From assembly GCA_903848655.1 (NCBI GenBank), contig CAINGT010000007.1, forward strand, positions 1 to 64,000: a stretch of 64,000 nucleotides of DNA, read 5' to 3'. The stretch comes from an uncultured Sphingomonadales bacterium (GTDB taxonomy: Bacteria; Pseudomonadota; Alphaproteobacteria; Sphingomonadales; Sphingomonadaceae). This document shows, piece after piece, positions 1 to 64,000 of the stretch (position 1 is its first letter; each line of letters begins with the position of its first letter). The position numbers and the translations under genes were made by a program. The notes below the pieces were generated by a model, which did no database searches, was not told the origin of the DNA, and was given only the letters and a program-made list of their open reading frames with translations.

Positions 1-1
1 C

Positions 2-118
2 GAAAGGTTTTTCAATAAGCTCAAACACTTCAGACGAGTCGCAACTCGATATGATAAGCTGCTCGCAAACTTCATGGGATTTGTTAAACTCGCGGCCATT
101 GCGATCTGGCTACGATAG
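2..118 (+). pseudogene. C-terminal fragment of an IS5-family transposase
   Basis: The window opens inside a reading frame (bases 2-118, stop TAG at 116-118) whose 38 residues begin ERFFNKLKHFRR and end IAIWLR. This matches the C-terminus of IS5-family (IS427-like) DDE transposases, where the Glu before the FN-LK segment is the catalytic E of the DDE triad. Only the 3' end is visible, so the element's integrity cannot be judged. The IS end probably lies within bases 119-140, directly against a partial palindromic repeat (138-203). Recognition rests on family motif memory, not a search. Confidence 0.75.
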
Positions 119-137
119 TTAAATTGTCACCACGACC

Positions 138-203
138 TAGGAGTCTTTGTTTTCGCATGATTTTTTGCGAAAAACCGGTGCCCACTTTTTCGCATCATGC
201 TCT
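138..203 (-). repeat. Partial RIME-like palindromic repeat (domain B only)
   Basis: About 64 bases correspond to one half (domain B) of the 102-bp element seen whole at 6232-6333 and 59812-59913, in the same orientation as the former. It keeps the GCGAAAAA...TTTTTCGC inner palindrome and the terminal ATCATGCTCT edge. The palindromic domain A expected upstream is absent; IS5-type sequence takes its place. The repeat overlaps the 3' end of the DUF3237 gene and supplies its last two codons and stop. Confidence 0.8.
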
Positions 204-650
204 AACGATGGCGTAAAGCCGATAGCGCACGCCTTGCGCGGTTTCGCACGCTTCGCCCACTGCCAGCGTGGCGTTGAGCCAGTGGTACTTATCCGCGCCA
301 GTGGCAAACCGCGCCTGCACTTGGAACAGCGTATCGCCAAAGTCGCACGACAGCCCCGCCGCCAGCCGCGCGCTGACGGTTTCGCTATAGCGGTAGAGCC
401 CGGTATAGCGCACATCGATCAGCGCGCCATCATCGGTGGCAAATGTCTTGCGCACGTCAAGCTGGCACAGCCCGTCGGCACCTTCGGTCATCCAGTCACC
501 CCCGCCCGGCAGGATCGTGCCGCGCAAACGTGGTCCTTCGAACGTGCCTGCGCCAACGATATAGGTCGTGCGCGTGCCGAACGGGGTCGCGCCGATGGCC
601 TGAACCGTAATCGGGTTGGTAAAAGTCAGCAAAGGTTCGAGCGTCAGCAT
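195..650 (-). CDS. DUF3237 domain-containing protein
   Basis: This 151-residue protein has the DUF3237 pattern: GTFEGPRLRG at residues 35-44, PGGGDW at 48-53 and YHWLN near 122-126. The family is a small beta-barrel-like cytoplasmic protein of unproven function, often beside oxidoreductases of aromatic or terpenoid catabolism. Here it is last in a minus-strand run behind an MDR oxidoreductase (23-nt gap). The final Arg-Ala and TGA are encoded by the palindromic repeat at 138-203, so the native C-terminus was probably replaced, though the length is close to normal for the family. The family call is firm; the role is unknown. Confidence 0.8.
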   Translation of the reverse strand: MLTLEPLLTFTNPITVQAIGATPFGTRTTYIVGAGTFEGPRLRGTILPGGGDWMTEGADGLCQLDVRKTFATDDGALIDVRYTGLYRYSETVSARLAAGLSCDFGDTLFQVQARFATGADKYHWLNATLAVGEACETAQGVRYRLYAIVRA

Positions 651-673
651 GGCGAATCCTTAAACCAAACGAA

Positions 674-1657
674 TCAGGCGATATCGATCACGACATTGCC
701 GATCATGCTGCCGCTTTCGACCGCTTCGTGCGCCGCCGCCGTCTCCGCCAGCGCGAAGCGCGCGGCGATGCGCGGGTGGAGCGCGTTGTCGGCCATCGCA
801 GCGGCCAGCCGAGCGATCACGCGCGCACGCTCGGCTGGCCCGATCAGATAGACCAGCAGCATCCGCACCGTGATATTGGCGAACATCATCGGATAGAACG
901 GAATCGCGGGGTTTGGTTCGGCGACCGAGCCATATGTCGCGATCACCCCGCCGGTGCGCACGATCTGCGTGGTGACCGGCAGATTGCCACCAAATTCCAC
1001 TTCGATCACGCGGTCCACCCCCGCACCGCCGGTCGCTGCGCGCACTGCATCGACCACATTGGCACTGCGATAATCGATCACCTGATGCGCCCCGGCAGCC
1101 GTCGCCACCGCGCCCTTGGCCGCGTTGCTGACCGTGGCGATGACGTGCGCGCCGGCCCAGCGCGCCAACTGGATGGCGATTTCACCGACCGCACCCGCCC
1201 CGCCGGTCACCAGCACGGTCTGTCCTGCCACGTCGCCATCGCTGAACAGCGCGTGCGCGGCGGTCATCGCCGGAATGCCAAGGCAGGCCCCGGCGGCGAA
1301 ATCCATGCTATCGGGCAATGCCACCGCCTGATCGTGCGGCAGGCAGACAGACTCCGCGCACGTGCCTTCGGCGCGCCGCCACGCCGCGTTCCACGTATAG
1401 ACCCGTTCCCCCACCCGCGATGGCGCGACGCCTTCGCCCACCGCATCGATCACGCCTGCGCCATCGGAATGCGGGATCTGCCAGCCAAACGCCATCGGCC
1501 CGCGCGAACCGCTGCGGTTCTTTACATCGGACGGATTAACCCCAGACGTTATCAGCCGGACGCGCACTTCCCCGGCTTGCGGCACAGGATCGGGGCGTTC
1601 GCCATAATGCAGCACTTGCGCGGCGGGGCCGACGGTTTCGTACCAGACTGCTTTCAT
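674..1657 (-). CDS. Zinc-independent MDR oxidoreductase (NADPH:quinone reductase type)
   Basis: The 327-residue protein begins MKAVWYETVG and has an N-terminal GroES-like domain (about 1-120) and a Rossmann domain with VTGGAGAVGE (150-159), the quinone-oxidoreductase form of the NADPH-binding loop. The Cys/His structural-zinc cluster of alcohol dehydrogenases is not visible. It probably reduces quinones or enones with NADPH in the cytoplasm. The ATG at 1657 overlaps the stop of the upstream SDR gene in an ATGA, indicating translational coupling. A longer upstream reading frame exists but lies wholly inside the SDR gene and is not homologous, so this start was chosen. Confidence 0.88.
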   Translation of the reverse strand: MKAVWYETVGPAAQVLHYGERPDPVPQAGEVRVRLITSGVNPSDVKNRSGSRGPMAFGWQIPHSDGAGVIDAVGEGVAPSRVGERVYTWNAAWRRAEGTCAESVCLPHDQAVALPDSMDFAAGACLGIPAMTAAHALFSDGDVAGQTVLVTGGAGAVGEIAIQLARWAGAHVIATVSNAAKGAVATAAGAHQVIDYRSANVVDAVRAATGGAGVDRVIEVEFGGNLPVTTQIVRTGGVIATYGSVAEPNPAIPFYPMMFANITVRMLLVYLIGPAERARVIARLAAAMADNALHPRIAARFALAETAAAHEAVESGSMIGNVVIDIA

Positions 1658-2430
1658 CGTACCGGCTCCAGATCGGACCACAGGCCCTCGGTATGGCCAT
1701 CGATCGCAATCGCTTGGCCGGAAATGTTGCGCGCCGCGCGCGATGCGAGAAATGATACCATCGCCACGATTTCGTCGGGCTGGATGAATTGGCGCATCGA
1801 ACTTTGCCGCTTGTATTCGGTTTCGACCGCTGCAACCGTCAATCCGCGCGCTGCCGCATCGCGTGCGATCACCCCGCGAATGCGCGGCCCTTCGACACTC
1901 GCGGGGCACAGCGCGTTAACGGTGATGCCATCGGGGCCAAGCTCCATCGCAAGTGTTTTGGTCAGCCCGATCAGCGCCCATTTGCTCGCGACATAAGGAC
2001 TGCGCAAAGGGCACCCGAACAGCCCGGCGTTTGAACTCATCATGATAATCGCCGCATCACGGCCCCGGCGCAGGCGGGCAATGGCCAGCCGCGTGGCCAG
2101 AAATGCGCCAGTCAGATTGATGTCGATGGTGCGCGCCCAATCCGCAGGCGCAAGATCTTCGCAACGCCCGGTCGGCCCGGCGACCCCGGCGTTGTTGATA
2201 AGCACGTCCAGCCTATCGCCCACGCCATCAAAAAAGCGCGCCATGTCGCTTTCGCTGGCGACATCGGCGCGGGCGGCATGGATCGCAGGGAGTTTCTGAC
2301 GCATGGCATCGAGCGCCGCGTCATCCACATCGCAGACATGCACCTGATCGCCTTGCGCGAGAAACGCCTCGGCCAAAGCGCGGCCAATGCCCGAGGCACC
2401 GGCGGTAATGACAATGCGGCGCGGGGTCAT
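1654..2430 (-). CDS. SDR family NAD(P)-dependent oxidoreductase
   Basis: A classical short-chain dehydrogenase of 258 residues: cofactor motif TAGASGIG at 9-16, NNAG at 79-82, a catalytic Ser in MSSNAG (131-136) and YVASK at 146-150. The substrate is not evident; relatives act on secondary alcohols or ketones. ATG 2430 is preferred over 2475 because MTPRRIVITAGASG is the normal distance from the glycine motif and an AGGA lies about 10 nt upstream. It is coupled to the following MDR gene by a 4-nt overlap, so the pair may act on one substrate, perhaps with the HIBADH-like gene 84 nt upstream. Confidence 0.9.
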   Translation of the reverse strand: MTPRRIVITAGASGIGRALAEAFLAQGDQVHVCDVDDAALDAMRQKLPAIHAARADVASESDMARFFDGVGDRLDVLINNAGVAGPTGRCEDLAPADWARTIDINLTGAFLATRLAIARLRRGRDAAIIMMSSNAGLFGCPLRSPYVASKWALIGLTKTLAMELGPDGITVNALCPASVEGPRIRGVIARDAAARGLTVAAVETEYKRQSSMRQFIQPDEIVAMVSFLASRAARNISGQAIAIDGHTEGLWSDLEPVR

Positions 2431-2513
2431 GGGGCGCAATCCTGTGTGAGCCAGATCGGAAACGGGCCTCGCCATCTACCACGGGTCGCAAACGACGGCG
2501 AGCGATAGCGGCG

Positions 2514-3467
2514 TCAGCGCCTGGGCACGACCTCATACCCTTGGGCTTCGGGTTCATCATCGACCATGGCGGGGGGAAAGCCGGTGCCGAGCACTTTCAG
2601 GCCAAGCGGTTCTTCATAGCGGCGGATGATATTGGGGGACCGTTCGCGGTCGCCATAGGCAGCCCGCGCCTCATTGAACAGGCGCACGATCAGCGGGGAC
2701 AGTTCCAGCGAAACCCCGTTGGCTTGTGCCAGATCGTCGAACAGGCCGATGTCTTTTGATACCAGATCCATCGTGAAATTGATATCGCGGCTGCCGTTCA
2801 GGATCACCTGGCTTTCGGTTTCATGGACAAAGCTGTTGCCCGATGAAATGCGGATCGCCTCATACGTCGTGTTGGGGTCAAGCCCCGCAGCGTGGCACGT
2901 GGTCAGCGCTTCGGCCAGCGCGACAAGGTGCACCGTGCACAAATAGTTGGTCATCACTTTCAGCCGCGATGCGGTGCCGAGCGGGCCGGTGTGCAAGACG
3001 CGGCGGCCCAATGTGGTCAGCACCGGCAGCACTTGGTCAAACCCTTCGCGCGGGCCACCGGCAAAGATCGAGATATTGCCGGTTTCGGCGCGGTGGCAGC
3101 CGCCCGATACTGGGCATTCCATGAACAGCGCGCCGCGCGCTTCGACCAGCGCACCCAGCCGCAGCACTTCGGCATAGTCGGTGGTGCTCATTTCCAGCCA
3201 CACCTGACCGGGGCGCAGCACTGCCAGAAAGCCGTCAGCGCCTTCGGCCACGGCCGCGCTGGCGGCGGGCGAGGGCAGGCAGGTAATCACGATCTCGCTG
3301 GCATCGGCCAAGGCGCGCGGGCTGTCAGCAGCGCTTGCCCCGCGCGCGACAAAGCTTTCGACCAACACCGGATCAAGATCGCGCACCACCACATCATGCC
3401 CGTTGCGCAACAGGCTGCCCGCCAGCTTGCCCCCGACATTGCCCAGCCCGATAAATCCGATGCGCAT
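2514..3467 (-). CDS. 3-hydroxyisobutyrate dehydrogenase-like NAD(P)-dependent oxidoreductase
   Basis: This 317-residue beta-hydroxyacid dehydrogenase begins MRIGFIGLGNVG (GxGxxG at 7-12). It has the substrate-binding segment ECPVSGG (117-123, usually DAPVSGG) and a catalytic Lys near 170 in SRLKVMTNYL. The C-terminal all-alpha domain fills the rest. It would oxidise a 3-hydroxy acid with NAD(P)+; the exact substrate cannot be read. The gene lies between fumarase (69-nt gap) and the SDR/MDR pair on the same strand, so a catabolic transcription unit feeding central metabolism is plausible but inferred. Confidence 0.87.
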   Translation of the reverse strand: MRIGFIGLGNVGGKLAGSLLRNGHDVVVRDLDPVLVESFVARGASAADSPRALADASEIVITCLPSPAASAAVAEGADGFLAVLRPGQVWLEMSTTDYAEVLRLGALVEARGALFMECPVSGGCHRAETGNISIFAGGPREGFDQVLPVLTTLGRRVLHTGPLGTASRLKVMTNYLCTVHLVALAEALTTCHAAGLDPNTTYEAIRISSGNSFVHETESQVILNGSRDINFTMDLVSKDIGLFDDLAQANGVSLELSPLIVRLFNEARAAYGDRERSPNIIRRYEEPLGLKVLGTGFPPAMVDDEPEAQGYEVVPRR

Positions 3468-3536
3468 CCCGTGCCTTTCCTGCGATGGTGATGCGCGCGG
3501 CTATGCCGTTTGGCGCACCCGGCGACAACTGCAAAA

Positions 3537-5060
3537 TCAGGCGGGTAACAGGCCCTCGTCGGCAATCTTGCGCCGCCATACCAGCGGGGCCAGTTCATGC
3601 ACATTGCGCCCGGCAGAATCGACCGCCACCGTTACCGGCATGTCCTCGACCGTAAATTCATAGATCGCCTCCATCCCCAAATCGGCAAAGGCCACCACGC
3701 GCGACTGTTTGATCGCGCGCGCCACCAAATAGGCCGCACCCCCCACCGCCATCAGATAGGCCGAACGATGCTGGGCAATCGCCGCCGTGGCCGCAGGACC
3801 GCGTTCCGATTTGCCGACGCTGGCCAGCAGGCCAAGGCCCAGCATCATGTCCATAAATCCGTCCATCCGCGTCGCGGTGGTCGGCCCCGCCGGGCCAACG
3901 ACTTCATCGCGCACCGGATCGACCGGGCCGACATAATAGATCACCCGCCCGTTGAAATCGACCGGCAGCGGTTCACCGCGCGCCAGCATATCCTTGATCC
4001 GCTTGTGCGCGGCATCGCGCCCGGTCAGCAATTTGCCGCTGAGCAGCAGGCGATCACCCTGTTTCCAGCTTTGCACGTGTGCCGGGGTCAGCATGTCGAG
4101 ATCGACTCGTTGTGCCGAAGCGTCGGGGGTCCAGTGCACGTGCGGCCAGTCATCGAGCCGGGGGGGGTCGAGATAGCAGGGTCCGGACCCGTCGAGCGTG
4201 ACATGGGCGTGGCGGGTCGCGGCGCAATTGGGGATCATTCCTACCGGCTTGCCCGCCGCATGGCACGGCGCATCCAGAATCTTGACATCGAGAATCGTGG
4301 ACAGGCCCCCCAGCCCTTGCGCGCCGATGCCCAGCGCGTTGACTTTGTCGAAGATTTCGATGCGCATGGCCTCGATATCGGTCTGCGCGCCGCGCGCTTT
4401 CAACTGCGCCATGTCGATCGGTGCCATCAGCGCCTGTTTGGCCAGCAGCATGCACTGTTCCGCCGTGCCGCCGATGCCGATGCCCAGCATCCCCGGCGGG
4501 CACCAGCCCGCGCCCATCTGCGGCAGCATGGCGATCACCCAGTCGATGATCGAATCGCTGGGGTTCATCATTTTGAACTTCGATTTGTTTTCACTGCCGC
4601 CGCCTTTGGCGGCAACATCGATGCTGATCGTATCGCCTGGCACCATCGTGACGTGCAGCACGCACGGCGTGTTATCGCGGGTGTTGCGGCGGGTAAACGC
4701 GGGATCGGCCAGCACTGATCCGCGCAAGGGGTTATCGGGGTTGCGATAGGCGCGGCGCACCCCTTCATCGACGACATCCTGCAGGCTTTGTGCACTGTCG
4801 AGCCGGCAATTCTGACCCCAGGTGATGAACACGTTGACGATGCCGGTGTCCTGACAGATCGGGCGATGGCCTTCGGCGCACATCCGGCTGTTGGTCAGGA
4901 TCTGGGCAATCGCGTCTTTGGCGGCCGGGCCTTGTTCGGCCTTGTACGCCTCTCCCAGCGCATGGATATAATCCATCGGGTGGTAATAGCTGATATATTG
5001 CAAGGCATCGGCAATGGTGTCGATCAGGTCTGCCTCGCGGATGGTCACCATATCTGCCAT
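3537..5060 (-). CDS. fumA: Fumarate hydratase class I
   Basis: The 507-residue protein is a class I (iron-sulfur) fumarase, interconverting fumarate and malate in the TCA cycle. The N-terminal Fumerase domain (about 15-290) includes RPICQDTGIVNVF and GWCPPGMLGIGIGGT. The C-terminal Fumerase_C domain (about 300-500) includes RVIYYVGPVDPV and GPTTATRMD. Conserved Cys residues in CAEGH, EQCM and IPNCAATRH are candidates for the oxygen-labile [4Fe-4S] cluster. Class I fumarases are oxygen sensitive, unlike FumC. It is transcribed with, or just upstream of, the HIBADH-like gene. Confidence 0.95.
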   Translation of the reverse strand: MADMVTIREADLIDTIADALQYISYYHPMDYIHALGEAYKAEQGPAAKDAIAQILTNSRMCAEGHRPICQDTGIVNVFITWGQNCRLDSAQSLQDVVDEGVRRAYRNPDNPLRGSVLADPAFTRRNTRDNTPCVLHVTMVPGDTISIDVAAKGGGSENKSKFKMMNPSDSIIDWVIAMLPQMGAGWCPPGMLGIGIGGTAEQCMLLAKQALMAPIDMAQLKARGAQTDIEAMRIEIFDKVNALGIGAQGLGGLSTILDVKILDAPCHAAGKPVGMIPNCAATRHAHVTLDGSGPCYLDPPRLDDWPHVHWTPDASAQRVDLDMLTPAHVQSWKQGDRLLLSGKLLTGRDAAHKRIKDMLARGEPLPVDFNGRVIYYVGPVDPVRDEVVGPAGPTTATRMDGFMDMMLGLGLLASVGKSERGPAATAAIAQHRSAYLMAVGGAAYLVARAIKQSRVVAFADLGMEAIYEFTVEDMPVTVAVDSAGRNVHELAPLVWRRKIADEGLLPA

Positions 5061-5248
5061 GTGCGCTTCACGCCTTTCGCTGCGGGTATGTGTCGGGGCC
5101 GGACCGGCAACCGGTGTTGCGGCAAAGCCGATGCTGTGATTGTTTCATAGCCCGGATGCTGCGGCGTTCGCCACGCAAATGATCGCGACAAGCGCGAATG
5201 TGGCGCAGCGTCACCCAATGCCTGCGCACCACGCTGACGCATCCGCAC

Positions 5249-5690
5249 TCACCGCAGCCGCCCCGATGCGATCAGCCGGGCCAGATCTGCGGGCAGCGGC
5301 AGATCGTGGTGCGGGCCTTGGGCGGGTTGGGCGACGGACAGCGAGGTCGTGATCGGCAGCACGCCTGCCCAGACCGGGGTGGCGGCGTCTTCGGCATCGC
5401 CGGGCGGGCCGTCGCGGTGTTTGACGCTGGCTTCTTCGATATCGAGCCACAACACGCGCGTGGCTTTCAGCTCTTGCGCGGTCATCGCACGCAGATCGGG
5501 CCAGCGCGCGGGGAACAGATCATCGACCAAGTGGCGCAGCGCGGCGGTGATCGCTTCTGGATCAGTCAAGACCTGGGCGCGGCCAAACACCATCGCCGAG
5601 CGGTAATTGACCGAATGGTTGAACGCGGATCGTGCCAGCACATAGCCATCGATCAATGGCAATCCGCCGCAGTGGACCGGCGCGTCCGGC
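5249..5690 (-). pseudogene. 5'-truncated pyridoxamine 5'-phosphate oxidase-like (NimA-type) gene
   Basis: About 145 residues read in frame from LIDGYVLARSAFNHSVNYRS to the stop at 5249 and match the C-terminal two-thirds of Pyridox_ox_2/NimA-like flavin-binding proteins (VFGRAQV, ELKATRVL, KHRDGPPGDAED, PVWAGVLP). The first 60-70 residues of the family are missing. Upstream of about base 5690 the same frame runs on as sequence unlike the family and antisense to the next gene. No credible start precedes the homologous part, so it is read as a decayed gene. The breakpoint lies beside another damaged gene. Confidence 0.75.
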
Positions 5691-5767
5691 TGCCGCTTGG
5701 CTTTAGGAGCTTGACAGCCAGTATTCGACCAAAGACGTAAGGGAGGCACGGGGATCAGGAGTGCAAC

Positions 5768-6625
5768 TTGGGCATAGTCACGCGCTCGCGCACTGCCAGA
5801 CAGTTTGAGCGGGATATCTTTCTGGCCTTTTTCGCGCTCGGCCTGATGGGCGTCGTGCTGGGCTTTGTTCCGCCAAGCTGGACTCGCTTCAACGGTCAGG
5901 CCGAATACCCGGCACCGCTGGCCTTGCAGATTCACGCTGGACTGTTTTTGGGCTGGACCGCGCTGATGGCGGCACAGATTGCATTCATCCGCCAGGGTCA
6001 TACGGTGTTCCACCGGCGGCTGGGGCTGATCGGGGCCTGCATGATCCCGGCCATGGCGATCAGCAGCGTGTTTGCCGAAACTTGGAGCGAGCGGTTCGCG
6101 GCGCTCCACCACCCCGGCGGTCAGCGCTTTTTGATCGTGCCAATCTTTTCGCTGTCGCTGTTTTTGGTGTTCACGACGGTGGGGTTGTTGCTGCGCAAAA
6201 ATTCGGCGACGCACAAACGCCTGATCTTTCTAGAGCGTGATGCGATGAGATTGAATCGCATCACGCTCTAGAGTCTTTGTTTTCGCGTGATTTATTGCGA
6301 AAAACCGGTTCCCACTTTTTCGCATCACGCTCTGGGTACGGCGTTGCTGTTCGGCGCGGCGTGGTCAAGGGTCAGCGAGCCGCTGCTCAGACCCGCACTC
6401 GGTAACCACGGGCTGGGCTTTTTCACGCACCGTTTCATCATGACCAATGTATTTCTGGTGATGCTTGCCACGCTTGACTGGCGGACGAGGGGCCGCTTGT
6501 ATCGGGCCACGGCCATCGGTGCAGGTGTGATCGTGGTGTGCGAAGCTGGCGTTACGTGGATCTATCACAAGGATTGGTGGCTGATGACGGCTGATGCGAT
6601 CTTGCGCCATTTTCCCGGGCCATAG
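5768..6625 (+). pseudogene. Multi-pass membrane protein gene split by a 102-bp palindromic repeat
   Basis: From TTG 5768 (AGGAG six nt upstream) the frame encodes several hydrophobic segments (LAFFALGLMGVVLGFV, FLGWTALMAAQIAF, VPIFSLSLFLVFTTVGLLL), then enters a repeat at 6232. It ends at TAG 6269-6271 inside the repeat. Downstream of the repeat (6334) the same frame resumes with LGTALLFGAAW and further membrane segments (MTNVFLVMLATL, TAIGAGVIVVCEAGVTWIY) to a stop at 6623-6625. Removing exactly 102 bp restores one frame of about 251 codons. Function is not recognised; related uncharacterised membrane proteins are thought to occur in sphingomonads. Only one amber codon breaks it. Confidence 0.8.
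6232..6333 (-). repeat. RIME-like mosaic palindromic element, full copy (domains A+B)
   Basis: A 102-bp unit bounded by AGAGCGTGATGCGA and TCGCATCACGCTCT. It has two parts: a 38-bp palindrome (6232-6269) able to form a 14-bp stem, and a second part with the inner palindrome TGCGAAAAA / TTTTTCGCA. It is the reverse complement of the copy in tamA (59812-59913), with few differences. Flanks suggest a CT dinucleotide at both edges. Its size and mosaic build resemble rhizobial RIME elements; no transposase is encoded. Confidence 0.9.
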
Positions 6626-6747
6626 TCTTGTTGGCCAATACGGGGACAATGCCGCCACCAAAGCACTTGGCGCGGCGTTGGCGATAATCTAGAGGCTTGC
6701 GCGTGGCTGGCCCCGCGACGACCGGGTGCCCTTGGACGAGGGATTTC

Positions 6748-7338
6748 ATGACCTTGGTGGATGATCGCATCAGGTTTGCGGCGGCGCGGCGCGCGATGAT
6801 CGACCGGCAGTTGCGTGTCAGCGGGGTCAATGATCTGGCGATTCTGGCGGCATTTGCGGCTGAACCGCGCGAAGACCATGTGCCCGCTGGCGCGCGGGCG
6901 ATTGCCTATATGGATCGCGCGGTGCCACTGGGCGATGGCGCGGTGCTCGCGCCCGCGTTGACGCATGGGCAGATGTTGACCGCAGCCGAACCGACGCGCG
7001 AAGATCGCGTGCTGGTGATCGGCCGCCCCGGGGCCTATCTTGGCGCGCTGGTGGCGCATCTGGCGGGGCATGTGACTGTGGCCGCGCCCGATGAAGACTG
7101 GGGCGCGGGCGCGCCCTATTCGCTGGTGCTGATCGACGGGGCGATGGCCACGGTGCCTGACCGGCTGATCGCGGTGCTGGCCGATCATGGCCGCGTGGTC
7201 GGCGGATGGATCGAACGCGGCGTGGCACGGCTGGCGCTGGGCCGCCGGGTCTTGGGCGAAGTGGTGCTGACCAGCCTGGGTGAAGCCGATTTTGCGCCCT
7301 TGCCCGAATTTGCCGCGAAACCGGCGTGGAGCTTTTGA
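6748..7338 (+). CDS. Protein-L-isoaspartate O-methyltransferase-like protein
   Basis: This 196-residue protein resembles PCMT by its start (RRAMIDRQLRVSGV), the VPLGDGAVLAPALTHGQML segment equivalent to the PIMT active-site region, and a Rossmann-like core. The SAM-binding glycine loop is degenerate (VLVIGRPGAYLGA rather than the usual EIGTGSGY), so repair activity is doubtful; an altered or non-catalytic role is possible. ATG 6748 follows GACGAGGG at good spacing and was preferred to ATG 6697. It overlaps or abuts the tolC gene downstream, an arrangement recurring in sphingomonads, which hints at a cell-envelope role. Confidence 0.82.
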   Translation: MTLVDDRIRFAAARRAMIDRQLRVSGVNDLAILAAFAAEPREDHVPAGARAIAYMDRAVPLGDGAVLAPALTHGQMLTAAEPTREDRVLVIGRPGAYLGALVAHLAGHVTVAAPDEDWGAGAPYSLVLIDGAMATVPDRLIAVLADHGRVVGGWIERGVARLALGRRVLGEVVLTSLGEADFAPLPEFAAKPAWSF

Positions 7339-7343
7339 AGCCG

Positions 7344-8816
7344 ATGGCCCGGCATTCGTGGGGGTCTTTGCTGATCGGCGCGGCGGTGCTGGCCATGCCG
7401 CCGCTGGCACGCGCCGAAACGCTGCGCGAGGCGCTGATCGCGGCGTATAAGACCAATCCCGATCTGGCCGCAGCCCGCGCCAACCAACGCGCGACCGACG
7501 AAACTGTGCCGATTGCGCGCTCTGCCGCGCTGCCCAGTTTGCAAGGGTCGGTCAGCTATGCGCATACGCTGGAAAAACAGGCCTATGGCGCGGCGGATTT
7601 CTATCCCACCGATACGGCGCAAGCGACCACCACATTCAGCGCGCCGTTGTATGCCGGGGGCGGCACGCGCAGCGCGATTTCGGCCGCGCGGATCCGCGTG
7701 CGGCAGGGGCAGGCCAGCTTGCGCGGCACCGAATCGGCGGTGTTTGCGCAAGTCGTGACTGCCTATCTCGATGTCACGCTCGATGCCGCGGTTGTCGCGC
7801 TTAACCGCAACAATGTGCAAGTGCTCGAAGTCAACCTGAAGGCGACGAGCGACCGGTTTGAAATCGGTGATGTTACGCGCACCGATGTGGCGCAATCGCG
7901 ATCCCGGCTGGCGCAAGGGCGGGCGGCGCTGCGCAGTGCCGAAGCCAATCTGATCGGCGCGCGCGAGCATTATATTCAGGTCGTCGGCCATCCGCCCGAT
8001 ACGCTCGATTCGCCGCCGCCGCTGACCGCAATGCCGCATTCGCCCGATGAAGCGGTGGCAATCGCGCTCGATGCCAATCCCGATCTGGCGGCAGCGCGGC
8101 TGGCGCTGCAAGCGGCGGGCGATGATATCAAAGTTGCCGAAGCGGCGCGGCTGCCCCGGCTGGCGGTGGTCGGTTCGACGGCTTATACCAATTATCTCGG
8201 CAGCCTGCCTGCGGCTGCGACGCAATCCGGGTCGCTCGGGCACGTTGGATCGGCGCAGATCGGGTTGCAGGCAACCATTCCGTTCTATCAGGGCGGCTTG
8301 CCCAGCGCGCGCACCCGCCAGGCCCAGGCTTATGCCGGGGCGGCGGACGAGCGCGAGATCGCGGCGGAACGCGCGGTGATTGCCACCGTGCGCGCCGACT
8401 ATGCCGCTTGGTCGGCGGCCAACGACGCGATTGCGCTGAACCAGACGGCGGTTGAATCCGCCGCGCTCAGCCTTGAAGGGGTGCGCGCCGAAAACACCGT
8501 GGGCAACCGCACCATCCTCAATATCCTTGATGCCGAACAGGAACTGCTCAACGCGCAAGTCAATCTCGCGACCGCGCGGCGCAATGCTTACGTCGCCGGG
8601 TTCAATCTGAAATCGGCCACCGGCAAAGCGCAAGCGCGCGATCTGGCGCTCGATGACGATCTGGGCGCGGCCTTGTACGATCCGCAAGTGCATTTTGACC
8701 GCACTGCGGGCGATGCGTGGGACTGGCACCGCGATCCCGATCCGGTGCGGCAGGCGACTTCGACCACCGGCACTCCGGCGCAAGATGCGGCTGTGCCGCA
8801 GCAGCCCCTACCGTAA
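7344..8816 (+). CDS. tolC: TolC family outer membrane channel protein
   Basis: A 490-residue TolC/OEP protein with a signal peptide (MARHSWGSLLIGAAVLAMPP, cleavage after ARA) and two OEP repeats of long alpha-helical heptads (for example AARANQRATDE, SRSRLAQGRAALRSAEANL, NRTILNILDAEQELLNAQVNL). It forms the trimeric outer-membrane exit duct for type I secretion or tripartite efflux. A GTG at 7326 would add six residues and overlap the PCMT-like gene; ATG 7344 is preferred as it starts the signal peptide directly. It is separate from the NodT-type channel of the RND operon at 24 kb. Confidence 0.93.
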   Translation: MARHSWGSLLIGAAVLAMPPLARAETLREALIAAYKTNPDLAAARANQRATDETVPIARSAALPSLQGSVSYAHTLEKQAYGAADFYPTDTAQATTTFSAPLYAGGGTRSAISAARIRVRQGQASLRGTESAVFAQVVTAYLDVTLDAAVVALNRNNVQVLEVNLKATSDRFEIGDVTRTDVAQSRSRLAQGRAALRSAEANLIGAREHYIQVVGHPPDTLDSPPPLTAMPHSPDEAVAIALDANPDLAAARLALQAAGDDIKVAEAARLPRLAVVGSTAYTNYLGSLPAAATQSGSLGHVGSAQIGLQATIPFYQGGLPSARTRQAQAYAGAADEREIAAERAVIATVRADYAAWSAANDAIALNQTAVESAALSLEGVRAENTVGNRTILNILDAEQELLNAQVNLATARRNAYVAGFNLKSATGKAQARDLALDDDLGAALYDPQVHFDRTAGDAWDWHRDPDPVRQATSTTGTPAQDAAVPQQPLP

Positions 8817-8886
8817 CCATGGTCGGCGTGATAACGGTGATCGGTGTGCAGAATCGGCCCCTGCGGCGTAAAGGATCGCGATAGAT

Positions 8887-9339
8887 ATGCGGCAGGCTGG
8901 CGAACCTTCGGTCGAAGACATTCTTGCCTCGATCAAGCAAGTGATCGCGCGCGACATCCCCCCGGCGCATGGGCCGGGCGACACCGCAAACGGGCATGAC
9001 AGCGCCTTGCGCGAACGGTTTGGCGATGTGCTCGATCTGGGCGATATTGGTGCGCAAGTTTTGAGCGCGCAAGTTCCGGGCAGCGAACCGCCACTGGCTG
9101 ACGTCGATGCGCCGCTGCTCAATGCCGCGACGGCAGCGGCAATGCGCGATTCGCTGGGGGCGCTGGCGGCGCGCGTGCAGACCGGTGGCAAGGCGCAAGG
9201 CTTGCGGCCGGGCGAAACCTCGCTCGAAGCGCTGACCCGCGATCTGTTAAAACCGATGCTGGCGCAATGGCTCGATGCGCATTTGCCCGCGATTGTCGAA
9301 CGGCTGGTGGCCGCTGAAATCGCGCGCGCCACGCGCTGA
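8887..9339 (+). CDS. DUF2497 (PopZ-like) protein
   Basis: The 150-residue protein starts with the DUF2497 signature [18 protein letters not shown] (residues 5-22). It has a low-complexity acidic/Ala middle and a C-terminal helical block ([36 protein letters not shown]). This two-ended build matches PopZ, the polar scaffold that anchors chromosome origins and cell-cycle regulators in alphaproteobacteria. PopZ function is inferred from family. The stop overlaps the ATG of the next gene by one base. Confidence 0.83.
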
Positions 9340-9740
9340 TGGCTGATCCGGCCATACTGGCACAAGCCACCCGCGCGTTGCAGCAACTGGGCGGTTTTGC
9401 CCCCAGGCGACATATCTTTTTGTGCGTCGATCCCGAAACCGACAAATGCTGCCCGCGCGATGCAGGGCGTGAAAGCTGGCGTTTTTTGAAGGCGCGGCTG
9501 GGTGAACTGGCGCTGGGCGGCGCGGCGGGGGTGTTGCGCAGCAAAGCGGGATGCTTGCGCGTCTGCGCGCTCGGCCCGGTGGCGGTCGTCTATCCCGAAG
9601 GCGTGTGGTACCATTCGTGCACTCCGGCGGTGCTTGAACGGATCATCGTTGAACATCTGCGCGATGGGTGCCCAGTCGCGGACTACCGATTCATTCCCCC
9701 AGCAGCCAGCGACCAAGCAGCCGCCCGAACGGAAACGTAA
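9339..9740 (+). CDS. Thioredoxin-like [2Fe-2S] ferredoxin domain protein
   Basis: A 133-residue protein with a thioredoxin-like ferredoxin fold: [16 protein letters not shown] places cysteines at 29 and 37/38, and [22 protein letters not shown] at 72 and 76. The C-x7/8-C ... C-x3-C spacing and the PEGVWY segment are typical of (2Fe-2S) ferredoxin domain proteins. The role is probably electron transfer, partner unknown. The start overlaps the DUF2497 stop (TGATG). Its 3' end overlaps the convergent DUF2306-like gene by 50 bp. Confidence 0.85.
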
Positions 9741-10170
9741 AAGCCCCCGCGATCAGCAGCGATCCGATCACCAGCGACCGGATCGTCTGGCGATGGGCCA
9801 TGATATTGTGACGCCGCGCGGCATAGACCGCCCAAGGCGTCGCCACCAGCACCAGCACTGACAGCGCGTGGATCGGGCTGAACTGCCCGTGGCGAATCCC
9901 GCGCACCCACAAGCTGTCAAACGCGCTGACCATCATGCCGCTGGCCCAGATCCATCCGAGCAGCCGATGCCGCCGCGTGCCGCGCCGCTGCCACAGCAGC
10001 ACCGGGGTCAGCGCCAGCACCACGACCATCGCCGCCAGATGCACCCAGACGGTGATTGCGATGGTGTGCCAATGCGGCTGGCCGCGCACGATTGCGGCAA
10101 GCACCAGCGCCAGCAACAGCGCCGTGCCTGCGCCCAACACGCGCTCAAGCCGGTCCGGCGTGCGATCCAT
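9691..10170 (-). CDS. DUF2306-like four-helix membrane protein
   Basis: This 159-residue protein has about four hydrophobic helices ([64 protein letters not shown]). It has the [20 protein letters not shown] and HRQTIRSL segments typical of DUF2306-type proteins (His-rich, possibly haem-binding in relatives). Function is unknown. ATG 10170 overlaps the stop of the acyltransferase gene by one base (TGATG), so the two are translationally coupled. Upstream extensions in this frame lie inside that gene and were rejected. Confidence 0.75.
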
Positions 10171-10787
10171 CAACGCGCGTCTCCGGCAAAATCGATCATT
10201 CCGCGCGCGGGGTGGCGCGGGGTTACGCCGCGATAGGCGGCAGCGATTTGCGCCATGTCTGCTGCCATATCGCCGCTCGGCATGATTGCCTGTCCCAGGC
10301 CACCGACGCGCCGGGCATAGTCCATCATGCCTACAACCATCGGCACGCCTGCGCCCAGCGCAATGTGATAGAACCCGGTGCGCCATGCTCGCACCTGGCT
10401 GCGCGTGCCTTCAGGCGCAATCACCAGCGCAAAGCGGTCGCGCCGGGCAAATTCGGCGATCATCGCGCTGACCATGTCGTGATTGCCTGACCGGTCAACC
10501 GCAATCCCGCCCATATCGCGCATGAACCCGCCCAGCGGCCAGCGAAACAGGCTTGCTTTCGCCATGAAGTGCGGCTCGATCCCCAATTCCTCCGTCAGCC
10601 CTAGAAAATAGACGAAATCCCAGTTCGACGTGTGCGGCGCGGCGATAATGACATAGCGCCCGCCCGGCGGTGGCGTGCCTTCGGCGCGCCAGCCTTGCTG
10701 CCGGTAAAACGCCAGCAGCGCGGCGCGGGTCATGCGCGACAGCGGCCCGATTGACCGCTCGCTGGCAGGGATGGGACTGTCGATCAT
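10170..10787 (-). CDS. Lysophospholipid acyltransferase family protein (PlsC-like)
   Basis: A 205-residue acyltransferase. HTSNWD supplies the HX4D catalytic motif near residue 53, FMAKASLFRWPLGGFMRDMGGIAVDR the second block, and APEGTRS the third. It would transfer an acyl group to a lysophospholipid or related acceptor at the inner membrane; the exact acceptor is unknown. ATG 10787 (AGG five nt upstream) is favoured over 10805. It is coupled to the DUF2306-like gene downstream. Confidence 0.87.
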   Translation of the reverse strand: MIDSPIPASERSIGPLSRMTRAALLAFYRQQGWRAEGTPPPGGRYVIIAAPHTSNWDFVYFLGLTEELGIEPHFMAKASLFRWPLGGFMRDMGGIAVDRSGNHDMVSAMIAEFARRDRFALVIAPEGTRSQVRAWRTGFYHIALGAGVPMVVGMMDYARRVGGLGQAIMPSGDMAADMAQIAAAYRGVTPRHPARGMIDFAGDAR

Positions 10788-10892
10788 GCGACCTGGAGCA
10801 TACACGGCAAATCAGCCCGAGTCGAACTGCGGCTTGGACAGTTGCGCATCGCGGGCCTATCACCGCGGCGCACCCACAGCAGGAGAAACAAC

Positions 10893-11252
10893 TTGGGTTT
10901 GATCGGCAATCCCCGGCTGCGGCACATCCTGGCGGCGGGCTGGCATGGCCGCTGCCCCGCCTGCGGGGGTGCAAGCATGTTCGACGGCTGGCTGACACTG
11001 GTGCCGCGCTGCCCTGCCTGCGGGCTCGATTACAGCTTTGCCCATGCCGATGATGGCCCGGCGTTCTTTGCGCTATGCATTACCGCCTTTCCGCTGACAT
11101 TCGTCGCGGTGTGGATCGAAGTAACGTTTGCCCCGCCATGGTGGGTTCATGCGCTGGTCTCGCTGCCGATTCTGGCGATCGGCTGCTTGGGTTCGCTCCG
11201 TCCGTTCAAAGGCTGGCTGGTGGCATCGCAATATGTCAACGAGGCGGCGTGA
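10893..11252 (+). CDS. DUF983 zinc-ribbon membrane protein
   Basis: The protein has paired CPACGG and CPACGLDY knuckles forming a zinc ribbon, then two transmembrane helices (FFALCITAFPLTFVAVWIEV and HALVSLPILAIGCLGSL), matching DUF983. These small inner-membrane proteins often lie near cytochrome oxidase or envelope genes; function is unknown. The start is TTG 10893 with AGGAG eight nt upstream, giving 119 residues starting GLIGNPRLRHIL, the usual family beginning; an in-frame ATG at 10842 lacks such a site. It converges head-on with the GST gene, stops adjacent. Confidence 0.85.
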   Translation: MGLIGNPRLRHILAAGWHGRCPACGGASMFDGWLTLVPRCPACGLDYSFAHADDGPAFFALCITAFPLTFVAVWIEVTFAPPWWVHALVSLPILAIGCLGSLRPFKGWLVASQYVNEAA

Positions 11253-11936
11253 TTACCGAGCGCGATAATCGGCGGTAACCGCGCCACAGCGCGCCAGATC
11301 GGCCTCATGTTCCGCCTCGCGCCACGTTTCGGCGAGCGCGGCCCGTTCCCATTCCAGCATTGCCGGATGCGCCAGGATATGCGCCACCCAGCGCGCCCCT
11401 GCCGCCCCGACATCAAGGCCATACGTGCGGATGCGAAACGCGACCGGGGCGTAGAATGCATCGGCGGCGGTGAAGTCCGCGCCCGCCAGCCACGGGCCGC
11501 CAAACCGGTCGAGCGCTTCGGCAAAGATTTCGCCAATCCGGGCAATATCGCGCGCCAGATCGTCGGGCACGCTGGCAAGCTGCGCGCGCACCCCGACATT
11601 CATCGTGCAGCGGTTGCGCAAGGCGGAAAATCCGCCGTGCATTTCGGCAACGATGCACTGCGCAAAGGCGCGCGCGGCCGGGTCGCTGGGCCAGACTGCG
11701 GGATAGCGATCTGCCAGCCACAGCGTGATGCCGAGCGAATCCCACACCGTGGTCGCCCCGTCGATCAGCGCGGGCACTTGTCCGGTGGGTGAAAACGCGC
11801 GAAATTCCTGCCAGTTGACCGGTTTGGCAAAAGGTTCGACGCGATCCTCGAACGCAATGCCGAGCGCGCGCATCAGCACCCACGGGCGCAACGACCAGCT
11901 TGAATAGTTGCGGTTGGCGGTAATCAGCGTGACCAT
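11253..11936 (-). CDS. Glutathione S-transferase family protein
   Basis: A 227-residue cytosolic GST. The N-terminal thioredoxin-like domain starts TLITANRNYSSWSLRPWVL (Ser in the S-S/C-W-S position typical of bacterial GSTs) and includes SPTGQVPALIDG with the cis-Pro. The C-terminal helical domain follows from about residue 85 (WLAGADFTAADAFYAPV). It likely conjugates or reduces small electrophiles; the substrate is unknown. It lies 25 nt downstream of scoB on the same strand and could be co-transcribed. Confidence 0.9.
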   Translation of the reverse strand: MVTLITANRNYSSWSLRPWVLMRALGIAFEDRVEPFAKPVNWQEFRAFSPTGQVPALIDGATTVWDSLGITLWLADRYPAVWPSDPAARAFAQCIVAEMHGGFSALRNRCTMNVGVRAQLASVPDDLARDIARIGEIFAEALDRFGGPWLAGADFTAADAFYAPVAFRIRTYGLDVGAAGARWVAHILAHPAMLEWERAALAETWREAEHEADLARCGAVTADYRAR

Positions 11937-11961
11937 CGGTGTGCCTCGGGCCGGTGCGGGG

Positions 11962-12600
11962 TCAGGCGATATAATGCGCGGTGGTGTTCGCCGCGATGTC
12001 CGCAGCGCTCACACCCGGCGCGCATTCGATCAGGCGGAACGGGCTGGCATGGTCAGGCCGGGCAAACACCGCCAGATCGGTAATCACCATATCGACGACA
12101 TTGCGCCCGGTCAGCGGCAGGGTGCACGCGGGGACGAATTTGGCGCTACCGTCTTTGGCGCAATGTTCCATCACCACGATGATCCGCTTCACCCCGGCGA
12201 CAAGGTCCATCGCCCCGCCCATGCCCTTGATCATCTTGCCCGGCACCATCCAGTTGGCGATATCGCCGTTTTCGGCGACTTCCATCGCGCCCAGCACGGT
12301 CAGATCGATATGCCCGCCGCGAATCATCGCAAAACTGGTGGCGCTGTCGAAATAGGCCGATTGCGGCAATTGGCTGATCGTCTGCTTGCCCGCGTTTATC
12401 AGATCGGCATCGACATCGTCGTCATAAGGGAACGGCCCGATGCCCAACATGCCGTTTTCCGATTGCAGCGTGACGGTCATTTCGGGCGGGATATGGTTGG
12501 CCACCAGCGTCGGGATGCCGATGCCGAGATTGACATAGAACCCGTCTTGCAGTTCGCGCGCCGCGCGTGCCGCCATTTCGTCGCGGGTCCAGCCCATCAT
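11962..12600 (-). CDS. scoB: 3-oxoacid CoA-transferase subunit B
   Basis: This 212-residue protein is the beta subunit of succinyl-CoA:3-ketoacid CoA-transferase. The catalytic glutamate lies in [12 protein letters not shown] (about residues 46-57); [27 protein letters not shown] and HCAKDGSAK are also conserved. With ScoA it activates acetoacetate to acetoacetyl-CoA using succinyl-CoA, for ketone-body or PHB-derived carbon. Its ATG overlaps the scoA stop in ATGA, ensuring coupled, equimolar translation. Confidence 0.93.
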
Positions 12601-13307
12601 GCGTTCTCCCGTGTGCGGGTGGTGCGGAATTCGATCTGCTTGTCATAAGGCGCGCCAAGGATCAGCCGCTGGACATAGACGCCGGGCAGATGGATGCAAT
12701 CGGGATCGAGGCTGCCGGTGGGCACGATCTCTTCGACTTCGACCACGCAGACTTTGCCGCATTGCGCGGCAGGCACGTTGAAATTGCGCGCCGTTTTGCG
12801 GAACACGACATTGCCGGTGGGATCGGCGCGCCATGCTTTGACCAGCGCGAGATCGGCAACAATGCCGCGTTCGAGAATATAGTCCTGCCCGTCGAAGTTT
12901 TTGACCTCTTTGCCTTCGGCCACCAGCGTGCCGACGCCGGTTTTGGTATAGAACCCCGGAATGCCGGCGCCGCCCGCGCGCATCCGTTCGGCCAGCGTGC
13001 CTTGCGGGCAGAATTCGACGGCGAGTTCGCCCGCCAGATATTGCCGTTCGAACTCCTTGTTTTCACCAACATAGGATGCGATCATCTTTTTGACCTGACG
13101 GCTGCGCAACAGCTTGCCGATGCCCTGGTTGTCGATCCCGGCATTGTTTGAGGCGAATGTCAGCCCGGAAACCCCCGATGCCAGCACCGCATCGATCAGC
13201 CGTTCGGGCACCCCGCACAGCCCGAACCCGCCACACGCCACCAGCAGCCCGTCGCGCAACAGCCCGTCGAGCGCGGCGGCGGCATCACCGTAGATCTTGC
13301 TGGCCAT
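12597..13307 (-). CDS. scoA: 3-oxoacid CoA-transferase subunit A
   Basis: This 236-residue protein is the alpha subunit of [19 protein letters not shown] forms the CoA-binding loop, and [15 protein letters not shown] and [10 protein letters not shown] are family hallmarks. Two tandem ATGs (13310, 13307) follow AAGGAG; the second has the better six-nt spacing and was chosen. An in-frame extension to 13766 runs through the intergenic region and opposite the stress-protein gene and was rejected. It forms an operon with scoB. Confidence 0.93.
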
Positions 13308-13454
13308 CATCGTCTCCTTGCACGGCACCGGGGCTTGGCGATAATTCGGGCAAGGCCGCGTGGCGAGGGGTTTTTTCGCTGTGGCAGCAATTGGTTCGCT
13401 CCGGTTGCCGTATGCCGCTGGTATAAGCGCGTGTGAGCGCCGATAGTGCGCAAA

Positions 13455-13468
13455 TTGACCTGGATCAT
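13455..13468. promoter_or_regulatory. FNR/FnrL-type binding site
   Basis: TTGACCTGGATCAT matches the FNR consensus TTGAY-N4-RTCAA with one mismatch at the last base. It lies 58 bp upstream of the universal-stress gene start (13527). FnrL-controlled usp-like genes are known in alphaproteobacteria, so low-oxygen induction is plausible. The match is by eye. Confidence 0.5.
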
Positions 13469-13526
13469 GGCCGATTCGTGCGGGGGCGCGCACAGTCTTA
13501 GGCAACCGAAACCAAAGGATGATCCC

Positions 13527-14306
13527 ATGCGCTCGATTCTGTGCCCCGTCGATAATTCCCCCGCGCTCGATGACCGGGTGGAAACCGCGCTTGCGCTTGC
13601 GCGTGTGGTGGGCGGGCATGTCACGTTCCAGATTGCCACGCCGTTTGCCGAACTGGCGTTGTGGGAACCGTTCGGCGGGGCCGCGCTGTCGGCTGAAGCG
13701 ATCAACCAAGTGCGCGCCGCCGATGAACGGCTGGCAAGCACGCTCGATGCGCGGCTTGCCCCGCAAGATGTGGCGTTCGATGTCGTGGTGGTCGATGAAG
13801 GGCGGATCGAAGGCGTGGCGAGCGCATCCCGCTTCAGCGATATCGTGGTCAGCAGCCTTGACGATCCAGCGCTCGAAGAAATCGGGCTAGGGGTGCGGCT
13901 GCCGGTGCTGGCGGTGCCGCGCGGGGTGCCCATGCTGACGTTTGACCGCCCGGCGGTGGTGGCATGGGATGGCGGGCACGAAAGCGCGGCGGCCTTGCGC
14001 GCGGCCGTGCCGCTGTTGCGGCTGGCGAGCGCGGTGCATGTGCTGACCGTGCGCGAAAAGGGCAACGATTACCCCGCTGCCGATGCCGCTAGCTATTTGT
14101 CGCGGCACGGTATCCATGCCGACGTGCATCAGGTGGAACGCGTTGGCGCGATTTCCGCAACGCTTGAAAGCTTTGCCCACGACGTCGGGGCGGGGCTGAT
14201 CGTGATGGGGCTGTTCGGCAAAAGCCGGTTGCGCGAATTGCTGCTCGGCGGGGTGTCGCGGGCCATGCTCGACCGGTCGGTGGTGCCGCTGCTGCTGGCG
14301 CATTGA
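13527..14306 (+). CDS. Universal stress protein (UspA family)
   Basis: A 259-residue protein starting [17 protein letters not shown] with a Usp fold. The C-terminal half contains [22 protein letters not shown], the G-2x-G-9x-GGVS ATP-binding motif of nucleotide-binding Usp proteins. The N-terminal half is a diverged Usp repeat, giving the tandem length of about 260. It probably acts in stress or low-energy survival in the cytoplasm. ATG 13527 has AAAGGA upstream. An FNR-like box precedes it. Confidence 0.85.
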
Positions 14307-14388
14307 TCGTAAAGCGTGTTCGCGGCTGGTAATCGCGATGCAGCAGTGCCATGATCGGGGACCGCCGCTGTTCATCGGGATTGTTGCT

Positions 14389-15153
14389 ATGCCATCCAGA
14401 CTGTTTACCCGCCTGATCGCGCTCTGCACTCTGATCGTGATGGCACCTGTGGCCCAAGCCGCACCACCGGTCGCGCCTGCGGCCATCGCCGCCGCGCTGG
14501 CCGATCCTGCGCGCAGCACCGACAACCGCGCGCTCGATGCCGGTCGTCAGCCCGCCGCGATGCTCGCGTTTTCGCAACTGCGCCGGGGCGATGTGGTGGC
14601 CGACTGGGGTGCGGGCGGCGGCTATTATTCCGAATTGCTGGCGCGCGCGGTTGGGCCGCGCGGACTGGTCTACGGCATCGGTATCGACGCGGGGTACAAG
14701 CCGCAGGTATGGCAACCGCTGCTTGATCGGCATGACAATTTGCGCGCGATGTTCGTGCCCGCCGCCAGCCAGGTGTTCGGCGCCAACAGCCTTGACGTGA
14801 TTTTCAGCCATCTGGAATATCACGATCTCTACTGGTCATCGGAAAAGTATCATTACCCGGTGCGCGATGTCGATGCGGTGCTGCGCAACTGGTTTGCCGC
14901 GCTGCGTCCGGGCGGGCGGGTGATCGTGATCGATCATGCTGCCAGCGGTGGCGATCCGCGCGAAACCGCCGACAAATATCACCGCATCGATCCGGCGCGG
15001 GTGCGCGCGGACTTTGCCAAAGCCGGGTTCGTGCTCGCAGCTGAAAGCACGCTGCTGCAAAACAAGGACGATCCGCACACCGTTGGCGTGTTCGATCCCG
15101 CTGTGCGCGGGCATACTGATCGGTTCGCGATGCGCTTTGTCAAACCGCGCTAA
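14389..15153 (+). CDS. Exported class I SAM-dependent methyltransferase-like protein
   Basis: The 254-residue protein has a signal peptide (LIALCTLIVMAPVAQA, cleavage near 24-26) and a Rossmann methyltransferase domain with DVVADWGAGGGYYSELLA as motif I. LRPGGRVIVIDHAA is the post-I region. This matches the COG4798-like group of predicted secreted methyltransferases; how a periplasmic protein would obtain SAM is unclear. ATG 14389 starts the signal peptide, so it was preferred to ATG 14338. A strong hairpin (15158-15179) follows the stop. Confidence 0.82.
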   Translation: MPSRLFTRLIALCTLIVMAPVAQAAPPVAPAAIAAALADPARSTDNRALDAGRQPAAMLAFSQLRRGDVVADWGAGGGYYSELLARAVGPRGLVYGIGIDAGYKPQVWQPLLDRHDNLRAMFVPAASQVFGANSLDVIFSHLEYHDLYWSSEKYHYPVRDVDAVLRNWFAALRPGGRVIVIDHAASGGDPRETADKYHRIDPARVRADFAKAGFVLAAESTLLQNKDDPHTVGVFDPAVRGHTDRFAMRFVKPR

Positions 15154-15183
15154 TCGCGCATGACCGCAAGCGGCCATGCAAAA

Positions 15184-15305
15184 AATGCAACTGGCGCGGC
15201 TCTTTTCGCACTTGCACAATTTTGGTGTGCAGTGCATTCAGACCATGCCTTTCAGGCATCCTCTCCCAAAACTTTCAGCCCGGCCGGCAACGGTCGGGCT
15301 TTTTT
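15184..15305 (+). ncRNA. Candidate small RNA with CCTCTCC anti-SD stretch
   Basis: Between the methyltransferase and rpmH lies a compact run of structure. First is a hairpin at 15208-15235 (GCAC-TGCACA paired with TGTGCAGTGC, extended by AATGCA/TGCATT). Second is ATGCCT-TTC-AGGCAT at 15245-15259. Then comes an unpaired TCCTCTCCC (15259-15267), complementary to Shine-Dalgarno sequence. Last is a rho-independent terminator (15277-15305). This is the architecture of a trans-acting sRNA that blocks ribosome binding sites. It may be an independent transcript or 3'-UTR derived; no clear promoter was seen. Conserved sphingomonad sRNAs (e.g. SuhB) exist, but homology cannot be verified here. Confidence 0.5.
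15277..15305 (+). terminator. Rho-independent terminator
   Basis: AGCCCGGCCG, loop GCAA, CGGTCGGGCT, then six Ts (15300-15305): a 10-bp stem with one wobble and a good U-tract. It ends the candidate sRNA or the methyltransferase transcript before rpmH. Confidence 0.9.
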
Positions 15306-15418
15306 CTGATCGCTTGACGCCGCGCGCCGGATTGCCTATCCGCCGAAGCCTGATTCTTGGCTGGACCGTAAGCATCGGCCCCGTCGCCACTTGGCCTATT
15401 ACAACAGAGCACCCCGTC

Positions 15419-15553
15419 ATGAAGCGCACTTTTCAGCCCAGTCTCCTCGTTCGCGCCCGTCGCCATGGCTTTCGCGCCCGCACCGCCACGGTTGGTGGCC
15501 GCAACATCCTGCGTGCGCGTCGCGCCCGTGGCCGCAAGAAGCTGTCGGCCTGA
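15419..15553 (+). CDS. rpmH: 50S ribosomal protein L34
   Basis: The 44-residue product [20 protein letters not shown]... ending GRKKLSA is L34, highly basic and of the standard length. It is the first gene of the conserved rpmH-rnpA-yidD-yidC cluster linking ribosome and RNase P with membrane-protein insertion. The longer in-frame extension upstream (from 15176) crosses the terminator and is not coding. Confidence 0.97.
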
Positions 15554-15579
15554 ACGCAGCAGCGCAAGCGTGGTGCGGA

Positions 15580-15993
15580 ATGGGGGCTGATACCCCTGTG
15601 GTTGATTCTGCCCCTTTGCGCCTTGATGTGATTCGCAAGCGCGCCGATTTCGTTGCCGCCAACCATGGTTTGCGCGTAGCACGGCCAGGATTCGTGTTGC
15701 TGGTGCGGCCAGCGGTGCAAGACCTGCACATCGCGCGGTTTGGTGTGACAGTTACCCGCAAAATCGGCAACGCGGTCTGCCGCAACCGCATGAAGCGGCG
15801 GTTTCGCGCGCTGTTGCGCGATATTCTGCCACAGCGCGGCATCGGCGGAGCCGACCATGTGCTGATTGGCCGCGAAGGCGGGGTGGAGCGCGATTTCGCG
15901 CTGTTGCGTATCGAGCTCGAAGCCGCGCTGGCACGCGCCGCACAGGGCAAAGGCGATCCCCCGCGCCGCCCGCGTGGCGGTGGCAAGCGGTGA
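15580..15993 (+). CDS. rnpA: Ribonuclease P protein component
   Basis: This 137-residue protein is RnpA: LRLDVIRKRADFVAAN at the start, ARFGVTVTRKIGNAVCRNRMKRRFRALLRD containing the RNR signature, and a basic tail (PPRRPRGGGKR). It assists the RNase P RNA in 5' maturation of tRNAs. ATG 15580, 26 nt after the rpmH stop, is the likely start. The stop overlaps the yidD start (TGATG). Confidence 0.93.
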   Translation: MGADTPVVDSAPLRLDVIRKRADFVAANHGLRVARPGFVLLVRPAVQDLHIARFGVTVTRKIGNAVCRNRMKRRFRALLRDILPQRGIGGADHVLIGREGGVERDFALLRIELEAALARAAQGKGDPPRRPRGGGKR

Positions 15994-16202
15994 TGAAACG
16001 CGTGCTGATCCTGCTGGTGCGCGCGTGGCAGATCGGCCCTTCGGCGGTGCTGCTGCCAACCTGCCGGTTTGCGCCCAGTTGTTCGGCGTATGCAATTGCC
16101 GCGCTGGAACGCCATGGTGCGTTTAGGGGTGGCTGGCTGACGCTGAAGCGGCTATTGCGCTGCCATCCGTGGGGTGGCAGCGGGTACGATCCGGTGCCCT
16201 GA
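15993..16202 (+). CDS. yidD: Membrane protein insertion efficiency factor YidD
   Basis: The 69-residue protein MKRVLILLVRAWQIGPSAVL... has the YidD signature (CRFAPSCSAYAIAALERHGAFRGGWL, RLLRCHPWGGSGYDPVP). It is an amphipathic peripheral inner-membrane protein that helps Sec/YidC-dependent insertion. A GTG at 15990 would add one residue; ATG 15993 overlaps the rnpA stop by one base. Confidence 0.96.
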   Translation: MKRVLILLVRAWQIGPSAVLLPTCRFAPSCSAYAIAALERHGAFRGGWLTLKRLLRCHPWGGSGYDPVP

Positions 16203-16268
16203 CGCAAAGGCATCGCCCGATTTGCGCCCGCCATTTTTGCGAATTCGAACCGAACCAGCCGAGGCATA

Positions 16269-18062
16269 GTGGAAAATCAGCGCAATTTGATCTGGGCGGT
16301 GGTCCTGATGGGGGTCATCCTGCTCGGTTGGGACTATGGTCTACGCTATTTCTATCCGCATCTTGGGCAAAGGCCCGTGGCAAGCGCTCCGGCCGCGCCA
16401 CCGGCAGCGCCTGCAGGCAGCGATGCCGCGCAGGGCAAACCGACGCGCGAAGGCGGGCTGCAATCGGATGCGGACCAACGCCTTGAAGCGCGCGATCTCA
16501 AGGCGGCGCTGGCATCCCCTGCGCGTGTTGCCATTGCCGCGCCGGGGATCAGCGGATCGATCAATCTGGTCGGTGCGGTGGTCGATGATGTGACGCTCAA
16601 CCGCCATCGCGAAACGGCAGAGCGGGGCAGCCCGCCGGTGCGGCTGTTTTCCCCGGCGGGAACCCCGGCGCAGCACTTTGCCCAAGTCGGCTGGGTGGGT
16701 GACAACGGGGTTGAGGCGCCGGGCGGCAACACGCTGTGGCAGCCCGATGGTCGGCGGCTTACCCCGGCCAGCCCGGTGACTTTGCGCTGGACCAGCCCGG
16801 CGGGTCTGACGTTTGCGATCCGCTATGCCATCGACGATGATTACATGCTGACCGTGGCACAAAGCGTAACCAACGGTAGTGCCGCTCCGGTTACGCTACG
16901 GCCCTTTGCACTGATAAACCGCACCGACCGCACTGCGAGCCTCGATACCTGGCAAGTCCATTCAGGACCGATTGGCGCGTTTGACGGGACGGTCAATTTT
17001 GACAGTCATTACAAGGATGTTATCACCGCTGGGCAGGTAACTCCGGCGGGCCGGCCCAACTGGATCGGGTTTACCGACATCTACTGGTTGTCGACGTTGA
17101 TCCCCGACGCGGGGACACGCCCTGCCAGCAGTTTTCGTGCGCTCGGCGGCGGGTTGTTCCGTGCCGATTTGATGTATCCCGCGGTGAGTGTGGCCCCGCA
17201 AGCCACCGCCACCCAATCGGTGCGGCTGTTTGCCGGAGCCAAGGAAAACCGGCTGCTGGAAACTTATGAAGCCAAAGGCATCGCCAATTTTTCGCTGTCG
17301 ATCGACTGGGGCTGGTTCCGCTGGTTTGAAAAGCCGATTTTCTGGTTGCTCGATGCGCTGTTTCTCAAATTCCAGAACTTTGGCCTGGCAATCATCCTGC
17401 TGACGGTGATCGTGCGCGCCATGATGTTTCCGATCGCGCAGCGCCAATTCGCCTCGATGGCGGCAATGCGCGCGCTCCAGCCCAAGCTGAAAGCGGTGCA
17501 GGAACGCTACAAGGACGACAAGCCCAAAGCGCAGTCTGAAGTGATGGCATTGTACAAGGCCGAAGGTGTCAATCCGCTGGCCGGGTGCCTGCCGATGTTC
17601 CTGCAAATCCCGGTGTTTTTTGCGCTGTACAAAGTCTTGGTGCTGACCATCGAGATGCGGCACCAGCCGTTCGTCGGTTGGATCCGCGACTTGTCTGCCC
17701 CCGATCCGAGCCACGTGCTCAACTTGTTCGGGCTGCTGCCGTTTACGCCACCAGGGTTTCTGGGCATCGGCGCGCTGGCGATCCTGCTGGGGGTGACGAT
17801 GTGGTTGCAGTTCAAATTGCAACCGGCGGCGATGGACCCGTCGCAACAGCAAGTCATGGCGATCATGCCGTGGATGATGATGTTCGTGATGTCGTCGTTC
17901 GCATCGGGGCTGCTGCTCTACTGGACCACGTCGAACTTGCTCACCATCGCGCAACAGCGGTTCCTGTATGCGCGCCATCCGCAATTGCAGGCGCAAGCTG
18001 ACAAGGATCAGACCGACATCGACCGCGCGGTCAAACGCAAAGGCGGCGCGCACCCGCGATGA
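16269..18062 (+). CDS. yidC: Membrane protein insertase YidC
   Basis: This 597-residue insertase starts with GTG at 16269 (MENQRNLIWAVVLMGVILLG, the typical N-terminal TM). It continues with a long Pro/Ala linker, a periplasmic beta-sandwich (about 75-355) and a C-terminal five-TM 60KD_IMP domain. The hydrophilic-groove Arg lies in LLTVIVRAMMFPIAQRQ, and NPLAGCLPMFLQIPVFFALYK is a hallmark. The C-terminus is basic (VKRKGGAHPR), as expected for ribosome contact. It inserts and folds inner-membrane proteins. It overlaps engB by 4 nt. Confidence 0.97.
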   Translation: MENQRNLIWAVVLMGVILLGWDYGLRYFYPHLGQRPVASAPAAPPAAPAGSDAAQGKPTREGGLQSDADQRLEARDLKAALASPARVAIAAPGISGSINLVGAVVDDVTLNRHRETAERGSPPVRLFSPAGTPAQHFAQVGWVGDNGVEAPGGNTLWQPDGRRLTPASPVTLRWTSPAGLTFAIRYAIDDDYMLTVAQSVTNGSAAPVTLRPFALINRTDRTASLDTWQVHSGPIGAFDGTVNFDSHYKDVITAGQVTPAGRPNWIGFTDIYWLSTLIPDAGTRPASSFRALGGGLFRADLMYPAVSVAPQATATQSVRLFAGAKENRLLETYEAKGIANFSLSIDWGWFRWFEKPIFWLLDALFLKFQNFGLAIILLTVIVRAMMFPIAQRQFASMAAMRALQPKLKAVQERYKDDKPKAQSEVMALYKAEGVNPLAGCLPMFLQIPVFFALYKVLVLTIEMRHQPFVGWIRDLSAPDPSHVLNLFGLLPFTPPGFLGIGALAILLGVTMWLQFKLQPAAMDPSQQQVMAIMPWMMMFVMSSFASGLLLYWTTSNLLTIAQQRFLYARHPQLQAQADKDQTDIDRAVKRKGGAHPR

Positions 18063-18724
18063 GTGCAACCGGACCCGACGCTGAAGGGCTGCGTCTCGCC
18101 GCCTTGGAAGAACGCGCCCGCGCGCTGTTTTCGGGGCGGGTCGAATTCCTGAAATCCGCGCCCGCGCTCAAATTTCTGCCCGATCCGGAAGAGCCGGAAA
18201 TCGCCTTTGCCGGCCGGTCGAATGTCGGCAAATCGTCGCTGCTGAACGCGGTGACCGGGCGCAAGTCCATCGCCCGCGCCTCGGTCACGCCGGGCCGCAC
18301 GCAAGAGCTCAACTGGTTCGAAGTGGGCGATCCGACGCTGCTGCGGCTGGTTGACATGCCCGGCTATGGCTTTGCCAAAGCTCCCCCCAAAGTGACCGAA
18401 GCGTGGCGCAAGCTGGTGCGCGATTTTCTGCGCGGGCGGGTGGTGCTGAAACGGACTTTGGTGCTGATCGACGCGCGGCACGGGGTCAAACCGGTCGATA
18501 TCGAGATGATGACGATGCTTGATGAAGCCGCCGTCGGCTATCGGCTGGTGCTGACCAAAGCCGACAAAGTGCGCAGCGATGAGCTAACCCGCGTCCACGC
18601 CGCGACCGAGGCGGTCGCGCGCAAGCATATTGCGGCCTATCCCGGTGTGCTGGTGACATCGGCGGAAAAACACACCGGCATCGCCGCCTTGCGCGCCGCG
18701 ATCCTGGACGATGCGAACGTTTAG
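18059..18724 (+). CDS. engB: Ribosome biogenesis GTP-binding protein YihA/YsxC/EngB
   Basis: A 221-residue GTPase with all G motifs in order: G1 GRSNVGKS (52-59), G2 SVTPGRTQ (75-82), G3 DMPGYG (99-104), G4 TKAD (about 163-166) and G5 VTSAEK. EngB acts in assembly of the large ribosomal subunit. The start ATG overlaps the yidC stop (ATGA). It is followed by dapE with a 3-nt gap, so the whole block reads as one operon. Confidence 0.96.
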   Translation: MSATGPDAEGLRLAALEERARALFSGRVEFLKSAPALKFLPDPEEPEIAFAGRSNVGKSSLLNAVTGRKSIARASVTPGRTQELNWFEVGDPTLLRLVDMPGYGFAKAPPKVTEAWRKLVRDFLRGRVVLKRTLVLIDARHGVKPVDIEMMTMLDEAAVGYRLVLTKADKVRSDELTRVHAATEAVARKHIAAYPGVLVTSAEKHTGIAALRAAILDDANV

Positions 18725-18727
18725 GCG

Positions 18728-19858
18728 ATGATCGAACCGCTCGATCCGGTATGCGTGGCCGAACGGTTGATCGCGTGCGCCAGCGTCACCCCCGCCCGTG
18801 GCGCGGTGTTTGCCGAACTGGCGGCGCATTTGATCCCCATCGGCTTTGGGATCGAACGGTTCGTGGCGGGCGAAGCGCCCGATGGACCGGTGGAAAACCT
18901 CGTTGCGCGCCGCCCCGGCCCGCCGGGCAGCCGCCATTTCGCCTTTGCCGGGCATCTTGATGTCGTCCCGCCGGGTGAAGGCTGGACCAGCGCGCCGTTT
19001 GTGCCCGAACGGCGCGGTGATCTGCTCCACGGGCGCGGCGCAGTCGATATGAAGGGCGCGATTGCCGCGATGGTCGCAGCCGTGGCGCAAATTCCCGTCG
19101 AAGCGGGCACGATCAGCCTGCTCATCACCGGCGATGAAGAAGGCCCGGCGCGGTTCGGCACTGTCGCCATCATCGACCATATTCGCGCACAAGGACATTT
19201 GCCCGATTTGTGCCTGGTGGGCGAACCGACGTCGGTCCACCAACTGGGCGACATGGTCAAGATCGGGCGGCGCGGCTCGGTCAATCTGTGGCTGACCGCG
19301 CGCGGGGCGCAAGGCCATGTCGCGTACCCGCATTTGGCCGACAATCCGATTCCCCGGCTGGTCGCGCTGCTGGCCGAACTCGGCGCGCTGCACCTCGATC
19401 AGGGCAGCGACTGGTTTCAGCCGTCGAATCTGGAAATCACCGATATTGCTGTGGGCAACCCCGCCACCAATGTCATTCCCGCCGAAGCGCGCGCGCGGTT
19501 GTCGATCCGCTTCAACGATCTGCACAATGGGCCGGACCTTGTCGCGCGCGTCAGCGCCATCGCACAGCGCCACCGGGTGGACACGCGCGCGGTCATCTCG
19601 GGCGAAGCCTTTTTGACCCCGCCGGGCGCGTTTTCCGCGCTGGTGGCCGAAGCGGTTGAGGCCGAAACCGGGATCACGCCCGAATTGTCCACCACGGGCG
19701 GCACATCGGATGCCCGGTTCTTGCGCGCGGTCTGCCCGGTGATCGAATTCGGGCTGTCGAATGCCACGATGCACAAGTGCGACGAAGCCGTGGCGATGGC
19801 AGACCTTGCGGTGTTGACGCGGATTTACACCCGCATCGCGCGCGCTGCGCTGATCTGA
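18728..19858 (+). CDS. dapE: Succinyl-diaminopimelate desuccinylase
   Basis: This 376-residue M20 metallohydrolase hydrolyses N-succinyl-LL-2,6-diaminopimelate in lysine and meso-DAP synthesis. Metal-binding residues are visible: GHLDVVPPG (H76, D78), GRGAVDMKG (D107), TGDEEGPA (E137/E138) and HKCDEA near the C-terminus. VTPARG in place of the more common VTPxDAG is a small divergence. It is the last gene of the rpmH cluster and converges with the glycan-synthesis gene (3-nt gap). Confidence 0.93.
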   Translation: MIEPLDPVCVAERLIACASVTPARGAVFAELAAHLIPIGFGIERFVAGEAPDGPVENLVARRPGPPGSRHFAFAGHLDVVPPGEGWTSAPFVPERRGDLLHGRGAVDMKGAIAAMVAAVAQIPVEAGTISLLITGDEEGPARFGTVAIIDHIRAQGHLPDLCLVGEPTSVHQLGDMVKIGRRGSVNLWLTARGAQGHVAYPHLADNPIPRLVALLAELGALHLDQGSDWFQPSNLEITDIAVGNPATNVIPAEARARLSIRFNDLHNGPDLVARVSAIAQRHRVDTRAVISGEAFLTPPGAFSALVAEAVEAETGITPELSTTGGTSDARFLRAVCPVIEFGLSNATMHKCDEAVAMADLAVLTRIYTRIARAALI

Positions 19859-19861
19859 AGG

Positions 19862-22800
19862 TCACCCCTGCTGGGTGTTGACCCGCCCGGTGCGTTCCAG
19901 CTTGCCCCAGCCGATGCCAAGCCCTGCCATCGCCGCGCCAACCGCGCGAATCACCACGCCATACATCAACTGCCGATAGACGAAACGCTGCGCCAGCAGC
20001 AGCAGCGCGGGGAACCGGCGTTCGCGCACATCAAGCCGCCAGGCGATCCAGCCGCACAGCAGATCGACCGTGGTAAAGGCGATCCAGTACACGCCCATAC
20101 GCAACACGTCGGTCTGCGTCTGTGCCCAGCCATGCTGCGCCACGCGCACAACCGTGCCAATGATCGAAACCACCAGTGCCAGATCGATCAGGGGGGAGAT
20201 CATCGCGAACACGATCTGGAACATCCATGCTTGCGGCATTCCGACAAAGGCCAGCCCCGAAGGTGCGCGCAAAGACAGCACCCGGCGGTGTTTCCACAGG
20301 CATTGCAACGTGCCGAATGCCCAGCGAAAGCGCTGTTTGCCCAGCGCGCGCAAAGTTTCGGGCGCTTCGGTCCACGCCACGGCGTGTTCGTCATAGGCGA
20401 CTTTCCAGCCGTGGCGCTGGATCGCGATGGTCAGATCCTGATCTTCGGCCAGCGTGTCTTCGGGATAGCCGCCCACATCATTCAGCGCTTCGCGCCGCCA
20501 CGCGCCAACCGCGCCGGGCACCACCATGATCGCATCGAACCGGGTCAGCGCGCGGCGTTCGATATTCTGCGCTGTGACATATTCGATCCCCTGCCAGCGC
20601 GTGACCAGATTGACCTGATTGCCGACTTTGGCATTGCCCGCCACCGCGCCAATATCGTCGCGCCGGAACCAGCGCACCAGCCGCGCAATCGTCTGTGGTT
20701 CGAATTGCGTATCGGCGTCGAGCGCAACGATAATCGTGCCATTGGCCGCTTCGAGCGCGCGGTTGAGCGCGTTCGCTTTGCCGCCATTGACCATCGTCAT
20801 CAGCCGGACGCGCGGATCGTGCCCGAACACGGCGGAAACGATGGCGCTGGTGCGATCTTTTGACCCGTCATCGGCGACGATCACCTCGATGGGGTGATAA
20901 TCGCTGGCCAGAATGCGGTGGACCGACGATTCGATCACGCGCTCCTCGTTATAGGCGGGGATGATGACCGAAACCAGCGGGCGCCATGGCGGTTCACCCG
21001 ACGCACCATCATCGGGCGGCTGCATCGAAGGGTCGCGCCCGGCCAGCAGTGCCAGCACAGTCATGCCCAGCGCGCGGATAACGCCAAGCGCAATGGCGAA
21101 AAAGAACAGCCAGTTCAGCCCCGCCAGCAGTCCCGCCAGTACGACGAAAATCCCGACATCGAGCCGCACCGCCACCAGATCCCAGCCTTCGACTTTGGGC
21201 ATCACCGCATCGCGATCAAGCCCGGCGAGTTGTGACGCCGGCACCAGCGTATAGCCATCGGCGCGCAGCCGTTCGATAATCCGGGGCAGCGCCAGCACGG
21301 TCTGGGTGCGATCACCCCCGCCATCGTGGAGCAGCACGACATTGACCGTGCGTTCTGGCGTGGCGTTTTCGACCGCCGCGATCGTGCGCGCGAAAATGTC
21401 GTCGGCGGTGCGCTTCTGCCAGTCGCCCGGATCGCCGTGCAGCCCAACGATGGTATAGCCTTGCGCTTGCGCGATCAGCGCAGGGCCAAGTTCGTCCGGC
21501 GTGGTCGGTTCGGCATCGCCGAAATAGGGCGCGCGGAACAGCCGGGTGGATCGCCCGGTATAAGCCTCGATCAAGCGTTGCGTGGCATTGAGTTCAAGCC
21601 GGATGCCGGTATCGCTGACATCGGCGAGGTTGGGATGGGTGTAGCTGTGGTTGCCGATCTCGCTGCCGCCCGCAAGGATACGGTCGAGCAGGCCGCGGTT
21701 TTCAACGCCGTTTTCGCCGATCACAAAGAATGTGCCCGGTGCGTGATAGCGTTCGAGCACGGTCAGAATCTGCGGGGTGAACACCGGATCGGGGCCATCA
21801 TCGAATGTCAGCGCAATCTGCCGGGGCTTGTCCCCGGTGCGGCGCACGACATAAGGCGTGGGCAATCGGTCATAGCGTTCATCAAGCGCCAGCGCCGAAT
21901 GCGGATCATAGCTTATGCTGCGCGATCCGGCTTGGGGCACCGCATCGATGCGCAGAATTTCGCCATTGCCTTCGATATCGACGGTGCTGATCTGCCGCAA
22001 TGGCCCCAGACTGGGGGTAGAGCGGCGCGCGCGCGTGGCGTTCTCGCGCCAGCTTGCCAAAGCTTTCCAGAACCCCGGGTCTTCGGAACCCAGCCGCCAT
22101 AGCGCCACCGAACCGATGCCCAGTTGCCCCAGCACTTGCATCTGGTTCCAACTGGTCGCGGCATCGAGCAGCCAGACATCATGGCGCACTGGCGGGGTGG
22201 CGGGATTGCCGTCGGAATCTTCATCAAAGGCAAACCCGGCGTTGCCGCTGGCGGCATTCCACGTCGGGCGGGCCGAGCTGTCGAGCGCTGACAGCCACGC
22301 TTCTTCGATGGTCAGCGGGTCAGCCGCGCCATTGTGCCAGTCATAGGCATAGCTGCCCAGCGCGACGATCACTTTGTCCTGCGGCACACCCTTGAGCGCA
22401 TCGCTGACATGGCTGACAAACCACGCGTTCGATGCGATTGGCCCGGGCGTTCCGGTCATGTAATGTTCGTCATACGCCATCAGCACCAGTTTGTCGGCGA
22501 CTTGGGCAAAAGCGCGCAAATTCCATGTTTCATCGTCGATCGGCACCGTGACCGCCACCACCCGGTGGCGGGGTGCCAGCCGCGCATGCAATTCGCCGAC
22601 AAACTGGCGCAGCAGCACGACCCCGGCGGGTGGCAGGTTTTCAAAATCGACCATCACCCCGCCATCGCCATTGGCATCAAGCGCAGCTTCGACCCCCCGG
22701 ATGATTGCCGCGCGCCGCGCCGGGCTGGCCAGTGCGCGGGTCGTGCCGGGGCCATCCCACGTGGCGTTCGCTGCGTTTTGCAGCACATCGACAACCAGCG

Positions 22801-23239
22801 GATGATGGATCTGCCCGGCCAGCACCCGCCGCATCGCGGTATCGTCGCTCGCGCTGAAATTGCCCTGATGATCGATTGCCATCAGCACCGGGGCGACCCA
22901 GTCAAGCTGCCCTGCCTGCCGCTTGAGACTATCCACCGCGCCGGGCCCGAATGGGGCGTAAAACCCGACCGTCAGGTTTTGCGCCTGATGCGCCGCAGGC
23001 GCTGCGCGCCGCCCGAACAAGCCGGAAATCTGCCGCGACAGCCCGCCGACTTGCGCGCGCAGCGGCAGCGGCTGCGGGCGTTCAAACCCGAGTTTGAGCG
23101 GCTGCGATGCTGGCACCGTTGCCACCGTCGTGGCAAAAGCCAGCGCGATCACGATCAGCAGCGCGAGCGCGCCAAACGCCACGCGCCTGGTCAGGCGGCG
23201 ACGTCGCCCGGTCGGATCGAAGAAAATCGGACGTTGCAA
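19862..23239 (-). CDS. Trifunctional GH18-like / polysaccharide deacetylase / GT2 synthase membrane protein
   Basis: The 1125-residue protein has an N-terminal TM (about 20-40) and a GH18-type domain (about 70-400) with VMVDFENLPP near 195, which keeps the catalytic Glu. A NodB-like deacetylase follows (about 460-690; TFDDGPDP near 480, HSYTH near 530, LLHDGGGD). Next is a processive GT2 domain with VSVIIPAYNEE near 755, ALDADTQ near 841, EDQDL near 930 and QRFRW near 966, flanked by further TMs. This pairs synthesis of a beta-linked amino-sugar polymer with its deacetylation and trimming on one chain. The product is unknown; PNAG or chitin-like is inferred. It stands alone, convergent with dapE. 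Confidence 0.88.
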   Translation of the reverse strand: MQRPIFFDPTGRRRRLTRRVAFGALALLIVIALAFATTVATVPASQPLKLGFERPQPLPLRAQVGGLSRQISGLFGRRAAPAAHQAQNLTVGFYAPFGPGAVDSLKRQAGQLDWVAPVLMAIDHQGNFSASDDTAMRRVLAGQIHHPLVVDVLQNAANATWDGPGTTRALASPARRAAIIRGVEAALDANGDGGVMVDFENLPPAGVVLLRQFVGELHARLAPRHRVVAVTVPIDDETWNLRAFAQVADKLVLMAYDEHYMTGTPGPIASNAWFVSHVSDALKGVPQDKVIVALGSYAYDWHNGAADPLTIEEAWLSALDSSARPTWNAASGNAGFAFDEDSDGNPATPPVRHDVWLLDAATSWNQMQVLGQLGIGSVALWRLGSEDPGFWKALASWRENATRARRSTPSLGPLRQISTVDIEGNGEILRIDAVPQAGSRSISYDPHSALALDERYDRLPTPYVVRRTGDKPRQIALTFDDGPDPVFTPQILTVLERYHAPGTFFVIGENGVENRGLLDRILAGGSEIGNHSYTHPNLADVSDTGIRLELNATQRLIEAYTGRSTRLFRAPYFGDAEPTTPDELGPALIAQAQGYTIVGLHGDPGDWQKRTADDIFARTIAAVENATPERTVNVVLLHDGGGDRTQTVLALPRIIERLRADGYTLVPASQLAGLDRDAVMPKVEGWDLVAVRLDVGIFVVLAGLLAGLNWLFFFAIALGVIRALGMTVLALLAGRDPSMQPPDDGASGEPPWRPLVSVIIPAYNEERVIESSVHRILASDYHPIEVIVADDGSKDRTSAIVSAVFGHDPRVRLMTMVNGGKANALNRALEAANGTIIVALDADTQFEPQTIARLVRWFRRDDIGAVAGNAKVGNQVNLVTRWQGIEYVTAQNIERRALTRFDAIMVVPGAVGAWRREALNDVGGYPEDTLAEDQDLTIAIQRHGWKVAYDEHAVAWTEAPETLRALGKQRFRWAFGTLQCLWKHRRVLSLRAPSGLAFVGMPQAWMFQIVFAMISPLIDLALVVSIIGTVVRVAQHGWAQTQTDVLRMGVYWIAFTTVDLLCGWIAWRLDVRERRFPALLLLAQRFVYRQLMYGVVIRAVGAAMAGLGIGWGKLERTGRVNTQQG

Positions 23240-23281
23240 GCGTTGTTCCCGTGCAGGCTCGTTTGCCCTATAGGCCTGCCC

Positions 23282-24124
23282 GTGACATTACGCCAACCCA
23301 CGTTCTTTCTGTCGCACGGCGGCGGTCCCTGGCCATGGCTCGATGGCCCGTTCCGGCGCGATTTCGACTGGCTCGAAGCCTCCTTGCAGGCCTTGCCCGC
23401 GCAATTGCCCGACCGCCCGCGCGCGGTGCTGGCGGTATCGGGCCATTGGGAAGCTGCGGAATTTACCGTTTCAAGCGCCCGCGCACCGGGCATGGTCTAT
23501 GACTACAGCGGGTTTCCCGACCATACTTATCACATCGTCTATCCCGCGCCCGGATCGCCCGAAGTGGCCGCTCGGGTGATCGAACTGGGCGCGGCGGCGG
23601 GGATCATGATCGCCGATGACCCGGCGCGCGGGTTCGACCACGGCACGTTTTCGATGATGCAGCCGATCTGCCCCGCTGCCGATATTCCGGTGGTCAGCCT
23701 GTCGCTGCGGCGAGATTACGATCCGGCGCGCCATATCGCGCTGGGTCGTGCGCTGGCCCCGTTGCGCGATGAAGGCGTGGTGATTCTGGGATCGGGATTG
23801 AGCTATCACAATCTGCGGCTGTTCGACGCGCGCGCGGCGGAACCTTCGGCGCGGTTCGATGCGTGGCTCGACCGCGCGCTGACCGATCCCGATCCGGCGG
23901 CGCGCGCGGCCGCGCTGCTGGCGTGGGAAGCGGCCCCGGCGGCGCGCATGGCCCACCCGCGTGAAGACCATTTGCTGCCGCTGATGGTGGCGGTCGGTGC
24001 CGCCGGAGCCGATCCGGCAACGTGCATCTACCGCCAGAACGACTTGCGCGGCGGGATTACCGTATCGGCATGGCGGTTCAGCGCAGATACTACCCCCACC
24101 GGGTTTGACCGGAAGGTGCTTTAA
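23282..24124 (+). CDS. Class III extradiol ring-cleavage dioxygenase (LigB/DODA family)
   Basis: A 280-residue protein starting with GTG 23282 (TLRQPTFFLSHGGGPWPWLD). The metal ligands of the 4,5-DOPA-dioxygenase family are present: His in FFLSHGGG (12), VSGHWEAAE (about 61), GFDHGTFSMMQPI (about 122) and the catalytic His in SGLSYHNLR. It would cleave a catecholic substrate or serve a related function; YgiD-type relatives are common orphans. The long reading frame upstream to 22334 is antisense to the neighbouring gene. It ends with a 4-nt overlap with the convergent NodT gene. Confidence 0.88.
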   Translation: MTLRQPTFFLSHGGGPWPWLDGPFRRDFDWLEASLQALPAQLPDRPRAVLAVSGHWEAAEFTVSSARAPGMVYDYSGFPDHTYHIVYPAPGSPEVAARVIELGAAAGIMIADDPARGFDHGTFSMMQPICPAADIPVVSLSLRRDYDPARHIALGRALAPLRDEGVVILGSGLSYHNLRLFDARAAEPSARFDAWLDRALTDPDPAARAAALLAWEAAPAARMAHPREDHLLPLMVAVGAAGADPATCIYRQNDLRGGITVSAWRFSADTTPTGFDRKVL

Positions 24125-25533
24125 CCCCCCAGCGCGCGGTGGCAGGCGATCAGTGCGCCGGTCAGCCGCACCCGCGCTGCCAGCACGGCGCGCGCGGCGT
24201 CGATCCGCTTGACGTGCGCGCCGATCAGGTCGGCCTGGCTGATTTCGCCCGCGCGCGCGGCGGCATCGGCATGGGACAGCAGGGCCGCTTGCGCCGCATC
24301 GGCGGTCAGGCGCGCGGCCAAAGTGCGGCGCGCGTCGACCAGTGCAACAAACGCGTCTTCGACATCGCCCCCTGCCGCCAGCACTGTGCCGCGATAGGCG
24401 GCCAGCGCCTCGCGCTCGGCCCCGCGTGCGGCGGCGACTTCGCCATCGATGCGGCCAAAATCGAACAAGCGCCAGCGCAAACCCGCAGCCCCGGTGATGA
24501 CATTGGCCGATCCGCTGCCCAGCAGCGACAGATCATTGCTGGAAAACCCGAACATTCCCGACAGGCTGAATTTGGGCCAATATTCGCCCAGCGCCGTGCT
24601 GATCCGCGCGTGGCTGGCGCGCAACCGCGCTTCGGCTACCACTATATCGGGGCGCAACCGCAACACATCGGCCGGGGTTCCCGCTGCCGGATCGCCCGGA
24701 TCAGGCCAAGCCCCGGTTGCGCGCAAACCATCCAATTCGGGCAGCGCCGCCCCGGCGGGTCGCCCGGTCAGGATCGCCAGCCGGTGATGCGCGCTGGCGA
24801 TGGCGGTGTCGAAATCGGGCAGCGCGGCATCAATCTGCGCAAGCACTGCGCGGGCGCGGTCCAGCTCGCCCCGCCCGGAATCGCCGCGCGCCACTTGCGC
24901 CTCGGCAATCCGCAACTGCTGCGCGATCAAGTCGCGCTGGGTGCCCAGCAGCGCGCGATCCGCGCGCGCGCTGCGCCACGCCAGCCAGCTTTGCGCGATT
25001 TCCGCCGTGGTGGCCAGCCGCGTGGCGGCGAACGCGGCTTGGGCAGCCACCGCATCGGCCTTGGCCGCGCGCTCCTGCCCCGCCAGCGCCCCGGCGAAGT
25101 CGATATCCCAGCTTGCCCCGACGCCGATTTCGCCCTGATTTTGCGTGCGCGACAGCGTGGGGACATAGCGGGTCAATTGCCCCAGCCCCGAATCGAGCGA
25201 TTGCCGCTGGCGCGCGACGCTGGCACTCGCCTGCGCAGCGGGCAACCGCGCCGCGCCGCTGACTTGCGCCGCCGCCCGCGCCTGATCGAGCCGCGCCAGC
25301 GCAACGGCAATATCGCTGTTGTCGGACAGGCCAGCGGCAACCAACCGGTCGAGCGCGGGATCGCCCAGATCGCGCCACCATTCAGCGGCAGGCGCGCGCG
25401 GTGTGGCATTGGCGGCGGTCCATGCCGGTGCCAGCGGCAGCGCCGGGGCATGATATGGCCCCGCCCCGGCACAAGCCGTCAGCAGCAGCGCGGCCAGCAT
25501 GGCGCAAGCCTTGCGAATGGGCAGACCGGTCAT
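24121..25533 (-). CDS. RND efflux outer membrane lipoprotein (NodT family)
   Basis: The 470-residue protein has a lipoprotein signal (ALLLTAC, Cys21) and two OEP domains (SDNSDIAVALARLDQARAAAQVSG; RPDIVVAEARLRASHARI). It is the outer-membrane channel of a tripartite pump, third gene after the membrane-fusion and inner-membrane components. The start overlaps the RND permease stop (ATGA), so MFP, permease and channel are translationally coupled. Confidence 0.93.
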   Translation of the reverse strand: MTGLPIRKACAMLAALLLTACAGAGPYHAPALPLAPAWTAANATPRAPAAEWWRDLGDPALDRLVAAGLSDNSDIAVALARLDQARAAAQVSGAARLPAAQASASVARQRQSLDSGLGQLTRYVPTLSRTQNQGEIGVGASWDIDFAGALAGQERAAKADAVAAQAAFAATRLATTAEIAQSWLAWRSARADRALLGTQRDLIAQQLRIAEAQVARGDSGRGELDRARAVLAQIDAALPDFDTAIASAHHRLAILTGRPAGAALPELDGLRATGAWPDPGDPAAGTPADVLRLRPDIVVAEARLRASHARISTALGEYWPKFSLSGMFGFSSNDLSLLGSGSANVITGAAGLRWRLFDFGRIDGEVAAARGAEREALAAYRGTVLAAGGDVEDAFVALVDARRTLAARLTADAAQAALLSHADAAARAGEISQADLIGAHVKRIDAARAVLAARVRLTGALIACHRALGG

Positions 25534-28500
25534 GCCACGGCTCCTTTGGCCCGATCTTCGCGCGACAACAGCAGATAGAGCGCGGGCGTGGCGATGCGCG
25601 CAAACAGCGTGGAGGTTATCAGCCCGCCGATCATGGTGATCGCCAGCGGGGCATAGAGCCCGCTGCCCTCGATGGCGAGCGGCAGCAGCCCGCCAATCGC
25701 GGTGATCGAAGTCAGCAACACGGGCAAAAACCGCGTTTCGCCCGCGCGTTCGACCGCCGCGCGCACCGCCATCCCGTCACGCCGCAACTGTTCGGTAAAA
25801 TCGACCAGCAGGATCGAATTCTTGATCTCGATCCCGACGAGCGCGATCATGCCGATGGCGGCGGTAAACGACAGGCTGTTGCCTGTTACCCACAGCGCCA
25901 GCACCGCGCCGAAAAAGCCCAACGGGATCACCGTGGCAACCGCGAGCACATTGCGGAAACTGCCGAATTCCAGCACCAGCACCGCCAGAATGCCAACCGT
26001 GGCGACGACGATGGCAGGCAGCAGCCCGCCAAAGCTGCGGCTGGCGCTTTGCGCCTCACCCCCGATATCGAGGTGGTAGCCCGGCGGCAGCGGCACTTGC
26101 GCTTGCAACCGGGCAACGGCATCTTTGGTGGCTTGTGATACCAGCACGCCTTTGGCGACATAAGCCGTCAGCGTGACCGCGCGTTCGCGCTGAAACCGCT
26201 CGATTGCGCCGGGGCCGGGTTCGAGCGTTGCGCGCGCCAGCGCGGACAGCGGGATACTGCCCCCGGTCATCGTCGGCACGAACACCTGATCGAGCGCGGC
26301 GATTTCGCGGCGTTCGGCCATCGGCAACCGCACGGTGACCGGATAGCTGTCACCATCATCATCGCGCACGATGGCGGGGGTTGTGCCGCCAATCGCCAAT
26401 TGCGCTGCCTGACGCAGCGCGCCAGGCGCAATGCCGCTGGCGCGCGCGCGCGCTTCATCGACATCAAGCCGCAGATCGGTGCGCGTGGCGCGCAGCGGAT
26501 TGGCAACATCGCGCAATTGCGGCATCGCGCGCAACACGGTTTCACCGCTATTGGCCAGCCGGGTCAGCACCGCGATGTCCGGCCCGACCAGCCGCAAGGC
26601 CAGTGGCGCTTCGATCTGCGAGCCTTGCACAAATTCGATCAGTTTGATCCGTGCGCCGGGAATGCGGGCAAAATCGGCGCGCAACCGCGCCAGCACGGCG
26701 GGGCTGCTGCTATCCCACGCATGGAACGCCGCGCCGACTTCACCCAGCGCCGGGTCCTGCGCCGACGAGGGGTTGTTGTAATAGAGCTGCGGACTGCCGC
26801 GTCCGCTGTTTTCCGAAGTCCAGGCAATCGACGGTTCGCGCCGCAGCCGGTCGCCCACCGCGCGCACCACGCGGTCGGTATCGGCCAGCGCGGTGCCGCG
26901 CGGCATTTCCACGCGGACCAGGAATTGCGGCAGATCGGCGGGCGGAAACAGGCTGCTGCCAATGGCGCTGGTCAAAGGCAATGATAGCGCGGCGATCAGC
27001 GCGATCATCCCCAGCGCGCGCCACGGATGATCGAGCGCGCGGTGCAGCAGCGGGCTATAGGCGCGCTCGATCCCGCGATTGAGCGCACGCAACAGCCGAT
27101 TGCCGTGCACATCGGCGGCGCGCGGCAACACGCGGCTGGCCACAAACGGGATCAGCGTCAGCGAAACCAGCAACGATCCCGCAACCGTGCCGAGCACTGC
27201 CACCGGCAGCGAGCGGATGAATTCGCCCGATCCTTCGGGCAGCGCAATCAGCGGCAGAAACGCGAACATCAGGCAGCCGGTACAGCCCAGCACGGCCAAC
27301 GCGATCTGTCCGGTGCCTTTGATCGCGGCTTCGGTGCGGCTGGCCCCGTCGCGCAGCCAGCGCGATACGTTTTCGACCACCACAATGGCATCATCGACCA
27401 GCAGGCCGAGCGACAGCACGAACCCCGCCACCGACAACTGGTTGAGATTATACCCCGCCGCGCCCAGCACCATGACCCCGATCAGCAGCGAAACCGGGAT
27501 CGCGATCATCACCACCCCCGCCGCGCGCCAGCCCAGCGGCAGCAGCGTGATCCCGACGATCACGAACGCGAGCAGGAAATCGCGCGCCAGCAGCGTCATG
27601 CGGTGGTGGACATTGGCGCTTTGCGAAAACCCCATCTCCAGCCGCACCGTGCCCGGCAAAGTGCGGCGAAACGCGGCAGTTTCGGCGTCGATCTGCGCGG
27701 CCAGCGTGCCGATATCCTGACGGTCGGTTTGCGCGGCGGTAACCAGCAAGGCGCGATGACCATTGAACCGCACGATATGGCTGGCCTCGCCACTGTTCCA
27801 GCCGACTTGCGCGACATCGCCCACGGTCACCAGCTTGCCCCCGGAAACCGGCAGCGGCACCGCCGCGATGGCCGCCGCATCGGGAAAAGCCCCGCCATAG
27901 CGCACGGAAAAGCGGCGGTTGCCCGCGTTGACCGAGCCAATCGGGGTTTCGACCCCGGCGGCGCGCAAGGCTTCGACCACGCTGCCCGGCGCGATGCCGA
28001 GCGCGGCCAGCCGCGTGGTATCGAGCGCAACGCCGACTTCGCTGGGCGGCGCGCCATAGACTTGCGCCTCGCGAATACCGGGGATGCGCGCCAGCCGGTC
28101 GCGCAAGTTGCGCGCCCATTTGTCGAGCGAGCGCATCGGCAACACATCGCTGATTACCGCAATCTGGCTGATCGGCACATTGGTCGGGCGGGCGCGTTCG
28201 ACTTGCAGCCGGGTGATCCCGGCGGGCAGCCGCGCGCGCAAGGCGTTCACTTCGCGCACGACTTCGTCATATTTGCGGTCGGTGTTGGTGCCGTAAGTAT
28301 ATTCGGTACGAATCACCGCGACACCATCGCCGCTGGTCGATCCGATTTCGCGCACTCCATCCAGCCCGGCGAGCGCGTCTTCGATCGGTTTGGTCACTTG
28401 CGCTTCGATATCGTGCGGATTGGCCCCCGGCAGCACGGCGGTTACGATATAGAGCGGGAAATTGAGCTGCGGATCTTCGGTCTGGGGCAGCGATAGCAGC

Positions 28501-28586
28501 GTCATTAGGCCCATCGCGGCGACGAGCAGCGTGGCGAGCAGCGAAAACTGCCAGCGACCCACGGCAAAGGCGATAATCCGGGTCAT
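25530..28586 (-). CDS. Efflux RND transporter permease subunit (AcrB family)
   Basis: A 1018-residue, 12-TM proton-driven exporter. The proton-relay residues are visible: the DD pair in LGLLVDDAIVVVENVS (TM4) and the Lys in LVGIEIKNSILLVDF (TM10). Large periplasmic loops lie between TM1-2 and TM7-8. The set of this pump, MFP and NodT channel resembles HAE-type efflux rather than heavy-metal CzcA. The substrate is unknown. It overlaps its neighbours by 4 nt on both sides and is likely controlled by the divergent TetR-like regulator. Confidence 0.95.
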   Translation of the reverse strand: MTRIIAFAVGRWQFSLLATLLVAAMGLMTLLSLPQTEDPQLNFPLYIVTAVLPGANPHDIEAQVTKPIEDALAGLDGVREIGSTSGDGVAVIRTEYTYGTNTDRKYDEVVREVNALRARLPAGITRLQVERARPTNVPISQIAVISDVLPMRSLDKWARNLRDRLARIPGIREAQVYGAPPSEVGVALDTTRLAALGIAPGSVVEALRAAGVETPIGSVNAGNRRFSVRYGGAFPDAAAIAAVPLPVSGGKLVTVGDVAQVGWNSGEASHIVRFNGHRALLVTAAQTDRQDIGTLAAQIDAETAAFRRTLPGTVRLEMGFSQSANVHHRMTLLARDFLLAFVIVGITLLPLGWRAAGVVMIAIPVSLLIGVMVLGAAGYNLNQLSVAGFVLSLGLLVDDAIVVVENVSRWLRDGASRTEAAIKGTGQIALAVLGCTGCLMFAFLPLIALPEGSGEFIRSLPVAVLGTVAGSLLVSLTLIPFVASRVLPRAADVHGNRLLRALNRGIERAYSPLLHRALDHPWRALGMIALIAALSLPLTSAIGSSLFPPADLPQFLVRVEMPRGTALADTDRVVRAVGDRLRREPSIAWTSENSGRGSPQLYYNNPSSAQDPALGEVGAAFHAWDSSSPAVLARLRADFARIPGARIKLIEFVQGSQIEAPLALRLVGPDIAVLTRLANSGETVLRAMPQLRDVANPLRATRTDLRLDVDEARARASGIAPGALRQAAQLAIGGTTPAIVRDDDGDSYPVTVRLPMAERREIAALDQVFVPTMTGGSIPLSALARATLEPGPGAIERFQRERAVTLTAYVAKGVLVSQATKDAVARLQAQVPLPPGYHLDIGGEAQSASRSFGGLLPAIVVATVGILAVLVLEFGSFRNVLAVATVIPLGFFGAVLALWVTGNSLSFTAAIGMIALVGIEIKNSILLVDFTEQLRRDGMAVRAAVERAGETRFLPVLLTSITAIGGLLPLAIEGSGLYAPLAITMIGGLITSTLFARIATPALYLLLSREDRAKGAVA

Positions 28587-29641
28587 GCGCCGATCACCGT
28601 GACTGTCTGGCCTTCGCCGACGAAACCCGCCCCGCTGGTAATCACCCGCGCTCCGGCAGGCAGCCCGGCCACCAGCGCGTCGCGGTCATCAAACCCGAAA
28701 AAGCGCAAGCGCTGCCGTCGCGCCCGCCCGCCGCCGTCGATCACCCAGACGCTGGCGCTGTTGCCTTGTGCATCGATCAGCGCTTCGGCGGGGATATGCT
28801 GGTTCGGCGTAGGTGAGGGCGAGGAGGCCGGGGCAAAGGCCACCGCCGCCGGGCTGCCGCTGGCGAATGGTGCCGGGCCGGTCAGCCGCAGTTCGACCGC
28901 GACCAGCCCGGTGCGCGCTTCGGCCCCCGCGCCCACGCGCCAGACCTGTGCGCGCACCGGGGCGCTGGCCCCATCGGGCCAGACTTGCGCAGGCGCGCCG
29001 CGTCGCAAGCGTGCCGCCAGCGGCGCAGGCACATCGGCAATCGCCAGCAAGGGCGAAGTGCGATCCGCCACGCGCACCACCACTTGGCCGGGGGCGACGG
29101 TTTCGCCCGGTTCGGCCAGCCGCGCCAGTACCAGCGCGGGAAACGGTGCCTGCAACCGGGTTGACGCCAGATCATAGCGCGCTGCGGCCAGCCCCGCCGC
29201 GCTCGCCCGCGCCGCATCGCGCGCGGCGGCGGCCGCCGCCGGGCTGGTCGCGCCATCGCCCACCAGGCTGGTGATGCGGTCGGCATCGCGCTGGCTGCGC
29301 GCGGCATCGGCGGCACGCATCGCTTCGGCGGCGGCATAAGCGGTCGGCGCAAGGCGTGCCACCGTTGCACCGGCAGCGAGGGTGTCGCCGGGATGCGGCG
29401 ACAGCGCGGTGATCTGGCCAGGCAAGCGGAATGCCAGATTGGCCTCGCGGTCATAACGCAAGGTTGCGGCAAAGCGCGCAGCTGCCGGGTTGGCGGTATT
29501 GGCCGCGCTGCCGATGGTGACCGCGCGCACCGCGAGTGGCGGTGCCGCGCCGTCAGCGGCATGGGGCTGCGCAAACGCCAGCCCCAGCAATCCGGCCGCA
29601 ACCAGCGCGGCCCCCCCAGCGAGCAAGCGGCGATCAACCAC
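28583..29641 (-). CDS. Efflux RND periplasmic adaptor (membrane fusion protein)
   Basis: This 352-residue adaptor starts at GTG 29641, six nt after AAAAGGGGA; the ATG at 29692 would lie in the operator region. An N-terminal anchor (LLAGGAALVAAGLLGLAFA) is followed by lipoyl/hairpin/beta-barrel domains (FRLPGQITALSPHPGDTLAAG, LQAPFPALVLARLAEPGETV). It bridges permease and NodT channel. It is the first gene of the operon, directly downstream of tetO-like sites. Confidence 0.92.
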   Translation of the reverse strand: MVDRRLLAGGAALVAAGLLGLAFAQPHAADGAAPPLAVRAVTIGSAANTANPAAARFAATLRYDREANLAFRLPGQITALSPHPGDTLAAGATVARLAPTAYAAAEAMRAADAARSQRDADRITSLVGDGATSPAAAAAARDAARASAAGLAAARYDLASTRLQAPFPALVLARLAEPGETVAPGQVVVRVADRTSPLLAIADVPAPLAARLRRGAPAQVWPDGASAPVRAQVWRVGAGAEARTGLVAVELRLTGPAPFASGSPAAVAFAPASSPSPTPNQHIPAEALIDAQGNSASVWVIDGGGRARRQRLRFFGFDDRDALVAGLPAGARVITSGAGFVGEGQTVTVIGA

Positions 29642-29694
29642 ACCAGTTCCCCTTTTGCAGCGCGAATCGCCTTCACCGGGTCGCGCACCCACAC

Positions 29695-29751
29695 CCTATC
29701 GTTGATAGGCTATCACTGATAGGGAATCAAGCATTACCTATCAATGATCGG
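29695..29751. promoter_or_regulatory. Three tetO-like operators between RND operon and TetR gene
   Basis: Three copies of CCTATC-N3-GATAGG: 29695-29709 (perfect), 29709-29723 (GCTATC-ACT-GATAGG) and 29737-29751 (CCTATC-AAT-GATCGG, one mismatch). Dyad centres are 14 and 28 bp apart. The reverse complement of the second, CCTATCAGTGATAG, equals the core of the Tn10/pBR tet operator. They lie between the divergent starts at 29641 and 29787, ideal for repression of both. Confidence 0.85.
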
Positions 29752-29786
29752 TTGACGCACTGGCCAATCTGCGCAAGATCGCATGG

Positions 29787-30419
29787 ATGGCTCAACCCGT
29801 CCGACGCGCGCGCAGCGGTGTGCGGCGCGAACAGATCCTCGATGTCGCGCTGCACCTGTTTGCCGAACGCGGTGCGGGCAATGTGACAACGCGCCAGATC
29901 GCCCAAGCGGTCGGGATTTCGCAGCCGTCGTTGTATGCGCATTTCACCTCGGCCGATGCGATTGCCGATGAACTGTGCGTGCGCGCGTTCGATGCCTTGC
30001 ACACGCGGTTTGCCGCGATGCTCGCGGGGGTCGATGATCCGTGGCAACGCGTCGAAGCGCTGGGCCGCGCTTATATCGAATTCGGGCTGGACCATCCCGA
30101 TATGTACCGCATCGCCTTCATGCCCACGCGCCCGAACCAGCCACCGCCGGGAGTGACCTTTGATCTTGCCACGACCGATCCGGGGCTGGCGGCGGGTCTG
30201 CGCGCCTTTGCCGCTTTGCGCGATCCGATCGTGGCGATCCGGGGGCGCGATGACGATCAGGTCGCGGTGATTGCGCAAGCGATCTGGGCAGCGGTCCACG
30301 GACTGACCGCGCTATTGATCTGCAAACCCTATTTCCCGTGGGCCGAGCGCGAAGCGCTGATCGCAGCGGTGATCGCGATGACGCGCGCCTATCTGTCTGA
30401 AAACCGCGCGAGTGAATAG
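29787..30419 (+). CDS. TetR/AcrR family transcriptional regulator
   Basis: The 210-residue protein has an N-terminal TetR helix-turn-helix (about 14-60). The recognition region TTRQIAQAVGISQPSLYAHF shares Q-P-S/T-L-Y-x-H with classical TetR, consistent with the tetO-like operators 36 bp upstream. The C-terminal part (65-205) is a diverged ligand-binding domain (WHG-type TetR_C). It is expected to repress the divergent RND efflux operon and itself, released by an unknown pump substrate. Confidence 0.92.
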   Translation: MAQPVRRARSGVRREQILDVALHLFAERGAGNVTTRQIAQAVGISQPSLYAHFTSADAIADELCVRAFDALHTRFAAMLAGVDDPWQRVEALGRAYIEFGLDHPDMYRIAFMPTRPNQPPPGVTFDLATTDPGLAAGLRAFAALRDPIVAIRGRDDDQVAVIAQAIWAAVHGLTALLICKPYFPWAEREALIAAVIAMTRAYLSENRASE

Positions 30420-30421
30420 CG

Positions 30422-30994
30422 TTACTGGTGCGGCGCGGTGTCGGCGGGCGGCGCTACCGAGGCGGGGGCCGCATCATCGGCGGTGCGTTCGCGCGCGAGG
30501 CGGGCATCGTACTGTTTTTCCAGCGATTCGACCCGCACCTGTTCGGCGGCGGCATCGGCATCGACGGTTTGCAGCCGCTTTTGCCGTTCGGCGTCGATCA
30601 ACTTGGCAAAGTGCACATCGCTCGCCTGTTTGCGTTCGGCATAAGCCGCGCTGATCAGCCGCGACAGACAGCCGCTGTTGGCACCCGCGCCAATCGGAGA
30701 GCACGAATTGATCCCGGTTATGCCCACGGTTTCATAGGCCTTTACCCGTTCGGTCCAGGCCTGGTTCGACGAGGCATTGGGTTTGTCGCGCAAGGGCGCG
30801 GGGATGCGAAACCGTTCGCTCTCATTCTTGCGGGCGCAAACGGTGATCTGGTCATCGGTCGACGGCGGGCACGGGTCATCGCCGAACACGATCAACTGGT
30901 TGACTTTGTCCTCAGCCGGTGTGGCCGCGCTGACCGGCAGCGCCCATGCTGCAAAGATCGCGCAAGCAGCAACAGCAATTACCCGGTTCATCAT
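30422..30994 (-). CDS. Hypothetical secreted protein
   Basis: The 190-residue protein is unrecognised by family. A signal peptide is clear (MMNRVIAVAACAIFAAWALP, cleavage after SAA). The mature part has several cysteines (DPCPP, ITVCAR, NSCSP, SGCLSRL), then a charged helical stretch (QVRVESLEKQYDARLARE) and a Pro/Ala tail. The tandem ATGs at 30994/30991 follow GGAAGG. Similar secreted proteins of unknown role are thought to occur in sphingomonads. It converges on the TetR gene (2-nt gap). Confidence 0.7.
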   Translation of the reverse strand: MMNRVIAVAACAIFAAWALPVSAATPAEDKVNQLIVFGDDPCPPSTDDQITVCARKNESERFRIPAPLRDKPNASSNQAWTERVKAYETVGITGINSCSPIGAGANSGCLSRLISAAYAERKQASDVHFAKLIDAERQKRLQTVDADAAAEQVRVESLEKQYDARLARERTADDAAPASVAPPADTAPHQ

Positions 30995-31071
30995 GGCAGC
31001 CTTCCGAATGGGTGCCCCCCACATGCGGTAGATTGCGATTACCATAGCGCAAATCGCGCCAGGCTTGCGCA

Positions 31072-31587
31072 TCAAATTTTTTCCGACAGCCGGATCGCGG
31101 TGCGGCAGCCGAACCGGATGGCGTGAAACAGCAGCGGATAGGCCGGCGCGCGTTCGGCCCCGGCGGCAAAGGCGGCGTCGCGGTGTTCGCGTTCGTCATC
31201 GCGGAATTCGCGGATCACGCCTGCCAGTTCGGCATCGTCATCACCCAGTTCGTCCAATTGCGCGGTATAGTGCCGGTCGATTTCGGTCTCGATCGCGGCA
31301 GTGCAGGCCATCGCCGCTTCGGGTCCGATCAGCGCGGTGGCCGCGCCCAAGGCAAACCCCGCCGCCGACCACAGCGGTTGCAATAAAGTCGGGCGCACGC
31401 CGCGCTCTGCAATCATCGCGTCAAACCGCGCGCGGTGCGCCGATTCCTGCGATGCCATGCGCCGGATTTCGGCAGCATGGGGCGCGCGATCACCCATCAC
31501 TGCCAATTGCCCGGCGTAGATCCGCGTCGCCCCGAATTCGCCCGCCTGATCGACCCGGATCATCGCCTCGCGCTGCTGTTTGTCCAT
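31072..31587 (-). CDS. coq7: Demethoxyubiquinone hydroxylase (Coq7 family)
   Basis: The 171-residue di-iron enzyme hydroxylates demethoxyubiquinone in ubiquinone synthesis. Ligand motifs are complete: E17 in DQAGEFGA, E48-x2-H51 in SQESAHRA, E100 in AIETEIDRHY, and E132-x2-H135 in DDEREHRD. It begins MDKQQREAMIRVDQAGEFG, the usual start. It follows dsbB on the same strand with an 11-nt gap, continuing the proA-to-coq7 cluster. Confidence 0.94.
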   Translation of the reverse strand: MDKQQREAMIRVDQAGEFGATRIYAGQLAVMGDRAPHAAEIRRMASQESAHRARFDAMIAERGVRPTLLQPLWSAAGFALGAATALIGPEAAMACTAAIETEIDRHYTAQLDELGDDDAELAGVIREFRDDEREHRDAAFAAGAERAPAYPLLFHAIRFGCRTAIRLSEKI

Positions 31588-31598
31588 TGTCCTATCCT

Positions 31599-32078
31599 CT
31601 ATCGCCCGCGCCGCGCGAGCGTGGCAATCAGCCCCGCCGCCGCCAGCGATGCGATGCAGTTATAGCCCGCCATGCTGACCCCGAACAGCGTCCACGCGGG
31701 CACGTCGCAGCGGATCACCGGCGCGGCAAGGATCGCGGCGAGCGGATCATCCGCCAAGTTCGTGGTCGCACACGTCGTCAACCCCTGCCACCAATGGTAT
31801 TCGACCCCGGCGTGATAGCCGCCGATCACCCCGCTGGCTGCAATTCCCAGCACTGCCAGCCAGAACAGCCCGGCAGTCGCGCGCGCATCGCGCACCGAGA
31901 GCGCCGCCAGCGCGAACACCAGCGCGGCAAAATGCGCATAACGCTGCCACCAGCACATTTCGCACGGGGCGAGCGCAAAGCCATATTGCGCGATCAGCGC
32001 AGTCGCCAGCGCCCCGGCGGGCACCAGTACGGCCAGAACACGCGCCATCCGGGGCGCGGCAGCGGGGGTAAAAGCCAT
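31599..32078 (-). CDS. dsbB: Disulfide bond formation protein B
   Basis: A 159-residue inner-membrane oxidoreductase with four TMs. The first periplasmic pair is C39-x2-C42 (LAPCEMCWWQR), and the second periplasmic loop carries two cysteines (TTCATTN ... VIRCDVPAW). DsbB passes electrons from DsbA to quinone. It lies between ctpA and coq7 (a quinone gene) in a minus-strand run. Confidence 0.92.
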   Translation of the reverse strand: MAFTPAAAPRMARVLAVLVPAGALATALIAQYGFALAPCEMCWWQRYAHFAALVFALAALSVRDARATAGLFWLAVLGIAASGVIGGYHAGVEYHWWQGLTTCATTNLADDPLAAILAAPVIRCDVPAWTLFGVSMAGYNCIASLAAAGLIATLARRGR

Positions 32079-32084
32079 TCGTCG

Positions 32085-33422
32085 CTACCGTTTGCGCGCT
32101 GCGAGCGCGGGTGCGGTGGTGCGGCCAATCGTCTGGAGCGCATACCACAACTGGAAATCGTCGATGCCCTTGGCCTTCAACTGGTCGGGAGTCAGCTTGA
32201 ACCGTGGGTCTTCGTTGCTGTCGGTTTCAAGCTGCTTGTCATCCTTGATCTGGTTGACCAGATGCCCGCGCAGATCGCTTTCGCGATAGCTGCGCGCCGC
32301 GCGTTTGCGTGCATCGGGGTCGGACAACTGCGGCACGGCGATATCGGGTGTGATCCCGCCTTCCTGCACCGACCGGCCAGACGGCGTGTAATAGCGTGCG
32401 GTGGTCAGTTTGAGCGCGACATCTTTGCCCAGCGGCAACAGCGTCTGGACCGAGCCTTTGCCAAAGCTGCGCTGACCCATGATCAGCGCGCGGTGCTGGT
32501 CCTGCAACGCCCCGGCGACGATTTCCGAGGCTGAGGCCGATCCGACATCGATCAGCACGACCACCGGCAGCCCTTGGGCAATGTCACCCGGCGACGCGCT
32601 GTAACTGGCGGTATCGCGGGCATAACGCCCGCGCTGCGACACGATCAGCCCTTTGTCGAGAAACAAGTCCGACAAGGCCACCGCTTCATCGAGCAGGCCG
32701 CCGGGATCGCCGCGCAGATCGAGGATCAGTCCGGCGGGATGGCCGCCGGTCTCGGACTTGATCTTGTTCCACCCGTTCTGCACTTGCGTCGCGACATTGG
32801 CGCTGAAACTGGATACCGAAATTACCCCGATGCCATTGACCACTTTGGCATCGACCGGTTGCAGCACGATGATCTGGCGCGTGATCGTCACATCAATCGG
32901 ATCATCGCGGCCCGGTCGTACCAGCGTCAGCCGCACGCTCGTCCCCGGAACCCCTCGCATCTGATCGACCGCATCGTCGAGCGATCCGCCATAGATCAGC
33001 TTGCCATCGAGATGCGTGATGAAATCGCCGGCTTTGACCCCGGCAAGGTCCGCCGGGCTGCCTTTGGTCGGCGCGATGACTTTGACCGCGCCATCTTCGA
33101 GCGAAACGCTCAGCCCGAGCCCGCCATAAGACCCTTCGGTCTGGGTGCGCAAATTGGCGAAATCGCGCGCATCAAGATAGCTGCTGTGCGGATCGAGCGA
33201 TGCCAGCATCCCGTTGATCGCGCCTTTGACCAGTTTGTCATCATCGACCGGATCGACATAGTCGGCCTTGATCCGGTCATAGACCGCAATCAGCCGGGCA
33301 AATTCGGGCGCGGCGCGCGAATCGACCGCCGCCAGCCCCGCCGTTGCCACCGGCACGAGCGCAATTGCGGTGGCCAGCGCACCGGCGCGCAAAGCAAGGG
33401 GCAGGCGTTTCGCCATGTGCAA
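32085..33422 (-). CDS. ctpA: S41 family carboxyl-terminal processing peptidase
   Basis: This 445-residue periplasmic protease has a signal sequence, a PDZ domain (about 90-175, YGGLGLSV and GSPADLAGVKAGDFI) and an S41 catalytic domain. The Ser is in GSASASEIVAGALQDQ and the Lys in QRSFGKGSVQ, the Ser/Lys dyad. It trims C-termini of envelope proteins or cell-wall enzymes. It sits directly after the EnvC-type activator, a pairing common in alphaproteobacteria that suggests joint control of peptidoglycan hydrolysis. Confidence 0.94.
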   Translation of the reverse strand: MHMAKRLPLALRAGALATAIALVPVATAGLAAVDSRAAPEFARLIAVYDRIKADYVDPVDDDKLVKGAINGMLASLDPHSSYLDARDFANLRTQTEGSYGGLGLSVSLEDGAVKVIAPTKGSPADLAGVKAGDFITHLDGKLIYGGSLDDAVDQMRGVPGTSVRLTLVRPGRDDPIDVTITRQIIVLQPVDAKVVNGIGVISVSSFSANVATQVQNGWNKIKSETGGHPAGLILDLRGDPGGLLDEAVALSDLFLDKGLIVSQRGRYARDTASYSASPGDIAQGLPVVVLIDVGSASASEIVAGALQDQHRALIMGQRSFGKGSVQTLLPLGKDVALKLTTARYYTPSGRSVQEGGITPDIAVPQLSDPDARKRAARSYRESDLRGHLVNQIKDDKQLETDSNEDPRFKLTPDQLKAKGIDDFQLWYALQTIGRTTAPALAARKR

Positions 33423-33496
33423 CTTTCGTCAAATCCCGCGCGCGGACCGCGCCGCAGCGCTTTAGCGGTTCGGCACGGCGAATACCAGATGCGCGA

Positions 33497-34732
33497 TCAG
33501 GGCCGCAGAAACTCGGTCGGGTTCACCGGGGTGCCGTCTTTGCGCAGTTCGACCATCACGCGCGGGTGGCCGGGTTCGGCCACGCCCAGCGGCGCGCCTT
33601 GCACCACCGCCGCGCCCACCGCGACATCGATCCGCCCCAGCCCGGTAACAAGCGAAGTCCAGCCGCCGTCGTGCGTCAGGATGACGATCTGGCCATAGCC
33701 GCGATAGGCCCCGGCAAAGGCGATCCGCCCTGCCGCCGGGGCGACAACTTGCGCCTTGGCAGCGGGGGCCATTACGACATTGCGCTGCGGCCCGGTCGCC
33801 CCCGCTTCGCCAAAACCGCTCAACAAACGCCCCGAAACCGGCAGAATCCCCGAAAAAGCTGCGGGCGCTGGCACGGATGCGTCAGCCGCCACGGGCACCG
33901 CCGCCCCCGCTGCACCCAGATCGGCGGGGCGCGGCAAAGGTCCGGGCAAAGCCGCAAGCCGCATGGCCAGCGCATCGTCTTGCGCCAGTTGCGCGATCAG
34001 CGCGCCCAGATCGCGCGTCTGTTCGGCCAGCGCCAGCGCGCGATCCGCCTCGCGCCCGGCGCTACCCGATGCCGCGCGCGATGCGATGCGCTGGCGGCTT
34101 TCCATCGCCACCAGTTCGGCCTGGCGCGCCGCCAGATCGCGGCGGCTTTGCCCCAGACCGTCGGCCAGCGCGCGCGCCTGATCCTGCAAGCGACGCCCGC
34201 GTTCGAGTTCTGCGCGCAAGGCGGCGGTGCGGCGCGTGACTTCGGGCAGCATCGTTTCCAGCGTCGCGCGCAGCCACACGGTTTCGTGCAGATTGTCGGC
34301 GCGCACCAGACTGACCGCGAGCGGACGCCGCGCCAGCATCTGCAAGGCGGCGGTCAGGCGCACCAGCGGCTCTTCGCGCCGGGCCAGCCGTTCGCGCAGA
34401 TCCCGCCGCGCTTGCTCGATCACCGCGATCCGCGCATCGGCCAGCGCGATTTCGGCCTCGGCCTGCTGGATGCGCGCGGCAATCAGTGCCGCATCGCGCG
34501 CGGCACGATCAGCCGCAGCCGTCGCTGTCGCGGCTTCGCGGTCCAGCCGCGCGGTGCGCGCCTGCGCATCGGCCAGCGCGCGCGTTGCCTCGCCCATCGC
34601 AGCACCCGCTTCGCCCGACGTGGCAAACGGGCTGTCAACCGCCAGCGCCACACCCGCCAGCACGAGCGCGAACCCCGGTATTGCCCAAGCCAGCGCACGG
34701 ATCACGCGCGGCACCACGCGATCAGCCTTCAC
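33497..34732 (-). CDS. envC: Murein hydrolase activator EnvC-like (M23 domain)
   Basis: The 411-residue protein has an N-terminal membrane/signal segment (IPGFALVLAGVALA) and long coiled coils (about 40-260; ADAQARTARLDREAATATAAADRAA, RTAALRAELERGRRLQDQARAL). A degenerate LytM/M23 domain follows (about 285-400). The last contains GRIAFAGAYRGYGQIVILTHDGGWTSLVTGL but lacks the HxH zinc pair, as in EnvC, which activates amidases without being a hydrolase. It overlaps rlmH by 11 nt and precedes ctpA. Confidence 0.88.
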   Translation of the reverse strand: MKADRVVPRVIRALAWAIPGFALVLAGVALAVDSPFATSGEAGAAMGEATRALADAQARTARLDREAATATAAADRAARDAALIAARIQQAEAEIALADARIAVIEQARRDLRERLARREEPLVRLTAALQMLARRPLAVSLVRADNLHETVWLRATLETMLPEVTRRTAALRAELERGRRLQDQARALADGLGQSRRDLAARQAELVAMESRQRIASRAASGSAGREADRALALAEQTRDLGALIAQLAQDDALAMRLAALPGPLPRPADLGAAGAAVPVAADASVPAPAAFSGILPVSGRLLSGFGEAGATGPQRNVVMAPAAKAQVVAPAAGRIAFAGAYRGYGQIVILTHDGGWTSLVTGLGRIDVAVGAAVVQGAPLGVAEPGHPRVMVELRKDGTPVNPTEFLRP

Positions 34733-35159
34733 GGTGGTAGGGGTGGCCCGCCACGATGCTGGAGGCGCGCCACACTTGTTCGATCAGCATGACCCGCACC
34801 AGCATATGCGGCCACGTCATCGGTCCGAATCCGAGCAGCAAGTCGGCAGCGCCGCGCACGGCATCATCATGCCCGTCTGCCGCGCCGATCATGAACCGCA
34901 CTTCGCGCACTCCGTCATCGCGCCAGCGTTCAAGCTGGTGGGCAAATTCGCCCGACCCCAATTGTCGCCCGCGTTCGTCGAGCACCACATTGCGCCACGC
35001 TCCGGCAGGAGGTGGCGGCACTGTTCCGCCCCGGTCGGGCAATTCGGTCACGCGCAATGCACCCAGTGGACCCGTGGCGATGCGCCGGGCATACCGCTGC
35101 ACCAGGTCCGCTTCGCTGCTTTGGCCGATTTTGCCGCGCGCTATGACGTGCAACAGCAT
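34722..35159 (-). CDS. rlmH: 23S rRNA pseudouridine(1915)-N3-methyltransferase
   Basis: The 145-residue SPOUT methyltransferase begins MLLHVIARGKIG. It has the SAM-binding trefoil knot motif VRFMIGAADGH (usually IGGADG) and the C-terminal MTWPHMLVRVMLIEQVWRAS...GHPYHREG, the standard RlmH ending. It methylates helix 69 of 23S rRNA on whole ribosomes. It lies 18 nt downstream of rsfS, a conserved pairing. Confidence 0.95.
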   Translation of the reverse strand: MLLHVIARGKIGQSSEADLVQRYARRIATGPLGALRVTELPDRGGTVPPPPAGAWRNVVLDERGRQLGSGEFAHQLERWRDDGVREVRFMIGAADGHDDAVRGAADLLLGFGPMTWPHMLVRVMLIEQVWRASSIVAGHPYHREG

Positions 35160-35177
35160 TGCGCAGGCCGCACGCGA

Positions 35178-35564
35178 TCAGGCCGCGCCCTGATCGCCAA
35201 ACGCCCACATCCGTTCCAGGTTGTAAAACGAGCGCACTTCGGGGCGGAACACGTGCACCACCACATCGCCTGCATCGATCAGCACCCAGTCGGCGGCGGG
35301 CAACCCTTCGATCCGCGCATGGCCATAGCCGCCGTGCTTGACCCGCTCGGCCAGTTTCTGCGCCATCGCAGCGACTTGCCGGGTTGACCGGCCCGAAGCG
35401 ATTACCATGAAATCGGCGATGCTGCTTTTGCCTTCAAGCGGGATCGACACGACATCGACCGCCTGATCGTCATCAAGCGATTGCAGCACCAGATCGTGCA
35501 GATTGGCCGGGGCGGGGCGAAGGGCGGGGCTGGCATCGGCCAGAATGGGCTGAACGGTGGTCAT
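35178..35564 (-). CDS. rsfS: Ribosomal silencing factor RsfS
   Basis: A 128-residue RsfS/DUF143 protein (DDQAVDVVSIPLEGKSSIADFMVIASGRSTRQVAAMAQ..., DWVLIDAGDVVVHVFRPEVRSFYNLERMW). It binds uL14 and prevents subunit joining during starvation. Its ATG overlaps the nadD stop (ATGA). The nadD-rsfS-rlmH order is widely conserved. Confidence 0.96.
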   Translation of the reverse strand: MTTVQPILADASPALRPAPANLHDLVLQSLDDDQAVDVVSIPLEGKSSIADFMVIASGRSTRQVAAMAQKLAERVKHGGYGHARIEGLPAADWVLIDAGDVVVHVFRPEVRSFYNLERMWAFGDQGAA

Positions 35565-36268
35565 GTGCGAATCTGGGTCTTCCCTGGTTGGAGGCAGTCA
35601 CTACGGTCGGTGCGGAGCACGCGATTGGTCAGCATGTCGCGCGGGGGTAGGGCAGGCGTCAGGCGATGCCAGTCGGGATCGGCGCTGCGGATAGCCGTGG
35701 CCGATAGCGGATCGGGATCGAATCGCAACCAATACAGCGCCGGAATGCCCAATCTTGCGCCCGGAGTGCCCGATATCGGCCGATCCTGCCCACGCCGCCG
35801 GCGCCAGCGGCGCAGCCAGGCCATGGCGGGGCCCGCCACAGCACTGCTATCATAGCCCGGACGCGCGATCACCGCAATCGGCATCAGCCGGGCGATTGTC
35901 CGCCAGTCGCGCCAGCGATGAAACTGTGCCAGATTGTCCGCCCCCATCAGCCAGACAAAGCGAAACCGCGGATAGCGCCGCTTGAGCGCGGCCAATGTCG
36001 CGACTGTATAGCGCGTGCCGAAGTCAGCCTCGATTGCGCTGACGCGGATGGGCAGGCCGCGCGCCATGGCCCGCGCCGATGCGGTGCGCGCGGTCAGACT
36101 GGCCATGCCCGCCAGCGGTTTGAGCACATTGCCGGGCGATACCAGCCACCACACTTCGTCCAGCCCCAGCGCGCCAAGCGCAAACCGGCTGATCCGGCGA
36201 TGCGCGCGATGCGCCGGGTTGAAACTGCCGCCCAGCAGTCCGATGGTCTTGCCGTGCGGAGCGAGAAT
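35561..36268 (-). CDS. nadD: Nicotinate-nucleotide adenylyltransferase with non-canonical start
   Basis: NadD adenylylates nicotinate mononucleotide in NAD synthesis. The nucleotidyl-transferase motif reads GLLGGSFNPAHRAHRRISRF, and WLMGADNLAQFHRWRDW follows. No ATG, GTG or TTG exists in frame between the proA stop (36287-36289) and this essential motif; the first GTG (36154) would remove it. The start must be unusual: ATT 36268 (AGGG six nt upstream) is chosen here, with CTG 36286/36283 as alternatives. With ATT the protein is 235 residues. C-terminal ISTTIRS-type motif is replaced by LSATAIRSADPD. It overlaps rsfS by 4 nt. Confidence 0.8.
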   Translation of the reverse strand: MLAPHGKTIGLLGGSFNPAHRAHRRISRFALGALGLDEVWWLVSPGNVLKPLAGMASLTARTASARAMARGLPIRVSAIEADFGTRYTVATLAALKRRYPRFRFVWLMGADNLAQFHRWRDWRTIARLMPIAVIARPGYDSSAVAGPAMAWLRRWRRRRGQDRPISGTPGARLGIPALYWLRFDPDPLSATAIRSADPDWHRLTPALPPRDMLTNRVLRTDRSDCLQPGKTQIRT

Positions 36269-36286
36269 GGAGCGCCCTGTCAGCAG

Positions 36287-37588
36287 TTAAGGCCGCACTT
36301 GGCCAGACCCGCGCACCAGCCATTTGTACGTCGTCAGCCCTTCGACCGCGACCGGACCGCGCGCATGCAGCCGCCCGGTGGCAATGCCGATTTCCGCGCC
36401 CAGCCCGAATTCGCCACCATCGGCATATTGGCTTGAGGCATTGTGCATCACGATGGCGCTATCGACTTCGCGCAAGAACCGTTCGGCCACTGCTGGATCG
36501 GCGGCGACCACGGCATCCGTATGCCCCGAACCATGCGCGGCAATATGCGCCAGCGCCGCATCCAGCCCATCGACCACCGCCACGGCGACAATGGCATCGA
36601 GATATTCGGTATCCCAGTCGGCATCGGTCGCGGGCAGAATGCGCGGATCGATGGCGCGCGCACGCGCATCGCCGCGCACTTCGCACCCGGCATTCAGCAG
36701 CGGCGCGATCAGCCCATGCGGATCGGGATAGCAGGCATCGACCAGCAGCGTTTCCATCGCCCCGCACACCCCGGTGCGGCGCAATTTGGCATTGAGCGCA
36801 ATCGCCGCCGCCATCGCCGGATCGGCGGAGCGATCAACATACGTATGATTGTTGCCATCGAGATGCGCCAGCACCGGCACGCGCGCATCGGCCTGCACGC
36901 GCGCCACCAGACTTTTGCCGCCGCGCGGCACGATCATGTCGATCAGCCCCGCCGCCGCGAGCAAAGCCCCCACCGCCGCGCGGTCTTGCGTCGGCAGCAA
37001 TTGCACCGCATCGGCGGGCACGCCACCTGCGGTCAACCCGGCGATCAGCGCGGCATGGATCGCGCGGTTGGAATGGACCGCCTCGGTCCCACCGCGCAGC
37101 AGCACGGCATTGCCCGCGCGAATGCACAGCGCCGCCGCATCGGCGGTAACATTGGGGCGGCTTTCATAAATGATGCCGATCACGCCGATGGGAATGCGCA
37201 CCCGTTCCAGCACCAGCCCGTTGGGCCGGGTGGTGCGATCAATCACGCTGCCGGTCGGATCGGGCAGCACCGCAACATCCGCCACGGCAGATGCCATCGC
37301 CTCCACCCGCGCCGCATCGAGCCGCAGCCGATCGAGCAGCGCGCCCGACAGCCCATTGGCCTGTGCCGTGGCATAATCGTGCGCATTGGCCGCGAGCACG
37401 TGCGGTGCCGCCGCGCGCAGGGAATTTGCCGCCAGCTTGAGCGCGGTTTCGCGCTGGTCTGCCGGAATCTGCGCCACGATGCCCTGCGCCACACGCGCCT
37501 GGCGAGCAAGCCGGTGGACCAGGTCGGTGACGGTTTCAGCGCCATCGACAGCGGCAGAAACGGTGGCGGTTTCAGCAAGAATTGTCAT
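36287..37588 (-). CDS. proA: Glutamate-5-semialdehyde dehydrogenase
   Basis: The 433-residue aldehyde-dehydrogenase-fold protein makes glutamate 5-semialdehyde for proline. The catalytic Cys lies in LRRTGVCGAMETLLVD; PIGVIGIIYESRPNVT and PRGGKSLVARVQ are ProA hallmarks. ATG 37588 (MTILAETATVSAAVDG) was chosen over 37666, whose extra 26 residues are not family-like. proB is not adjacent. It heads the minus-strand cluster ending at coq7. Confidence 0.95.
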   Translation of the reverse strand: MTILAETATVSAAVDGAETVTDLVHRLARQARVAQGIVAQIPADQRETALKLAANSLRAAAPHVLAANAHDYATAQANGLSGALLDRLRLDAARVEAMASAVADVAVLPDPTGSVIDRTTRPNGLVLERVRIPIGVIGIIYESRPNVTADAAALCIRAGNAVLLRGGTEAVHSNRAIHAALIAGLTAGGVPADAVQLLPTQDRAAVGALLAAAGLIDMIVPRGGKSLVARVQADARVPVLAHLDGNNHTYVDRSADPAMAAAIALNAKLRRTGVCGAMETLLVDACYPDPHGLIAPLLNAGCEVRGDARARAIDPRILPATDADWDTEYLDAIVAVAVVDGLDAALAHIAAHGSGHTDAVVAADPAVAERFLREVDSAIVMHNASSQYADGGEFGLGAEIGIATGRLHARGPVAVEGLTTYKWLVRGSGQVRP

Positions 37589-37861
37589 GAAGCGGCGCGT
37601 AGCAGAATCTCCGCCCAATGTCAGCCCCGCCCGAGTTAGACCGATTCGCGCGCTGCGCTGGAGCAACTTGACAAGCGCGGCCTCTGACCAATCCGCCGCA
37701 AATCTATCCGAATTGAACCGTTGGCCGTTTGTCAGGCACGGCCCATCGATTCCACCCCCGTCGGCTAGTGCCCTGCGCGCGCGACACCCCTAAGCGCGGC
37801 GAGCATTTGGTGAGGCCATTCCCCAAGGGGTTGCGGGCGGCCACCGGGTGCAACGACAGGG

Positions 37862-39124
37862 GTGCCCCGCTTGCCAGGCCGTCATACCAACAACCCGCGG
37901 GTCGCCGCGCGTCGGCAACCGGGCGTTCGGCCGGTTAGCCGTTTGGCGCAGTGGCAGGACCGCATCGGTGAATGGCGCAGCGATCTGGCCGCGCGCATGG
38001 TTCGCTGGTTTCCGCAACGCGAATTTTTCATGCGCACCGACGGCCATGTGCGGTTTGTGCGCGTATCGACCCGGTTTCAGGCGAGCATCGCGGCAGCGCT
38101 GGGTGCGGCGGCGATGGTGTGGCTGGGGGTAATTGGCTGGGCGCTGCTCGGGCAGTTTCTGATCGGGTCCAACCACCGTTCGCTGCTTGACCGCGAAGCG
38201 GCGGTCGCCAGCGCCGAATCGCGGGTATCGCGCTATCGCGGCAATCTGGATGCGGTTTCCGCCGATCTTAAGCGGCGGCAGGATCTGCTGGAAAAGGCTG
38301 TCCAAAGCGTGATCGGCCCGATTCCCGATGCCCTGCCCAAAGGCACGGTCAGCGACAGTTCGGGCGAAACTGCCAAAACGGTGAACAAGATTTCGCAAGT
38401 CATGCCCGAAGCGGGTGGCCTTGCGCGGATCGAGGCGCGCCAGATTGCCTTTGCCGAACGGCTGACGCGGTTTGCCGATGATCGTGCCAGCGCCGCCAGC
38501 GGTGCGATGCGCAAAGTGGGGCTGAACCCGGCCACGCTCGTTGCCGCCGATGCGCTGGCCGAAGGGGGTCCGCTGATTCGGTTGGGCGATGGCGCGAGTG
38601 GCCCGCTCGATCCGCGCTTTTTGCGCCTGGCTGCCAGCCTTGGCCGGATGGGCGCGCTCAACACCGGGCTGGCGCATGTGCCCAATGCGATGCCCGCGCG
38701 GTTTGATTACATTTCTTCCGGGTTTGGCGTGCGCACCGATCCGATCGAGGGCGGCGCGGCGTTTCACCCCGGGCTCGATTTCAAAGGGCCAAAGGGCGCT
38801 CCGATTTACGCCGCCGCCAGTGGCGTGGTCAGCTTCACCGGGCAGCGCCAGGGTTATGGCAATTGTGTCGAGGTCAGCCATGGCAACGGGCTGATTACCC
38901 GCTATGCGCATATGTCGCGCATTATCGCGCGCGCGGGCAGCCAAGTCGTCGCCGGGTCGGTGATCGGTGCGATTGGCAGCACTGGGCGCTCGACCGGGCC
39001 GCATCTGCATTTCGAAGTGCGTATCAACGACCGTCCGGTCAATCCACGCCCGTTCCTAGAGGCTCCCTTGCCCCATGTTTTCCAAAAAAACCGCACCCCC
39101 GTCGGGAACTCAGACCATGGCTAA
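37862..39124 (+). CDS. M23 family metallopeptidase (membrane-anchored)
   Basis: A 420-residue protein from GTG 37862 with a cytoplasmic basic head, one TM (about 78-102, IAAALGAAAMVWLGVIGWALL) and a coiled-coil (SLLDREAAVASAESRVSRYRGNLDAVSADLKRR). The C-terminal LytM domain has an intact zinc site (HPGLDF and HLHFEV). It probably cleaves peptidoglycan cross-bridges. Its 3' end overlaps the bactofilin gene by 50 nt, a pairing widespread in bacteria where bactofilin positions the M23 peptidase for cell-shape control. The start is uncertain; ATG 38008 is possible. Confidence 0.9.
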   Translation: MPRLPGRHTNNPRVAARRQPGVRPVSRLAQWQDRIGEWRSDLAARMVRWFPQREFFMRTDGHVRFVRVSTRFQASIAAALGAAAMVWLGVIGWALLGQFLIGSNHRSLLDREAAVASAESRVSRYRGNLDAVSADLKRRQDLLEKAVQSVIGPIPDALPKGTVSDSSGETAKTVNKISQVMPEAGGLARIEARQIAFAERLTRFADDRASAASGAMRKVGLNPATLVAADALAEGGPLIRLGDGASGPLDPRFLRLAASLGRMGALNTGLAHVPNAMPARFDYISSGFGVRTDPIEGGAAFHPGLDFKGPKGAPIYAAASGVVSFTGQRQGYGNCVEVSHGNGLITRYAHMSRIIARAGSQVVAGSVIGAIGSTGRSTGPHLHFEVRINDRPVNPRPFLEAPLPHVFQKNRTPVGNSDHG

Positions 39125-39479
39125 CCGCAGCAATGAGCCAAGCTTTTCGGTGCTTGGTGCCGATCTGACTTTGCGCGGCAGCCTTACCGCCGCTGCCGAT
39201 CTGCATATCGACGGCACGATTGAAGGTGATGTCGAATGCAAATCGCTGGTGCAGGGTGAAGGCAGCACGATCAACGGGTCGATCCGCGCCGATGCCGTCC
39301 GCCTCGCCGGAACGCTGACTGGCCCGGTTGACGCCGCCCAAGTGGTGATCTTGCGCACCGCCACCGTGCGCGGCGATGTCCGTTATGACACGCTGACCAT
39401 CGAACAAGGCGCCCATGTCGAAGGCACATTCTCCCGCCGCGACGGCGGCGGCAGCCCCGGCCTTGCCCTCCTCGGCTAA
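39075..39479 (+). CDS. bacA: Bactofilin (polymer-forming cytoskeletal protein)
   Basis: The 134-residue protein contains the bactofilin beta-helix (about 25-120; FSVLGADLTLRGSLTAAADLHIDGTIEGDVEC, HVEGTFSRR) flanked by short disordered ends. It self-assembles into membrane-associated filaments. It overlaps the M23 peptidase gene; an inner ATG (39117) is an alternative start. A shared repeat/terminator follows at 39487. Confidence 0.94.
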   Translation: MFSKKTAPPSGTQTMANRSNEPSFSVLGADLTLRGSLTAAADLHIDGTIEGDVECKSLVQGEGSTINGSIRADAVRLAGTLTGPVDAAQVVILRTATVRGDVRYDTLTIEQGAHVEGTFSRRDGGGSPGLALLG

Positions 39480-39486
39480 CCTGTCA

Positions 39487-39531
39487 TAAAAAAGCCCCCG
39501 CCCCTTCAGGGGAGGGGGCTGGGGGTGGGGC
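39487..39531 (-). terminator. Repeat-type terminator (minus strand), ends trcR
   Basis: Hairpin AGCCCCC-g-CCCC-TTCA-GGGG-a-GGGGGCT (39493-39520). On the minus strand it is followed by Ts (39493-39488), terminating the trcR transcript; it also lies just past bacA on the plus strand. With its C-rich flank it is nearly identical to 58006-58049, so it is a dispersed repeat. Confidence 0.8.
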
Positions 39532-39560
39532 CTCTCGGCTTGCGACGAGCGCGCCCCCGA

Positions 39561-40268
39561 TCAACTATCCGAAATCCCTTCGGCCCGGCGCGCGGCAAGC
39601 CAGGCGGCGGCTTCGGCTTCTTGCGCAGCCTGGCTGGCGACGCGGGTATGGGCATCGCGTTCAGCGCGCAGTTCTTCGATCAGCGCATCGCGGTCAGACC
39701 CCAACCGCGTATTCGCAGCCGCTTCATCTTCGGCCACGCCCGCCTTGCGCGCCACTTTGGCGACCAGCGCATCGAGTTCGCGCTGCGAACACAGCCCCAG
39801 CGTAACCGGGTCTTTGGGGTTGATATTGCTGATATTCCAATGGCTGCGATCCCGGATCGCGGCAATGGTGTTGCGCGTGGTGCCGATCAATTTGCCGATT
39901 TGCGCATCGGAAATGTCCGAATGGTGGCGCAAAATCCACGCAATGCCATCGGGCTTGTCCTGACGCTTTGACACCGGGGTATAGCGCGGGCCTTTGGTGC
40001 GGTTAAGCGACAGCGGCGCGCGCTGCATCTTGAGCCGGTAAGTGGCACTGGCCTGGCCTCGTTCGATTTCGCCCTGGGTCAATTCACCCGAATGCAGCGG
40101 ATCGCGCCCGGTATATTTCGACCCGGCGAGATCATCCGCCATCGCCTGCACTTCCAGAATATGCAGGCCGCAGAATTCCGAAATTTGTTCAAATGTCAGT
40201 GCGGTGTTGTCGACCAGCCACGATGCGGTGGCATGAGGCATCAACGGATATGTGGGCTGCTGGCTCAC
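39561..40268 (-). CDS. trcR: DUF1013 / TrcR cell-cycle transcriptional regulator
   Basis: The 235-residue protein matches DUF1013 throughout: ATASWLVDNTALTFEQISEFCGLHILEVQAMADD, DPLHSGELTQGEIERG, DGIAWILRHHSDISDAQIGKLIGTTRNTIAAIRDRSHWN (an HTH region). In Caulobacter TrcR is a cell-cycle regulator. The C-terminal part is a charged helix. GTG 40268 follows AAGAGGTCC and gives the family-typical N-terminus. An extension to 40943 runs through non-coding sequence and opposite DUF1192 and was rejected. Confidence 0.88.
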   Translation of the reverse strand: MSQQPTYPLMPHATASWLVDNTALTFEQISEFCGLHILEVQAMADDLAGSKYTGRDPLHSGELTQGEIERGQASATYRLKMQRAPLSLNRTKGPRYTPVSKRQDKPDGIAWILRHHSDISDAQIGKLIGTTRNTIAAIRDRSHWNISNINPKDPVTLGLCSQRELDALVAKVARKAGVAEDEAAANTRLGSDRDALIEELRAERDAHTRVASQAAQEAEAAAWLAARRAEGISDS

Positions 40269-40530
40269 CAGGACCTCTTTGTCAAAAGGCGCAATTGTCA
40301 AAAAAAGCGCACAAACAATAATGGCCGCCCTTGCCGGACGGCCTCGATAGCAGCGGTGTAGGGGACCGCGCCGCAAACGGCAAGCCGAAATGGCGCATGA
40401 CCGCAGCGCCGGGCGGTGGTGCCGCGCGTGATCGGCATGGGATGGCGCGCCCACCCGCGCGGTTGTTTGCGGTATCGCGTCGCTGTGACAGGTTGACAGC
40501 GCAAAGGAAGGCGGCAGAGTAGGCCATGCG

Positions 40531-40758
40531 ATGAACAGCGATGATCGCCCGCGCCCTTCGGGGGATCTGGCCAGCCGCCTGGCAAGCGAATCGCTCGACC
40601 ATTTTTCGCTCGATGAACTGGCGCTGCGGATCACGCTGCTCGAAGCGGAAATCGCGCGGGTTGGCGCGCACCGGGATCGGGCGCGCGCGCACCGCTCCGC
40701 CGCAGACGCGCTGTTCGCGCGGGGTTCGACCGCCCCGCCCGCGGCCTCCGGATCATGA
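40531..40758 (+). CDS. DUF1192 family protein
   Basis: This small 75-residue protein has the DUF1192 core SLDELALRITLLEAEIARVGAHRDRARAHRSAADALF, a short coiled coil. DUF1192 is widespread in alphaproteobacteria and of unknown function. It lies upstream of clpA in the same direction, 228 bp away, and divergent from trcR. Confidence 0.85.
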   Translation: MNSDDRPRPSGDLASRLASESLDHFSLDELALRITLLEAEIARVGAHRDRARAHRSAADALFARGSTAPPAASGS

Positions 40759-40943
40759 ACCGCGCCCCGCCCCTTACCGTGCGCGGGTGCAATGACCATA
40801 TGGCTGTGTGCCCGCTGGACGGCGCGGATCGCAAGGACCGTGCTGTTTGGTACAATCGCGCATATCGCGCTCCAGCGTTGGTCAATCGCCAACGCCTGGA
40901 CCGTGCCATGCAAACCATCCCCTCGCGGGATTCCACCCGGCAC

Positions 40944-40961
40944 CCGGGCGTTCGCGCCCGG
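40944..40961 (+). other. UUCG-tetraloop hairpin in clpA leader
   Basis: CCGGGCG-TTCG-CGCCCGG is a perfect 7-bp stem capped with a stable UUCG loop, 26 bp before the clpA ATG. There is no T-run, so it is more likely a 5'-UTR structure than a terminator. The remaining DUF1192-clpA gap (40759-40943) shows nothing clear. Confidence 0.55.
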
Positions 40962-40986
40962 CCTGCCCGTTTGAAGAGCGCGTATT

Positions 40987-43341
40987 ATGCCCAGCTTTGC
41001 CCAAAGCCTTGAAAAGACGCTTCATGCCGCGCTCGCCAATGCATCAGAGCGCAGCCACGAATATGCGACGCTCGAACATTTGCTGCTCGCGCTGATCGAT
41101 GACAGCGACGCGGCGCAAGTGATGCAGGCCTGCGGGGTCGATCTGGGTGATCTGGGCGATGTCGTGCGCCAGTATCTCGATCAGGAATATCAGTCGCTCA
41201 AAACGCAGGACAAGGCCGATCCGCAGCCCACCGCCGGGTTTCAGCGGGTGATCCAGCGCGCGATCCTGCATGTCCAGTCATCGGGCAAAGACACTGTGAC
41301 CGGGGCCAATGTGCTGGTCGCGCTGTTTTCCGAACGCGATTCCTATGCGGTCTATTTCTTGCAGCAGCAGGATATGAGCCGGCTCGACGCGGTGAGCTAT
41401 ATCAGCCACGGTATCGGCAAAGGCGGGCGGCAAGTCGAAACCCGCACCCCCAAAGGGGCCGAGGAAGAAGCGCCCAAACCCGAAGAAAAGCAGGAAACCA
41501 AAGCCAACAAGAAAGAATCGGCGCTCGACCAGTTCTGCGTCAACCTCAATGAGAAGGCGCTGCGGGGCAAAGTCGATCCCTTGATCGGGCGCGGGCCGGA
41601 AGTCGACCGTACGATCCAGATCTTGTGCCGCCGGTCAAAGAACAACCCGCTCTATGTCGGTGATCCGGGCGTGGGCAAGACCGCGATTGCCGAAGGCCTC
41701 GCGCGCAAGATTGTCGAGGGCGAAGTGCCCGAAGTCCTGGCCAAAGCGGTGATCTATTCGCTCGACATGGGCAGCCTCTTGGCAGGCACGCGCTATCGCG
41801 GCGATTTTGAAGAGCGGCTCAAACAAGTCGTCAGCGAGCTGGAAAAAATGCCGCACGCGATCTTGTTCATCGATGAAATCCACACCGTGATCGGTGCGGG
41901 CGCGACCAGCGGCGGGGCGATGGATGCATCGAACTTGCTCAAACCCGCGTTGTCGGGCGGCACGATCCGCTGCATCGGATCGACCACGTACAAGGAATTC
42001 CGCAACCATTTCGAAAAAGACCGCGCGCTGCTGCGCCGGTTCCAGAAGATCGATGTCAACGAACCGAGCGTTGAAGACACGATCAAGATCCTCAAAGGCT
42101 TGCGCACCGCGTTCGAAGAACACCACAAAGTGCGCTATACGCCCGATGCGATCAAAAGCGCGGTCGAGCTGTCGGCGCGCTATATCAATGACCGCAAATT
42201 GCCCGACAAAGCCATCGACGTGATCGACGAAGTCGGCGCGATGCAGATGCTCGTGCCGCCGTCCAAGCGCAAGAAAACGATCACCGCGCGCGAAATCGAA
42301 CAAGTGATCGCGACAATGGCGCGCATCCCGCCCAAGTCGGTCAGTTCGGATGACAAGCGCGTGCTCGAACACCTTGAGCGCGACTTGAAGCGGCTGGTGT
42401 TCGGTCAGGACAAGGCCATCGAGGTCTTGGCCAGCGCGATGAAGCTGAGCCGCGCGGGCTTGCGCGATCCGGAAAAGCCCATCGGCTCGTTCCTGTTTTC
42501 CGGCCCGACCGGCGTCGGCAAGACCGAAGTCGCGCGCAGTCTGGCGCAGATCATGGGGATCCCGCTGCAACGGTTCGACATGTCCGAATATATGGAGCGC
42601 CATTCGATCAGCCGTCTGATCGGTGCCCCGCCGGGCTATGTCGGGTTCGATCAGGGCGGGTTGTTGACCGATGCCATCGACCAGCAACCGCATTGCGTGC
42701 TGCTGCTCGATGAAATCGAAAAGGCGCACCCCGATCTGTTCAATATCCTGTTGCAAGTGATGGACAATGGCCGTCTGACCGACCACCACGGCAAGACCGT
42801 CGATTTCCGCAATGTCGTGCTGGTGATGACGACCAATGCCGGGGCATCGGACATGGCGCGGCAGGGAATCGGGTTTGGCGACGTGTCAAAGGCCGATGCC
42901 GGCGATGAAGCGGTCAAGCGGCTGTTCACCCCCGAATTCCGCAACCGGCTCGATGCCATCGTGCCGTTCGGCTATCTGCCGCCCGAAGTTGTCAGCCGGG
43001 TGGTGGACAAGTTCATCCTGCAACTCGAACTGCAACTCGCCGATCAGAACGTGCACATCCAGTTCGACAGCGATGCGCGCGCGTGGCTGGCCAAACAGGG
43101 CTATGACAAAATGTATGGCGCCCGCCCGATGGCGCGGGTGATTCAGGAAAAGGTCAAAAAGCCACTGGCCGAAGAATTGCTGTTCGGCAAATTGGCCAAT
43201 GGCGGCGAAGTCCACGTCAGCCTGAAAGACGACGCACTGTCGTTTGAACTGACCCCCGCCGCGCCCAAGCTCGTCAAACAGCGCGCCCGCAAAGGCAAAG
43301 CCACCAACACCACGCCGGAACCGAACACTGACGACGCCTGA
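40987..43341 (+). CDS. clpA: ATP-dependent Clp protease ATP-binding subunit ClpA
   Basis: A 784-residue Hsp100: N-domain (1-150), AAA1 with GDPGVGKTAIAEG and Walker B ILFIDEIHT, AAA2 with GPTGVGKTEVARS and VLLLDEIEKAH. The IGF loop needed to dock on ClpP lies in RQGIGFGDV. A short basic/Thr tail (KQRARKGKATNTTPE) ends it. It unfolds substrates, including N-degron proteins, for ClpP. The N-degron adaptor gene clpS, usually just upstream in alphaproteobacteria, is not found in the 228-bp gap. Confidence 0.97.
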   Translation: MPSFAQSLEKTLHAALANASERSHEYATLEHLLLALIDDSDAAQVMQACGVDLGDLGDVVRQYLDQEYQSLKTQDKADPQPTAGFQRVIQRAILHVQSSGKDTVTGANVLVALFSERDSYAVYFLQQQDMSRLDAVSYISHGIGKGGRQVETRTPKGAEEEAPKPEEKQETKANKKESALDQFCVNLNEKALRGKVDPLIGRGPEVDRTIQILCRRSKNNPLYVGDPGVGKTAIAEGLARKIVEGEVPEVLAKAVIYSLDMGSLLAGTRYRGDFEERLKQVVSELEKMPHAILFIDEIHTVIGAGATSGGAMDASNLLKPALSGGTIRCIGSTTYKEFRNHFEKDRALLRRFQKIDVNEPSVEDTIKILKGLRTAFEEHHKVRYTPDAIKSAVELSARYINDRKLPDKAIDVIDEVGAMQMLVPPSKRKKTITAREIEQVIATMARIPPKSVSSDDKRVLEHLERDLKRLVFGQDKAIEVLASAMKLSRAGLRDPEKPIGSFLFSGPTGVGKTEVARSLAQIMGIPLQRFDMSEYMERHSISRLIGAPPGYVGFDQGGLLTDAIDQQPHCVLLLDEIEKAHPDLFNILLQVMDNGRLTDHHGKTVDFRNVVLVMTTNAGASDMARQGIGFGDVSKADAGDEAVKRLFTPEFRNRLDAIVPFGYLPPEVVSRVVDKFILQLELQLADQNVHIQFDSDARAWLAKQGYDKMYGARPMARVIQEKVKKPLAEELLFGKLANGGEVHVSLKDDALSFELTPAAPKLVKQRARKGKATNTTPEPNTDDA

Positions 43342-43360
43342 TGCCCCGGCCGGCGCCGTG

Positions 43361-43382
43361 ATCCCCCATTGTGCCGGGGGAT
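43361..43382 (+). terminator. Probable terminator after clpA
   Basis: ATCCCCC ... GGGGGAT forms a 7-bp stem with an 8-nt loop, 20 bp after the clpA stop. The U-tract is weak (CGGTTTTTAC about 10 bp later), so efficiency is uncertain. Confidence 0.5.
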
Positions 43383-43418
43383 TCACACGCCGGTTTTTAC
43401 CTCCGGTGGCCTGAGGCT

Positions 43419-43487
43419 CGCAATAAATCACGCGAAAACAAAGACTCAGGAGCGGAATGCGATGCAATCTAATCGCATTCCGCTCTA
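43419..43487 (+). repeat. Partial RIME-like palindromic repeat (end of B plus A)
   Basis: This matches the last half of domain B (CGCAATAAATCACGCGAAAA...) and all of palindromic domain A (GCGGAATGCGA ... TCGCATTCCGC), in the same orientation as the tamA copy. The first ~34 bp of B are missing. It lies between clpA and the bchC promoter in the 409-bp gap 43342-43750; the stretch 43488-43657 shows no recognisable gene. Confidence 0.85.
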
Positions 43488-43657
43488 AGCGCGACTCATA
43501 CCTCCCGCCCCGCCTCGCCACCCTGATTCGCTGCTATATCCCCTGCCTTTGCGCGGGGCGTGCGGCGCATGGTGATGGGCCCATGTGCGAATTTGCTGGC
43601 GCGATTGGTGCTGGATGAAGTGTTGCGCCGATAATCGTGGGGACTCGATAATCCCAC

Positions 43658-43701
43658 TGTCCAAACTTATTGACAATCAAATCTGTCCAGATACAAGTAC
43701 A
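43658..43701. promoter_or_regulatory. Tandem PpsR/CrtJ operators upstream of bchC
   Basis: Two exact TGT-N12-ACA palindromes: 43658-43675 and 43684-43701, separated by 8 bp. This is the arrangement recognised cooperatively by the PpsR/CrtJ repressor at bch and crt promoters, well studied at Rhodobacter bchC. They overlap the -35 and -10 elements, so repression under high oxygen or light is expected. The ppsR gene is not in the window. Confidence 0.9.
43670..43697 (+). promoter_or_regulatory. Probable sigma-70 promoter of bchCXYZ-pufBALMC
   Basis: TTGACA (43670-43675) lies in the first PpsR palindrome and, after a 16-bp spacer, TACAAG (43692-43697) in the second. Transcription would start near 43704, about 47 nt before the bchC GTG. 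The promoter is inferred by motif; the -10 matches 4 of 6. Confidence 0.7.
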
Positions 43702-43750
43702 CATGACAACGGGGTTCGGTCTGAACTTCGGGGGGACGGGGGATGTGCGT

Positions 43751-44680
43751 GTGAACGCCATGGCGGTCATCATGGAAGCGCCGGAGCAGCTTGCGCTGCG
43801 TCCGCTCGCGCTGAAACCGATGGACGCTGGCGATGTTCTGGTCGCAGTGGACTGGAGCGGGATTTCCACCGGCACTGAAAAACTGTTGTGGACCGGCAAG
43901 ATGCCCAGCTTTCCGGGTATGGGCTATCCGCTGGTACCGGGCTACGAATCGGTCGGGCGCGTCATCGATGCGGGGGCCGATGCCCGCGCGCGAATCGGTG
44001 AATGGGTGTTTGTTCCCGGGGCCAATTGCTATCAGGATGCGCGCGGCTTGTTTGGTGGCAGCGCCCGCACAGTGATTCTGCCTGGCTCGCGCGCGGTTAC
44101 CATTGATGCGGCGCTGGGCCGCGATGGCATCTTGCTCGCGCTGGCGGCAACCGCGCGCCATGCGATTGCCGGGGGCGCATTGCCCGATCTGATCGTTGGC
44201 CACGGAATTCTCGGTCGGCTGCTCGCGCGACTGGTCATCGCCAGTGGCGGCCCCGCGCCCGTGGTGTGGGAAACCAATCCCGCGCGTCGCCACGGTGCGG
44301 ACGGTTATGCGGTGATCGATCCGGCAGACGATGACCGGCGCGACTATCGCACGATCTGCGATGCCAGCGGCGCGGCCGATGTGCTCGACATGCTGATCCC
44401 GCGCCTCGGCAAACAGGGCGAAATCGTGCTGGCCGGGTTTTATGACCGGCTCTCGTTCGCGTTCCCGGCCGCCTTTATGCGTGAGGCGCGGCTGCGGATC
44501 GCGGCTGAATTCACCCCCGCCGATATCGCTGCAACCACTGCGCTGATTACCCGTGGCGACCTGCGGTTCGACGGCCTGATCAGCCATGTGCGCCCCGCCG
44601 CGCAAGCCGCTGACGCGTATCCGCAAGCGTTTGGCGATGCCGATTGCCTGAAAATGGTCCTCGATTGGAGTGACGTATGA
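43751..44680 (+). CDS. bchC: Bacteriochlorophyllide dehydrogenase BchC
   Basis: This 309-residue MDR-type dehydrogenase oxidises the 3-hydroxyethyl group of the bacteriochlorophyllide ring to acetyl. Conserved segments: [60 protein letters not shown] and [15 protein letters not shown] (cofactor loop). GTG 43751 is preceded by GGGGGA at seven nt; ATG 43760 is an alternative, while 43670 lies in the promoter. First gene of the superoperon; its stop overlaps bchX (ATGA). Confidence 0.94.
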
Positions 44681-45660
44681 ACATGCTCGACCCGGGGAAG
44701 CTGCGCGATGAAGCGCATGAAGAACCGGATCCCGTTCACACCGGGCCGATTACCAAAGAAACGCAGATCATCGCGATTTACGGCAAAGGCGGCAGCGGCA
44801 AATCGTTTGCACTCGCCAATCTCAGCTACATGATGGCGCAACAGGGCAAACGCGTGCTGTTGATCGGGTGCGATCCCAAATCGGATACCACCAGCCTGTT
44901 GTTCGGCGGCAAATCGACCCCGACGATTATCGAAACATCGTCGCGCAAAAAGCTCGCGGGCGAAGATATCGGCATCGAAGACGTGTGCTTTCAGCGCGAT
45001 GGCGTGTTCGCGATGGAATTGGGCGGGCCGGAAGTCGGGCGCGGCTGCGGCGGACGCGGCATTATCCACGGGTTTGAAACGCTCGAAAAGCTGGGGTTTC
45101 ACGAATGGGGCTTTGACTATGTCCTGCTCGATTTTCTGGGCGATGTCGTCTGCGGGGGGTTCGGCCTGCCGATTGCCCGCGACATGTGCCAGAAAGTGAT
45201 CGTGGTCGCTTCGAACGACCTGCAATCGATCTATGTCGCCAACAATGTGTGCAAAGCGGTCGAATACTTCCGCAAGATGGGCGGCAATGTCGGCGTAGCG
45301 GGCATGATCCTGAACAAAGATGACGGCACGGGCGAAGCGAATGCTTTTGCCGAGGCCGTGGGCATTCCGGTGCTGACCGCGATTCCGGCCAACGAAGATA
45401 TCCGCAAGAAAAGCGCCAATTACCAGATCATCGGCAAGCCGGGCGGGCAATGGGCAAGCCTGTTTGAGGAACTCGCGATCAATGTCGCCGAAGCGCCGCC
45501 GCTGCGCCCGACCCCGCTCGATCAGGACGGCTTGCTCGCGCTGTTCAGCCCCGATGTCACCGGCGCGGAATATTCGCTTAAGCCTGCGACTCAGGCCGAC
45601 ATGCGCGGCGCGGCTTATGTCACCAAGCCCAGCCTCGAAATCGTGTACGACACGGTCTGA
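44677..45660 (+). CDS. bchX: Chlorophyllide a reductase iron protein subunit BchX
   Basis: The 327-residue NifH/BchL-type ATPase has the P-loop [10 protein letters not shown] (about 35-44), [15 protein letters not shown], and cysteines in [12 protein letters not shown] and [15 protein letters not shown] for the dimer-bridging [4Fe-4S] cluster. It donates electrons to BchYZ for reduction of the C7=C8 bond of chlorophyllide a. It is coupled to bchC upstream and to bchY downstream (TGATG). Confidence 0.97.
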
Positions 45661-47185
45661 TGGCAGGCAGCGGCCATCCTCCACGCGATCGCGACCGCAT
45701 CGATCTGGCGCAAGTGCCGGTCGAAGGCGGCTGCGCATCGAAAGACACGATGCGCGCCGCCGCCGCGAAAGCCGGCAAGTCCGCTGTGCTGGATCGCTAT
45801 GCAGCCGATTATCCGCAAGGCCCGCATGACCAACCGCAATCAATGTGCCCCGCCTTTGGCTCGTTGCGCGTGGGCCTGCGGATGCGGCGCACCGCCAGCG
45901 TGCTGTCGGGTTCGGCCTGCTGCGTTTATGGGCTGACTTTACCGCGCACTTCTATGGGGCCAAGCGGAGCGTCGGCTATGTGCCGTTCAGCTCCGAAACG
46001 CTCGTTACCGGCAAACTGTTTGAAGATATCAAGGAAGCGGTCGAAGGCCTTGCCGATCCCGCGCTCTACGACACGATTGTCGTAACCAATCTGTGCGTCC
46101 CCACCGCATCGGGAGTGCCGCTGCAATTGCTGCCCGCGCAGATCAACGGCGTGCGCGTGATCGGGATCGACGTGCCGGGGTTTGGCGTGCCCACGCACGC
46201 AGAGGCCAAAGACGTGCTGGCAGGCGCGATGCTCGCTTATGCGCGCAAAGAGGCGCAAGCTGGCCCCGTCGCTGCCCCCAAGGAACGGCCCGACCGCCCG
46301 ACCGTAACGCTGCTGGGTGAAATGTTTCCCGCCGACCCGCCCGGGATCGGCGTGCTGCTCGCACCCTTGGGGCTGGCCGCCGGGCCGGTGGTGCCGACGC
46401 GCGAATGGCGCGAATTGTATTCGGCGCTCGATTGCGCGGTCGTCGGTGCGATCCACCCGTTCTACACCGCCAGCGTGCGCGAATTCGAAGCGGCGGGGCG
46501 CACGGTCGTCGGCTCCGCGCCGGTCGGGCGCGATGGTACGGCAGCGTGGCTCGATGCCATTGGCCAGGCCTGCGGCGTGGCCCAAGCCACGATTGACGCA
46601 GCGAAAAACCGCTTTCTTCCTGCGATTGCCGGGGCGCTGGCAGCGCGGCCGATTGCTGGCCGGATCACTGTATCGGGCTATGAAGGCTCCGAACTGCTGG
46701 TCGCGCGGCTGCTGATCGAAAGCGGGGCGGATGTTCCTTATGTCGGCACCGCCTGCCCGCGCACGGTGTGGTCCGATCCGGACCGTGAATGGCTCGAAGC
46801 GCATGGTGCGCGCGTGCAGTACCGCGCCAGCCTTGAACAGGATATTGCCGCGATTGAAGAATATGGCCCGGCGCTGGCCATCGGCACCACCCCGGTGGTG
46901 CAATATGCCAAGCAGAAATCGATCCCCGCGCTCTATTTCACCAATCTGATTTCGGCGCGGCCTTTGATGGGCCCGGCAGGTGCGGGCAGTCTGGCCATGG
47001 TGGTCAATGCCGCGCTGGCGAACCAGCACCGGTTTGACCAGATGAGCGCATTTTTTGAAGGTGTCGGCACCGGGGCGACCGCCGGGGTGTGGGAATCGAC
47101 GCCGGTCGATCACCCCGAATTCCGCGCCAAATATGCCGCGCGCCGGATCGCTGCGGCCAAAGCCGAAGAAAGCGTCGGGGTATGA
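45660..47185 (+). pseudogene. bchY: Chlorophyllide a reductase subunit BchY, frameshifted
   Basis: The first frame (45660 to about 45940) gives the BchY N-terminus through CPAFGSLRVGLRMRR and SGSACCVYGLT, then leaves the family and stops at 46085. From about 45941 a second frame gives TAHFYGAKRSVGYVPFSSET and the rest of BchY to 47185 ([47 protein letters not shown]). The break is at GACTTTACCG (45935-45944): one extra T would restore LTFTAHFYG. So a 1-base deletion in a T-run, real or a sequencing error. Otherwise full length (about 508 codons). No slippery heptamer is present. It overlaps bchX and bchZ. Confidence 0.92.
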
Positions 47186-48624
47186 CGCTGATCCTCGATC
47201 ACGACCGGGCGGGCGGCTATTGGGGCGCGGTCTATGCCTTTACCGCGGTCAAAGGCTTGCAAGTCATTATCGATGGCCCGGTGGGGTGTGAAAACCTGCC
47301 GGTGACATCGGTGCTGCATTATACCGATGCTTTGCCGCCGCACGAATTGCCCATCGTTGTCACCGGGCTGGGTGAACAGGAACTGGGCCGCGATGGCACC
47401 GAAGGCGCGATGAAACGCGCGTGGAAGACGCTCGATCCCGATCTGCCTGCGGTGGTCGTGACCGGGTCGATTGCCGAAATGATCGGCGGCGGGGTGACTC
47501 CCGAAGGCACCAATATTCAGCGCTTTTTGCCGCGCACGATCGATGAGGATCAGTGGCAATCGGCAGACCGCGCGCTAACCTGGCTGTGGACGCAGTTCGG
47601 GCCGAAGAAAGTGCCCGCGCCGCGCGCGCCCAAGCCGGGCGAAAAGCCGCTCGTTAACATTATCGGCCCGATGTACGGCACATTCAACTTGCCATCGGAC
47701 CTTGCCGAAATTCGCCGCCTGATCGAAGGGATTGGGGCGCAAGTCAATCTGGTGTTTCCGCTCGGCAGCCATCTGGCGCACGTGCGCAAGCTGGCCAATG
47801 CCCAAGTCAACGTCTGTATGCACCGCGAATTCGGGCGCGGGCTGTGCGAAACGCTTGAACGGCCCTATTTGCAGGCCCCCATCGGGCTGCAATCGACGAC
47901 GTTGTTCTTGCGCAAGCTGGGTGAATTGACCGGGCTTGACCCCGAACCGTTCATCGAGCGCGAAAAGCACACCACGATCAAGCCGCTGTGGGATCTGTGG
48001 CGCTCGGTCACGCAGGATTTCTTTGGCACCGCCAGCTTTGGCATTGTCGCGACCGAAACGTATGCGCGCGGCATCCGCAAATTCCTTGAAGACGATATGG
48101 GCCTGCCGTGCCATTTCGCGGTGTCGCGCTCGGCAGGGACAAAGTCGGACAATCAGGCGGTCAAAGATCTGATCGCCACCAATCCGCCGCTGATCGTGTT
48201 CGGCAGCTTTAACGAGCGCATGTATATGGCCGAAACCGGCGCGCGCGGGGTCTATATTCCCGCCAGCTTCCCCGGCGCGGTCATCCGTCGGCACACCGGC
48301 ACCCCGTTCATGGGCTATTCCGGCGCGACGTATCTGGTGCAGGAAGTGTGCAACGCGCTGTTCGATGCGCTGTTCCACATCCTGCCTTTGGCCGGACAGC
48401 TCGACAAAGCCGAACCGACGCCCGCGCGGATCGAACGCGAACTGGCGTGGGATGAAAATGCCAAGTCAGAGCTTGATGCCGTGGTCGAACGCGCGCCGGT
48501 GCTGGTGCGCATTTCGATGGCCAAGCGCATCCGCGATGCCGCCGAACGCGCCGCGCGGCGCGCGGGCGAAGCCTCTGTCAGTTCCGCCCGCCTTGCGCTC
48601 GCGATCAGCGAAAGCCGCGAGTGA
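47182..48624 (+). CDS. bchZ: Chlorophyllide a reductase subunit BchZ
   Basis: This 480-residue protein is the NifK/BchB-like subunit: [45 protein letters not shown] (cluster Cys), [27 protein letters not shown] and a C-terminal helix-rich domain ending [11 protein letters not shown]. With BchY it forms the catalytic part of chlorophyllide a reductase. Its ATG overlaps the bchY stop (ATGA), so normal translation depends on ribosomes finishing bchY. An upstream in-frame extension inside bchY was rejected. Confidence 0.96.
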
Positions 48625-48712
48625 TGCGCGCGACCACCCTTTCCCGCTTCGATCCGTCGAAATCGCGGGTGAACCGATCCCCACGGGTGCTTGGCCCGCG
48701 TGGATGCCGCCG

Positions 48713-48733
48713 GGGAGCGCGCGTTGCGCTCCC
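48713..48733 (+). other. Intercistronic hairpin between bchZ and pufB
   Basis: GGGAGCGC-GCGTT-GCGCTCCC is a perfect 8-bp stem ending 30 bp before pufB. The 139-nt bchZ-pufB gap has no pufQ-like frame. Such structures typically mark a processing site that gives stable pufBA mRNA. Confidence 0.6.
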
Positions 48734-48763
48734 GCCCTCGTCGGGAACAATGGAGACGAAAAC

Positions 48764-48919
48764 ATGAGCGATCCAAACGAAAGGCTGGGACCGGGCACGT
48801 ACCTGACCCCTGAAGAAGCAAAAGAATTTCACAAGCTGTTCGTAAGCAGCTTTGCGATATTCACGATCGTGGCGATCATCGCCCACGTGCTCGTGTGGAA
48901 CTGGAAACCCTGGTTCTGA
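48764..48919 (+). CDS. pufB: Light-harvesting LH1 beta polypeptide
   Basis: The 51-residue antenna peptide has one TM helix (about 26-45). The bacteriochlorophyll ligand is H41 in AIIAHVLVW, followed by the NWKPWF end; the hydrophilic head has TPEEAKEFHKLF. GGAGACG lies six nt before the ATG. With PufA it forms the ring around the reaction centre. Confidence 0.96.
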   Translation: MSDPNERLGPGTYLTPEEAKEFHKLFVSSFAIFTIVAIIAHVLVWNWKPWF

Positions 48920-48977
48920 AACCTGAAAACCGAAACCGGTTATCGGGCTTCGGATACATTAGAAAAGGAGCCACGTT

Positions 48978-49157
48978 ATGTGGAGAATTTGGTTAATCTT
49001 CGATCCGCGCCGGGCGCTGGTCGCATTGGCGATCTTCCTGTTCGTGCTGGCATTGTTGATTCATTTCATCCTGCTCAGCACCGATCGTTTCAACTGGCTG
49101 GATGGCCCGCACAAACATGCGGCGGCGGCTGCACCGGCGGCACCAGCGGGAACCTGA
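48978..49157 (+). CDS. pufA: Light-harvesting LH1 alpha polypeptide
   Basis: A 59-residue peptide: [20 protein letters not shown] start, one TM helix (about 13-33), Bchl ligand H29 in [10 protein letters not shown], then [11 protein letters not shown] and an Ala/Pro tail. AAAAGGAG lies 8 nt upstream of the ATG. It falls below usual ORF length cut-offs but is unmistakable. Located between pufB and pufL as in all puf operons. Confidence 0.96.
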
Positions 49158-49195
49158 TCGGGGTTTCCCAACGCGCTGATGCGCCAATTCGGGTG

Positions 49196-49272
49196 GACGA
49201 GACCGGTATTGCAGGCCCGGCCTCGTCGCTCGACACAGGATTGATAAGCAAAGATACCCGGCATCTGCCGGG
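49196..49272 (+). other. pufA-pufL intercistronic hairpins
   Basis: Two structures: GACGAGACCGG (49196-49206) pairs with CCGGCCTCGTC (49217-49227), one mismatch; CCCGGC-ATCT-GCCGGG (49257-49272) sits just before the pufL ribosome binding site GGAGGCGGAG. In purple bacteria such hairpins protect pufBA mRNA and reduce pufLM, setting the LH1:RC ratio. The same role is inferred here. Confidence 0.65.
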
Positions 49273-49287
49273 AGGCGGAGAATTGCT

Positions 49288-50112
49288 ATGGCGCTGCTGA
49301 GCTTCGAGCGAAAATATCGGGTGCGGGGAGGCACGCTGATCGGCGGCGACCTGTTCGACTTTTGGGTTGGCCCCTTTTATGTCGGTTTCTTCGGCGTCAC
49401 GACGGCGATTTCGGCACTGTTGGGAACTTTGCTGATCTTCTACGCGGCCTCGCTCGGGCCGACATGGAATCCGTGGCTGATTTCGATTGCGCCACCGGAT
49501 ATCAGCTATGGGTTGAGGCTGGCACCGCTGCGCGATGGCGGCTTCTGGCAGATCATCACGATCATGGCGATCATCGCCTTTGTGTCGTGGGCGCTGCGAG
49601 AGGTCGAAATCTGCCGCAAGCTGGGGATCGGCTATCACGTGCCGTTTGCGTACGGTTTTGCGATCTTTGCTTATGTTTCGCTCGAAGTGATCCGGCCTTT
49701 CCTGCTCGGCGCGTGGGGTTTCGGTTTCCCTTATGGCATCTTTAGCCACCTCGACTGGGTGTCGAACACCGGATACCAATATCTGCACTTTCACTACAAT
49801 CCTGCGCATATGATCGCTGTCAGCTTTTTCTTCGTTACGGGGGGTGCGCTCGCGTTTCACGGCGCGCTGGTGCTGTCGTCGGTCAATCCCGCGCCGGGTG
49901 AGGCGGTAAAATCGCCCGAATACGAAGACGCCTTCTTCCGCGATACCATCGGCTATTCGGTCGGTACGCTGGGCATTCACCGGCTCGGCCTGTTCCTCGC
50001 GCTGTCGGCGGGTTTCTGGAGCGCCATCTGCATCATCATCTCCGGCCCGCTGTGGACACGCGGCTGGCCCGAATGGTGGACGTGGTGGCTCAATCTGCCG
50101 ATCTGGTCCTAA
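49288..50112 (+). CDS. pufL: Photosynthetic reaction centre L subunit
   Basis: The 274-residue, five-TM protein has all key ligands: H154 (accessory Bchl), H174 (special pair), H191 and H231 (non-haem iron), E213 (QB proton path) and E105 near the bacteriopheophytin. Signature: [19 protein letters not shown]. With PufM it carries out light-driven charge separation. Confidence 0.98.
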
Positions 50113-50127
50113 GGAGGGGCATCCGCG

Positions 50128-51102
50128 ATGGCACGCTATCAAAATTTGTTCACCCAAGTGCAATTGCGCGGGCCGCTCGAAGCCGGGCCACCCTTGCGCG
50201 ATTCCACTTTTCAACGCAGCGGCAAGGGGTTTTACAACTACTGGCTGGGCAAATTGGGCGCGGCGCAAGTCGGGCCGGTCTACCTCGGCACGCTGGGCAT
50301 GGCATCGTTGCTGTGCGCCTTTCTGGCGTTCGAGATCATCGGGCTCAACATGGCGGCAAGCGTCAATTGGAACCCGGTGCAGTTCGTGCGGCAATTGCCA
50401 TGGCTGGCGCTTGAACCTCCGGGGCCGGAATGGGGATTTACCCCGTTCGTGCCGCTGGCCAAAGGTGGCTGGTGGATCATTGCCGGGTTTTTCATGACTT
50501 CGTCGCTGCTGCTGTGGTGGCTGCGGACCTATCGCCGGGCGCGCGCGCTGGGTATGGGTACCCATGTGGCCTGGGCATTCGCCGCGGGTATCTTCCTCAT
50601 CATCACGCTTGGATTCATCCGGCCGATGCTGATGGGAAGCTGGGCTGAAGCCGTGCCATTCGGCATCTTTCCGCACCTTGACTGGACCGCAGCGTTTTCG
50701 ATCCGGTATGGCAATCTGTTCTACAATCCGTTCCACTGTCTTTCGATCGTGTTCCTCTATGGATCGACGTTGCTCTTTGCGATGCACGGCGCGACGATCC
50801 TTGCGGTCGGGCGTTATGGTGGCGAACGCGAAATCGAGCAGATCACCGATCGCGGCACCGCGTCGGAACGTGCGGCTTTGTTTTGGCGCTGGACGATGGG
50901 CTTTAACGCGACGATGGAATCGATCCACCGTTGGGCGTGGTGGTTCGCCGTGTTGACCCCGCTGACCGGCGGCATCGGCATCCTGCTGACCGGAACGGTT
51001 GTCGATAACTGGTATCTTTGGGCGGTGACGCACCATTATGCGCCGGGCTATCCTGGCACCGGTGTGATTGATCCCGCAACTTTGCCGGGAGCACCAAAAT
51101 GA
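50128..51102 (+). CDS. pufM: Photosynthetic reaction centre M subunit
   Basis: This 324-residue five-TM subunit has H183 and H203 (Bchl ligands), H220, E235 and H267 (iron ligands) and W253/W255 in the QA pocket ([19 protein letters not shown]). The C-terminus is extended ([26 protein letters not shown]), typical of reaction centres that bind a PufC cytochrome. It starts 15 nt after pufL and overlaps pufC by 4 nt. Confidence 0.98.
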
Positions 51103-52199
51103 GCCGCATTCTTGTAAAGGCAACGATCACCGCGATCAGCGGGCTGGGTATCATGCTGCTGGGCGGGTGCGAACCCGGCCACAAGCAGACCAGCCAGAAC
51201 GGCTATCGCGGCGCAGGCCTCAACCAGATCGTCGATGCCAGGCACGTGGTACCCGCAGCCGTGATCCCGCCCGAGGCTTATGCACTGCCGCCAGACGGCG
51301 GACCGTTGGCGGGGCAAAGCTATCAGAACCTCAAAGTTCTTGGCGGGATCAGCAAGGACCGCTTTGACCATCTGATGGCAAACATAAACCAGTGGGTCGC
51401 GCCACCGGCAGCGGGGTGTACCTATTGTCACAACCCCGCCAACATGGCCTCTGACGAAAAATATACAAAGGTTGTCGCGCGGCAGATGCTGCTGATGACC
51501 CAGACGATCAATTCGCAATGGTCGCCGCACGTCAAGCAGACGGGCGTGACGTGTTACACCTGCCACCGTGGCAACGCGGTTCCGGTGAACAAATGGGCCA
51601 ATGCGGTGGGCGCGCCAAACCCGGATTCGATTACCGGCAACCGCTACGGGCAGAACGCGCCCAATGCCGATGTCGGCTATGCGTCGCTGCCATCGAACGG
51701 CTTTGCCGAATATCTCAATGGCGCGAAAAACATCCGGCTGGCGGCGGATACCGCATTGCCATCAAAGGATCATGTCGTGTCGGTCAAGGATGCCGAAAAG
51801 ACATATGGCCTGATGGTTCATTTGAGCACGGCGCTGGGGGTCAATTGTACGTATTGCCACAATACCCAGTCGTTCCGCGCCTGGAACCTTAGCCGCCCGC
51901 AACGTGCAACGGCATGGTATGGCATTCGCATGGTGCGCGATATCAACCAGCACCATATCGGCATCCTGCAATCGGTGTTCCCGGATTACCGCAAGGGACC
52001 GCTGGGCGATCCGTACAAAGTGAACTGCACGACTTGCCACCAGGGCCAGGCCAAACCGCTCGGCGGGGTCAGCATGATTGCCCAGGCACCGGCGCTGAAA
52101 GGACCAACACCGGCGGCTCCGACTGTGGTGGCGGTCCCAGCTGCGCCGTCAGCCCCGCTGGCGCTCAACGACGCACCGGCGTTGCTCGCCCGGAAATGA
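51099..52199 (+). CDS. pufC: Reaction centre tetraheme cytochrome c subunit
   Basis: The 366-residue lipoprotein (lipobox LLGGC, Cys24) has four CxxCH haem sites: CTYCH 107-111, CYTCH 152-156, CTYCH 250-254 and CTTCH 310-314, in the two-pair arrangement of PufC. It re-reduces the special pair on the periplasmic side. An Ala/Pro-rich tail follows the last haem. Last gene of the superoperon. Confidence 0.97.
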
Positions 52200-52205
52200 C
52201 CGGTT

Positions 52206-52234
52206 CCCGCGCCGCCGTGCTGCGGCGGCGCGGG
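52206..52234 (+). terminator. Strong hairpin ending the puf operon
   Basis: CCCGCGCCGCCG-TGCTG-CGGCGGCGCGGG is a perfect 12-bp stem starting 6 bp after the pufC stop. There is no T-run, so it may be a 3'-stabilising structure or a factor-dependent terminator. Confidence 0.65.
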
Positions 52235-52261
52235 CCACTGCCGGAAAGCGATTGACCGCGC

Positions 52262-53515
52262 ATGACAATCCACGATCATCCTTTGCGCGGTGCTTTGTCG
52301 GCGGAAATGCACGTCCGCCGCTTGCCTCGCTTGTCGGCACCCTGCCGCCTGATGCAGATTGTAACGGTATTGGGCGAAGCTGCGACCGACGCAGCGCGTG
52401 CCCATATCGAGGCGCTGATCGACCAAGCTGAAGTCGTCGTGCCACTTTCGGCCAAATATGGTGTGCTGGCTATCGACGGCGTGACAGTGGTGTGGGAGCG
52501 CCACACCGAGTTCGCCAGTTATACGCTGCTGCGCGCCGGGCGCACCGCCGAACTGTTTGATCCGGCTGATTTCGATCCCGTGCGCGCGCTGGTCTATGCG
52601 GGAATGCCGGGTGAAATCATCCGCGCGACACAGATCGCGCTGGTCGATGCGCCCGAATTTGACCCTGTCACGATGGATCTGCCACGCTGGTTTTCGGATG
52701 AAGCGACGATCGTTTGCGACGTGGCCGACGCGATGGCGCGCATCGCTTCTGATTTTCGGCTTAATGACGATGGCTATGGCCGGTTGTTGATCCATGATCG
52801 CGGGTTGTTGCATGACGAAGCGGGCCAATTGGTGCTGCGGTTGCAGGAACTGGGCAATTACCGCAACATGGCCTTGCTCGGCCTGCCGCTGGCGCAACGG
52901 CTGACTCCTGCGGTTACCCGACTGGAGGCGCGACTGGCAGAATTGAACCAGGCCGTATCACAGCGCGCGTCGGAAGATGATCGCTTGCTGGATGAGCTCA
53001 GCTTTCTGTCGGCAGAATTGGCGCGCCTTGACGCCGAAACGCGCTATCGCATGAGTGCGACGCGGGCTTATGCGCAATTGAGCGAGGACCGGCTGGGCAG
53101 TCTGAACATCGGTGCGGTGCGCGGCTATCAGTCGCTCGATGATTTTACCGAGCGACGGCTGGTACCGGCGTTGCGCACGTGCAATTCTTTTTCCGCCCGG
53201 CTTGATGATCTGTCGCGCCGCGCGGCGTGGACCAGCGATTTGCTGCGCACCCGCATCGACATCGCGCTGGCGCGGCAAAATCGCGATCTGCTGGCTTCGA
53301 TGGACAACCGCACGCATCTTCAATTGCGCCTGCAACAGACGGTCGAAGGGTTTTCGGTGGTCGCGATCAGCTATTATCTGGTGTCGCTGATCGGTTACCT
53401 GCTGGGTGCATTTACGCTGGTGTCGCACGAAGTGGTGATGGCGATCACTGTGCCCGTGGTGATCGTGTGTGTCGGCGTGGGACTTTACCGGATGCACCAC
53501 CACGCGCTGCGGTAA
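52262..53515 (+). CDS. DUF3422 family membrane protein
   Basis: This 417-residue protein matches DUF3422: DHPLRGALSAEMHVRRLPRLSAP at the start, a mixed alpha/beta body, coiled-coil segments (RLEARLAELNQAVSQRASEDDRLLDELSFLSAELARLDAE), and two C-terminal TMs (VVAISYYLVSLIGYLLGAF, AITVPVVIVCVGVGLY). Function is unknown. It follows pufC in the same direction after a strong hairpin, so linkage to photosynthesis is positional only. Confidence 0.82.
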   Translation: MTIHDHPLRGALSAEMHVRRLPRLSAPCRLMQIVTVLGEAATDAARAHIEALIDQAEVVVPLSAKYGVLAIDGVTVVWERHTEFASYTLLRAGRTAELFDPADFDPVRALVYAGMPGEIIRATQIALVDAPEFDPVTMDLPRWFSDEATIVCDVADAMARIASDFRLNDDGYGRLLIHDRGLLHDEAGQLVLRLQELGNYRNMALLGLPLAQRLTPAVTRLEARLAELNQAVSQRASEDDRLLDELSFLSAELARLDAETRYRMSATRAYAQLSEDRLGSLNIGAVRGYQSLDDFTERRLVPALRTCNSFSARLDDLSRRAAWTSDLLRTRIDIALARQNRDLLASMDNRTHLQLRLQQTVEGFSVVAISYYLVSLIGYLLGAFTLVSHEVVMAITVPVVIVCVGVGLYRMHHHALR

Positions 53516-53518
53516 GTA

Positions 53519-55222
53519 TTATCTGGCGGCTGGCGGTGTCGTAACCGTGGCCTGATCGGCATCATATGTTTTGCCTCCGCCGACCCACGTTTGCCACACT
53601 TTGGTCGCGCGGATCGCTTCAGCGCTGGCGGTTAGCGGGTCGGTATCGACCAAAATGAAATCGGCGCGCAAGCCCGGTGCGATCCGGCCAAAGCGCGCTT
53701 CGGCAAACCCGGCCCACGCCGCCGCGCTGGTATAGCCCGCCAGCGCGGTGGTGCGATCAACGCGTTCCTGCGGTTGCCAGCCGCCGGTGGGGGCCCCATC
53801 GGCACCCTGCCGCGTAAGCGCGGCGGCCAGCCCGGCCCACGGGTCGGGGCGTTCGACCGGGCTGTCCGACCCGAATGCCAGCACCGCGCCCTGCCGCTTA
53901 AGGCTGGCCCAGGCATATGCGCCTGCCAGCCGGTCTGGCCCCAGCCGCGCTTCGGCCATCGTGCGGTCAGACGTCTGGTGCACTGGCTGCATCGAGGCGA
54001 CGAGCCCGCCTTGCGCGGCAATCCCGGCGATCATCCGCTGGTCGCTGGGGTCGATCACTTGGGCATGTTCGATGCGCCAGCGCCGGTCGCCGTGATAAGT
54101 CGGCGCAAGCTCGGTCATCGTGGTCAGCAGCGTGGCATTGGCCGCATCGCCGATGGCATGGACCGCCACTTGAAACCCGTCCATGGACGCGCGGCTCATC
54201 ACATTGCCCAATTGCGTGGCGTTCAGCAAGGGCGTGCCCCGGTTGCCGGGCTGGTCGGCATAATCGGCCTTGAGCGCCGCGCCGCGCGATCCGAGCGCGC
54301 CATCGAGGAACAGTTTTACCCCGCCCAAGCGCAGCCGGTCGGCATAGAGCCACGGCGTCGGGCCGCTGCCGCCGATGGCCGCCATCGTATCGGTGCCGCG
54401 CGCATAAGCCATAATGCGCACATAGAGCCGGTTGGCATCACCCGCGCGGCGAAACGCCAGCCAGTCATCGACCGAAGTGCCCATATCGGCCACTGCGGTC
54501 AGCCCGCGCCGCGCAAATTCGGCTTGCGCGGTGGCGAGCGCCAGATCAATATCGCGCGGCAATGGTGCAGGAATCGCTCTGGCAACGAGCGCGGTGGCAT
54601 GGTCAACCAGCACGCCCGCCGGGCTGCCATCGGCCAGCCGCTCGATTGCGCCGCCATCGGGCGTGTGCGTTGCGGCACTAACCCCTGCGGCGCGCAGCGC
54701 GGCGCTGTTGGCCCAGCCTGCATGAAAATCGGCGCGGTCAAGCCACACCGGGCGGTCGGGCACCACGCGGTCGAGCTCTGCCGCCGTCGGAAACCGGCCC
54801 AGCCGCCAGCGTTCCTGATTCCACCCGCTGCCGCGAATCCACGCCCGCTCCGGGTGGGCGCGGGCGAACGCACCGATTTTGGCGAGCGCATCGTCGAGCG
54901 AGGTCGTGTCCGCCAGATCGAGCGTGAGCAGCGCAAACCCGGTCTGGACCACATGGACATGGGCATCGATCAGCCCCGGCAGCAGCACATGGCCTTTGCC
55001 ATCGATATGGTATTGCCAGCTTTTGCGCGCGGGCAGCCGGTCACCGGGGCGATAGACCGCGCGGATCACCCCGGCATTATCGAACAGCAGCGCGGTAAAG
55101 CGTTGCACCGAACCATCGGCAGCGATGGTTTCACCGTGCACATTGTCCACCAATGTATCGGCGTGCGCCACGGGGGCGATCAGCAGCGCGAGCGCGGCGG
55201 CAAACCCACGAAACCGGATCAT
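53519..55222 (-). CDS. Exported amidohydrolase (YtcJ/metal-dependent hydrolase family)
   Basis: A 567-residue amidohydrolase_3 protein with a signal peptide (FAAALALLIAPVAHA). Metal ligands: DAHVHVVQ (HxH), IHAIGDAAN, RIEHAQVI and FGSDSPVERPDPW (Asp). Relatives hydrolyse N-acyl or formamide bonds. Substrate unknown; export suggests use of external compounds. The start overlaps the stop of the dehydrogenase gene upstream (ATGA), so the two form an operon. Confidence 0.9.
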   Translation of the reverse strand: MIRFRGFAAALALLIAPVAHADTLVDNVHGETIAADGSVQRFTALLFDNAGVIRAVYRPGDRLPARKSWQYHIDGKGHVLLPGLIDAHVHVVQTGFALLTLDLADTTSLDDALAKIGAFARAHPERAWIRGSGWNQERWRLGRFPTAAELDRVVPDRPVWLDRADFHAGWANSAALRAAGVSAATHTPDGGAIERLADGSPAGVLVDHATALVARAIPAPLPRDIDLALATAQAEFARRGLTAVADMGTSVDDWLAFRRAGDANRLYVRIMAYARGTDTMAAIGGSGPTPWLYADRLRLGGVKLFLDGALGSRGAALKADYADQPGNRGTPLLNATQLGNVMSRASMDGFQVAVHAIGDAANATLLTTMTELAPTYHGDRRWRIEHAQVIDPSDQRMIAGIAAQGGLVASMQPVHQTSDRTMAEARLGPDRLAGAYAWASLKRQGAVLAFGSDSPVERPDPWAGLAAALTRQGADGAPTGGWQPQERVDRTTALAGYTSAAAWAGFAEARFGRIAPGLRADFILVDTDPLTASAEAIRATKVWQTWVGGGKTYDADQATVTTPPAAR

Positions 55223-56118
55223 GCGCGGTCGCTCCTTCGGGGCAAGCGGCGGATCAGCGCGCTGGTATCCTGCCGCGCGCCGCCCAGCGCCTGCACATCG
55301 GCATAGAACTGATCGATCAGCGCGGTAACCGGCACGCTTGCGCCCAGCCCGCGCGCCTCGTCGATGGCAAGGCCGAGATCCTTGCGCATCCAGTCCACCG
55401 CAAAACCAAAGTCGAATTCATCGCGCGCCATGGTCGCAAAGCGGTTGTCCATCTGCCACGATTGCGCCGCGCCACCGCTGATCGCCTCGAACACTTTATC
55501 CAGATCGAGCCGCGCGGTCTGGGCAAAGCGGATCGCTTCGGCCAGCCCCGCCAGCGTTCCGGCGATGCACATCTGATTGGCCATTTTGGCGGTCTGCCCC
55601 GCGCCCGATTTGCCGACATGGACCACGCGGCTCGCATAAGCCGCCAAAATCGGGCGCGCGGCATCGACCGCCGCTGCGCTGCCGCCGCACATGATCGACA
55701 AAGTGCCCGCGGTTGCCCCTGATTGCCCGCCGGTGACCGGGGCATCGACGCACAGCAGTTCCTTGTCGCGCCCTTCGACCGCAATCTGCCGCGCGATCCG
55801 CGCCGATACGGTGGTATGGTCGATGAACACGGCCCCGCGTCGCAGCGTTGCAAACGCGCCTTTGGGGCCAAGCACGACATCGGCCAGATCATCATCGTTG
55901 CCCACGCAAGTAATCACCGCATCGGCCCCGGCGGCGGCTTCTGCCGGGCTGGTGGCGATCCGCTCAGCCAGTCCGGGATGCGCCGCCTGCCACGCTTGCG
56001 CGCGCGCGAGCGTGCGGTTGTAGATCGTCAACCGGTGCCCCGCTGCACCCAGATGGCGCGCCATTTGCGAGCCCATCACGCCAAGGCCGAGAAACGAGAT
56101 ATGGAGCGGTTCGGTCAT
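55219..56118 (-). CDS. NAD(P)-dependent beta-hydroxyacid dehydrogenase
   Basis: The 299-residue enzyme has LGLGVMGSQMA (cofactor loop, about 10-20), DAPVTGGQSGATAGTL (substrate loop) and the catalytic Lys in GAGQTAKMANQM. It resembles 2-hydroxy-3-oxopropionate/3-hydroxyisobutyrate dehydrogenases. It differs from the homologue at 2514-3467, so it is a paralogue. Operon with the amidohydrolase. Confidence 0.9.
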   Translation of the reverse strand: MTEPLHISFLGLGVMGSQMARHLGAAGHRLTIYNRTLARAQAWQAAHPGLAERIATSPAEAAAGADAVITCVGNDDDLADVVLGPKGAFATLRRGAVFIDHTTVSARIARQIAVEGRDKELLCVDAPVTGGQSGATAGTLSIMCGGSAAAVDAARPILAAYASRVVHVGKSGAGQTAKMANQMCIAGTLAGLAEAIRFAQTARLDLDKVFEAISGGAAQSWQMDNRFATMARDEFDFGFAVDWMRKDLGLAIDEARGLGASVPVTALIDQFYADVQALGGARQDTSALIRRLPRRSDRA

Positions 56119-56210
56119 GCCCTGACGTTTAACCGGTTTGGCGCGCGGTGCCAGTGGGTTTCGTGGTGCTTGTCGGCATAAGCGCAGGCGGTTAGGGGCG
56201 GTGCCAGGTC

Positions 56211-56633
56211 ATGAGCGAAAGAACCGTGGTGCAACCGAATGAGCCTGTCACGCCCCCAACCACTCCCCGCGCGAACGGATTGACACGGTCGGTCGCGTTT
56301 TGGCTGTTCTGGATCGCGCTGGCAGGCGCGGTGACGCTGGCGGTGTTGCCGCATCCGCCGCAATTGCCGCTGGACCGGCTGGGCGACAAATTCAACCATA
56401 TGCTGGCATTCGCCACGCTGACCGCGCTCGCGGAATTCGGGCTTCCGGCAGAACCGCGCTGGCGGCTGGCCGAGCGGCTGTCGTTTCTGGGCGCGCTGAT
56501 CGAAGTGGCGCAGTCGATCCCGGCGCTGCACCGCGATTGCGATATCCGCGACTGGGTGGCCGATACGCTGGCGATTGTGGTGGTAACCGTGCTGATGGCA
56601 GCGGTGCGCGGCGCGAAACGCGGCCAGCCGTAA
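56211..56633 (+). CDS. VanZ-like small membrane protein
   Basis: The 140-residue protein has hydrophobic helices VAFWLFWIALAGAVTLAVLP and ADTLAIVVVTVLMAAV, and VanZ-type segments GDKFNHMLAFATLTAL, GALIEVAQSIPALHRDCDIRDWVADT. Function unknown; the family includes a teicoplanin-resistance protein but most members are uncharacterised. It lies 41 bp upstream of the threonine ammonia-lyase gene. Confidence 0.78.
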   Translation: MSERTVVQPNEPVTPPTTPRANGLTRSVAFWLFWIALAGAVTLAVLPHPPQLPLDRLGDKFNHMLAFATLTALAEFGLPAEPRWRLAERLSFLGALIEVAQSIPALHRDCDIRDWVADTLAIVVVTVLMAAVRGAKRGQP

Positions 56634-56674
56634 AGCCCGTTTCCATCACCGCCGGTTTCGACTAGGGCCCGGCC

Positions 56675-57916
56675 ATGACCGCTGTTGCTTTATCCCCCGC
56701 CCCGCCCGGCCTGACGCTTGATGATGTGCGCGCTGCCACGGCCCGCATCGCCGGGCACGTGGTGCGTACTCCGACGCTGCACAGCAAGACATTAAGCGCG
56801 ATTACCGGCGCGGACATCTGGCTGAAGTTTGAAAACCTGCAATTCACTGCCGCCTACAAGGAACGCGGTGCGCTTAACGCGCTGTTGCAACTGACCGCGG
56901 ATCAGCGGCGGCGCGGTGTCATCGCGGCTTCGGCGGGCAACCATGCACAAGGCCTGTCGTACCACGGCACCCGGCTGGGAATGCCGGTAACGATTGTCAT
57001 GCCGCGCACCACGCCAACCGTCAAAGTGATGCAAACCGAAAGCGTCGGCGGCACGGTCGTGCTCGAAGGCGAAACGTTTGACGATGCTTATGCCCATGCC
57101 CGGGTGCTTGAACACGATCTGGGCATGACTTTCGTCCATCCGTTCGACCATCCGCATGTCGCGGCTGGCCAAGGGACAGTGGCGCTCGAAATGCTTGAAG
57201 ACGTGCCTGATCTTGACATGCTGGCGGTGCCAATCGGCGGCGGCGGGCTGTTGACCGGGATGGGCACGGCGGCGCGCGGGATCAATCCCGCCATCGGGCT
57301 GATCGGGGTGCAGGCGCAACTGTTTCCATCGATGTACAACAAGCTCAAAGGGCAGGATCTGCCCTGCGGCGGGGACACGCTGGCCGAAGGGATCGCGGTC
57401 AAAGAACCGGGCCTGTTTACATCCGCCGTGATCGCGGGGCTGGTTGACGACATTGTGCTGGTTGACGAAGCGCAGCTTGAACAGGCGGTATCGCTGCTGT
57501 TGCAGATCGAAAAAACCGTGGTCGAAGGCGCAGGGGCGGCGGGGCTGGCGGCGGTCATGGCCCATCGCGCGATCTTTGCTGGCAAAAAAGTCGGCATCGT
57601 GCTGTGCGGCGGCAATATCGACACGCGGCTGCTCGCCAATGTCTTGTTGCGCGATCTGGCGCGGTCGGGGCGGCTGGGCCGCTTGCGCATTACGCTGCAA
57701 GACCGACCCGGTGCGCTGTTCAAAGTGGTGGAAGAATTCAACCGCCATCAGGTCAATATTCTCGAAGTATGGCACCAGCGCATCTTTACGTCGTTGCCCG
57801 CCAAAGGCCTGACCGCCGAAATCGAGTGCGAGGCGCGGGATCGCGAGCAGATCGACCGGCTGGTCGAGGCGCTGCGCGCGCGCGGCTATGCGGTTGAACA
57901 AGTCGAACTGGGGTAG
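56675..57916 (+). CDS. ilvA: Threonine ammonia-lyase
   Basis: A 413-residue PLP enzyme deaminating threonine to 2-oxobutanoate. PLP Lys in FTAAYKERGALNAL; SAGNHAQGLSYH and the glycine loop PIGGGGLLTG contact the cofactor; VLCGGNID follows. A single C-terminal ACT-like domain (about 330-413, RLRITLQDRPGALFKVVEEFNRHQVNILEV) suggests allosteric control. This short form (not the 500-residue form) may be biosynthetic or catabolic. Confidence 0.93.
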   Translation: MTAVALSPAPPGLTLDDVRAATARIAGHVVRTPTLHSKTLSAITGADIWLKFENLQFTAAYKERGALNALLQLTADQRRRGVIAASAGNHAQGLSYHGTRLGMPVTIVMPRTTPTVKVMQTESVGGTVVLEGETFDDAYAHARVLEHDLGMTFVHPFDHPHVAAGQGTVALEMLEDVPDLDMLAVPIGGGGLLTGMGTAARGINPAIGLIGVQAQLFPSMYNKLKGQDLPCGGDTLAEGIAVKEPGLFTSAVIAGLVDDIVLVDEAQLEQAVSLLLQIEKTVVEGAGAAGLAAVMAHRAIFAGKKVGIVLCGGNIDTRLLANVLLRDLARSGRLGRLRITLQDRPGALFKVVEEFNRHQVNILEVWHQRIFTSLPAKGLTAEIECEARDREQIDRLVEALRARGYAVEQVELG

Positions 57917-57953
57917 CGTGGGCGGGCTGAAACTTTTTTGCGCAGCCGCGAGT

Positions 57954-58007
57954 CCCCACCAATCCTATAGGCCCCACCCATCCTATAGGCCCCACCCATC
58001 CTACAGG
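57954..58007. repeat. Three tandem 18-bp repeats
   Basis: Three units: CCCCACCAATCCTATAGG, then CCCCACCCATCCTATAGG, then the same with TACAGG. They lead into the C-rich arm of the terminator at 58020. The 269-bp gap 57917-58185 holds these repeats, the terminator and no gene. Confidence 0.9.
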
Positions 58008-58019
58008 CCCCACCCCCAA

Positions 58020-58049
58020 CCCCCTCCCCTGAAGGGGCGGGGGCTTTTT
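58020..58049 (+). terminator. Rho-independent terminator after ilvA (dispersed repeat)
   Basis: CCCCC-t-CCCC-TGAA-GGGG-c-GGGGG then CTTTTT. It terminates the ilvA transcript and is almost identical over about 44 bp to the inverted copy at 39487-39531. Confidence 0.88.
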
Positions 58050-58185
58050 GCGGGGGGCTGCGGGCGTCGGTAAAATTTTTCATGATAATCGTGGTTAACC
58101 GACTTTAACCGCGTTGATAGTTGCGGCATTGTCGCTTTGCCCGGTTGGCGATCAGCCGGTTGCAGCACAGGACAATGCTTGCGTC

Positions 58186-59046
58186 GTGACCGCCCCGGTA
58201 CGTTTTCCGCGCTTTTTCGTCACCAGCCCGATGCCGTGCCCTTATCTGCCGGGCCGCACCGAGCGCAAAGTGTTTACCGAGCTCAAAGGGCCGGGCGCCG
58301 ATGAACTCAACGATGCGTTGAGCCGGATCGGGTTTCGCCGCAGCCAGACGGTGGCCTATCGGCCAAGCTGTGCGGGCTGCACCGCATGTGTTTCGGTGCG
58401 CGTGGTGGCTTCGCAGTTTTGCGCTTCGGCCAGCCAGCGCCGCACTTTGCGCGCCAATGCCGATCTGATCGTGTCGGTCTGCCAGCCATGGTCGACGCCC
58501 GAACAATATGGCTTGTTGCAGGACTATCTGGCGGTGCGTCATCCCGGCGGCGGCATGGCGACGATGGATGATATCGATTTTGCCGATATGGTGGAACATA
58601 CTCCGGTAACCAGCTACGTCGTTGAATATCGCGAACCCAATGCCGATGGCACGCCCGGGCGGCTGGTCGGCGCATGCCTGACTGACCATCAGGGCGATGG
58701 CTTGTCGATGGTCTACAGTTTTTACGACCCCCATCATCCGACACGGACCGGGCTTGGCACATTCATCATTCTTGACCATATCCGACAGGCGAACCGTATT
58801 GGCCTTGCCTATGTCTATCTTGGCTATTGGGTCGAAGGTTCGCCCTGCATGGAGTACAAAGTGCGGTTTCGCCCGCTGGAGCGGCTGGGCCGCGATGGCT
58901 GGGACCGTTTCGACCCCGCCGATCAGGTCAATGCCATCAATCGCGTTGGCGCGGGAGTGTGTGCTGCGGCACGACGTGAACCGGTCCATGGCGCAGCCGA
59001 TCCGGGCAAGGACGGTCTGGCCGGGATGGTGCGCCAGTATAACTGA
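58186..59046 (+). CDS. bpt: Aspartate/glutamate leucyltransferase (Bpt)
   Basis: The 286-residue protein is Bpt/Ate: [42 protein letters not shown] (cysteines used by the family), and [22 protein letters not shown] and [24 protein letters not shown]. It adds Leu to N-terminal Asp/Glu, feeding the ClpAPS N-degron path; ClpA is at 41 kb. GTG 58186 gives the standard [10 protein letters not shown]-like start. It overlaps tamA by 59 nt. Confidence 0.94.
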
Positions 59047-61345
59047 ACGCCGCCTGGCCGCGCTGGTCGCGCTGGTGTTGTCGCCGGCGCAGGCGCTGGC
59101 GCAGACTTTGCCGCCGATTGCGCCGGATGCCGATGCCGCGCTGGGCGCGCTGATCCCCGACAGCGCGGTCGCAGACCCCGCCACGTGGGCGCTCGATACC
59201 GAAGCAGCGCGGCATCCGCCCGATCCGCGCAGTCTGCCGCCGGTCGCCTGGCCCGTCACGGGTCCGCCACCCGACGCGCTGCCCGTGCCGATCCCGGGGT
59301 TGACGATTGGCTGGCCTGACAGCTTTGCGGTTCCGCCGATCACGCTCTTGACCGCCGATGCCGACGCGACACCCGCGCAGGCAAGCCCGCCGACAGCCGG
59401 TGCGGCGCGCGATGTGGCGCTGCCGCGCGGGGGCTGGCGCGGCGCGGCGGGGGATGGTGCGCGGGTCTGGCAGGCTGCACCGGGGATCACGGTGGCGATC
59501 GCGGCAACGGCGGCCGTGCCTGAAATCCAGGATATCGTCCACCGGTTCGGTGCGCTGTCCAGCTTGCGTGCGCTGGCGCGTGGCGATGACAATCTGGCGC
59601 AAGTGTCGCGCCGCGCCCACGATGACGCGGTGCTGCTGCAACAGATCATGCAACTCTATGGCTATTATGATGCGCAAGTCAGCCCTGATTTGCTGGCGCT
59701 GTTGCCCGGTGCCGACCCATTGCACAATGCGGGTGCGGTGCGCTTTGATGTCCAGCCGGGTACCCGGTACCGCCTGACCGCGATCGATCTGGGCGATCTG
59801 GCCACAAGCCTAGAGCGTGATGCGAAAAAGTGGGAACCGGTTTTTCGCAATAAATCACGCGAAAACAATGACTCTAGAGCGGAATGCGATTCAATCTCAT
59901 CGCATTCCGCTCTAGACCACGCCGCCTTGCTCGGCGCATTTGCGCTCAAGCCCGGCGATGCGGCCAATAGCGAGGCGATTGTGGCAGCGCGCGACCGGCT
60001 TGAGGCGATGCTTGGAACCAGTGGCTATACGTTTGCCCGGCTGGGACAACCCGCACTGGTGGTCGATCATGCCACTGCCGGGGCTGATCTGACGGTGCCG
60101 CTGACGACCGGGGGCACATACGTATTTGGCCAGATAACCAGCTCGCTGCCCCGGTTTCTCAATGCGCGCCATTTGCAGCGGATCGCGCGGATGCGCCCGG
60201 GCCAGCGTTATGACCAGCGGCTGGTCGATGATTTTCGCCAGGCGGTGCTGACCACCGGGATCGTTGGTGGGGTAACCATCACCCCGCGCGAAGCCGTGGC
60301 TCCCACCGCCACCACGCCGGGCGTCGCCGACCTTGATGTCGTGCTGACCAAAGGCCCCGAACATACTGTGGCGGGGCAAGTCGGGCTGTCGAGCGGGCAG
60401 GGTTTTGAAGTCGATGCCAGTTGGGAAGACCGCAATCTGTTCCCGCCCGAAGGCATGGTGCGTTTGCGCGGGGTGCTGGGGACGCGCCAACAACTGGCCG
60501 GGGCGACATTCCGCCGGTCGAATTTCATGGCGCGCGATCAGGCCTTCAGCCTCAATCTCTATGCCCAGGCGCTGATTACCGACGCCTATGATGCGCATAC
60601 GCTGTCGGCCATCGCCAGTCTGGACAAGACCAGCACACTGCTGTTTCAGAAAAAGTGGGCGTATTCGGCGGGGCTGCAAGTGATCGCCACCCGGCAACTC
60701 GCGGCCGGTTCGCCCACCGGTACGCCGTTTACGACGTATTTCATCGGGGCATTGCCGTTGAAGCTGGCATTTGATGGCAGCAACAATCTGCTCGATCCGA
60801 CCAGAGGGGCGCGGATCGCGCTGGCGGCATCACCCGCGATCTCGATTCAGGGCGGGCCGCGATCATCGTATATCACCACCCAGTTCGAGATCAGCGGCTA
60901 TCAGCCGGTGTCATCGCAAGTGGTGCTGGCGGCGCGCGTGCGGGTGGCGGCGATCAATGGCACCAGCATTGCCAATATTGCGCCGTCGCAGCGGCTTTAT
61001 GCAGGCGGCAGCGCGTCGATCCGGGGCTATGGCTATCAGGCGGTCGGGCCGCGCGATGCCGCCAACAATCCGACTGGCGGGCGCTCGCTCAGCGAGTTTT
61101 CGCTGGAGGCGCGATTCAAGACCGGGCTGTTCGATGGCGCGCTGAGCGTGGTGCCGTTTCTTGATGGCGGCATGGTCGGCACCACGCCCACCCCGACGAT
61201 GCGCGGGGCCAAATTCGGGGCTGGCTTTGGCATTCGTTACCAGACCAATTTCGGACCGATCCGTTTTGATATCGGTACCCCACTCAACCGGGCGGCGGGC
61301 GACAGCCGCATCGCGGTCGCGATTGCGCTGGGGCAGGCGTTCTGA
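58988..61345 (+). CDS. tamA: TamA-like outer membrane assembly protein with 34-residue repeat insertion
   Basis: The 785-residue Omp85 protein has a signal-like segment ([16 protein letters not shown]), a Pro-rich stretch, POTRA domains (about 160-430) and a C-terminal 16-strand barrel ([34 protein letters not shown]). With TamB it assembles outer-membrane proteins. Residues 276-309 ([20 protein letters not shown] onward) come from a palindromic repeat (59812-59913) in a POTRA domain; removing it joins DLATSL to DHAALLGAF. Start is uncertain: ATG 58988 is the nearest in-frame one and overlaps bpt. Its stop overlaps tamB (TGATG). Confidence 0.9.
59812..59913 (+). repeat. RIME-like palindromic element in frame inside tamA
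   Basis: Full 102-bp copy: domain B (AGAGCGTGATGCGAAAAAGT ... ATGACTCT) then domain A (AGAGCGGAATGCGA ... TCGCATTCCGCTCT). Length is 34 codons with no stop in this frame, so tamA stays open. It is the reverse complement of 6232-6333. Flanks again suit a CT dinucleotide duplication. Confidence 0.92.
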
Positions 61346-64000
61346 TGGCAGGGCGCTGGCTGCGGCGGCTGATGATCGGCGTGCTTGGACTGGCCGGGCT
61401 GTCAGCGGCGGCGCTGCTGGTGCTCGATTCGCCGCTGGGGCATCGGCTGGTGGCTGATCGGCTGGCAGCAGCCACGTTGCCCGGCGGGCTGCTGCTGCAC
61501 GTTGGGCGGATCGAAGGGTCGCTGTTTACCGTCAGCCAGTGGCACGATGTGGTGCTGTCCGACCCTGCCGGGCGGTTCATGACAGTGCCCGAAGCGCGGC
61601 TTGACTGGCGGCCGATCCCCGCATTGCGGCTGCTGACCGGGTTTGGCGGGGGGATCGATATTCGCGATCTGACGCTGCATCATGGCGTGCTGTGGCGGGT
61701 GCCGCGGTTTACCCCCGGTGAGCCGGATGCGCCGATGCTGCCGCAATATGCCGTTCGTGTTGATCGCTTGCGGCTCGATGCGCTCAGCGTGGTGCCCGGC
61801 ATTGCCGGGGCGCGGCGGCGGGTCGATCTGGAGGCGCGGGCGCTGGTTCGCGACGGGCGGATCACGCTCGATTGCGACACCCGGCTGGGCGGGCGGGACA
61901 CGCTGGTGCTGCATCTGGACAGCGCGCCGGATCATGATCGCTTTGCACTCAATCTTGATTATCGCGCGCCAAAAGCCGGGTTGCTGGCCGCGCTGACCGG
62001 GGTGCGCCGGGATATCGCCGTGCGCGCGGGCGGAGCCGGTCGCTTTGCCCAATGGCATGGCTGGGTGTTGGCCGATGCCGACGGGCAGCGGCTGGCGCGG
62101 GCAGAGATTGACCGTGCCGGTGCAGCATACCGGCTGGCGATGCTGGTTCACCCGGCAGTGGCGAGCGGGGGGCTGATCGCCGCGCTGGGGACCGACCGGC
62201 TGGAAATGACATTTGCCGGATCATTTGCCGCTGGCCGGATCGACGGGCGCTATCATGCAGCCAATGCGCTTGCGCGGATAGATGGTACCGGCGTGATTGA
62301 TCTGGCGCATAACCGGGCAGAAGCGCTGGCGCTGACGCTGCGGCTGGTGCGGCCCGATTTGTTGCCTGCCGCCTGGCGCGCGGCGGCTCAGCCTGGCACG
62401 GCGACGTTGGTCGCGCGGTTCGACGGGCGCTTTGCGGACCTGGCGGTAAAGCATGACTTGACGCTAACCCGGCTGTCGCTTGGCACGGTTCGGCTGGAGG
62501 GACTGCACACCGCCGGGGTGGCGCGCTGGCGCGGCGGGCGGCTTGATGCACCTGTGGCCGCCACGGTGGCACGCGTCAGCAGCGGTGCGGGGTGGCTGGA
62601 TCAGTGTTTGACCGGCGCGCGGCTGACCGGCGCGTTGCGGCTCGATCACGGCGCGTTGTCGGGCGACGGGTGGCATGTGGCGGCGCGCGGGCTTGCCGCC
62701 AATCTGGCATTGCGGGGTGATCTGCGGCGCGGCAGCCTGGCACTGGCCGGGCGGGTCGATGGCCACGGACTGGTGGTGCCGGGGGTGGGCGTGGTCGATG
62801 CGCAAGCCAAAGCGGTTTTGGCCACCGGGAGCGGGGTGCCGTGGTCGCTGGCGATGAACTATGCAGGGACCGTCGGCCAATTTGCTTATACCGGTTTGAC
62901 CACGCTGGCGGGGGATCGCGCACGCGTGGCCGGCAGCCTGCATGTCGGTGCACATCGGCCTTTGCGGTTTGCCGACATACGCGTGACCGCGCCCCGGTTA
63001 AGCCTGACTGCCGATGGCAGCTATGGCGCGGACGAACGGCTGGTGCTGGCGCTGGCCGGGCAGCACACCGTCTATGGCGCATTTGCTGCGCAGGGCACAT
63101 TTGGTGCCGGTTTCACCCATGCAGAAGCGCAGTTGCCCAGCCCTCTGCCTGCCGCCGGGCTGACCGGGGTGGCACTGGTGATCGATGACGCGGTCGGCGG
63201 TTATCATCTGAATTGCAGCGGCAACAGTATGGCCGGGCGGATCGCGGCGTCGGTCGATTTTGCGGTTCCGCCGCCTGGCGACACGCGCAGTCCGGCGCGG
63301 ATGACGCTGTCGGATGTCCGGGTCGGCGATACCCGTCTGACCGGGGTGGTCAGCTTCGCTGCAAGCGGGCTGGCGGGCGATATTCGTCTTGCCGGTGGCG
63401 GGCTTGATGGTTCGATCCATTTGGCCGGGCGCGATGACGGGCAAGCGGTCATGGCGATGATTGCGGCGCATGGCGTGCGCCTGGCGGGGGACCGGCTGAT
63501 TACGATTGGCACGGGGCGGCTTTCGGCCAATCTGCTGCTGGCACCGGGCAAATCCAGTGTTGCCGTGGGATTGCAGGCGCAAGGCGTGGCGCTTGGCGGG
63601 TTGTTTATCGGGCAATTGACCGCCGATGGCGCGCTGGTCAACGGCGCGGGTACGGTTACCGCCGCGTTGACCGGGCGGCGCGGCACCCGCTTTGCGCTGA
63701 ATGGCAGCGCCGCGATTGCGCCCGACCGGGTGGCGATCAGCCTGGCCGGCGATTATGCCGGTACCGCGATCGCGATGCCGCGCCGCGCGGTTTTGACTCA
63801 CAGCGGCGATGGCTGGAAACTGGCCCCGAGCGAGGTCAACTTTGGCAGCGGCGTGGTGATTGCCAGCGGCAGCGCGGGCGTGGCGCTGACCGAACTGCAT
63901 CTTGCGGTGTCGCGGATGCCGCTGTCTGCACTCGATATCGTCTATGCCGATCTTGGGCTGGGCGGGTTTGCATCCGGCGTGATCGACTATCGCAATGACC
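61345..64000 (+). CDS. tamB: Translocation and assembly module protein TamB (partial)
   Basis: The frame opens at ATG 61345 (overlapping the tamA stop) and stays open to the window end, about 885 codons. It begins with an inner-membrane anchor (LMIGVLGLAGLSAAALLVLD), then the AsmA-like start SPLGHRLVADRLAAA and LRIEGSLF-type (VGRIEGSLF) segment. Long beta-rich repeats follow, full of Leu/Gly/Asp, as in TamB's hydrophobic groove. The DUF490 C-terminal domain lies beyond the window. It spans the periplasm and works with TamA, possibly in lipid transport. Confidence 0.92.
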   Translation, partial: MAGRWLRRLMIGVLGLAGLSAAALLVLDSPLGHRLVADRLAAATLPGGLLLHVGRIEGSLFTVSQWHDVVLSDPAGRFMTVPEARLDWRPIPALRLLTGFGGGIDIRDLTLHHGVLWRVPRFTPGEPDAPMLPQYAVRVDRLRLDALSVVPGIAGARRRVDLEARALVRDGRITLDCDTRLGGRDTLVLHLDSAPDHDRFALNLDYRAPKAGLLAALTGVRRDIAVRAGGAGRFAQWHGWVLADADGQRLARAEIDRAGAAYRLAMLVHPAVASGGLIAALGTDRLEMTFAGSFAAGRIDGRYHAANALARIDGTGVIDLAHNRAEALALTLRLVRPDLLPAAWRAAAQPGTATLVARFDGRFADLAVKHDLTLTRLSLGTVRLEGLHTAGVARWRGGRLDAPVAATVARVSSGAGWLDQCLTGARLTGALRLDHGALSGDGWHVAARGLAANLALRGDLRRGSLALAGRVDGHGLVVPGVGVVDAQAKAVLATGSGVPWSLAMNYAGTVGQFAYTGLTTLAGDRARVAGSLHVGAHRPLRFADIRVTAPRLSLTADGSYGADERLVLALAGQHTVYGAFAAQGTFGAGFTHAEAQLPSPLPAAGLTGVALVIDDAVGGYHLNCSGNSMAGRIAASVDFAVPPPGDTRSPARMTLSDVRVGDTRLTGVVSFAASGLAGDIRLAGGGLDGSIHLAGRDDGQAVMAMIAAHGVRLAGDRLITIGTGRLSANLLLAPGKSSVAVGLQAQGVALGGLFIGQLTADGALVNGAGTVTAALTGRRGTRFALNGSAAIAPDRVAISLAGDYAGTAIAMPRRAVLTHSGDGWKLAPSEVNFGSGVVIASGSAGVALTELHLAVSRMPLSALDIVYADLGLGGFASGVIDYRND

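Follow-up and report, generated by a model that had tools for sequence, protein, structure and literature searches.

Insertion of a palindromic repeat in tamA

A full-length copy of a dispersed palindromic repeat lies within tamA of an uncultured Sphingomonadales bacterium, where it leaves the reading frame open and adds exactly 34 codons. It is highly likely that this repeat, which resembles the CIR elements, was inserted in tamA with the frame kept open and is translated as a 34-residue extension in a tolerant loop of a POTRA domain. The window, i.e., the whole stretch of DNA analysed here, comprises 64,000 nucleotides, and coordinates given without a contig name refer to it. The copy is 104 nt long (59811-59914, + strand), begins with TAGAGC and ends with GCTCTA, and thus has TA at both ends; when one terminal TA is taken as a target duplication, the net insert is 102 bp (59812-59913) or 34 codons. 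A first-pass annotation made from the sequence had described a 102-bp repeat at 59812-59913. That repeat is present, and the wider limits used here take in both terminal TA dinucleotides. The host gene (58987-61345, + strand; start codon uncertain) encodes an Omp85 protein with three POTRA domains and a barrel in the model described below. Its open reading frame is uninterrupted from 58697 to 61345, such that the frame is kept across the insert with no stop, as the annotation had claimed. The same annotation had numbered the insert as residues 276-309; the gain of 34 residues stands, while the numbering holds only with a start at the ATG at 58987.

Alignment of TamA with its orthologues, which had been suggested as a check, revealed an exact 34-residue gap in every row. 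The residues were missing from 20 of 20 aligned relatives in the genus (20 of the 29 relative loci fetched were taken into the alignment) and from 15 of 15 aligned loci of named Novosphingobium and other Sphingomonadales or alphaproteobacterial records, with identities of 44-68%. The latter set represents 15 of 16 TamA loci, the remaining locus (L074) having been left out because the length of its match was not a multiple of three. At least three genomes are common to both sets, which leaves about 32 distinct rows without the insert. The claim that removal of the 102 bp restores a continuous TamA agrees with alignment at the level of bases: without them, tamA matches two close relatives, L061 (Novosphingobium sp. 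FSW06-99) and L062, base for base around the site. The codons at the site are AGC-CTA-GAC in tamA, AGC-CCC-GAC in L061, and AAC-CCC-GAT in L062, and nothing was lost from the flanks (ACA AGC CTA GAC CAC in tamA versus ACC AGC CCC GAC CGC in L061). It should be noted that the closest aligned relatives have only 65-68% of residues in common with the tamA product, and both the age of the insertion and the TA duplication are therefore loosely constrained.

Predicted hairpins and the open frame

The predicted fold of the tamA copy consists of two adjacent hairpins, a 5' hairpin at 59815-59860 (+ strand; structure columns 5-50) and a 3' hairpin at 59875-59914 (+ strand) with a long stem and an 8-nt loop. 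At -54.9 kcal/mol (z -9.3), with none of 200 shuffled sequences folding as well, the earlier claim of strong hairpins within the coding region is borne out as a prediction. The linker carries a GACTC at 59870-59874 (+ strand), a GANTC (CcrM-type) site that adjoins the 3' hairpin and is retained in 124 of 145 scored copies. A set of 44 copies of 104 nt was aligned, 37 of them distinct (a 45th, L161, belongs to the 105-type subfamily and was excluded). In this set, 97.2% of the cells are paired and both sides have changed in 21, compared to 5.0 in shuffled and 0-4 in slid controls. Since related copies inflate counts of two-sided change, this covariation supports the predicted hairpins and falls short of proving a function as RNA.

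None of the six frames of the family consensus is free of stops. In the frame of tamA, the single consensus stop is a TAA within the 3' hairpin loop, where the tamA copy reads TCTCATC versus TCTAATC in the consensus. The C at 59898 (+ strand; consensus A) removes this TAA as well as a TAG in one antisense frame, thereby opening two frames. Among 85 scored copies, the loop base is A in 74, C in 7, G in 2, and T in 2. The C allele is also carried by the truncating copy at 6231, described below, and by five copies with no detected gene insertion. Because the copy at 6231-6334 has the C yet keeps a stop, the variant is by itself insufficient for an open gene, and the allele is not confined to coding copies. 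The net length of 54 full copies, that in tamA among them, is divisible by three; 12 of these 54 have some open frame while lying outside genes, to the extent that this could be judged. Within the same 54 copies, the chance that a random copy, phase, and orientation would give an open frame is 0.068, which speaks mildly against luck.

Dispersal and target preference

The repeat is abundant in the source genome, a draft of 2,950,797 bases in 145 contigs that is 97% complete. A 30-nt core of the 5' hairpin, searched with up to 3 mismatches, yielded 65 forward and 57 reverse matches (122 in total), and a reversed-pattern control yielded none on either strand. A pattern for the 3' hairpin gave 275 matches, counted on both strands, the pattern being nearly its own reverse complement. 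Copies were then catalogued in a sample of 129 merged stretches (368,582 bases, including the window) drawn from 100 of the 122 core places and from the 3'-pattern matches listed, with the contig-start regions of C60 and C126 omitted. These stretches hold at least 164 copies or parts of copies, at least 84 of them full length; the 84 sampled full copies measure 104 nt (54 copies), 105 nt (18), or 124 nt (12). The tamA copy is 98% identical to seven others. Two partial copies of the same family also occur in the window, a 5' half at 141-204 (- strand) and a 3' part at 43418-43487 (+ strand). The core is present in 53 of the 195 genus genomes examined; the source genome leads with 150 matches to a looser pattern, followed by the 7.0-Mb genome G030 (47 matches to that pattern). 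A common plasmid or phage element was considered and rejected, as only 3 of 72,556 plasmid records have matches, all partial, and none of 50,697 phages has any.

TA is present at both termini in 69 of 80 copies. A pyrimidine precedes the left end in 74 of these 80 (p = 1.6e-21) and a purine follows the right end in 76 (p = 1.9e-26), compared to frequencies of 0.42 and 0.39, respectively, across every TA site of the retrieved sequence; these statistics include tandem copies and treat copies as independent, although they are not. The copies thus prefer YTAR sites. As regards a possible IS630-derived MITE, the ends are inverted (TAGAGC/GCTCTA) and the flanks YTAR, with TA putatively duplicated at the tamA site; no empty site with TA was found among the aligned relatives, and this duplication is inferred only, because the target codon is CTA in tamA and CCC in both L061 and L062. 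The repeat had been called mobile, a term for which the high copy number and the pattern of presence and absence argue, such that transposition is probable. A search of the 97%-complete draft for an IS630-type transposase, with PF13358 the only family searched, gave no matches.

Position of the insert in TamA

The insert was predicted to lie in the POTRA region, and an AlphaFold2 model of the protein (P0001, residues 131-767; 16 sequences) places it in a loop of the middle POTRA domain. The model retains the TamA fold (mean pLDDT 79.6, pTM 0.56), and among solved structures it comes closest to TamA of P. aeruginosa (8us2 chain A; Z 27.2, rmsd 4.9, 538 aligned), followed by that of E. coli (4c00; Z 26.4, rmsd 5.1, 535 aligned). 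The insert occupies about residues 127-161 of the model, after a strand at 114-119, and is modelled as a helix with low confidence (pLDDT of 52-58 in blocks spanning model residues 131-160 versus 83-90 in blocks 101-120 and 171-240). It falls between the first strand and the first helix of the middle POTRA domain, the approximate limits of which were read from the model as 59762-60097 (+ strand). By our reading of the order of elements, this would be the beta1-alpha1 loop of POTRA 2. The relative G009 also has a few additional residues in this loop. Two Omp85 matches were recovered from the source genome, this TamA and a protein on contig C92 that is taken to be BamA; there is therefore no second TamA to cover a loss, as far as the 97%-complete draft shows.

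Interpretation of the insertion

These observations are consistent with the following sequence of events. A non-autonomous, two-hairpin, CIR-like repeat would have entered a leucine codon of tamA at a CTAG (YTAR) site, and TA would have been duplicated at insertion, so that exactly 102 bp or 34 codons were added. The C loop variant would have taken out the consensus stop in the frame of tamA and so kept the gene open. The ribosome then most likely reads through the hairpins, producing a TamA with a charged 34-residue extension seated in the tolerant beta1-alpha1 loop of the middle POTRA domain, where it would be nearly neutral for TamA function.

A first alternative is that the insertion inactivates or cripples tamA, with the hairpins or the extra loop blocking translation or folding, and that the frame is open because the insertion is recent and the gene has yet to decay. 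The 98% identity of the copy to seven others points to a recent event, the predicted hairpins are very stable, and the gene hosting the copy at 6231-6334, which does have a stop, likewise shows no further frame damage yet. However, the copy is stop-free in a frame in which the consensus has a stop (a chance of about 0.07), the remainder of the ORF is intact, the loop is one that also accommodates added residues in G009, and this is the only TamA in the genome. Considered together, this alternative appears unlikely. A further alternative, that the ribosome bypasses the hairpin segment or that the segment is removed from the RNA to yield TamA without the insert, is considerably less probable still: bypassed hairpin insertions are known elsewhere and two strong adjacent hairpins are predicted here, but bypass would need neither freedom from stops nor a length divisible by three, and this insert has both. 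It is scarcely credible that a repeat copy was misplaced into tamA during assembly, since, although many copies lie near contig ends and repeats probably broke the assembly, a misjoin at a repeat would normally link unrelated flanks, whereas here both flanks belong to the same gene, in order, in exact frame, and with no residue lost.

If the insert is indeed translated in the sole TamA, a type of repeat that is described as intergenic and rich in stops can turn into protein in a free-living alphaproteobacterium. The proposed route is simple and testable, requiring the right length, target, and frame and one base in a loop, and the tamA insert would offer a natural measure of the tolerance of a POTRA domain. 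A more ambitious and rather doubtful extension is that Novosphingobium harbors a 'coding-competent' CIR-like lineage. With a net length of 102 bp, insertion at YTAR sites where TA is duplicated, and one base change in the loop that frees two frames of stops, such a lineage might occasionally introduce charged, GANTC-bearing segments into envelope proteins; it would parallel the Rickettsia system in a free-living host and would have put a cell-cycle methylation site inside tamA.

Copies within and between genes

The first-pass annotation had also proposed that copies inside ORFs be scored genome-wide, and the outcome indicates that in-frame coding is the exception. Of the 75 full copies that could be assessed, only 2 sit inside a gene, the tamA copy and that at 6231-6334, and one of the two has a stop. 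The test was a home-made codon score that needs at least 45 open codons on each side, and insertions near gene ends can therefore escape it. Away from contig edges there are 67 full copies; 10 of them are flanked on either side by coding-like frames of a single strand, and inspection placed 8 of these between genes and 2 inside genes. Eight further full copies included none that were intragenic, the one flagged being read as between genes. Additionally, 42 of 80 partial copies were assessable, 9 were flagged, and none was judged intragenic. The verdict 'between genes' reflects a reading of translations for 8 of the 10 flagged full copies, the 9 partial copies, and the 1 later copy, and copies at contig edges (17 of 84 full, 38 of 80 partial) fall outside the test. 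A rough gene call puts the window at about 89% coding, with 34 of its 62 YTAR sites inside genes, sites made by the repeat included. Relative to this expected proportion of 0.55, intragenic copies (2 of 67) are strongly depleted (p = 2.5e-20).

The second intragenic full copy (6231-6334, - strand) lies in a gene for a putative integral-membrane protein (about 5798-6622, + strand). It interrupts a leucine codon, adds exactly 34 codons, and keeps the frame; an in-frame TAG within the copy truncates the ORF, and further frame damage is absent. The relative G020 (L195) has an uninterrupted version of this gene (72% identity), and a Pfam search gave no name to either half of the gene at 5798-6622.

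Other candidates for gene insertions were examined and set aside. Open antisense-type frames at five loci of the source genome were all read as lying outside genes. Of 20 loci chosen from a search of 21 relatives with the sense-frame peptide, 19 were by our reading upstream of genes or in non-coding frames, the exception being C87 of G010 (see below), and copies on contigs C68, C130, and C59 of G010 were judged to be outside genes. One of the five antisense-type loci of the source genome consists of two tandem copies upstream of a beta-lactamase-like gene (C117:13274-13477; L170).

The terminal TAG of the element may also serve its neighbors. Among 150 boundaries scored, a coding-like frame reaches the element at 33, and at 25 of these the terminal TAG is in frame as an apparent stop, a count that has no control and may include some truncations at tyrosine codons. 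Examples in the source genome are C49:33747, C42:9604, C48:7796, and C122:13307. Such use as a neighbor's stop fits YTAR targeting of stop codons.

Comparison with known repeat systems

The first-pass annotation had called the repeat RIME-like; the best-documented resemblance is to the CIR elements (Caulobacter CcrM-associated intergenic repeats), which one account describes as repeats of about 110 bp with two arms and a linker, GANTC, and TA termini that are not intragenic and carry multiple stops in all six frames (PMC2229807). A second source calls them 'strictly intergenic' and describes the Rickettsia palindromic elements (RPE) as well (PMC10969869). As far as these descriptions go, the repeat reported here is similar in size (104 nt), has two hairpin arms and a linker, TA ends, and GANTC, is alphaproteobacterial, and is mostly intergenic. 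It differs from them in having one copy in frame within a gene, whereas CIR is described as intergenic only, and in the position of GANTC, which is in the linker (59870-59874) rather than at or in the terminal loop. Because of this position, the repeat is termed CIR-like and not assigned to CIR, the likeness being to the description of CIR and not to a CIR sequence. The open-access literature searched yielded no account of a protein gene carrying a CIR-like or RIME-like element.

Other alphaproteobacterial repeats, namely Bru-RS1 and Bru-RS2 of Brucella and RIME1 of rhizobia, are likewise palindromic. Two sRNA models from Brucella, RF02600 and RF02599, recognize both hairpins or one hairpin of the tamA copy below the gathering score. 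RF02600 matches 59 places in the source genome and, among 14 control genomes, only Caulobacter, below the cut-off in both cases, which is an indirect sign of a likeness to CIR. Our guess is that the Brucella sRNAs behind these models are Bru-RS copies.

The analogy drawn by the first-pass annotation to RPE is supported by the in-frame 34-codon insert in a conserved gene. RPE are described as palindromic repeats of 105-146 bp that occur in frame in genes for conserved proteins, in 19 reading frames, and one tested RPE-bearing product stayed active with an altered substrate affinity (PMC2229807). The tamA copy is likewise a palindromic repeat in frame in a conserved gene. However, RPE are specific to Rickettsia by definition, while the host here groups with Novosphingobium, and in-frame coding copies are common in RPE and rare here. 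The repeat would thus work like an RPE but is not assigned to that group. Intragenic ERIC and RU repeats of enterobacteria are described as TA-flanked and MITE-like with frames fused to genes, some of these fusions being at gene ends or in small ORFs (PMC2759123). They resemble the present case as TA-flanked repeats with a frame joined to a gene, in other bacteria.

A related element in another genome of the genus

In the genus genome G010, a variant of the element (C87, about 3310-3415; L239) lies in frame in a gene whose product, going by domain names, we take to be an acyltransferase with a C-terminal SGNH-like domain. It adds about 33 residues between CDPP and GC. None of the 7 homologues aligned, out of 14 loci fetched, has this insert; these homologues are distant (32-40% identity in the matched part) and were aligned in the C-terminal part only by MAFFT. 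The ends of this element are GGAACG and CGTTCC, without TA, and for this reason it would be either older or of another subtype. By our reading, it would represent an independent insertion in another genome of the genus.

Two minor observations concern gene starts and a different repeat. At G010:C18:18960 (L205) and at L077, a half element within an apparent stop codon runs in frame into the start of the following FAD-oxidoreductase-like gene, and the N-terminus of the encoded protein may be partly derived from the element. Lastly, the window contains an inverted, GC-rich, terminator-like pair of 50-nt sequences at 39489-39538 and 58000-58049 that are 94% complementary and belong to a different repeat family.
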